The notes under the pieces are model-generated. The model saw only the letters and a program-made list of their open reading frames with translations. It did not search any database and was not told where the DNA came from. Below are positions 1 through 21,676 of a DNA stretch of 21,676 nucleotides, piece after piece (position 1 is the stretch's first letter; the number at the start of each line of letters is the position of its first letter). Source of the DNA: a virus; IMG/VR virus record IMGVR_UViG_3300032116_001491, positions 1 through 21,676 of that record, one strand, 5' to 3'. The translations under genes were made by a program, and so were the position numbers.

Positions 1-502
1 GCGGAGGAATGTCGGCGTAGACGACGATGTACCCCGGACGGCGACGCGCCGCGCTGCGCGCGTACGCCTCCGAGGCGTATCCGCCTTCGGGGTTCATGAT
101 GTACCAGATCCGCTCGTGTCCCTCCGGCACCGCGTCGGGCTCGGTGGACGGCGATGGGGTGGGCAGCGGGATGGCGCGGATATCGCGGGCTGCGACGCGG
201 AGTTCAAGGGTCACGTTACATTCTCCGCACTCGGCGCGGATATGCTTCTCGCGCTCCTCGACTCGACGCGCCGCCGCCTCCCGCATCTCCGCCGCCCCGC
301 CGACCGGGCGCGCTTCGAGGTCGCGGATGCGGGCGCGCAGCCGCCGGTTGTCGTCGACGGCTTCCTGCTCGCACTTCGCCATGGTGCCAAGCTCCGCTTC
401 CAGTTCGCGGATGCGGGCGTTGAGCCGGTCCACCTCCGCGGTGAACGCCTGCGCCATTTCGGCGACCGCTCGCGCGGCCGTGGTGAGGGTGTCGTCATCC
501 AT
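1..502 (-). CDS. Partial coiled-coil phage protein, 3' end outside window
   Basis: This reading frame runs leftward from an ATG at 502-500 and is still open at base 1, so at least 167 codons are present and the stop is missing. A Shine-Dalgarno sequence (GGAGGGG) lies about 10 bases before the ATG. The start overlaps the stop of the upstream zinc-ribbon gene by 8 bases, which supports translational coupling. Residues about 20-95 are rich in E, R, A and L with heptad spacing and are predicted coiled coil. A CxxC pair (CGEC) follows at about residues 92-95, and the C-terminal part (EGHERIWYIMNPEGG, then PGYIVVYADIPP) looks like a small folded domain. I do not recognise the family. Its place at the end of the recombination operon suggests an accessory early protein. 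Other frames here are R/G/S-rich shadows. Confidence 0.7.
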   Translation of the reverse strand, partial: MDDDTLTTAARAVAEMAQAFTAEVDRLNARIRELEAELGTMAKCEQEAVDDNRRLRARIRDLEARPVGGAAEMREAAARRVEEREKHIRAECGECNVTLELRVAARDIRAIPLPTPSPSTEPDAVPEGHERIWYIMNPEGGYASEAYARSAARRRPGYIVVYADIPP

Positions 503-686
503 TGAGCACCGCCCCTCCGCGCGCCTGGACGGCCTTGCGCATCGTCTCGGGCACGTCGCCCTTGCACGCGGTCGCGCCGCAGCCGTTGCAGGCCATGACG
601 ATCCCGACCGTGAGGCGGCCGTGCGAGTAGTCCTTCGTCGTCTCCGTGGGGTAGACGGTGCGGTCGCATCGTGAGCAGCGGATCAT
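495..686 (-). CDS. Small zinc-ribbon-like protein, 63 aa
   Basis: The ATG at 686-684 is preceded by a GAGGTG Shine-Dalgarno sequence and begins MIRCSRCDRTVYPTETTKDY. Two Cys pairs, CSRC near residue 4 and CNGC near residue 35, are followed by another Cys (TACKGD), so a four-Cys zinc ribbon is likely. Longer upstream in-frame extensions exist but are low-complexity and lack a ribosome site. The gene sits downstream of ssb in the leftward operon and overlaps the next gene by 8 bases. Similar small zinc ribbons are common in phage early regions, but no function can be assigned from sequence. Confidence 0.7.
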   Translation of the reverse strand: MIRCSRCDRTVYPTETTKDYSHGRLTVGIVMACNGCGATACKGDVPETMRKAVQARGGAVLNG

Positions 687-733
687 TGAGCACCTCGCGG
701 TGGGTAGAAGTGCCGGACTTTCCCGGCGGTCAT
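683..733 (-). CDS. Possible 16-aa upstream mini-ORF (leader-like)
   Basis: In the otherwise empty stretch between ssb and the zinc-ribbon gene, an ATG at 733-731 opens a 16-codon frame (MTAGKVRHFYPPRGAQ). A GGGGAG ribosome site lies just before it. Its TGA overlaps the ATG of the zinc-ribbon gene in an ATGA junction, the same coupling used throughout this window. This fits a translated mini-ORF that delivers ribosomes to the next start. A frame this short can arise by chance, so the call is tentative. Confidence 0.3.
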   Translation of the reverse strand: MTAGKVRHFYPPRGAQ

Positions 734-772
734 GCTCTCCCCGGGCGAGGGGTCTGGGTCGCAAGGCCAGAG

Positions 773-810
773 GCGCGCGGCGTAGGAGGGGGGGAGGGAC
801 CGCCGCGCGC
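773..810 (-). other. GC-rich perfect hairpin after ssb
   Basis: Positions 773-782 (GCGCGCGGCG) and 801-810 (CGCCGCGCGC) are perfect 10-bp inverted complements around an 18-base loop. On the leftward transcript the hairpin begins 4 bases after the ssb stop, and on that strand the loop is a pyrimidine tract. No run of U follows, so it is not a canonical intrinsic terminator. It could be a partial terminator, a pause or a 3'-end stabiliser for the recombination operon mRNA. Confidence 0.5.
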
Positions 811-814
811 GGAG

Positions 815-1210
815 TCAGAAGGGCAAATCGTCCCCCGAGTCGAAGCTGCCCGCGTCGCCGAAGCCGTCACCGGCCGGGGATGCCGCGCGCTGCTCGTCAC
901 GCTGGCCGCCGCCGAGCAGCGTCACCTCGGACGCGACGACCCCGAGCGCGAGCTTCGTGCTGCCGTCCTTCGCCTGGAACGTGCGCGCCTCGAGGTCGCC
1001 GACGACGCACACCGTCGTGCCCTTCGTGAGGTAGCGGGCCAGTGCCTCGCCACGCTTCCCGAAGATCGAGACGTCGAACCACGTCGTGACCTTCTCGCCG
1101 TTGCGCTTGGCGTCGGTCGCCACCGAGAACCGGCACACGTTCGTGCCGCCCTGCGTCGACTTGACCTCGGCGTCACGGCCGAGGCGACCCGCGATCGTGA
1201 TGACCTTCAC
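815..1210 (-). CDS. ssb: Single-stranded DNA-binding protein
   Basis: This 131-residue protein is an OB-fold SSB. It coats single-stranded DNA during phage replication and recombination and recruits partners through its C-terminal tip. The N-terminus (MKVITIAGRLGRDAEVK) has the standard SSB opening, followed by CRFSVATD and TTWFDVSIFGKRGEAL, which match the OB-fold strands. A glycine- and serine-rich linker leads to an acidic tail ending DDLPF, the classic partner-binding tip. The GTG start at 1210-1208 overlaps the recT stop (GTGA), with GAGGTGG upstream. Its place next to recT and an exonuclease indicates a phage recombination module. The family assignment is secure. Confidence 0.96.
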   Translation of the reverse strand: MKVITIAGRLGRDAEVKSTQGGTNVCRFSVATDAKRNGEKVTTWFDVSIFGKRGEALARYLTKGTTVCVVGDLEARTFQAKDGSTKLALGVVASEVTLLGGGQRDEQRAASPAGDGFGDAGSFDSGDDLPF

Positions 1211-1884
1211 GACGCCACCTCGACCGCCGCGAGTTCTTCGGAGCTGGGCTCGTCGAGCACCTCGCCCGTCTCCGGGTCGTGCGCGCTCGAGGACGCGGCC
1301 GCGAGGAAGCCGCTCGGGCTCTCGCCGCGCACGGCGGTCGTGCGGAACGCGCCGCGGGACACGGCGACGTCCTCGGCCTCGTCGACCGTGAGGAAGCCCA
1401 TCAGGGCGCCGGGGTAGTGGTCGCGCGCGAGGAAGGTGACCGCGCGCTTGCGCAGCATGACCTCGGGCATCGACTTGTACTTCGGGTTCTTCGTCCAGCC
1501 CTCGGCCTCGGCCATGGCCATGGACACCTCGGGGCCGGTGACCTCGACGCCCGTCTCGCCGTCGATGGCCACGGCGCGGACCGCGAGGCCGCGGCCTTCG
1601 CCGCGCACGAGGTAGCGGACCGTGCCCTTGATGGCGCCGGTGCGCTGGAGCCGCGAGAGCATGTACTTCGCGGACAGGCCCGCGCGCCCGCCGATGAAGA
1701 AGATCTCCTGCATGAGCGTCTCGGGCACCTCGCCCAGCGCCTTCGCCATCGAGATCGCCGTGTAGATCGCGGCGGGGTTCTTCGCGAAGTGCTCGGGCAC
1801 GAGGCCCGACTTCGCGATGCGGGTGCAGTGCCCCTGGAGTGCTTCGATCTGGTCCTTGCCCAGCATCATCATGTCGTTCGCCAT
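1207..1884 (-). CDS. recT: RecT-family single-strand annealing protein
   Basis: The 225-residue product resembles RecT/Bet annealing proteins, which bind single-stranded DNA made by a partner exonuclease and anneal it to a complementary strand. Diagnostic segments include the opening (MANDMMMLGKDQIEALQGHC), AAIYTAISMAKALGEVPETLMQ, FFIGGRAGLSAKYMLSRLQ and KSMPEVMLRKRAVTFLARDHYPG. I chose the ATG at 1884-1882 because GAGGAGGGAC lies just upstream; the frame is open further upstream but only as a shadow of the exonuclease gene. The exonuclease ends 11 bases upstream and ssb overlaps its stop. At about 225 residues it is shorter than many RecT proteins but includes the core. Confidence 0.92.
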   Translation of the reverse strand: MANDMMMLGKDQIEALQGHCTRIAKSGLVPEHFAKNPAAIYTAISMAKALGEVPETLMQEIFFIGGRAGLSAKYMLSRLQRTGAIKGTVRYLVRGEGRGLAVRAVAIDGETGVEVTGPEVSMAMAEAEGWTKNPKYKSMPEVMLRKRAVTFLARDHYPGALMGFLTVDEAEDVAVSRGAFRTTAVRGESPSGFLAAASSSAHDPETGEVLDEPSSEELAAVEVAS

Positions 1885-1895
1885 GTCGTCCCTCC

Positions 1896-2672
1896 TCACG
1901 CCGCCCACTTCGGGAGGCTGATCGTCTGCGTCTGGTAGCCGGGCCACCGGCCGGTGCGCTGGCACTCGGCCAGGGTGTCGAGCAGCCCGCGCCGCTTCGC
2001 CTCGCCGACCGCGAGCGCCTCGGTGTCGAGTTCGTAGACGGCGACCGCGTAGGGCGCGGCCTTCTCGATCGCGATGAACACGAACGTCCCCGCGTCGCCG
2101 CCGAGCGCGCGCCACCCGTCGAGGTAGTGCGCCGCCTGGACGTGGTAGCCGAGGCTCGCGACCTGCCGCGCGAAGCCCTCGGGGCTCGCGTCGGTCGTGC
2201 TCTTGAGGTCGACGATCGCCGAGGCCCGGCCGATGGCGCTCACCGCGTCGAGCCGCGCCTTGCAGCGCAGGCCCGTCTCGGCGTCGGTCCAGAAGATCGG
2301 ATGCTCGGTGTGGACGCGCTCCGCGAGGATGCGCGAGGCGACCGGGTGCGCCGCGAGCGCCTCGGCCATCACCGAGAGCGTGCCCGCGTCGTCCTGGTCA
2401 AGGACGGACCGGCCCGACGAGAGCGCCGCGTCGCGCTCGGCCTTGCCTTCCTTCGTGCGCGCGTCCCACGTCTGGACGACGTAGCGGCCGTCGAACTCGG
2501 CGGGCTCGAGCACGAGCGCGTGCAGCGCCGAGCCGAAGCGCATCGCCGCCGTCTCCTCGCGCCGCGCCGTCCGGGCGACGTGCCGCGCGTGGTAGTGCAG
2601 CGGCGAGACCGCGAGGTCTTTCAGCTGCGACTGCGAGACGCCGGCCGCCGCGAGGTACTCGTCGTGGGTCAC
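1896..2672 (-). CDS. RecE/YqaJ-like PD-(D/E)XK exonuclease
   Basis: This 258-residue protein looks like the exonuclease partner of RecT (RecE C-terminal/YqaJ/DUF3799 group), which resects duplex ends to give 3' single strands. Visible motifs, numbered from the GTG start, are GSALHAL with H51, HPIFW near 124-128 after E123, KARLD with D142, VDLKST with D155 and K157 (the D-x-K catalytic pair), and QAAHYL at 179-184. The GTG at 2672-2670 overlaps the upstream stop (GTGA) and has GAGGTGG before it. A longer in-frame ATG at 2720 would add an Arg-rich stretch overlapping the previous gene and is less likely. The pairing with recT and ssb supports the assignment. Confidence 0.9.
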   Translation of the reverse strand: MTHDEYLAAAGVSQSQLKDLAVSPLHYHARHVARTARREETAAMRFGSALHALVLEPAEFDGRYVVQTWDARTKEGKAERDAALSSGRSVLDQDDAGTLSVMAEALAAHPVASRILAERVHTEHPIFWTDAETGLRCKARLDAVSAIGRASAIVDLKSTTDASPEGFARQVASLGYHVQAAHYLDGWRALGGDAGTFVFIAIEKAAPYAVAVYELDTEALAVGEAKRRGLLDTLAECQRTGRWPGYQTQTISLPKWAA

Positions 2673-2965
2673 GCCGCCACCTCGGCACGCACGAGCACGG
2701 TGCTCGCGTACAGCTCCCACGCGCGCGGGTGGTCGCGGCGCAGGAGCGCCTCGGCCTCGGTGATCGCGTCGTCGTCGGTTGGTCCGACGCCGCTCGTGCG
2801 CACGGACGACGAGACGCCGCCGCGCTCCTCGAACGTCACGTAGATCGAAGCGCCGCGCGCCGAGTTGGCGAACGTGGTGATCTCCACCGGCCCGACCTTC
2901 GCGTCGAGGTACACGACGCCGTCCACGTACATACGCTGCACAAATTCCAGGTTCCTCATGGCCAT
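2669..2965 (-). CDS. Small conserved-looking early protein, 98 aa
   Basis: I do not recognise this protein. The ATG at 2965-2963 follows a strong AGAGGAGGGG ribosome site, which fixes the start; the upstream open frame is not convincing. The N-terminal half (LEFVQRMYVDGVVYLDAKVG, then VEITTFANSARGASIYVTFEE) alternates polar and hydrophobic residues like a beta-rich fold. The C-terminal part (DDDAITEAEALLRRDHPRAW) is helical. There are no Cys clusters, membrane segments or catalytic signatures. It lies 16 bases after the preceding gene's stop and overlaps the exonuclease start by 4 bases, so it belongs to the recombination operon and may be an accessory factor. Confidence 0.75.
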   Translation of the reverse strand: MAMRNLEFVQRMYVDGVVYLDAKVGPVEITTFANSARGASIYVTFEERGGVSSSVRTSGVGPTDDDAITEAEALLRRDHPRAWELYASTVLVRAEVAA

Positions 2966-2981
2966 CCCCTCCTCTTTCGCC

Positions 2982-3350
2982 TCACGCCGCCCGGTGGCAG
3001 GAGCAGTCCTGCCAACCATCGAACCCGCCGCCGACGTGCACGAGCACGCGCCCGTCCCGGCACTCACACTCGGCCTCGCCGTTCGCGATCTCGTGCGCCG
3101 CGAACCGCACCAGCTCGACGAACTCGGGCTCGGTGCAGCCGGACGCGACGCGCCAGCGCTCGACGAGGTTGTCGACCGCCTCGGCGCGGTCCTCGTCGTC
3201 GAGGTCGCACAGGTGATCGATGTCCTCGTCGAGCGCCTCGCGGACGATGCACCCCAACTCCGCCACGTCGGTCAGGTACGGCAGAAGGCCCGCACGCTTG
3301 AACGTGTGGGCGATCGTGTCCTCGTGCTGGATGGTGCGGAGCGTCGGCAT
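2982..3350 (-). CDS. Hypothetical acidic early protein, 122 aa; first gene of leftward operon
   Basis: The product begins MPTLRTIQHEDTIAHTFKRA and is acidic (clusters such as DEDIDHLCDLDDEDRAEA). Near the C-terminus it has a Cys-rich segment, CECRDGRVLVHVGGG followed by DCSCH, which could bind a metal. I do not recognise the family. It is the first gene of the leftward operon, starting from the divergent region at 3351-3433. Only a weak ribosome site (AAAGGGTG) precedes the ATG at 3350-3348, so the start is moderately sure. Its position suggests an early regulatory or anti-host role, but that is inference. Confidence 0.7.
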   Translation of the reverse strand: MPTLRTIQHEDTIAHTFKRAGLLPYLTDVAELGCIVREALDEDIDHLCDLDDEDRAEAVDNLVERWRVASGCTEPEFVELVRFAAHEIANGEAECECRDGRVLVHVGGGFDGWQDCSCHRAA

Positions 3351-3433
3351 GGGTCACACCCTTTCATGTCTAGACTTGGTGCGCAAGAAAAAAATCAGTG
3401 GACACCGAAAAAGACCCGTGGCACCTTATCGGC
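3351..3433. promoter_or_regulatory. Divergent early control region
   Basis: This short gap lies between the leftward recombination operon and the rightward XRE regulator, so both transcripts probably start here or nearby. It is the most A-rich spot around, with an A-tract at 3388-3394. It contains a small inverted repeat CTTGGTGCGCAAG (3375-3387) and related GGTGC/GCACC half-sites at 3378-3382 and 3421-3425. These could be operators for the adjacent HTH protein. I see no clear -35/-10 pair on either strand, so promoter positions are not assigned. The same bases also hold an alternative GTG start (3398) for the regulator. Confidence 0.45.
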
Positions 3434-3643
3434 ATGGACACCACACCCAGCATCGGGCATCGACTCCGCGCGCTGCGCGACGCCCGCCACCTCACGCAGC
3501 GCGACGTCGCACTTCGCGCCGACATCCCCGAGACCTACGTGAGCCGCTACGAGCGGGACCAGTCGGCGCCGAGTACGGCGATCCTGGTGCGGCTCGCTCG
3601 CGCGCTCGAGTGCCGTCTCGACGACATCGCGGGGGAGCCATGA
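3434..3643 (+). CDS. XRE-family HTH transcriptional regulator, 69 aa
   Basis: A single cro/cI-type helix-turn-helix fills the protein: RLRALRDARHLTQRDVALRA, then DIPETYVSRYERDQSAPST and a third helix region ILVRLARALECRLDDI. Such small XRE proteins are DNA-binding repressors or antirepressors. It is the first rightward gene after the divergent control region and so a candidate switch controlling both early operons. The ATG at 3434 gives a standard-length HTH. An in-frame GTG at 3398 would add 12 residues (MDTEKDPWHLIG). Neither start has a clear Shine-Dalgarno sequence. The stop overlaps the next start (ATGA). Confidence 0.88.
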   Translation: MDTTPSIGHRLRALRDARHLTQRDVALRADIPETYVSRYERDQSAPSTAILVRLARALECRLDDIAGEP

Positions 3644-3993
3644 GCGACCAGCTCGCCCTCTTCGAGCTGCGCACGCCGGTCCGTACCACTCGGGCCGACG
3701 AGATGGACGAGCAGGCGCACGCCTTCGTCGTCGACCATCCCGACGTCTGGCGGCTCTTCTGCCGCTTCGCGTTCGACCTCGTGGCGTCCGGCCGGCCGCA
3801 CGGCGGCGCGAAGGCCATCTGGGAGCGCATCCGGTGGGAGTACGCGACGAGCGCGCACACCGCGCGCGACGTCGACCACGCCTTGAACAACAATCTCGTG
3901 GCCCCGATCGCCCGCATCTTTGCGGCGACGTACCCCGAGCGCGCGAGTTTCTTCCGGTTCCGTGAGCGCACGAGCGCGCGGAGGGCCGCATGA
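3640..3993 (+). CDS. Conserved phage protein of unknown function, 117 aa
   Basis: The protein resembles a small phage family recognised by an N-terminal acidic segment, a central VWRLFCRFAFDLVASGRPHG, an AIWERIRWEYAT motif, a conserved LNNNLVAPIARIF and a closing YPERASFFRFRERTS. Such proteins occur in early or accessory regions of many phages and prophages; no biochemical role is known to me. GGGGGAG lies just before the ATG, and the start overlaps the regulator stop by 4 bases, so it is co-translated with it. It is likely cytoplasmic, with no signal or membrane segment. Confidence 0.75.
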   Translation: MSDQLALFELRTPVRTTRADEMDEQAHAFVVDHPDVWRLFCRFAFDLVASGRPHGGAKAIWERIRWEYATSAHTARDVDHALNNNLVAPIARIFAATYPERASFFRFRERTSARRAA

Positions 3994-4562
3994 GCCGCGA
4001 CCTCCACACGGACTCCGACATCCTCTCGATGCTTTGCCAGGTCGCCCTCGTCGCGGCTCTGTGCGCGTGCCTGCTCGTCGACTCGTGCGAACCCGCGCAC
4101 GCAAGCGCCCCGCGCGAGTGGACCCGCGACGAGGTCGCGATCGCGCGGCTCACCGTCTCCGAGGCGAGCTTCGGCGGCGGCGCCGATGCGCGCGTCATCA
4201 CCTGGATCGTCGCGCACGCTGCGGCTCGTCGCGGCATGGCCCCGGCGCAGTACGTCGCCGAGGTCCATCACCGGCACACGCGCAGCTCGCAGCGCCCATG
4301 GCTCGCGGGCCTCGACGAGACGCTACGCGAGCCCGCCGGATGGCCGTCCGATGTCCCGTGGCAGCGCGGCGCCCTCGCGTGGGAGCAGCGCCTTGCCGAC
4401 GTGCGGCGGTACCTCGCCGACGACCGGCACGGATGCGACGGCACGCCGGTCACCTGGGGCGGCACCGTCGACCGCGAGCGCATCACTCGCATGGTCGGCA
4501 ACGGGTACCGAGTCGTCCGCTGCGGCGCGACCGCGAACGTGTTCCTTGGGAGGCGGCCATGA
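3990..4562 (+). CDS. Membrane-anchored or secreted protein, possibly cell-wall-hydrolase-like
   Basis: Residues about 11-30 form a hydrophobic segment, followed by AHASA, a plausible signal-peptidase AxA site, so the 190-residue product is probably exported or membrane-tethered. The mature part starts with DEVAIARLTVSEASFGG and ends with NVFLGRRP. The overall shape, an early Glu (E58) in a helix and a closing aromatic or hydrophobic strand, is reminiscent of SleB-like or lysozyme-like cell-wall hydrolases, but no complete catalytic signature is visible. It lies among early small genes rather than in a lysis cassette. Alternatives are a superinfection-exclusion or envelope protein. Both ends overlap neighbours by 4 bases. 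Confidence 0.6.
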   Translation: MSRDLHTDSDILSMLCQVALVAALCACLLVDSCEPAHASAPREWTRDEVAIARLTVSEASFGGGADARVITWIVAHAAARRGMAPAQYVAEVHHRHTRSSQRPWLAGLDETLREPAGWPSDVPWQRGALAWEQRLADVRRYLADDRHGCDGTPVTWGGTVDRERITRMVGNGYRVVRCGATANVFLGRRP

Positions 4563-4783
4563 GGGTGTCCCTCGTCCTTTCCGCGGACGCGTCCCTCGCG
4601 TTCCGCCGTCATGCCGACGCGCTCGCCGAAGCCGAGCTTCGCGGCGGCGCGACCGACCGCCAACTCGACGAGATCCGCAGCTACGCCGCCGAGGCCGTGC
4701 ACGCGCTCTCGCGCTCCAACCCCGACGTGCTCCCGATGGTCCGCACCCTGCGCGACGTCGCAGAGAGGAAGGCCGGCCGATGA
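4559..4783 (+). CDS. Small helical hypothetical protein, 74 aa
   Basis: The product begins MRVSLVLSADASLAFRRHAD and is largely helical, with no recognisable domain. A good ribosome site (GGGAGG) lies 6 bases before the ATG at 4559. Both junctions are ATGA overlaps, with the exported protein upstream and the 52-aa gene downstream. It belongs to a string of tiny early genes whose products may modulate host functions, but nothing in the sequence points to a specific role. Confidence 0.65.
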   Translation: MRVSLVLSADASLAFRRHADALAEAELRGGATDRQLDEIRSYAAEAVHALSRSNPDVLPMVRTLRDVAERKAGR

Positions 4784-4938
4784 TCGACGACCGCTTCGAA
4801 GCCCTCGTCCGCCACGCTCGAGCGGCGCAGATGTCCGCCGCGGCCGGGCACGTCCAGCTTGCCGCCATCGACCTCGGGCTTGCCATCCAGACCGCCGCGG
4901 GGCTGCTCGCCTCGCTCGTCGAGAGGGGGCGCAAGTGA
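4780..4938 (+). CDS. Tiny helical hypothetical protein, 52 aa
   Basis: It starts MIDDRFEALVRHARAAQMSA and continues as one or two amphipathic helices rich in Ala and Leu. A GAGAGGAAGG stretch about 10 bases upstream serves as ribosome site. It overlaps both neighbours by 4 bases. I do not recognise it. The tight coupling and consistent codon use support a real gene despite its size. Confidence 0.6.
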   Translation: MIDDRFEALVRHARAAQMSAAAGHVQLAAIDLGLAIQTAAGLLASLVERGRK

Positions 4939-5111
4939 CCCGCACCCAGCACCTCGGGGCGTGCGAAGATATCGCGCGCGAGATCCGCGTCATCGACGAC
5001 GTCGTCGTGCGTTTCCCTGACCGTGATGACGTGCCCTCGTTGCGCCTTCGCCGGCGCTCGCTCGAGGTCGCCCTCGTGGCCCATGCCCGCGCCGCGGCGG
5101 TGTCGTCATGA
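4935..5111 (+). CDS. Tiny hypothetical protein, 58 aa
   Basis: The GTG start at 4935 overlaps the previous stop (GTGA), and GAGAGGGGG lies just upstream as ribosome site. The product (VTRTQHLGACEDIAREIRVI at the N-terminus) mixes acidic and Arg-rich segments and ends in an Ala-rich helix. I see no recognised motif. The ATGA overlap with the following gene supports translation. Function is unknown. Confidence 0.6.
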   Translation: MTRTQHLGACEDIAREIRVIDDVVVRFPDRDDVPSLRLRRRSLEVALVAHARAAAVSS

Positions 5112-5374
5112 GATGGCGGAACCTTGAACTCGAAATCGCCATGGAGATGCGCGGACACGCGTCGACCATGTGGGACGCATGGGCGATGTGGACGCCAACG
5201 CGCGACGAGGCGGCGCGTCAGGCCGACGCGAAGGCGGAAACATCAAGGCGAATCGCCGTGCTGCATGCGGTCGGAAAGACTCGCGAGGCACGGAAGCTCG
5301 AGTCGTACCAACGCGCAGCGCGAAAGCGGGCCGCAGATCGCAAAGCAAAGGCCAAGGGAAAATCGAATGGATAA
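5108..5374 (+). CDS. Small basic hypothetical protein, 88 aa
   Basis: The protein has an amphipathic N-terminal region with several Met and Trp residues (MRWRNLELEIAMEMRGHAST, then MWDAWAMW). Its C-terminal tail is very basic (AARKRAADRKAKAKGKSNG), which could contact nucleic acid. It overlaps the upstream gene by ATGA and the helicase start by 8 bases. Bases and codons become less GC-extreme from here into the helicase, so it may have travelled with that cassette. No family is recognised. Confidence 0.65.
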   Translation: MRWRNLELEIAMEMRGHASTMWDAWAMWTPTRDEAARQADAKAETSRRIAVLHAVGKTREARKLESYQRAARKRAADRKAKAKGKSNG

Positions 5375-6770
5375 TGCAGCGGATTACTCTTCTTTCGTGA
5401 GCGAGAAACTCACACGCGTCGCGCCGTCCGGCATCGACGTGCGTGTTGATCAAGTCGGCCTGTTCCAGTTCCAGCGTGACATTGTGCAGTGGGCGCTGCG
5501 TCGCGGTCGTTGCGCGATATTTGCGTCGACAGGACTAGGCAAGAGCAGGATGCAGGTGTCGTGGGCTAACTACGTCGCGGAACGCGCAAACGGAAACGTG
5601 CTCATCCTGGCGCCGCTTGCTGTCGCGTCGCAGACCGTTGACGAGGGCGCGAAGATCGGAGTCGGCGTGACACTGTGCCGCGACGCGAGCGACGTGCGTC
5701 CGGGAGTCAACATCACCAACTACGACCGGCTCCACCTGTTCGACACGTCTGCGTTCTCCGGTGTCGTGCTGGACGAGTCGAGCATCATCAAGCATCACAG
5801 CGCAAAAACACTACAGCTACTCATCGATGCGTTCGGTCGGACCCCATACCGGCTCGCGTGTACCGCGACGCCAGCGCCCAACGACTTCGTGGAGCTTGGC
5901 ACTCACGCTGAGTTTCTCGGCATCTGCACTCGCGCCGAGATGCTTTCCGAGTATTTCGTCCACGACGGCGGCGAGACGCAGAAGTGGCGACTGAAGGGCC
6001 ATGCGCGGAAGAAGTTCTGGGAGTTCGTCGCGTCGTGGGGCGCGCTCGTCCGTACGCCAGCGGACCTCGGCTACGACGGTTCGACGTATAACCTTCCGCC
6101 GATGCACGTTCACCACCACACGATCTCTGCGGACGACGCCACGACGCGCGCCGCCGGCCTGCTTTTCGCCGAACCCGCGTCCGGCCTCATGGAACGACGT
6201 CAGGCGCGACGCGCGAGCCTTTCCGCGCGAGTCGCCATGTGCGCCGACCTCGTCAACGCGCACGACGATCCATGGGTCGTATGGTGCGACCTCAACGACG
6301 AATCCGACGCGCTCACGTCCAAGATCCGGGGCGCTGTGGAGGTTCGCGGTTCGATGACCAGCGAGGAGAAAGAGTCCGCACTCGCTCGGTTTGCGTCCGG
6401 CGATGCGCGCGTGATCGTGTCGAAGCCGTCGATCTGCGGGTTCGGGTTGAACTGGCAGCACTGCGCGCATATGGCTTTCGTGGGCGTTACCGACTCGTGG
6501 GAGGCATACCACCAGGCGACGAAGCGCATCCATCGATTCGGGCAGAAGCGCGAATGCAACGTGCATGTGTTCGCATCCGAGCTCGAGGGCGCCGTCGTGA
6601 AAAACCTACAACGCAAGGAGCGCGACGCTGAGGTTATGTCGGCCGAGCTTTCGGCGGAGGTCGGCGAGTCCGTGCGCGCTCACGTGCGCGGGACGACGAG
6701 GGTGACGAATACGTACAACGCGACGGCTCGCATGGTCGTCCCGGAATGGCTGCAATCGGAGGAGGCGTGA
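5367..6770 (+). CDS. SF2 DEAD/SNF2-like helicase
   Basis: The 467-residue product is a superfamily 2 helicase or translocase. Walker A is ASTGLGKS (residues 53-60), motif Ia is around LILAPLAVASQT (79-90), the Walker B-type box is DESS (136-139), motif III is TATPAPND (166-173), and motif VI is in the C-terminal RecA domain as ATKRIHRFGQKR. The RIHRFGQ form is typical of SNF2-like enzymes. Phages often place such a helicase directly before a DNA methyltransferase, as here; the pair may act in replication or in DNA modification. I chose the ATG at 5367, with AAGGGAA upstream. Third-position G/C is lower than in flanking genes, which suggests separate ancestry. Confidence 0.9.
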   Translation: MDNAADYSSFVSEKLTRVAPSGIDVRVDQVGLFQFQRDIVQWALRRGRCAIFASTGLGKSRMQVSWANYVAERANGNVLILAPLAVASQTVDEGAKIGVGVTLCRDASDVRPGVNITNYDRLHLFDTSAFSGVVLDESSIIKHHSAKTLQLLIDAFGRTPYRLACTATPAPNDFVELGTHAEFLGICTRAEMLSEYFVHDGGETQKWRLKGHARKKFWEFVASWGALVRTPADLGYDGSTYNLPPMHVHHHTISADDATTRAAGLLFAEPASGLMERRQARRASLSARVAMCADLVNAHDDPWVVWCDLNDESDALTSKIRGAVEVRGSMTSEEKESALARFASGDARVIVSKPSICGFGLNWQHCAHMAFVGVTDSWEAYHQATKRIHRFGQKRECNVHVFASELEGAVVKNLQRKERDAEVMSAELSAEVGESVRAHVRGTTRVTNTYNATARMVVPEWLQSEEA

Positions 6771-6772
6771 CA

Positions 6773-7660
6773 ATGGACGTTCTGAATCAGGAAGTTGGCG
6801 AGAAGTTCGCGATCTACAACGGCGACTGCTGCGAGGTGCTGAGGGGGCTCCCGAGTGACAGCGCGCACTATTCTGTGTTTTCGCCGCCATTTTCGTCGCT
6901 GTACACGTACAGCAATAGCCCGCGCGACATCGGCAACGTGCGCAACGACGACGAATTCTTTCGGCACTTCGGATTCGCTATCGATGAGTTGTTTCGGGTG
7001 CTGAAGCCGGGCCGCCTGCTCTCGATGCACTGCATGCTCTTGCCGACCAGCAAGGAGCGCGATGGGTATATCGGCCTTCGCGATTTTCGCGGAGACCTCA
7101 TCAGGGCGTTTCAGGCGCGCGGCTTTATCTTCCATTCGGAGGTCGTGATCTGGAAGGATCCGGTGACCGCCATGCAGCGCACCAAGGCGCTCGGACTGCT
7201 CCACAAGACGATCCGCGCCGACTCGGCCATGTCACGTCAGGGCATCCCAGACTACCTCGTGACGATGCGGAAGCCCGGCAAGAACGACGAACCGATCACG
7301 CACACGCACGACGATTTCCCCGTCCAGCTCTGGCAGCGGTACGCATCGCCGGTGTGGATGGATATCAACCCGAGCGACACGCTCCAGTATCGCAGTGCCC
7401 GCGAGGACGACGACGAGCGCCACATCTGCCCGTTGCAGCTCGATGTCATCCGACGCGCCCTCAAGCTCTGGACGAACCCCGGCGACGTCGTGCTGTCGCC
7501 GTTCGCAGGCATCGGGTCGGAGGGACACGTCTCGATTCAGGAGGGTCGTCGGTTCGTCGGCGTGGAACTCAAGAAGTCGTACTACGAGCAGGCCCGACGC
7601 AACCTGATCGCCGCGTCCACGGAAACCGCGCCGCAGATGGCGCTTTTCGCGGGCGGGTGA
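6773..7660 (+). CDS. Beta-class DNA methyltransferase (N4-C or N6-A)
   Basis: The 295-residue protein is an amino-methyltransferase with circularly permuted (beta) motif order. The catalytic motif IV, SPPF (residues 37-40), lies near the N-terminus. The SAM-binding motif I, VLSPFAGIGSEG followed by GRRFVGVELKKSYYEQARR, lies near the C-terminus. The SPP form favours N4-cytosine methylation, but N6-adenine cannot be excluded. The ATG at 6773 is 7 bases after AGGAGG; a GTG at 6767 overlapping the helicase stop is a weaker alternative. It probably protects phage DNA from host restriction. Codon use resembles the helicase, so the two form one cassette. Confidence 0.92.
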   Translation: MDVLNQEVGEKFAIYNGDCCEVLRGLPSDSAHYSVFSPPFSSLYTYSNSPRDIGNVRNDDEFFRHFGFAIDELFRVLKPGRLLSMHCMLLPTSKERDGYIGLRDFRGDLIRAFQARGFIFHSEVVIWKDPVTAMQRTKALGLLHKTIRADSAMSRQGIPDYLVTMRKPGKNDEPITHTHDDFPVQLWQRYASPVWMDINPSDTLQYRSAREDDDERHICPLQLDVIRRALKLWTNPGDVVLSPFAGIGSEGHVSIQEGRRFVGVELKKSYYEQARRNLIAASTETAPQMALFAGG

Positions 7661-7661
7661 C

Positions 7662-7913
7662 GTGCCAATCGCAACGAAAGAAGAAATCGCAGCGATGCGC
7701 CTATCCGACGAGCAACTCGCCGATTACTCTCGCCTGGTGACGTCACATCGAGACTTCATCGAACGCATCGACAAAGTTGAGCGCGTGGTGTTCGCTTACG
7801 AGGTGGAGCATGCAACCCTTGTCGCGGTTGGGTCGGCCCTCGCGACGCTCGGCCATGGGCCCGAGGTCATCGGGAACGTGCGGCTCCTTCTCGGCGCGGA
7901 GGAGACGCCGTGA
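7662..7913 (+). CDS. Small helical hypothetical protein, 83 aa
   Basis: It starts at a GTG at 7662, one base after the methyltransferase stop (MPIATKEEIAAMRLSDEQLA). The central part (FIERIDKVERVVFAYEVEH) is helical, possibly coiled coil. No domain is recognised. The stop overlaps the replication gene by GTGA, so it may work with it or merely be coupled to it. The ribosome site (GGCGGGTGA) is weak. Confidence 0.65.
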   Translation: MPIATKEEIAAMRLSDEQLADYSRLVTSHRDFIERIDKVERVVFAYEVEHATLVAVGSALATLGHGPEVIGNVRLLLGAEETP

Positions 7914-8812
7914 GCCGCATCCGCAGCATCAAGCCCGAGTGGCTCGACGACGAGCGCATGGCGATGGCGAGCCCGGAGGCCCGCGTCCTGTCCATCGCCC
8001 TGATCATCTTGTCCGACGACTACGGCAACGGCCGCGCGAACCTCACCATGCTCGGCGGCCGAGCGTTCCCGGGACACGACAACCCGCGCGAGGTGCTCGC
8101 CAAAGCGCTCGACGAGTTGGTTTCGCTCGCGTTCGTCGTCCCGTACGAGGTTGACGGGCAATCCTATTACTCAATCCGCAACTGGGAAAAGCACCAACGG
8201 GTCGACAAGCCGGGCAAGCCTCACGTCCCGCCGCCTCCCGCGGACAAGCCCAAAAACAAGGCAAAACACCCTCGCGAGACTCTCGCGAAAATTCCCGGGA
8301 GTCTCGCGAAAGTTCCGGAGACTCTCGCGCCTGACCAGGACCAGGAAGGGATCAAGGACCAGGAGAGGGAGAGGGAGAGGGAGAGCGCGGGCGAGCCCGC
8401 GGCCCACGTCGTCGTCTCTCACGGTGCCGAGGCTATGCTCCGGTCCCTCGTCGCCCCGACCGATGCCGACGCGGCGGTGGCGGCGCTCGTCTCCGAGACT
8501 CGGCAGGCGGCCGGCGGCGCACCGTTCCGCGGCACCGGCTTCGCGGACCGCCAAGCCGTCCAGAAACTCGCTGAGTGGGCCGCGGCAACCTTGACGCCTC
8601 CGGACCGACTGCGGGATGTCCTAGTGGCTTTCTGGGCTGCCAAGGGCACGACGGCGCGCCTGTCGTGGCTCGTCGAGGAAGAGCCGGGGCGGTTCCTCGG
8701 CAAGCCGAAGGTCCGGGGCATGGCGCCCCCGGTGTCTCACGGGGAGTTCGCGCGACAGGTGGCCGAGGCAGGAGCAACGGAGGGCGGGTATGCAGCGATC
8801 GCATTCAAGTGA
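7910..8812 (+). CDS. Phage replication initiator-like protein (winged-helix N-terminus)
   Basis: The 300-residue product has the N-terminal signature of phage replisome-organiser proteins: RIRSIKPEWLDDERMAM, then SPEARVLSIALIILSDDYGN, a FPGHDNPREVLAKALDELVS helix and YYSIRNWEKHQRV near residue 96. Such proteins bind the origin and recruit a helicase loader. A low-complexity linker (residues about 101-165) contains three heptapeptide repeats (ETLAKIP, GSLAKVP, ETLAPDQ) and an ERERERE tract. The C-terminal domain (about 165-300) likely contacts the helicase or its loader. The GTG start overlaps the upstream stop, and the next gene, a DnaC-like loader, overlaps by 23 bases, which supports a joint role in initiation. 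Confidence 0.85.
   Translation: MSRIRSIKPEWLDDERMAMASPEARVLSIALIILSDDYGNGRANLTMLGGRAFPGHDNPREVLAKALDELVSLAFVVPYEVDGQSYYSIRNWEKHQRVDKPGKPHVPPPPADKPKNKAKHPRETLAKIPGSLAKVPETLAPDQDQEGIKDQERERERESAGEPAAHVVVSHGAEAMLRSLVAPTDADAAVAALVSETRQAAGGAPFRGTGFADRQAVQKLAEWAAATLTPPDRLRDVLVAFWAAKGTTARLSWLVEEEPGRFLGKPKVRGMAPPVSHGEFARQVAEAGATEGGYAAIAFK
8276..8385 (+). repeat. 21-bp direct repeats and polypurine tract; candidate origin
   Basis: Three tandem 21-bp units start at 8276, 8297 and 8318. Units 1 and 2 differ at 4 of 21 positions, and unit 3 matches the first 12 bases of unit 1 (GAGACTCTCGCG) before diverging. An A-rich stretch (8245-8270) lies just before them and a 25-base all-purine tract with AGAGGG repeats (8361-8385) lies just after. 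The repeats encode the heptapeptide repeats of the replication protein linker. The layout of iteron-like repeats inside the initiator gene is like the lambda origin inside gene O. Calling it an origin is inference. Confidence 0.5.
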
Positions 8813-9524
8813 GGGCTTCGGCGCGTTGATCGCGCAGGCGCAGGCGGCGGCGCAGGCCGCAGCCGAGGCGGAACTCTCGCGGGCGCTGGCCGCTGGGTTC
8901 GACTCGGTCGAGGCGTGGCACGCGCACCGGGACGAGCTCGAGCGGCTCCGGGCCGAGGCTCAGACGCGGGCGGCTCGCGAGGCGCACGCTCGGCTCGTGC
9001 TCGAGCAGGTCGGATCCCGGGTGAGCGACGACGTGGCGCGGCGGCTCGTCGCGGGCGAAGGGCTCGACGACACCCCGGCGCACGTCGCCGTGCGCGACTG
9101 GCTGGCGAGCGACCGGCCGACGCTCGTGCTCTCGGGCGGGACCGGCGTCGGCAAGACGGTCGCCGCGGTCCGCGCGATGCTCACCCGGCAGCGGGTGCAG
9201 TTCATCCGGGCCCTGCGCATCGGCGCGCACTTCGAGCGGTGGGCGAGCGACCGGGAAAGCAACGTCGTGGCGCTCGACCTCGGGGCGGACCTGCTCGTCG
9301 TCGACGACCTCGGGCAGGAGCCCGTCGAGGACCGTCGCGCGATGCCGGCGCTCGAGGAGGTGCTCGACTCGCGGCAGAGCGAGCGGACGCGGACGCTCAT
9401 CACCACGAACCTCGACGCGGACGCGATCCGGGATCGGTACTCCGAGCGCATCCGGTCGCGGCTCGCGCAGAACGCGAAGCTCTTCGCGGTGCCGGGCGAT
9501 GACCGTCGGAGGGTGCGGCGGTGA
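8790..9524 (+). CDS. DnaC-like AAA+ helicase loader
   Basis: The 244-residue product has a helical, Ala-rich N-terminal region (residues 1-75) and a C-terminal AAA+ ATPase core. Walker A is GGTGVGKT (116-123), Walker B is LLVVDDLG (168-175), sensor 1 is LITTNLDAD (203-211), and Arg residues in YSERIRSRL (217-225) fit the arginine-finger position. The DDLG box and TTN sensor are typical of DnaC/DnaI-type loaders, which place the replicative helicase at the origin. No replicative helicase is seen in the window, so the host DnaB may be the partner. The ATG at 8790 follows GGAGGGCGGG and overlaps the initiator gene by 23 bases. Confidence 0.9.
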   Translation: MQRSHSSEGFGALIAQAQAAAQAAAEAELSRALAAGFDSVEAWHAHRDELERLRAEAQTRAAREAHARLVLEQVGSRVSDDVARRLVAGEGLDDTPAHVAVRDWLASDRPTLVLSGGTGVGKTVAAVRAMLTRQRVQFIRALRIGAHFERWASDRESNVVALDLGADLLVVDDLGQEPVEDRRAMPALEEVLDSRQSERTRTLITTNLDADAIRDRYSERIRSRLAQNAKLFAVPGDDRRRVRR

Positions 9525-10429
9525 AGATTGGTTCCCTCTTCTCAGGCATCGGCGGCCTAGAGCTCGGACTAGAGCGCGCCGGCCTCGGCCACGTCGTGTG
9601 GCAGTGCGAAATCGATTCGTGGTGTCGCCAGGTGCTCGCGAAGCACTGGCCGGAAGCGACGAGGTACGAGGATGTTCGATCGGTCGGCCGAGCAAATGCA
9701 GCTCCCGTGGATGTCATCTGCGGCGGGTTCCCATGCCAGGACGTCAGCCTCGCAGGCAAGCGAGCTGGGCTCGACGGCGCCCGCTCCGGGCTCTGGTTCG
9801 AGTACCGGCGAATCGTCGAGGAGCTCGCGCCGTCGGTCGTCGTCATCGAAAACGTGCTCGGACTGCGGACGTCTGGACTGCGACGAGTGCTCGCGGACCT
9901 TGCCGCTCTCGGGTTCGATGCGGAGTGGTCGGATCTTGCAGCTTCCGACGTCGGAGCTCCGCACCGTCGCCGGCGCCTGTTCATCGTTGCTACCCACCCC
10001 GAGCGCCTCAAGCTACGGAACGAACCGGAGTGGCTCGGGCGGGCGTGTCGGGCCGCTGCGGCCGAGTCTCGCGACGATGGCGAAGGGTGGGATGCTACCG
10101 ACGCCTGCGGCCCGGGACGGCGGGAGAGGCGGGGCGAGGAACCCGCACGGGCAGTTCTCGCCGAGCCTGCCGGATCTGGCGGTGCGCGGGATGCTGCCGA
10201 CGCCGACGGTGAAGGGGAACCACAATCGCGCGGGGCTTTCTCCGAGCAGTGGCGACGGGCTCGCGACGGCAGTTGGCGGCCGCCTGTCAGCCCGATTCGT
10301 CGAGTGGATGATGGGATTCGACGTGGATCACACGGACGTCGACTGAAGGCCCTCGGAAACGCCGTGGTGCCGCAGTGCGCCGAGGTCATCGGGCGCGCGC
10401 TTCTCGGCGCCATGCAGGAGGCAGCATGA
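9521..10429 (+). CDS. C5-cytosine DNA methyltransferase
   Basis: The 302-residue product is a C5-MTase. Motif I is FSGIGGLELGL (7-17), the catalytic Cys lies in GGFPCQDVS (C72), motif VI is ENV (110-112), motif VIII is GAPHRRRRLFIVA, and motif X is LKALGNAVVPQ near the C-terminus. It transfers methyl from SAM to cytosine C5, probably masking phage DNA from restriction. The GTG start overlaps the loader stop. Odd feature: between motifs VIII and X this frame is a low-complexity R/G/E/A-rich stretch, while the +1 frame over the same bases carries conserved methyltransferase-like sequence (see findings). Either the recognition region has been frame-shifted or overprinted, or two compensating indels are present. 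Confidence 0.88.
   Translation: MKIGSLFSGIGGLELGLERAGLGHVVWQCEIDSWCRQVLAKHWPEATRYEDVRSVGRANAAPVDVICGGFPCQDVSLAGKRAGLDGARSGLWFEYRRIVEELAPSVVVIENVLGLRTSGLRRVLADLAALGFDAEWSDLAASDVGAPHRRRRLFIVATHPERLKLRNEPEWLGRACRAAAAESRDDGEGWDATDACGPGRRERRGEEPARAVLAEPAGSGGARDAADADGEGEPQSRGAFSEQWRRARDGSWRPPVSPIRRVDDGIRRGSHGRRLKALGNAVVPQCAEVIGRALLGAMQEAA
9981..10346 (+). other. Conserved methyltransferase-like sequence in the +1 frame of the C5-MTase gene
   Basis: In the +1 frame, with no start codon at the boundary, the sequence reads SSLLPTPSASSYGTN, then RPSLATMAKGGMLPTPAARD, MLPTPTVKG, and AVGGRLSARFVEWMMGFDVD before a TGA at 10344-10346. Three LPTP motifs (9987-10001, 10092-10106, 10191-10205) and FVEWMMGF (10296-10319) match what phage C5-MTases show between motifs VIII and X. 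The main frame reads the same bases as RVDDGI where this frame reads VEWMMGF. Whether this frame is translated is unknown. Confidence 0.55.
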
Positions 10430-10432
10430 CCG

Positions 10433-10621
10433 ATGGACCCATGCACACCCTTCGAGGAGAGAGCGGCCATCTTGGAGTTCATGGCGGGCTACCCGCGCCC
10501 GGTGGCCGAGAGGATGGCGCGCGAGCAGCTGGAACGCGCGGCCCGCGGCGGCGAGCAGACGACGCTGTTCGGCCCACGTACGGCGCCGTCGTCCGCGAGG
10601 CCCGGCTGGCCCGGAAGATGA
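10433..10621 (+). CDS. Small early protein, 62 aa, overlapping the HTH gene
   Basis: The frame begins MDPCTPFEERAAILEFMAGY and continues PRPVAERMAREQLERA. The ERAAILEF....R..AE pattern is seen in small phage and plasmid proteins of unknown function. AGGAGG lies 11 bases before its ATG. The last 15 or so codons (after TTLFGPR) overlap the start of the HTH protein in another frame and look low-complexity. The TGA at 10619-10621 overlaps an ATG at 10618 that could begin the HTH gene. It may be a stand-alone small gene or the remnant front of a fusion. Confidence 0.6.
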   Translation: MDPCTPFEERAAILEFMAGYPRPVAERMAREQLERAARGGEQTTLFGPRTAPSSARPGWPGR

Positions 10622-11274
10622 CGCAGCGGCAACTCGCGGACGCGGCCGGCGTCGGCGAGAAGGCGGTGAACCACGTCGAGACGGGCGGAGCGGTTCCGAC
10701 GCGCGAGGTGTTTGCCGCCGTGTGCGCGGTGCTCGGCCTCGACGCCGACGCGCTCATCCCGGCCGAGCAGCTCGGACGCTCGAGGGTCGCGCTCGACGCG
10801 ATGCGGAAGCTCGACGCGGAGGTGGGCGCCGAGCTTCAGCGCGCTCGCAAGGCCCGCGGCATCTCGCAGCGCACCGCGTCCGAATCGGTCCGCGTGGTGC
10901 TGAACACGATGCGCAACTGGGAGCACGGCCGGTCGCAGATCACGCGCGGCCACGCGGTCGCTCTCTGCGACCTGTACGGCATCGAAGGCGAGAGGCGCGA
11001 GGCCATCGTGGCGCACGCGCGACCGGACAAGACCATGGCCCGACGGCCGATGCAGAAGGTGGATCCCGTGGACACGACGCCAGAGTACGAGAAGGTTCCC
11101 GCGCCGCAGATCGCCCGCGGCACCATCTGGCGCCGAGCCGACGGACGCACCGTCGTGATCGAGGCGCACGCCTACCACGGCGACGTCGTGCGGTACCGGC
11201 CGCTGCCCGAGGGCGACATGATGCGCCTCGGGTGGGAGACGTTCCGCGCGAAGTACCGGCAGGTGCTCTCGTGA
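10618..11274 (+). CDS. Regulator with two XRE-type HTH segments; start uncertain
   Basis: The product has a first HTH (MTQRQLADAAGVGEKAVNHV), a second HTH (LQRARKARGISQRTASESVR, then LNTMRNWEHGRSQITRGHAV) and a C-terminal domain (RGTIWRRADGRTVVIEAHAY to AKYRQVLS). The ATG at 10618 fits the ATGA coupling used elsewhere and gives 218 residues. However, the first helix of the first HTH (YGAVVREARLARK) lies upstream of it in the same frame, so translation may begin further up at ATG 10426 or 10441. Those starts would read 45-60 Gly/Arg-rich residues that look like a shadow of the 62-aa gene. A transcriptional regulator is likely; the N-terminus is unresolved. Confidence 0.7.
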   Translation: MTQRQLADAAGVGEKAVNHVETGGAVPTREVFAAVCAVLGLDADALIPAEQLGRSRVALDAMRKLDAEVGAELQRARKARGISQRTASESVRVVLNTMRNWEHGRSQITRGHAVALCDLYGIEGERREAIVAHARPDKTMARRPMQKVDPVDTTPEYEKVPAPQIARGTIWRRADGRTVVIEAHAYHGDVVRYRPLPEGDMMRLGWETFRAKYRQVLS

Positions 11275-11504
11275 TGGCGGACGACATCGACACGCCGACG
11301 TGCGTCGACCTCGACGTGCTCGCCCGCGAGCGGTTCCGCTGCGGCCCCCTCGGCTGCACGCTCTCGGTGCTCTCGTGCGCCAAGCAGCACGTCACCGCGA
11401 AGGTGCCGAGGAAGCTGCGGCCCGACGAGTGGCACGGGGCCTATGGCAGCCCGTGCAAGCGGTGTCTCGTGGGTGAGGAGAACGCGCGGAGGGCGAGGCT
11501 GTGA
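11274..11504 (+). CDS. Cys-rich small protein, likely metal-binding, 76 aa
   Basis: The protein begins MADDIDTPTCVDLDVLARER. A Cys cluster follows (RCGPLGCTLSVLSC), then a CKRC pair near the C-terminus, consistent with a zinc-binding knuckle. Similar CGPL....C....C.GC proteins appear in phage early regions without a known role. The ATG at 11274 shares one base with the previous stop (TGATG). A GTG three bases earlier is also in frame. The end overlaps the resolvase start by GTGA. Confidence 0.7.
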   Translation: MADDIDTPTCVDLDVLARERFRCGPLGCTLSVLSCAKQHVTAKVPRKLRPDEWHGAYGSPCKRCLVGEENARRARL

Positions 11505-12031
11505 CCCCGCACCCCTGCACCATCCTCGCGATCGACCCGGGCGAGGTGTCGGGGTGGGCGGTGATGTCCCGCGACCGCTGCATCGCGAGCGGCACGGCCA
11601 CGACGCACGAAGCGCGCACGACCGCGGTGCTCGTCGCCGACGCCGAGTCGACGCTGACCGGCACGCGACTCGTCGTCGTTGGCGAGAAGTGGACCGCCGG
11701 AGGGCTCCACGCGAACCCCGCTACCATGGCCGGGCTCGGTGCCGCATGGGGAGCATGGGCCGCCGCGCTCGAGGCCGAGGGCGTTCCGAAGTCGCGCATC
11801 GTCCGCGTCTACCCGCAGACGTGGCGGGCGCGTGTGCTCGCGCCTCGGCGTGGCACCCGAAGCGATGCCCTGAAGCTCATGGCGGTCCGCCGGGCGTCGC
11901 ACGAAATCGGACGCGAGCCGGACCACGACGAGGCCGACGCCGTGTGCATCGGCATCTGGGCCACCCGCGCGGCCGAGGTCGCCGCCAAGCTGCCGAAGCC
12001 GAGGAAGCCAAGGAAGGCCAAGGCCGCGTGA
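11501..12031 (+). CDS. RuvC-like Holliday junction resolvase
   Basis: This 176-residue protein has an RNase H-fold arrangement typical of RuvC-like resolvases. The first catalytic Asp is in ILAIDPGEVSGWAV (D12), an acidic residue follows in VVVGEKW (E62), and the C-terminal acidic cluster is DHDEADAVCIGIW (D143 and D146 candidates). VYPQTWRARVL near residues 103-113 resembles the P-x-x-W segment of phage RuvC-like enzymes. It would cut branched DNA before packaging, fitting its place just ahead of the terminase region. The tail (KPRKPRKAKAA) is basic. The GTG start overlaps the previous stop. Confidence 0.87.
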   Translation: MTPHPCTILAIDPGEVSGWAVMSRDRCIASGTATTHEARTTAVLVADAESTLTGTRLVVVGEKWTAGGLHANPATMAGLGAAWGAWAAALEAEGVPKSRIVRVYPQTWRARVLAPRRGTRSDALKLMAVRRASHEIGREPDHDEADAVCIGIWATRAAEVAAKLPKPRKPRKAKAA

Positions 12032-12032
12032 C

Positions 12033-12314
12033 CTACTCGAGCGCGGCCAGACTCTCGAGCGCCCACGCCTCGTACGAGGTGCGGATGGCCGCCTCTGCCG
12101 CGGGCTCCCATGCGCCGCGGAGCATCGTCGCGAACCCGACCCGGAGCCGGATGCCGGTCGGCGAGTCGACGGCGCCCACGTCGAGCTCGACGAGCATCGC
12201 CGACGAGTGGGGCCCGACGGGCAGGCCGCAGCACTCGCGCGGCTCGGCCCGCGCCGACCGCACGACGCAGCACACCGGGCATCCCCACGCGACGAGGTCG
12301 GACACGATCGGCAT
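12033..12314 (-). CDS. Leftward Cys-rich hypothetical protein, 93 aa
   Basis: On the minus strand, an ATG at 12314-12312 opens a frame beginning MPIVSDLVAWGCPVCCVVRS, with a second Cys pair (ECCGLPVG) that could form a zinc site, followed by LVELDVGAV and a helical C-terminus. Nearly all third codon positions are G or C, whereas the plus-strand reading of the same bases is Ser/Thr/Arg-rich and looks like a shadow. The gene lies tail-to-tail with the resolvase (1-base gap) and start-to-start with the sigma-like gene, whose ATG overlaps its own. No clear ribosome site is visible. Family unknown. An in-frame ATG at 12356 is an alternative start. Confidence 0.6.
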   Translation of the reverse strand: MPIVSDLVAWGCPVCCVVRSARAEPRECCGLPVGPHSSAMLVELDVGAVDSPTGIRLRVGFATMLRGAWEPAAEAAIRTSYEAWALESLAALE

Positions 12315-12852
12315 GGTGCAGCCGTGGCTGCCGGGTGTCGAGCCCGGCGACCGCATCCGGCGCGCACGCGGCTACCGTCCGGCGCCTGCGACGGCGACCG
12401 GCGTCGACCAGCTCGTGATGTTCCCGCCGTCGGTCATGCGGCGCACCGTGCTTCGGCGGCGGCGGTGCTTCGCGTGGATGTCTCTCGACGGGGCCCGCGT
12501 CCGATGGGTCACCGAGTCGGTGCCGTGCGAGCTGCCGACGAGCGCCGACGACCGCGGCCTGCCCGACGTGGGCCGCTGGACGCCGCCGCGGCATTCGCGT
12601 GATTTCGACCGGCTGCCGTACGCCGAGGACTTCGCGGCGCGCCTGTTCGTTCGGGACCATCCCGAGGGCGCGACGCTGCAACAGATCGCAGACGAGATCG
12701 GGTGGACCAAGCAGGGGGTCAACGAGGTGTTGATCCGCGCCACCCGCAAGCTCGTCGCACTCGCACGAGTCGACCGCATCGCGCGGCGATGGATGGCGGA
12801 CGTCCTCGACGTCGACATCGAGGAGATCGAGAGGCTTCTGTGCAAGAGCTGA
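12313..12852 (+). CDS. Sigma-70 region 4-like HTH protein
   Basis: The 179-residue product has a C-terminal helix-turn-helix (residues about 104-150: FAARLFVRDHPEGATLQQIA, then GWTKQGVNEVLIRATRKL) resembling region 4 of sigma factors, where DhPegatL..Ia...G.t...v......A.rKL is typical. The N-terminal part (MVQPWLPGVEPGDRIRRARG) is basic and unassigned. Such proteins may act as phage late-gene activators or bind DNA in packaging; its place immediately before the small terminase suits either. The ATG at 12313 overlaps the start of the leftward gene; the frame is open upstream but without a plausible protein. Its last 13 bases overlap terS. Confidence 0.72.
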   Translation: MVQPWLPGVEPGDRIRRARGYRPAPATATGVDQLVMFPPSVMRRTVLRRRRCFAWMSLDGARVRWVTESVPCELPTSADDRGLPDVGRWTPPRHSRDFDRLPYAEDFAARLFVRDHPEGATLQQIADEIGWTKQGVNEVLIRATRKLVALARVDRIARRWMADVLDVDIEEIERLLCKS

Positions 12853-13226
12853 CCGAGAAGCAGAGGCGGTTCGTCGAGGCGTACGTGGGCGAGGCCCAGG
12901 GCAACGCGACCCGGGCGGCCAAGCTCGCGGGGTACTCGGGGAAAGATGACGCGCTCGCGGTCCGCGGGGCAGAGGTCGTAAGAAACCGTAAGGTGCAACT
13001 GGCCATCGAGGAGGCCCGCGCATCGGTCACTTCGGAAGCTATCGCGACTCGCGAGGAACGTCAGACCTTTCTCACGCGAACGATGCGCGACGAGGGCATC
13101 GAGCCGAAGGACCGGATCAAGGCGTGCGAGGTGCTCGGCAAGATGCAGGGCGACTTCATCGAGAAGCACGAGGTCAAGCACGAGGGCGCTGCGGTGGTGG
13201 TCCGCTTCCCGGTCCGCGGGTCGTGA
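12840..13226 (+). CDS. Terminase small subunit
   Basis: The 128-residue protein matches the Terminase_2 family: LTEKQRRFVEAYVGEAQGNA, TRAAKLAGYSG and a following AEVVRNRKVQLAIEEARA segment. This family forms the DNA-recognition subunit that selects phage DNA for packaging and regulates the large subunit. The HTH lies in residues 1-55, and the C-terminal part (KDRIKACEVLGKMQGDFIEK) probably mediates oligomerisation or TerL contact. The GTG start at 12840 has GAGAGG just upstream and overlaps the sigma-like gene by 13 bases. The end overlaps terL by GTGA. Confidence 0.93.
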   Translation: MQELTEKQRRFVEAYVGEAQGNATRAAKLAGYSGKDDALAVRGAEVVRNRKVQLAIEEARASVTSEAIATREERQTFLTRTMRDEGIEPKDRIKACEVLGKMQGDFIEKHEVKHEGAAVVVRFPVRGS

Positions 13227-14668
13227 GTAGGCCGCGCGTCTGCAACGACGACGGGCTCGAGTGTGCGGCCGACCCGCTCACGATGCGATGCCGCGTCTGC
13301 GACGCGCTGGTGATCGGCCCGATGTCGGGGCCGCAGGCCGCCTTCCTCGCGAGCCCGGCGGACGTCGCGATCTACGGGGGCGGCGCGGGCGGCGGCAAGA
13401 CGTGGATGCTCGCGCTCGATGCGGCCTCGGACGTTCACGTCGAGGGGTACGCGGCGATCATGTTCCGGCGCACGTCGCCCGAGCTCGTCGGCGGCGGCTC
13501 CATCTGGGAGGCGACGCAGGCCATCTATCGCCACCTCGGCGGCAGGCCCCGCAGCTCGCCGAATCTCGACTGGACGTTCCCGTCCCGCGCGATGGTCGAG
13601 TTGCGCCACCTCCAACACGAGGCCGACGTCTACGCGCACCAGGGCAAGCAGTACGCCTTCGTGGGGTTCGACGAGCTGACGCACTTCGAGGAGGCGCAGT
13701 TTTGGTATCTCGTCTCCCGCATGCGCACGACCTGCGGCATCCGCCCGAGGCTGCGCGCGACGTGCAACCCGGACCCGGATAGCTTCGTGCGCAAGCTGGT
13801 CGACTGGTGGATCGACGCCGAGGGCTACGCCATCCCCGAACGCAGCGGGCGCATCCGGTGGTTCTGCCGGCGGGACGACGACTCGCTCGACTGGAGCGAC
13901 ACCGAAGCCGAGGTGCGCGAGCGCAACCCAGGCCGCCCCGCGCTGTCGTTCACGTTCGTGCCCGCGCGGCTCGCCGACAACCCGGTGCTGCTCGCGAAGG
14001 ACCCCGGCTACATCGAGCGCCTCGACTCGTTGCCGAAGGTCGACCGCGACCGGCTGAAGGGCGGCAACTGGAACATCCGCCCAGCGGCCGGCCTCTACTT
14101 CCCCCGCCGGTGCTTCGAGATCATCGACCGCGTGCCGGGCCCGGTGACGATGACCGTCCGCGCGTGGGACAAGGCGGCAACCCGGCCGCACCCCGGCAAC
14201 CCGGATCCGGACTGGACCCGCGGCGCGAAGGTGTCGAGGCTGCGCGACGGCCGCTTCGTGGTCGAGCACGTCGAGGGCCTGCGCGGTTCGCCCGGCGAGG
14301 TCGAGCAGGCGATCCTCGCCATCGCCGCGCAGGACGGCCCGAGCGTGCCCGTCGTCGTCTGGCAGGACCCAGGCCAGGCCGGCGTCGTCGACCGCGACGC
14401 CACGCTCCGGGCGCTCTCCGGCTTTCAGGTCCGCAGCATCCGCGCGAGCCGGGACAAGCTCGCGTACGCGGGCGTGTGGGCGCCGCACGTCGAGGCGGGC
14501 CGAGTGCTGCTCGTGCGCGGGGCGTGGACGGACGCCTTCTTGGCCGAGGCCGAGAGCTTCCCCGAGGGCAAGCACGACGACGCCGTCGACGCGGTGTCGC
14601 TGGCCTTCCAGGCGCTCACCGAGTCGCGGTACGCCGAGGCGCTGGCCAAGGCGAAGTCGTGGCTCTGA
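13223..14668 (+). CDS. Terminase large subunit
   Basis: The 481-residue product is the packaging motor and nuclease. The N-terminal ATPase has Walker A GGGAGGGKT (52-60), a Walker B-type acidic strand in YAFVGFDELTHF and the ATCNPDPDS coupling motif. The C-terminal RNase H-like nuclease has RAWDKAATRPHP (first Asp) and KHDDAVDAVSLAFQ (last Asp). A Cys-rich N-terminal extension with C7, C14, C23 and C26 (the last two in CRVC) may bind zinc and precedes the ATPase core. The GTG at 13223 overlaps the terS stop. The family call is secure; the strategy (cos or headful) is not inferable here. Confidence 0.95.
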   Translation: MSRPRVCNDDGLECAADPLTMRCRVCDALVIGPMSGPQAAFLASPADVAIYGGGAGGGKTWMLALDAASDVHVEGYAAIMFRRTSPELVGGGSIWEATQAIYRHLGGRPRSSPNLDWTFPSRAMVELRHLQHEADVYAHQGKQYAFVGFDELTHFEEAQFWYLVSRMRTTCGIRPRLRATCNPDPDSFVRKLVDWWIDAEGYAIPERSGRIRWFCRRDDDSLDWSDTEAEVRERNPGRPALSFTFVPARLADNPVLLAKDPGYIERLDSLPKVDRDRLKGGNWNIRPAAGLYFPRRCFEIIDRVPGPVTMTVRAWDKAATRPHPGNPDPDWTRGAKVSRLRDGRFVVEHVEGLRGSPGEVEQAILAIAAQDGPSVPVVVWQDPGQAGVVDRDATLRALSGFQVRSIRASRDKLAYAGVWAPHVEAGRVLLVRGAWTDAFLAEAESFPEGKHDDAVDAVSLAFQALTESRYAEALAKAKSWL

Positions 14669-14670
14669 CG

Positions 14671-14686
14671 CCGGACGCTGGTCCGG
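14671..14686 (+). other. Small hairpin between terL and portal
   Basis: CCGGAC (14671-14676) and GTCCGG (14681-14686) form a perfect 6-bp stem with a 4-base loop, 3 bases after the terL stop and before the portal start. This gap is one of the few breaks in an otherwise overlapping gene series. It has no following T-run, so it may be a pause or RNA-processing site. The structure could also be chance in GC-rich DNA. Confidence 0.35.
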
Positions 14687-14699
14687 GTGACGGTGTGGC

Positions 14700-16079
14700 A
14701 TGGCCGACGACCGCATCGACGGGTTCCTAAACGCGCTCTCGGGCCTCGGGGGTTCCGTCGACCGGCTCTCGGGCGCGACCGTCGCCAGCATCCGCAACAG
14801 CATCGCCACGCAGAGCGTCCTCGAAACGCTGTACTACGAGGACGACCTCGCGGCGCGCATGGTCGACGCCATCATCGACGACGCCGTGCGGCAGGGCATC
14901 GAGCTTGACCGCGAGCAGAGCGTCGACGACGGCGCGGCGGCCGACTCCGGCACCGACGTGAAGCAAGCGGGCTCGGCCATCCTGCGCCGGATGCGCGAGT
15001 TGCGCGCGCTCGAGCGCGTGACCGAGGGCGCCCGGTGGGGTCGGCTCTACGGCGGCGGGGCGGTGCTCATCGTCCTCGACGACGGCAACCACGCGGCGCC
15101 GGTTGCGCTGGGTCGGAAGATCGTGTCGCTCTCGGCGCTCGACCGCTGGGAGATGACGCCGGTGTCCTACTTCGAGGACGTGATGTCGCCGCAGTACGGC
15201 GAGGTCGAGACGTGGCGCGTGAACCGGCGCGGGGCCCGGACGACGGACACGCTGGTCGTGCACGAGTCGCGGCTCCTGCGCTTCGAGGGCCTGCCGGTGT
15301 CGTCCATCGAGCGGGCGCGCCAGGACGGGTGGAGCCTCTCGGTGCTCACGCGCGCGTACGAGGTGCTGCGCGACGGCCAGCAGAACTGGCGCAGCGTGTC
15401 GAACATCCTCTCGCAGGCGACGCAGCCGATCTTCAAGATCAAGGGCCTCGCCGAGATGATCGCCAACGGGCAAGACGAGCAGCTCACGCGGCGCATGGAG
15501 GCGGCGAACCTCGTCCGGTCCATCCTCCGCGCGGTGCTCATCGACGCCGAGGGCGAGGAGTTCAAGTACGAGAACGCATCACTCGGCGGACTCGACGTCA
15601 TCCTCGACAAGACCTGGCAGCGGCTCGCGGCGGCGGGCGAGATGCCGGTGACGCGCCTCATGGGCATGTCGCCCGCGGGCCTGAACGCGACCGGGGAGTC
15701 GGACGTGCGCGGGTGGTACGACTCGGTGCAGAGCTACCGCGAGCAGGACCTGGGCCCGCAGATCGAGCGGCTCGTGCGCATCGTGGCGGCCGAGCTGGGC
15801 GACCAGACGCCGAGCGAGTGGGTCGTGCGCTGGCCGTCGCTCTGGCAGATGTCGCCGACCGAGCAGGCCGAGCACGAGGCGAAGATCGCGGGCACGGACA
15901 AGACCTACATCGACGCGGGCGTGCTCCTGCCCGAGGAGGTCGCGGTGACCCGCTTCGGCGGCGGGACGTACGACAGCGGCCCGGTGCAGATCGACGCGAG
16001 CCTGCGCGAGACGCCGGCCGAGCCCGCTGCGCCTCCTGCGCCGCCCGTCGAGCCCCCGCAGGCGCCCGAGGCACCGTGA
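14700..16079 (+). CDS. Portal protein (DUF1073/Acb1-like family)
   Basis: The 459-residue protein resembles DUF1073-type portals: an N-terminal helical region (NSIATQSVLETLYYEDDLAA, MVDAIIDDAVRQGIEL), GRLYGGGAVLIVLDDG, LRFEGLPVSS and a conserved segment LMGMSPAGLNATGESDVRGW followed by YDSVQSYREQDLGPQIERLV. Portals form the dodecameric ring through which DNA enters the head. The C-terminus is Pro/Ala-rich and probably flexible. It follows terL by 31 bases with only a weak ribosome site (GGTGACGGTG) and overlaps the head morphogenesis gene by GTGA, the usual order for tailed phages. Confidence 0.9.
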   Translation: MADDRIDGFLNALSGLGGSVDRLSGATVASIRNSIATQSVLETLYYEDDLAARMVDAIIDDAVRQGIELDREQSVDDGAAADSGTDVKQAGSAILRRMRELRALERVTEGARWGRLYGGGAVLIVLDDGNHAAPVALGRKIVSLSALDRWEMTPVSYFEDVMSPQYGEVETWRVNRRGARTTDTLVVHESRLLRFEGLPVSSIERARQDGWSLSVLTRAYEVLRDGQQNWRSVSNILSQATQPIFKIKGLAEMIANGQDEQLTRRMEAANLVRSILRAVLIDAEGEEFKYENASLGGLDVILDKTWQRLAAAGEMPVTRLMGMSPAGLNATGESDVRGWYDSVQSYREQDLGPQIERLVRIVAAELGDQTPSEWVVRWPSLWQMSPTEQAEHEAKIAGTDKTYIDAGVLLPEEVAVTRFGGGTYDSGPVQIDASLRETPAEPAAPPAPPVEPPQAPEAP

Positions 16080-17851
16080 CGGCTGCGGCGGTCCGGGCGG
16101 CCTACGTGCGGGCCCGCGGCGGCCGGCTGCGCAAACGCTCGGCCGAGCCCCCGAAGCTGCCGACGGGCGCCGAGATGGCGTACGTCCGGGCGCTGCGGGC
16201 CGCCGTGCGCCGGATGCGGGACGAGGTGCTCGCCCGGCTCGAGCCCGGCCTGAAGCGGGCGCAGGAGGCCGAGCGGCAGGACGCGACCGACGACCTGCGC
16301 GCGATCCTCCTGTCGATGGTCGGCGACGACGCGCTCGTGGCCGCCCTCGCCGGGGCCGAGACGCTCGCCACCATCGCGACCGTGTGGGGCCGGGTCGAGA
16401 CGCACAACCGCGGGCAGATGGAGCGCGTCCTCGGCGTGACCGGGCCGCTGCTCGACCTCGACCTGCGCCCCGAGCTCGACCGCTTCCGCGCCGAGAACGT
16501 CCGGCTCATCCGGTCCATCGGCCCCGAGGCTCTGTCCTCGGTGCTCGAGGAAGTGACCGAGGCGCAGCGGACCGGGATGCGGGTCGAGGAGCTTCGGGCG
16601 CGCATCGCCGAACGCTTCGAGGTGTCCGGCAGCCGGGCAGAGTTGATCGCCCGCGACCAGATCCTGAAGGCGAACGCGGACCTCTCGCGGACCCGGATGC
16701 AGCGCGTCGGCGTCACCCGGTACCGCTGGAGCACCAGCCGGGACGTGCGGGTACGGGCCGACCATGCCGCCCTCGAAGGCACGATGCAGACCTTCAGCGA
16801 CCCTCCGGTGGTCGACCAGCGGACCGGCCGGCGCGCGAATCCAGGGGTCGACTTCCAGTGCCTACCCGCGCACGAACACGTTCGGGTCGCGCACGGTGTA
16901 CGCCGGGCGTTCCGTCGTCCGGTTTCCGGGCAGGAACTTGTTCGCCTCGTCACGGCGGAAGGGCTCCGACTGGAAGTGACACCGAACCATCCGGTGCTGA
17001 CCGGATCCGGGTGGAAGGCTGCGCAGCATGTCGAGGTCGGCGATGACGTGTTCAGCGTTCACGGCGAGGGCGTGTTCGCTGGCGACCAAGACGTAGAACA
17101 CGGTCCACCCACGGCCAGCGAGGTATTCGAAGCGTGCGCGCTGCTTGGGGTTCGTGAGCGGGTTGCCGCCTCCGGCCCGCAGTTCCACGGCGACATGGCC
17201 GACGGCGAAGTCGAGGTTGTACTGCTCGACGGGGTGCTGCTCGGTGAAGTCGATCCCGCGCTCACGCAACAGGCGCGCGAGTTGCTCCTCGCCGACGCCG
17301 ATGCGCCGCGTCTTGGTAGCCGCGAGTCGGCAGCGGTGGGCGTGGCTCTTGGGCTTCCCTCGCACGGCATCATGGGCCGCGCTCGCGAGGCGCTTGCGCT
17401 CCTGCTCCGGCGTGCGCGCCATGCGGACGAACATCGCCTCGGACCGCCCGCGCAGCCGAACCCCGGCGCGAGCGAGGGCCGCCGCGAGAGTCCGGCGCTC
17501 GATGCCGTATCGGTCGGCGAGCGCCTTCAGGCTGAAGCCCTCGACGTAGAGGCGTGCCGCCTCCTCGCGCGGGAAGTCCTTCGCGTTGCTGGCTGGCCTG
17601 TAGACGCGGGACGGCCCGCCGACGCGGAGCAGCTTGAGGCGGATGCCGTCCTCGCTGGCGCCAACGGCGAGCGCGATCTCGCGGCAGGAGCGGCCCTCAC
17701 GACGAAGCGCCATCGCGTCGTCGACTTGTCGCGCAGTCAGTACTCGGGGCATGTGTTCAACCTCGAAACGGGGTGTGGCTGGTATTCGGCTGACGTGGTC
17801 GTCCACAACTGCCGATGCGTAGCGATTCCCATATTCGATGATGACGACTGA
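16076..17851 (+). CDS. Head morphogenesis protein (Mu gpF/SPP1 gp7-like) with intein
   Basis: The extein is a minor head protein. Residues about 183-261 show the conserved module SRAELIARDQILKANADL, GVTRYRWSTSRDVRVRADHA and ANPGVDFQ, and the C-terminus ends CRCVAIPIFDDDD. The precursor is 591 residues. Residues 262-578 are an intein inserted between Q261 and the first Cys of the CRC motif; removing it rejoins DFQ to CRCVAIP and gives a 274-residue mature protein of normal size. Such proteins act inside the procapsid near the portal during assembly. The GTG start overlaps the portal stop. The frame is open through the whole intein, as splicing requires. Confidence 0.92.
   Translation: MTAAAVRAAYVRARGGRLRKRSAEPPKLPTGAEMAYVRALRAAVRRMRDEVLARLEPGLKRAQEAERQDATDDLRAILLSMVGDDALVAALAGAETLATIATVWGRVETHNRGQMERVLGVTGPLLDLDLRPELDRFRAENVRLIRSIGPEALSSVLEEVTEAQRTGMRVEELRARIAERFEVSGSRAELIARDQILKANADLSRTRMQRVGVTRYRWSTSRDVRVRADHAALEGTMQTFSDPPVVDQRTGRRANPGVDFQCLPAHEHVRVAHGVRRAFRRPVSGQELVRLVTAEGLRLEVTPNHPVLTGSGWKAAQHVEVGDDVFSVHGEGVFAGDQDVEHGPPTASEVFEACALLGVRERVAASGPQFHGDMADGEVEVVLLDGVLLGEVDPALTQQARELLLADADAPRLGSRESAAVGVALGLPSHGIMGRAREALALLLRRARHADEHRLGPPAQPNPGASEGRRESPALDAVSVGERLQAEALDVEACRLLAREVLRVAGWPVDAGRPADAEQLEADAVLAGANGERDLAAGAALTTKRHRVVDLSRSQYSGHVFNLETGCGWYSADVVVHNCRCVAIPIFDDDD
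16859..17809 (+). mobile_element. Intein (Hint domain), 317 residues, in head morphogenesis gene
   Basis: The intein starts with Cys (CLPAHEHVRVAHG, block A) and has a clear block B, EVTPNHPVLTGSGW, with the TxxH residues. It ends with block F/G GHVFNLETGCGWYSADVVVHN directly followed by Cys+1 of the host protein. All residues expected for standard splicing (Cys1, block B His, terminal His-Asn, Cys+1) are present, so it is probably active. The segment between the N- and C-terminal splicing blocks (residues about 68-270) shows no endonuclease in the sense frame. The same DNA encodes a nuclease on the opposite strand. Boundaries follow from restoring the DFQCRC motif. Confidence 0.93.
16862..17752 (-). 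CDS. Antisense-encoded putative homing endonuclease (Vsr/EDxHD-like) within the intein
   Basis: This 296-residue minus-strand protein begins MPRVLTARQVDDAMALRREG, with GAGG 7 bases before the ATG. Two HTH segments follow: residues 8-45 and about 61-102 (EEAARLYVEGFSLKALADRY). The nuclease-like domain is at about 150-241: GVGEEQLARLLRERGIDF, EQYNLDFAVGHVAVELRAGG and GRGWTVFYVLVASEHALA, with E155, D181 and E190 in acidic positions of the Vsr/EDxHD homing endonuclease fold. The His usual after the last acidic residue is not obvious, so activity is uncertain. Its TAG stop lies opposite intein codon 2. Codons have high third-position G/C, like neighbouring genes. It is in register with the sense codons. 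Confidence 0.8.
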   Translation of the reverse strand: MPRVLTARQVDDAMALRREGRSCREIALAVGASEDGIRLKLLRVGGPSRVYRPASNAKDFPREEAARLYVEGFSLKALADRYGIERRTLAAALARAGVRLRGRSEAMFVRMARTPEQERKRLASAAHDAVRGKPKSHAHRCRLAATKTRRIGVGEEQLARLLRERGIDFTEQHPVEQYNLDFAVGHVAVELRAGGGNPLTNPKQRARFEYLAGRGWTVFYVLVASEHALAVNAEHVIADLDMLRSLPPGSGQHRMVRCHFQSEPFRRDEANKFLPGNRTTERPAYTVRDPNVFVRG

Positions 17852-17875
17852 CGTCAGGGCGTCGCGGCCCTGACG
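17852..17875 (+). other. Perfect hairpin after intein-bearing gene
   Basis: CGTCAGGGC (17852-17860) and GCCCTGACG (17867-17875) form a perfect 9-bp stem with a 6-base loop immediately after the TGA of the head morphogenesis gene. The 54-base gap that holds it is one of the longer ones among the rightward genes. No T-run follows, so it may be a pause, an attenuator or a 3'-end stabiliser for the upstream mRNA. On the other strand it lies about 100 bases upstream of the antisense endonuclease start, so it could also affect that transcript. Confidence 0.5.
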
Positions 17876-17905
17876 CGCCCGCCGCACCTGTGGCGAGGTG
17901 AGCGG

Positions 17906-19090
17906 GTGACCGAAATCCGACTCGACGCCGGGACCGTTGCCTCCGTCCGCCGCACGCCACAGGGCGGGCTGCGGGTCGACGCGCGCCTGACTCGCGTCGG
18001 GGTGCTCACCTACCGCAACGCGGACGGGACGGAGCGGCGCGAGTTCCGGCCGCCCGAGGAAGTGTTCGCGGCCACGTCCCTCGACAGCCTCCGCGGCGCG
18101 CCCGTGACGGACCTGCACCCCTCCGAGATGGTCCGGACCGACAATCACGCCGTTCTCGCTCGCGGTCACGTAGGCGACGACGTCCGCGAGGATGCCGGGA
18201 CCTACGTGGCCGCGACCCTCTACGTGCAGGACGGCCGCCTCGTCGAGATGGTCGAGCGCGGAGACCGGCGCGAGATTTCGTGCGGCTACGTCTGCGACTT
18301 CGACCCGACCCCCGGCGAGTTCGAGGGCCAGCGGTACGACGGGGTGCAGCGGAACATCACCTACAACCACGCCGCCCTCGGACCCCGCGAGTGGGGTCGG
18401 GCTGGTTCGGAAGTCGCGCTGCGGATGGACGCGGCGGACGTGTGGACGTCAGCGGTCGACGAGGCCGAAGGAGACACCATGAAGAAGCGCAAGGACGAGG
18501 GCGAGGTCGTCGCCCCGGCGCCGGCTGCGGATGCTCCGCCGGCCGACGACAAGCCGACCCAGGACGCGCCGACGTGCGAGCACTGCGGAGCCCCGGTCAA
18601 CGCCGAGGGCAAGTACGCCGCGCCCGTCGTCGAGATCGAGGACGGCGGCAACGCCGCGCCTGAAGAGAAGATGGACGCCATCAAGGCCCGGCTCGACGCG
18701 CGCGACGCGGAGGTGTCCGACCTGCGGCGCCGCCTCGACGAGGCGAACGACCCGAAGCGCCTCGCCGCCCTCGTCGCCGACGTCGTCTCGGTGCGTGAGG
18801 TCGCGGCTCGTGCGGGTGTCGAGCGCACCGACAGCACCGACAGCAAGGCCCTGCGCGCTGCCGTCGTCGAGAAGGTTCTCGGCCTCCGCTGCGACGGCAA
18901 GTCGGCCGACTACATCGCCGCGAGCTTCGACGCCGCGGTGAAGGTGCTCGAGCAGCGCGGCGTCGGCCGTGCTCGCGCGACCGTCGACGGCGGGGCCGAT
19001 GCTCCGCCCGTCGGCGGCCTCATCGCCGATCTGCACCGCAGCGCGGCAGCCCACGTCCAGAAGAACAACTACGAGAAGGGAGGCCGCTGA
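17906..19090 (+). CDS. Prohead protease with fused scaffold (DUF2213-like)
   Basis: The 394-residue product has an N-terminal protease domain like DUF2213: GLRVDARLTRVGVLTYRNAD, a conserved VTDLHP, REISCGYVCDFDP and NITYNHAALGP. H71, S125 and H155 fit a herpes-assemblin-like Ser-His-His triad. Residues about 192-394 are charged and helical (KARLDARDAEVSDLRRRLDE is coiled coil) and resemble a scaffold, with a CEHC pair near 230. The protease would mature the procapsid and cut the scaffold. The GTG at 17906 has GAGGTGA upstream. A second, internal start at residue 192 may produce the scaffold alone. Confidence 0.85.
   Translation: MTEIRLDAGTVASVRRTPQGGLRVDARLTRVGVLTYRNADGTERREFRPPEEVFAATSLDSLRGAPVTDLHPSEMVRTDNHAVLARGHVGDDVREDAGTYVAATLYVQDGRLVEMVERGDRREISCGYVCDFDPTPGEFEGQRYDGVQRNITYNHAALGPREWGRAGSEVALRMDAADVWTSAVDEAEGDTMKKRKDEGEVVAPAPAADAPPADDKPTQDAPTCEHCGAPVNAEGKYAAPVVEIEDGGNAAPEEKMDAIKARLDARDAEVSDLRRRLDEANDPKRLAALVADVVSVREVAARAGVERTDSTDSKALRAAVVEKVLGLRCDGKSADYIAASFDAAVKVLEQRGVGRARATVDGGADAPPVGGLIADLHRSAAAHVQKNNYEKGGR
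18479..19090 (+). CDS. Possible internal-start scaffold product (in frame), 203 aa
   Basis: Within the protease gene, an in-frame ATG at 18479 (MKKRKDEGEVVAPAPAADAP) is preceded by GAAGGAGACACC, a good ribosome site at proper spacing. It falls exactly at the junction between the protease domain and the charged, coiled-coil scaffold part. This is the arrangement of lambda genes C and Nu3, where the scaffold is made separately and in excess from the same frame. The independent product is inferred from the site alone. Confidence 0.5.
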   Translation: MKKRKDEGEVVAPAPAADAPPADDKPTQDAPTCEHCGAPVNAEGKYAAPVVEIEDGGNAAPEEKMDAIKARLDARDAEVSDLRRRLDEANDPKRLAALVADVVSVREVAARAGVERTDSTDSKALRAAVVEKVLGLRCDGKSADYIAASFDAAVKVLEQRGVGRARATVDGGADAPPVGGLIADLHRSAAAHVQKNNYEKGGR

Positions 19091-19917
19091 TGGCCTATCA
19101 GAGCACTTTCGGCACCGATCCGGCCATCGCGATCGCCGGCATGCCCGCGGATTCCACGCCGCGCGTCACCGAGTCCTTCGTCGCAGAGGGGGCGCCCGTC
19201 GTGGGCCTGCTCTGCCAGCGGGGCACCGACCGCGAGCGCCAGGTCATCCCCATGACCACGGCCGTCGCCGACGTCGACAGCATCGTCGACGCGACGCCCG
19301 GCATCGCCTCGGCGGCGACCGAGCAGACGATCACCTCGGCCTCGGCCGACGGCGTCATCGGCGCGGGCCTCATCATCCCCGCGCAGCAGCTCACGGCGAC
19401 GCTCAACAGCCACGCCGATTGGGACGCCACCTCGTCGATCTTCACGTACGAGGACGTCGACGGGAAGATCGTGCGCGAGACCGTCCTCATCCCGAACGGC
19501 GGCAACCAGACGATCACCACGCTCGGCGCCGCGCGCCGGTTCATCTCCTGGTACATCCCGGCGCAGACCGGCACGAACGGCACCGCGACCATCGGCACCG
19601 CGCCGACGGCCCCCGTGCTCTCGCTCCGCGACTTCCCCGGCGTCGCGATGTTCGACGCCTCGCGCATGCCCTACACGACGGGCAACGCCTACACCGACAA
19701 GGACGAGTGCCCCGTCATCGCGAAGGGCCGCGTCTACGTCACCGTCGAGGACGCCGTGACCGCGGGTGACCCGGTCTACGTCCGCACCACCACGTCGGGC
19801 GCCGACGTCGCCGGCCAGTTCGGCGGCGAGAAGGCGTCGAACTTCGGCGCGCTCGCGGGCGCCCGGTACGTCACCAGCGCATCCACCGATGGCCTCGCCA
19901 TCGTCGAGCTCGGCTGA
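19090..19917 (+). CDS. Head decoration/cement-like structural protein
   Basis: The 275-residue product starts MAYQSTFGTDPAIAIAGMPA and ends with GRVYVTVEDAVTAGDPVYVR, NFGALAGARYVTSAS and GLAIVELG, features of DUF2190/gp24-like capsid cement proteins, which bind the outside or joints of the capsid and stabilise it. It is Ala/Gly/Thr-rich with many beta-prone stretches, as expected for a structural protein. It sits between protease and major capsid genes, the standard place for decoration proteins. GGGAGG lies 7 bases before the ATG, which shares one base with the preceding stop. Confidence 0.78.
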   Translation: MAYQSTFGTDPAIAIAGMPADSTPRVTESFVAEGAPVVGLLCQRGTDRERQVIPMTTAVADVDSIVDATPGIASAATEQTITSASADGVIGAGLIIPAQQLTATLNSHADWDATSSIFTYEDVDGKIVRETVLIPNGGNQTITTLGAARRFISWYIPAQTGTNGTATIGTAPTAPVLSLRDFPGVAMFDASRMPYTTGNAYTDKDECPVIAKGRVYVTVEDAVTAGDPVYVRTTTSGADVAGQFGGEKASNFGALAGARYVTSASTDGLAIVELG

Positions 19918-19937
19918 GCCGAGGAAGGACCAAGGCC

Positions 19938-20984
19938 ATGACCAGCAACTTCGACAAGCACCAGGAGACGCTCGCCCGTATCGAGCGGCTCGACGGCAAC
20001 AGCGCGATCGCCGAGTGCGAGGCCGCGCGCATCGATGTCGACGACATCGCCAACGCGATCAAGAAGCGCGTCCGGCGCCTCGACGCGGGGGAGACGGGCG
20101 CCCTCGCCCGCGCGCTGCTCCACCTCCGCGCGCAGTCGATCGACGTCATCTATGCGAAGACCGGCTTCCGCCAGGTCCTGCCGCTGCTCACGTCCGTGCC
20201 CGAGGGCGCGACGACCTACTCGGTCCCGCAGTACGACATGGTCGGCGACGCCAAGCTGATCACGAACTACGCGGACGACCTCCCGCGCGTGAACGCCTCG
20301 GTGCTCGAGAACACCGTGTCGATCAAGCGGTACGGCACCTCGTACGAGTACAGCATCGACGACCTCGCCCGCGCGGCGATGGCCGGCAACATGCTCGACA
20401 GCAAGCGCCAGAAGGCGGCGAAGGACATCCTCGAGCGCAAGCACGACACGCTCGCGGTGTTCGGCGACAGCGTCGCGGGCCTCGGCGGCTTCGCGAACAA
20501 CAGCTCGGTGGACGCCGTCGCGCTCGCGTCGGCGGGCACCTGGGCGACCAAGGCGGCCGCGACCGAGGGCTACAAGATCCACGCGGACATCGTGAAGCTC
20601 TGCCAGAACATCGTCGACGACACCGTCGGCGAGTTCAAGGCGGACACCCTCGCGATGACGCCGGGGATGGCGTTCCTCGTGCGCACCTCGGTGATGTCGA
20701 CCACCGACTCGCGCACGGTCATCCAGGCCCTGCGTGACTCGGGCCTGCCCATCGACATCCTCGAGTGGCAGCGGCTCGGCCTCGCGGACGCCGGACTCGA
20801 CGGCCCGCGCGTGATCGCCTTCCAGCGCGACCCGAACGTCGTGGAGTACGTGGCGCCGGGCGGCGGCTTCACCGAGGAGAGCCCCCAGATGCAGAACCTC
20901 GCGTTCGTGGTGAACTGCCACGGCCGCAGCGCGGGCACCTGCATCTACCAGCCGAAGGCCGTCTCCTACATGGACGTCGGCTGA
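19938..20984 (+). CDS. Major capsid protein (DUF2184-like)
   Basis: The 348-residue protein fits the DUF2184-type HK97-fold capsid family. After a helical N-terminal arm (residues 1-65) come AKTGFRQVLPLLTSVPEGAT, YSVPQYDMVGDAKLITNYAD, DLPRVNASVLENTVSIKRYG and a closing NLAFVVNCHGRSAGTCIYQP. It follows protease and cement-like genes, as in many tailed phages. It has GAAGGACCAAGG before the ATG at 19938. It forms the icosahedral shell. Codon use is strongly G/C-ending, consistent with high expression. The family identity is recalled by pattern, not by a database search. Confidence 0.88.
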   Translation: MTSNFDKHQETLARIERLDGNSAIAECEAARIDVDDIANAIKKRVRRLDAGETGALARALLHLRAQSIDVIYAKTGFRQVLPLLTSVPEGATTYSVPQYDMVGDAKLITNYADDLPRVNASVLENTVSIKRYGTSYEYSIDDLARAAMAGNMLDSKRQKAAKDILERKHDTLAVFGDSVAGLGGFANNSSVDAVALASAGTWATKAAATEGYKIHADIVKLCQNIVDDTVGEFKADTLAMTPGMAFLVRTSVMSTTDSRTVIQALRDSGLPIDILEWQRLGLADAGLDGPRVIAFQRDPNVVEYVAPGGGFTEESPQMQNLAFVVNCHGRSAGTCIYQPKAVSYMDVG

Positions 20985-21253
20985 TGGTCCGCGTCACGAA
21001 TCGCGGACAACGGAAGTGGGAGATCGACGGCACCTTCGTGCGCCCCGGTCAGACCGCCGACGTGTCCGCGGATTCGTGGCGCCGCGGCCTCGACCTCAAT
21101 CCGGCGCTGGCCTACGCGGTCGGCACCGAGCTTGTGGTCGAGGCGACGGCGCAACCCGCGACCGAGCCGGAGCCGGACTACGCCGAGCCCGCAGAGAGCG
21201 ACGTGACCCCCGAGCCTGTGGCGCCCGCGCGCCGCAAGAAGGGCCGCCGATGA
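20984..21253 (+). CDS. Small hypothetical structural-region protein, 89 aa
   Basis: The N-terminal part (MVRVTNRGQRKWEIDGTFVR, PGQTADVSADSW) looks like a short beta-rich domain. The C-terminal half is acidic and Pro-rich (EPEPDYAEPAESD), ending in a basic KKGRR. Small proteins of this shape often lie between the major capsid and connector genes. No specific role can be given. The ATG shares a base with the capsid stop (TGATG) and the end overlaps the next gene by ATGA. Confidence 0.65.
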   Translation: MVRVTNRGQRKWEIDGTFVRPGQTADVSADSWRRGLDLNPALAYAVGTELVVEATAQPATEPEPDYAEPAESDVTPEPVAPARRKKGRR

Positions 21254-21549
21254 CCGTCGACTACGAGACGATGCTGCTCGAGTTCGCCGAGTTCGGCGGG
21301 GCGACGCGCGAGCTGGTCGAGGCCCGCATCGCCGAGGCGTACCGCCGGACCCCGGAGCGCATCTGGGGCGACCTCATGGACGACGGGGCGAAGTACCTGG
21401 CGGCGCACCTCATCGCGCTGAGTCCGTTCGCGGCCGAGTTGAAGCTGGTCGGGCCGGATCGAAAGACGCTGTACGGCGAGGAGCGGGCGCGGCTCGAGCG
21501 CCTCGTGTCGTCCGGCTTCCGCGTCACGGGTACCTCGTGGCCTCTGTGA
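21250..21549 (+). CDS. DUF4054-like head-tail connector protein
   Basis: The 99-residue product reads like DUF4054: EFAEFGGATRELVEARIAEA, then IWGDLMDDGAKYLAAHLIAL, the WG...A.yLaAHl.al pattern. Family members lie between capsid and tail-completion genes and are thought to form part of the head-tail connector. Its position next to a gp10-like gene supports this. The start overlaps the previous gene by ATGA and the end overlaps the next by GTGA. Confidence 0.78.
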   Translation: MTVDYETMLLEFAEFGGATRELVEARIAEAYRRTPERIWGDLMDDGAKYLAAHLIALSPFAAELKLVGPDRKTLYGEERARLERLVSSGFRVTGTSWPL

Positions 21550-21676
21550 GCGTCGAGGGTCGCGAGCAGGTCGAGGGCGCGCTGCGTGCGCTCGCGGTGG
21601 AGCTCGACCGCGGCGTCGTCATCGGCGTCCTCGGCTCGGCCGGGAGCAAGCAGCACGACGGGCACCCCGGCGACCT
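21546..21676 (+). CDS. Partial HK97 gp10-like tail-completion/neck protein
   Basis: From a GTG at 21546, overlapping the previous stop (GTGA), the frame is open to the window end (43 complete codons). It reads VSVEGREQVEGALRALAVEL, then DRGVVIGVLGSAGSKQHDGH. The VxIGVLGSAG-type strand after a short helix is characteristic of HK97 gp10-like neck proteins, where it precedes a conserved segment with a Glu-Phe/Tyr-Gly motif that is outside the window. The order after DUF4054 agrees. Identification rests on the N-terminal part only. Confidence 0.6.
   Translation, partial: MSVEGREQVEGALRALAVELDRGVVIGVLGSAGSKQHDGHPGD

Follow-up and report, generated by a model that had tools for sequence, protein, structure and literature searches.

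Two overlapping frames of one phage locus may encode the two subunits of a C5-cytosine methyltransferase

Can a single stretch of phage DNA, read in two frames of the same strand, supply two parts of one enzyme? The question is raised by a methyltransferase gene in a 21.7 kb virus record from a tailed phage (IMGVR_UViG_3300032116_001491; "the window" is this whole stretch of 21,676 nucleotides), where it is flanked by genes for a DnaC-like helicase loader and an HTH protein. The genes for a replication initiation protein and the DnaC-like loader occupy 7910-9524, and those for the terminase large subunit, portal, Mu F-like head protein, and head maturation protease sit downstream of the methyltransferase locus (13124-19090). 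A sequence-only reading had proposed that the main frame (frame 0) holds C5-methyltransferase motifs, that the +1 frame over 9981-10346 spells out a second, methyltransferase-like series, and that a frameshift that rewrote the recognition domain relates two phage subfamilies. Our own answer, which we consider probable, is that this DNA encodes a two-subunit C5-methyltransferase (C5-MTase), in which the subunit with the recognition domain (TRD) and motif IX (beta) is nested within the catalytic one (alpha), the pair working like M.EcoHK31I. The features discussed are collected in Table 1.

Table 1. Positions in the window of the two overlapping reading frames, their motifs, and their putative translation signals
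Feature	Position	Strand	Remarks
Alpha, frame-0 C5-methyltransferase ORF	9521..10429	+	302 aa, GTG start, motifs I-VIII and X
GGAGG ahead of the alpha GTG start	9508-9512	+	
Alpha motif I, FSGIGG	9539..9556	+	
Alpha motif IV, GFPCQ (catalytic Cys)	9725..9739	+	
Alpha motif VI, ENV	9848..9856	+	
Alpha motif VIII, GAPHRR	9953..9970	+	
Alpha residues 185-265, predicted disordered where the recognition domain is expected	10073..10315	+	structure model
Alpha RRVDDGI	10298..10318	+	codons read directly
Alpha motif X, LKALGNAVVPQ	10343..10375	+	
Beta, +1-frame ORF wholly inside alpha	9672..10346	+	224 aa, ATG start, LPTP repeats, motif-IX-like end
GAGGT, candidate Shine-Dalgarno for the beta ATG at 9672	9661..9665	+	6 nt spacer
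Beta repeat 1, LLPTP	9987..10001	+	
Beta repeat 2, MLPTP(AARD)	10092..10106	+	
Beta repeat 3, MLPTP(TVKG)	10191..10205	+	
Beta motif-IX-like segment, GGRLSARFVEWMMGF	10275..10319	+	motif IX call inferred from split and single-chain relatives

The main frame does carry motifs I-VIII and X, as had been claimed, and motifs I, IV (PCQ), VI (ENV), VIII, and X follow one another in order within the single protein alpha. It matches phrog_363, which is labeled as a DNA methyltransferase, across nearly its full length, and its match to the Pfam model DNA_methylase is limited to residues 1-162. In a C5-cytosine methyltransferase, the TRD and motif IX lie on one chain, flanked by VIII and X, but they were not found in alpha: motif IX is absent, an IX-like segment being found in the +1 frame instead, and the structural model has no ordered domain between VIII and X. 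What the model does contain is an ordered large domain and a motif X helix, with residues 185-265 disordered. Its best structural match is M.HhaI, to whose large domain the ordered parts correspond, but in M.HhaI, a single chain, VIII and X are separated by the recognition domain and motif IX.

In the other frame, the series LLPTP, MLPTPAARD, MLPTPTVKG, and FVEWMMGF (10296-10319) and the stop codon (10344-10346) all lie where the sequence-only reading had placed them. The bases that give VEWMMGF were said to give RVDDGI in frame 0, and they do; alpha reads VDDG because it is forced to by EWMMG of beta on the same bases. The placing of the overprinting at 9981-10346 held in part, in that the recognition region and the IX-like segment are in +1 there, but the overlap starts earlier, near alpha codon 50-85. 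The +1 frame is open from 9573, and beta also spans alpha motifs IV-VIII. By codon position, the GC content looks +1-coding over 9986-10346 and frame-0-coding thereafter. Like alpha, beta has homologues of its own: it matches phrog_1008, also labeled as a DNA methyltransferase, at 3.7e-26 over residues 17-182, a match that starts far upstream of 9981 and is shared by all 45 aligned beta sequences. In the Pfam search of beta no methyltransferase model was matched, nor anything meaningful. Going by these matches, phrog_363 and phrog_1008, which are unlinked in the library, can be two frames of one type of locus. Family-wide, beta ends in RLxPxFVEWMMGFPxGWT, which we take to be motif IX. The window's beta is without the nearly invariant P of GFP, and this copy could be weakened by the loss.

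How widely is this arrangement shared? With beta as the query, 79 loci were found in viral contigs, a sample partly seeded on FVEWMMGF, and in 76 of these, at GC contents of 0.32-0.73, beta lies in exactly the +1 frame of an overlapping open C5-MTase ORF. Of the three exceptions, L034 is truncated where its contig stops, L007 has a frame change within alpha, and L048 contains two MTases in tandem, beta again occupying the +1 frame of its own alpha. GTDB genomes yielded nested loci in Bdellovibrionota, Planctomycetota, Bacteroidota, Bacillota, Chloroflexota, Thermodesulfobacteriota, Pseudomonadota, and candidate phyla; among 369 genomes sampled from one class, 14 had a beta match, and most of those inspected were nested. 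Escherichia coli genomes gave no DNA-similarity match to a mid-GC relative, and plasmid searches with beta gave one match and two matches. Public records usually annotate one frame, which is alpha in Acinetobacter phage ABMM1 and Synechococcus phage S-H1; in MW202476, beta alone is annotated. On the Bacteroides fragilis plasmid pBFO17_1, a 244-aa "dcm" (L183, 917-1651) is annotated alone, with an LPTP/MNFPIGWTE reading in its +1 frame that is an unannotated candidate beta.

One sequence's pattern, taken alone, would permit the explanation that an ordinary single-chain enzyme had its recognition region displaced, either by two indels from sequencing or assembly or by two recent mutations. We give this almost no credence: the same +1 layout recurs in dozens of independent contigs, in isolate phage genomes such as those of S-H1 and ABMM1, and in bacterial genomes. 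For the family, indel errors, which the sequence-only reading had named as one way in which it could fail, are ruled out by relatives that share the arrangement.

Is the +1 ORF, then, a mere shadow cast by a conserved alpha protein in GC-rich DNA? In the window copy alone chance suffices, the shuffle probabilities of finding no stop (0.12 and 0.18) being unremarkable in such DNA, so that the significance of the open frames comes from the relatives. There, the alpha protein was kept and its synonymous codons were redrawn over a fixed region, namely the 75 codons up to the end of motif VIII; this region replaced a start at the ORF opening, which had biased the count of stops upstream of VIII. 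Across 56 loci, the +1 frame has 1 stop before the end of motif VIII against 156 expected, whereas the +2 control frame has 184 against 209 over the same region. Stop avoidance in +1 is the same in loci at 32-45% GC, and chance ORFs in GC-rich DNA are ruled out by the shuffles together with these low-GC loci. Our control set of supposedly ordinary C5-MTases mostly bore another +1 gene, which left L187 and L188 as the only clean controls; without a +1 gene, these have 14 stops in +1 against about 11 expected. Between VIII and IX, frame 0 has zero stops against 275 expected, a biased figure as loci with such stops were excluded beforehand.

Substitutions, too, point to selection on both frames. 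At fourfold sites of alpha, the difference between close pairs is 0.124 inside the overlap versus 0.451 before it; for more distant pairs it is 0.368 inside versus 0.622 before, and 0.408 inside versus 0.679 before. Between VIII and IX, substitutions concentrate at beta third positions, and at 55-65% DNA identity beta is better conserved in this region (0.535) than alpha (0.337). The suppressed fourfold sites of alpha count against a shadow, and although WKTSQ and GMMRNG of beta, upstream of the repeats, are readable as shadows of LENV and GYDAEW of alpha, we regard a shadow as highly improbable. What is expected of an overprinted gene pair was found, with the +1 frame open beyond chance in relatives and selection acting on both frames. 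The suggestion that both frames are still readable thus fared well: they are open in the window and kept by selection in its relatives.

Another possibility is that beta is made, not as a separate protein, but by programmed ribosomal frameshifting, with one long protein whose reading moves from frame 0 to +1 beyond motif VIII and perhaps returns ahead of X. The conserved switches of frame near VIII, and again before X, would suit this. However, joining I-VIII, IX, and X requires two shifts, nearly all nested loci lack a frame-0 stop in the region, and the +1 frame is open and constrained far upstream of VIII, which frameshifting does not need. Beta also has its own ATG: within alpha codons 30-150, an ATG with a Shine-Dalgarno sequence occurs 52 times in +1, compared with 7 in frame 0 and 10 in +2, and the +1 sites cluster near alpha codons 84-86 and 47-63. 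This enrichment points to an internally started protein rather than a frameshift product, and we judge frameshifting very unlikely. As far as sequence can take us, there are two ORFs, conserved jointly, with selection on both frames and an enrichment of start sites in +1.

That beta is a real protein is all that the selection data establish, and it might be a separate overprinted gene with another function (a regulator, an anti-restriction factor, or a nuclease) and no methyltransferase subunit at all. The AF2 model of beta is poor and mostly of low confidence (mean pLDDT 58), with only the IX-like helix confident. Here the relatives with other layouts are instructive. In split relatives (L081, L103), the beta frame stays open past the IX-like motif and takes in motif X, a link between beta and the C-terminal half of a C5-MTase; split forms include those of mycobacteriophage Phlei and Gleimia. 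In the single-chain form, which is mostly actinobacterial, frame 0 holds both IX and X, and LPTP motifs are mostly in +1 (74, versus 11 in frame 0). Examples are Gordonia phage CheeseTouch (L082) and actinobacterial loci among L086-L150, in which a WGxYxPAIRRWExVxGRxAPxPTEP-like segment precedes the frame-0 IX and X. That these actinobacterial relatives keep LPTP in +1, though their alpha has its own IX and X, favors a separate gene, and for the same reason LPTP and IX need not act together. Nevertheless, the IX-like end of beta precedes a motif X of the same frame in split and single-chain relatives, and alpha is without motif IX and, in its model, without an ordered recognition domain. We regard a separate gene as unlikely, and the two-subunit enzyme remains our preferred reading.

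The relatives also bear on the proposed frameshift between subfamilies. In a catalytic-domain tree, the nested loci group together strongly (7 changes versus 41 in shuffles), and the split forms occupy five separate positions, most of them amid the single-chain form; given this scatter, conversion from one form to another by frame changes has probably happened repeatedly. The kinship that the sequence-only reading proposed is supported by this interleaving. Its notion that a recognition domain was rewritten is not, since both frames are selectively kept, phrog_363 and phrog_1008 being two products that are conserved together in most of the relatives found.

Should a C5-MTase in two pieces be expected to work? 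Lee, Kam, and Shaw reportedly found in 1995 that the gene for the small chain of M.EcoHK31I lies within that for the large chain, in a different frame. M.EcoHK31I (YGGCCR) is a natural two-polypeptide C5-MTase with motifs I-VIII and X on its large chain, along with the predicted TRD, and motif IX on its small chain (PMC3404938). M.AquI (CYCGRG) is also split, with motif X and IX on the small chain; fragments of M.SssI, M.HhaI, M.BspRI, and M.BsuRI complement each other; and two-chain C5-MTases, both natural and artificial, are functional (PMC3404938). Our comparison with M.EcoHK31I is by published description. The window locus likewise has I-VIII and X on the large chain and the IX-like segment on the small one, but its alpha has no ordered TRD and the repeats are on beta, whereas the predicted TRD of M.EcoHK31I is on the large chain; in addition, M.EcoHK31I belongs to a bacterial restriction-modification system and the window locus to a phage. 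As in M.AquI, which the split relatives L081 and L103 resemble, two polypeptides jointly carry all motifs, but the window locus differs in keeping X on the large chain and in having a nested small gene. Two further loci, L176 (1245-2138) and L186 (1501-2400), have a TRD-like stretch and X in frame 0 and a canonical motif IX (VRRLLPSECETLQGFPKGWT) in +1, a layout closer than that of the window family to M.EcoHK31I as published; L176 has one internal stop and may be damaged.

From all of this we infer that beta is translated and binds alpha. Frame 0 would give alpha, with a large domain (motifs I-VIII) for S-adenosylmethionine (SAM) binding and catalysis, which the motif X helix closes, and an unstructured linker in place of the recognition domain, and an internal +1 start would give beta, with the LPTP repeats and motif IX. 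Together the two would form a single active enzyme, like the two polypeptides of M.EcoHK31I, its role probably being modification of phage DNA against host restriction. That the LPTP repeats act as the TRD is a guess from their position.

Beta may not be the only protein of its kind. A second, different +1 reading occurs at the same place in phage C5-MTases (L197, L205-L258, L196), with the pattern ..LNTSEYPKD..SLLLDVLQ..YSLSxKACxGILRRAxxRGKxLP.., over motif VIII and downstream, and with IX mostly in frame 0. In 33 such loci, the +1 frame has 0 stops versus 85 expected, and the +2 control has 143 versus 141; the L197 copy matches phrog_16143, a "DNA methyltransferase." In L187 and L188, a YYLTPNAAEGILRR-like (YxLTxxAAEGILRR-like) segment is found near the C-terminus of the frame-0 protein, as if a nested domain had been relocated to the chain's end. 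Carrying a nested second gene may be a trait that recurs among phage C5-MTases. We lean toward the broader view that a +1 overprinted gene is a widespread and old feature of these enzymes, with at least two nested proteins (LPTP/motif-IX and YxLSxKAxxGILRR) hidden by one-frame annotation. A text search of open-licence papers found no paper on nested genes in phage C5-MTases.

It is rare for a same-strand gene overlap that is both long and old to be proved in a DNA genome. The stretch described here seems to specify two parts of an enzyme that complement each other, at 32 to 73% GC and across several bacterial phyla. If this is true, many short "DNA cytosine methyltransferases" in databases, such as the plasmid-borne dcm of B. 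fragilis, would be half enzymes with an unannotated partner, and such halves may look inactive when cloned alone. Since nested, split, and single-chain forms coexist in this group, it would be well suited to studying how overlapping genes are gained and lost, that is, how an overlap forms and how it dissolves.

Follow-up and report, generated by a model that had tools for sequence, protein, structure and literature searches.

Canonical full-length inteins (e.g., PI-PkoII) consist of a two-part Hint splicing domain around an endonuclease region that is in frame with the host protein and released by splicing. A different arrangement was reportedly described by Dassa et al. in 2009 in the form of 'fractured genes' with split inteins, where a Vsr-like endonuclease is said to be encoded as a separate gene between the split halves. 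A group I intron is the home of I-Bth0305I (PDB 3r3p), an EDxHD/Vsr-like homing endonuclease (PMC3943268). Antisense homing endonuclease genes are known from nuclear group I introns of myxomycetes (PMC9548176), and a phage methylase gene holds a hidden out-of-frame endonuclease of the HNH type within an insertion whose host frame stays open (PMC11855218).

Here we analyse a window of 21,676 nucleotides, a 21.7-kb virus record (IMG/VR IMGVR_UViG_3300032116_001491), in which we put at about 85% the probability that a MuF-like phage head protein carries a class 1-type intein with its homing endonuclease (HEN) as a separate, antisense-nested gene, uncoupled from splicing. The unit resembles canonical inteins in the two-part Hint domain around an endonuclease region and in its mobility logic, but its endonuclease is antisense. 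As in 'fractured genes', a Vsr-like nuclease is tied to intein sequences in phage-type DNA; here, however, it is nested within an unbroken, sense-open intein. HEN shares with I-Bth0305I the nuclease domain (profile E 7e-7, fold probability 1.00) and the extended DNA-binding modules on the same chain, but lies antisense in an intein rather than in a group I intron and has two helix-turn-helix (HTH) segments. In both the myxomycete introns and this locus the endonuclease is on the strand opposite the host gene; the intron, however, is RNA and what is inserted in it need not code for anything, whereas here each of the two strands has to remain open and the two products are predicted to fold. The methylase insertion likewise hides an endonuclease in another frame of an open insertion and spreads among phages; that endonuclease, as described, is on the same strand, of the HNH type and without a splicing domain, whereas here we have the opposite strand, an EDxHD type and a real intein. 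We could not find an antisense endonuclease within an intein described in the literature searched; the nesting thus appears new for inteins, with out-of-frame and antisense intron endonucleases already known. A 2025 actinobacteriophage preprint (Gosselin et al., bioRxiv 10.1101/2025.01.02.630785), whose title, as cited in PMC11855218, speaks of a 'non-canonical architecture', may overlap with this finding, possibly for the Gordonia members.

The head gene, its intein and the antisense gene

The window holds a head gene cluster encoding terminase, portal, MuF-like, DUF2213, cement and major capsid proteins. Upstream of these, genes for a helicase-like protein and for two DNA methylases, one of the N6/N4 type and one of the C5 type, lie at positions 5124-10429. 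The MuF-like gene is split by a 317-aa intein inserted just before the first Cys of the C-terminal CRC motif (Table 1). The first-pass annotation had proposed complete splicing blocks and an own frame free of nuclease, and both points held. The class 1 residues Cys1, block B TPNHP, Asn317 and Cys+1 are all present, and their counterparts are conserved in relatives (C1 91/92, block B His 93/93, Asn 94/94, Cys+1 94/94). In Pfam the sense protein matched Phage_Mu_F and, weakly, Intein_splicing; the intein family profile retrieved solved inteins, PF14890 was matched in 47 of 51 members, and the structural matches of the sense intein were to inteins/Hint in all or most cases, with modest E values but probabilities close to 1. 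Neither the Pfam search of the sense protein nor the family profile searches matched a nuclease family to the sense-frame intein. The intein is thus not one with an in-frame homing endonuclease that these searches recognise, the nuclease being encoded on the opposite strand. In the sense structure model, intein residues 1-125 and 281-317 are mostly confident, whereas most of 146-277 falls below pLDDT 50.

Table 1. Coordinates of the intein-bearing head gene and of the gene nested on its opposite strand
Feature	Position	Strand	Basis
MuF-like head gene	16076..17851	+	GTG start; sense frame open throughout
N-extein of MuF-like head protein	16076..16858	+	Phage_Mu_F 5e-14, phageSPP1_gp7 6e-12 (Pfam)
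Intein, 317 aa, Cys1 to Asn317	16859..17809	+	Splicing blocks; family profile
Cys1; block B TPNHP; Asn317; Cys+1	16859..16861; 16979..16993; 17807..17809; 17810..17812	+	
Sense linker, intein residues 126-280	17234..17698	+	Mostly predicted unstructured; selected mainly on antisense strand
C-extein (CRCVAIPIFDDDD) and stop	17810..17851	+	Cys+1 and CRC motif conserved among relatives
Putative antisense homing endonuclease (HEN) gene	16862..17752	-	ATG, 296 codons, TAG; homology, fold, family
Shine-Dalgarno GAGG, 8 nt before ATG	17761..17764	-	Complement of block F codons; position common to family
First HTH, HEN residues 7-43	17624..17734	-	AlphaFold2 helices and HTH profile matches
Second HTH, HEN residues 62-95	17468..17569	-	HTH_23/HTH_38 (below threshold), AlphaFold2
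Vsr/EDxHD-like nuclease domain, HEN residues 148-262	16967..17311	-	DUF559, 3r3p match, residue invariance
Predicted catalytic residues E155; D181; E190	17288..17290; 17210..17212; 17183..17185	-	Invariance in family
Doubly constrained motif: sense FHGD over antisense VAVE (holds E190)	17183..17194	both	Codon counts, 94 loci

The opposite-strand ORF with its Shine-Dalgarno sequence is as the first-pass annotation had it, and the G/C-ending codons noted there as typical of the phage genes are borne out by a GC3 of 0.86, against 0.95 in the MuF N-extein and 0.97 in the portal gene. Each antisense codon lies exactly over one sense codon, such that the HEN residue number is 299 minus that of the intein residue. 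In 70 of 94 loci the antisense start codon ATG is the reverse complement of the His codon of block F, with the Shine-Dalgarno sequence opposite the codons of this block after the His. Promoter scans for the antisense gene stayed at chance level and gave no convincing candidate.

Two HTH segments and a Vsr/EDxHD-like nuclease had been read in this ORF, a reading to be given up if profile searches matched no nuclease; nuclease profiles and the I-Bth0305I fold were both matched. In Pfam the protein reaches DUF559 with 21.6 bits, just over the gathering cut-off of 20.6, with HTH_23 and HTH_38 below threshold. Profiles of the HEN family retrieve I-Bth0305I ('mobile intron protein') with E values of 2.9e-7 and 6.9e-7. 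An AlphaFold2 model built from an alignment with 53 family members has a mean pLDDT of 90.1, and in the PDB it is structurally closest to the catalytic domain of I-Bth0305I (E 8.3e-4, probability 1.00), Vsr (1cw0) coming further down; 3r3p is thus the best match in both profile and structure, pointing to a Vsr-like alpha/beta nuclease fold. Read in antisense, E155, D181 and E190 are retained in 93-94 of 94 loci; the invariant E155 and D181, together with E190, may belong to an E-D-H-D active-site set. The WH that follows E190 in the majority of the family is absent from the window's protein.

A mobile family spread among phages

A tblastn search with the antisense protein recovered 124 phage records (best E 2e-37) from phages of Salmonella, Gordonia, Pseudomonas, Klebsiella, Acinetobacter, Vibrio, Edwardsiella, Haemophilus and other hosts, and most of the matches listed fall under head/minor capsid or hypothetical genes on the other strand. 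Of two genome scans for relatives, one found none and the other two. Adding IMG/VR contigs to the tblastn records gave a survey set of 135 loci with 99 distinct antisense proteins, some of whose automatically called starts are approximate. The first-pass annotation had suggested comparing the strand of the nuclease in homologous inteins: the homologues are conserved in the antisense frame, and in 96 of the 99 distinct relatives the in-register sense frame is stop-free across the antisense gene, whereas the remaining two opposite frames hold 3-47 stops. As the loci were collected by similarity to the antisense protein, sense openness was no selection criterion. Three loci depart from this: L022 is a free-standing gene in an Acinetobacter phage, L052 is a broken copy, and L122 has an open intein, its apparent stop being part of a gene call that extends too far. 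Ten N-exteins sampled in Pfam comprised four Phage_Mu_F, one Phage_min_cap2, one portal protein and four with no match.

Lying fully inside the intein in the window and in the 96 loci, HEN is not a free-standing homing endonuclease of the usual kind. The only free-standing member adjoining MuF among the distinct loci is that of Acinetobacter phage IME285 (L022:455-2055), which is convergent with an intact, intein-free MuF gene and overlaps its 3' end by 7 nt; a split intein is ruled out there, the MuF gene being intact and the endonuclease gene alone. In Rhizobium phage RHph_TM61 (L032:1111-1797) a free-standing gene annotated as a homing endonuclease lies within a tRNA gene cluster, and its protein combines a related nuclease domain with zinc-finger-like cysteine motifs. 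At another locus (L082:371-883; L095 is its unbroken relative) an internal stop breaks the antisense endonuclease in an open sense intein, as the homing cycle predicts, and L021 has an antisense gene without the HTHs.

The joined exteins of a Salmonella member match 1431 phage records, of which 1076 align over 80% or more of the query at a single place and are hence counted as intein-free, although a few of the 1076 are intein-bearing alleles joined from two pieces; the intein-free alleles inspected were contiguous (e.g., VSt10, 99.5% aa). Gordonia phages likewise have intein-free MuF alleles at the same site. Affeca and Fosterous have an identical intein (0 of 948 nt differ), with as many as 9 differences per 50-nt bin in the flanks; between L027 and L028, 38 of 816 nt differ in the intein against 8-24 per 50 nt in the flanks. 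Similarity of HEN correlates with that of IntN at 0.55 and with that of the host MuF at 0.28-0.29, values that are descriptive as the pairs are not independent. Common intein-free alleles together with identical inteins in diverged genes indicate that the unit is mobile. Spread of the kind expected of homing is seen indirectly, in these alleles and in transfer between diverged genes.

Dual coding, selection and rival readings

In the observed register a sense TTA, CTA or TCA is an antisense stop and vice versa. Of the Leu/Ser codons in the antisense gene, 0 of 3480 are of these three kinds, against 529 of 2920 in the exteins of the same loci. They reappear in the sense frame just beyond the antisense start (100/2692), and free-standing relatives use them freely (12/39 in L022, 15/36 in L032). 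Under free synonymous recoding, sense stops that cannot be avoided would average 3.3 and 1.5 per 300 codons in the other antisense registers, with zero in 18 and 28 of the 99 proteins, respectively, against none in the observed register, which may be the reason why only this one occurs.

Selection was measured in 13 independent pairs of relatives, the window's own copy having no close relative, by counting differences at sense codon positions 1/2/3. For the N-extein the counts were 363/249/868, for the linker 604/186/365, for the IntN overlap 278/98/284 and for the stretch past the antisense start 17/6/51. Constraint therefore acts on the antisense strand in the linker, on the sense strand in the exteins and on both strands in IntN, in agreement with the low-confidence linker and confident intein ends of the sense structure model. 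About 125 codons are dual-coding for domains folded on both strands. Per-column counts over 94 loci concur: splicing residues are fixed in sense with the sense wobble free, and catalytic residues are fixed in antisense with the antisense wobble free. Conservation in the sense frame only, which had been named as the outcome that would count against the antisense gene, is thus not what the per-strand comparison returned. Of the antisense VAVE codons, the one for Ala reads GCC in 87 of 94 loci, and GTG encodes the Val beside E190 in 84 of 94. The sense FHGD opposite VAVE is nearly invariant and lies within the confidently predicted part of the intein.

These data bear on whether the antisense ORF is a by-product, the conserved protein being the sense intein and G+C-rich codon use keeping a seemingly conserved mirror frame open. 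Long antisense frames are indeed common at the 70% GC of the window, and the antisense C-terminus overlaps conserved splicing blocks, so that part of its conservation is a mirror effect. Yet the in-register nesting persists in the most AT-rich loci (34-45% GC), where TTA/CTA/TCA number 0 of 932 in the antisense gene against 237 of 756 in the exteins, and linker changes sit on the antisense wobble base, with 366 codons sense-changing but antisense-silent against 100 sense-silent but antisense-changing. Moreover, it is the antisense protein that folds at a pLDDT of 90, against a sense linker below 50, and its nuclease homology extends to proteins outside inteins. A chance open frame is rejected on the codon-position data and the absence of TTA/CTA/TCA, and the by-product explanation as a whole is extremely improbable.

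A genuine antisense gene could still have been repurposed, e.g., as a DNA-binding regulator of head gene expression that has lost homing, as its two HTH modules and several PHROG matches to regulators and DNA-binding proteins might suggest. This is made very unlikely by the retention of the three acidic residues across the family and by an intein that passes from one diverged gene to another and that many close relatives lack. It is also unlikely, although homing-cycle theory expects decay, that the window's copy is a decayed, inactive nuclease within a family that is otherwise correctly read: the broken gene of L082 and the HTH-less one of L021 show that such copies exist, but the window's ORF is full length, with its start, Shine-Dalgarno sequence, three invariant acidic residues and confident fold. 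An active, antisense-nested homing endonuclease accordingly remains our preferred reading.

Proposed homing cycle and annotation of the family

At the level of sequence, the two frames, selection on both strands, the nuclease homology, the intein-free alleles and horizontal transfer are established; the transcription, translation, splicing, cleavage and cleavage site of the system are inferred. The sense transcript would yield a head precursor protein, from which intein residues 1-125 and 281-317, folded with one another, would excise the intein together with the unstructured linker between them. Leftward transcription would supply a second message, to be translated from the Shine-Dalgarno sequence and ATG complementary to block F to give an EDxHD/Vsr-like homing endonuclease with two HTH modules. 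The target of this enzyme would be MuF alleles without the intein, cut close to the conserved CRC codons, and the whole intein and HEN unit would be copied as the break is repaired.

It is probable that these loci represent a widespread class of phage inteins, in which opposite strands of one DNA segment encode, codon on codon, a splicing domain and a homing endonuclease that both fold, with E190 and the translation start in the complement of conserved intein motifs, and which is distinct from the in-frame, free-standing and intron-borne architectures. The antisense HEN would break the textbook coupling whereby production of an intein endonuclease goes along with, and is limited by, that of its host protein, and makes it testable whether separate expression lets homing follow a schedule other than that of the late head gene. 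Antisense dual coding with two products predicted to fold, and with selection measurable on each strand across many phages, is rare, and the family provides such a case.

Annotation has overlooked this nuclease family in phages of Salmonella, Klebsiella, Gordonia, Vibrio and others. In phage Snoke the intein is recognised and the antisense gene is not listed. In Salmonella phage vB_StyS-sam (L033:2395-2972), short hypothetical genes are annotated on both strands inside the intein, one of which is a HEN fragment.
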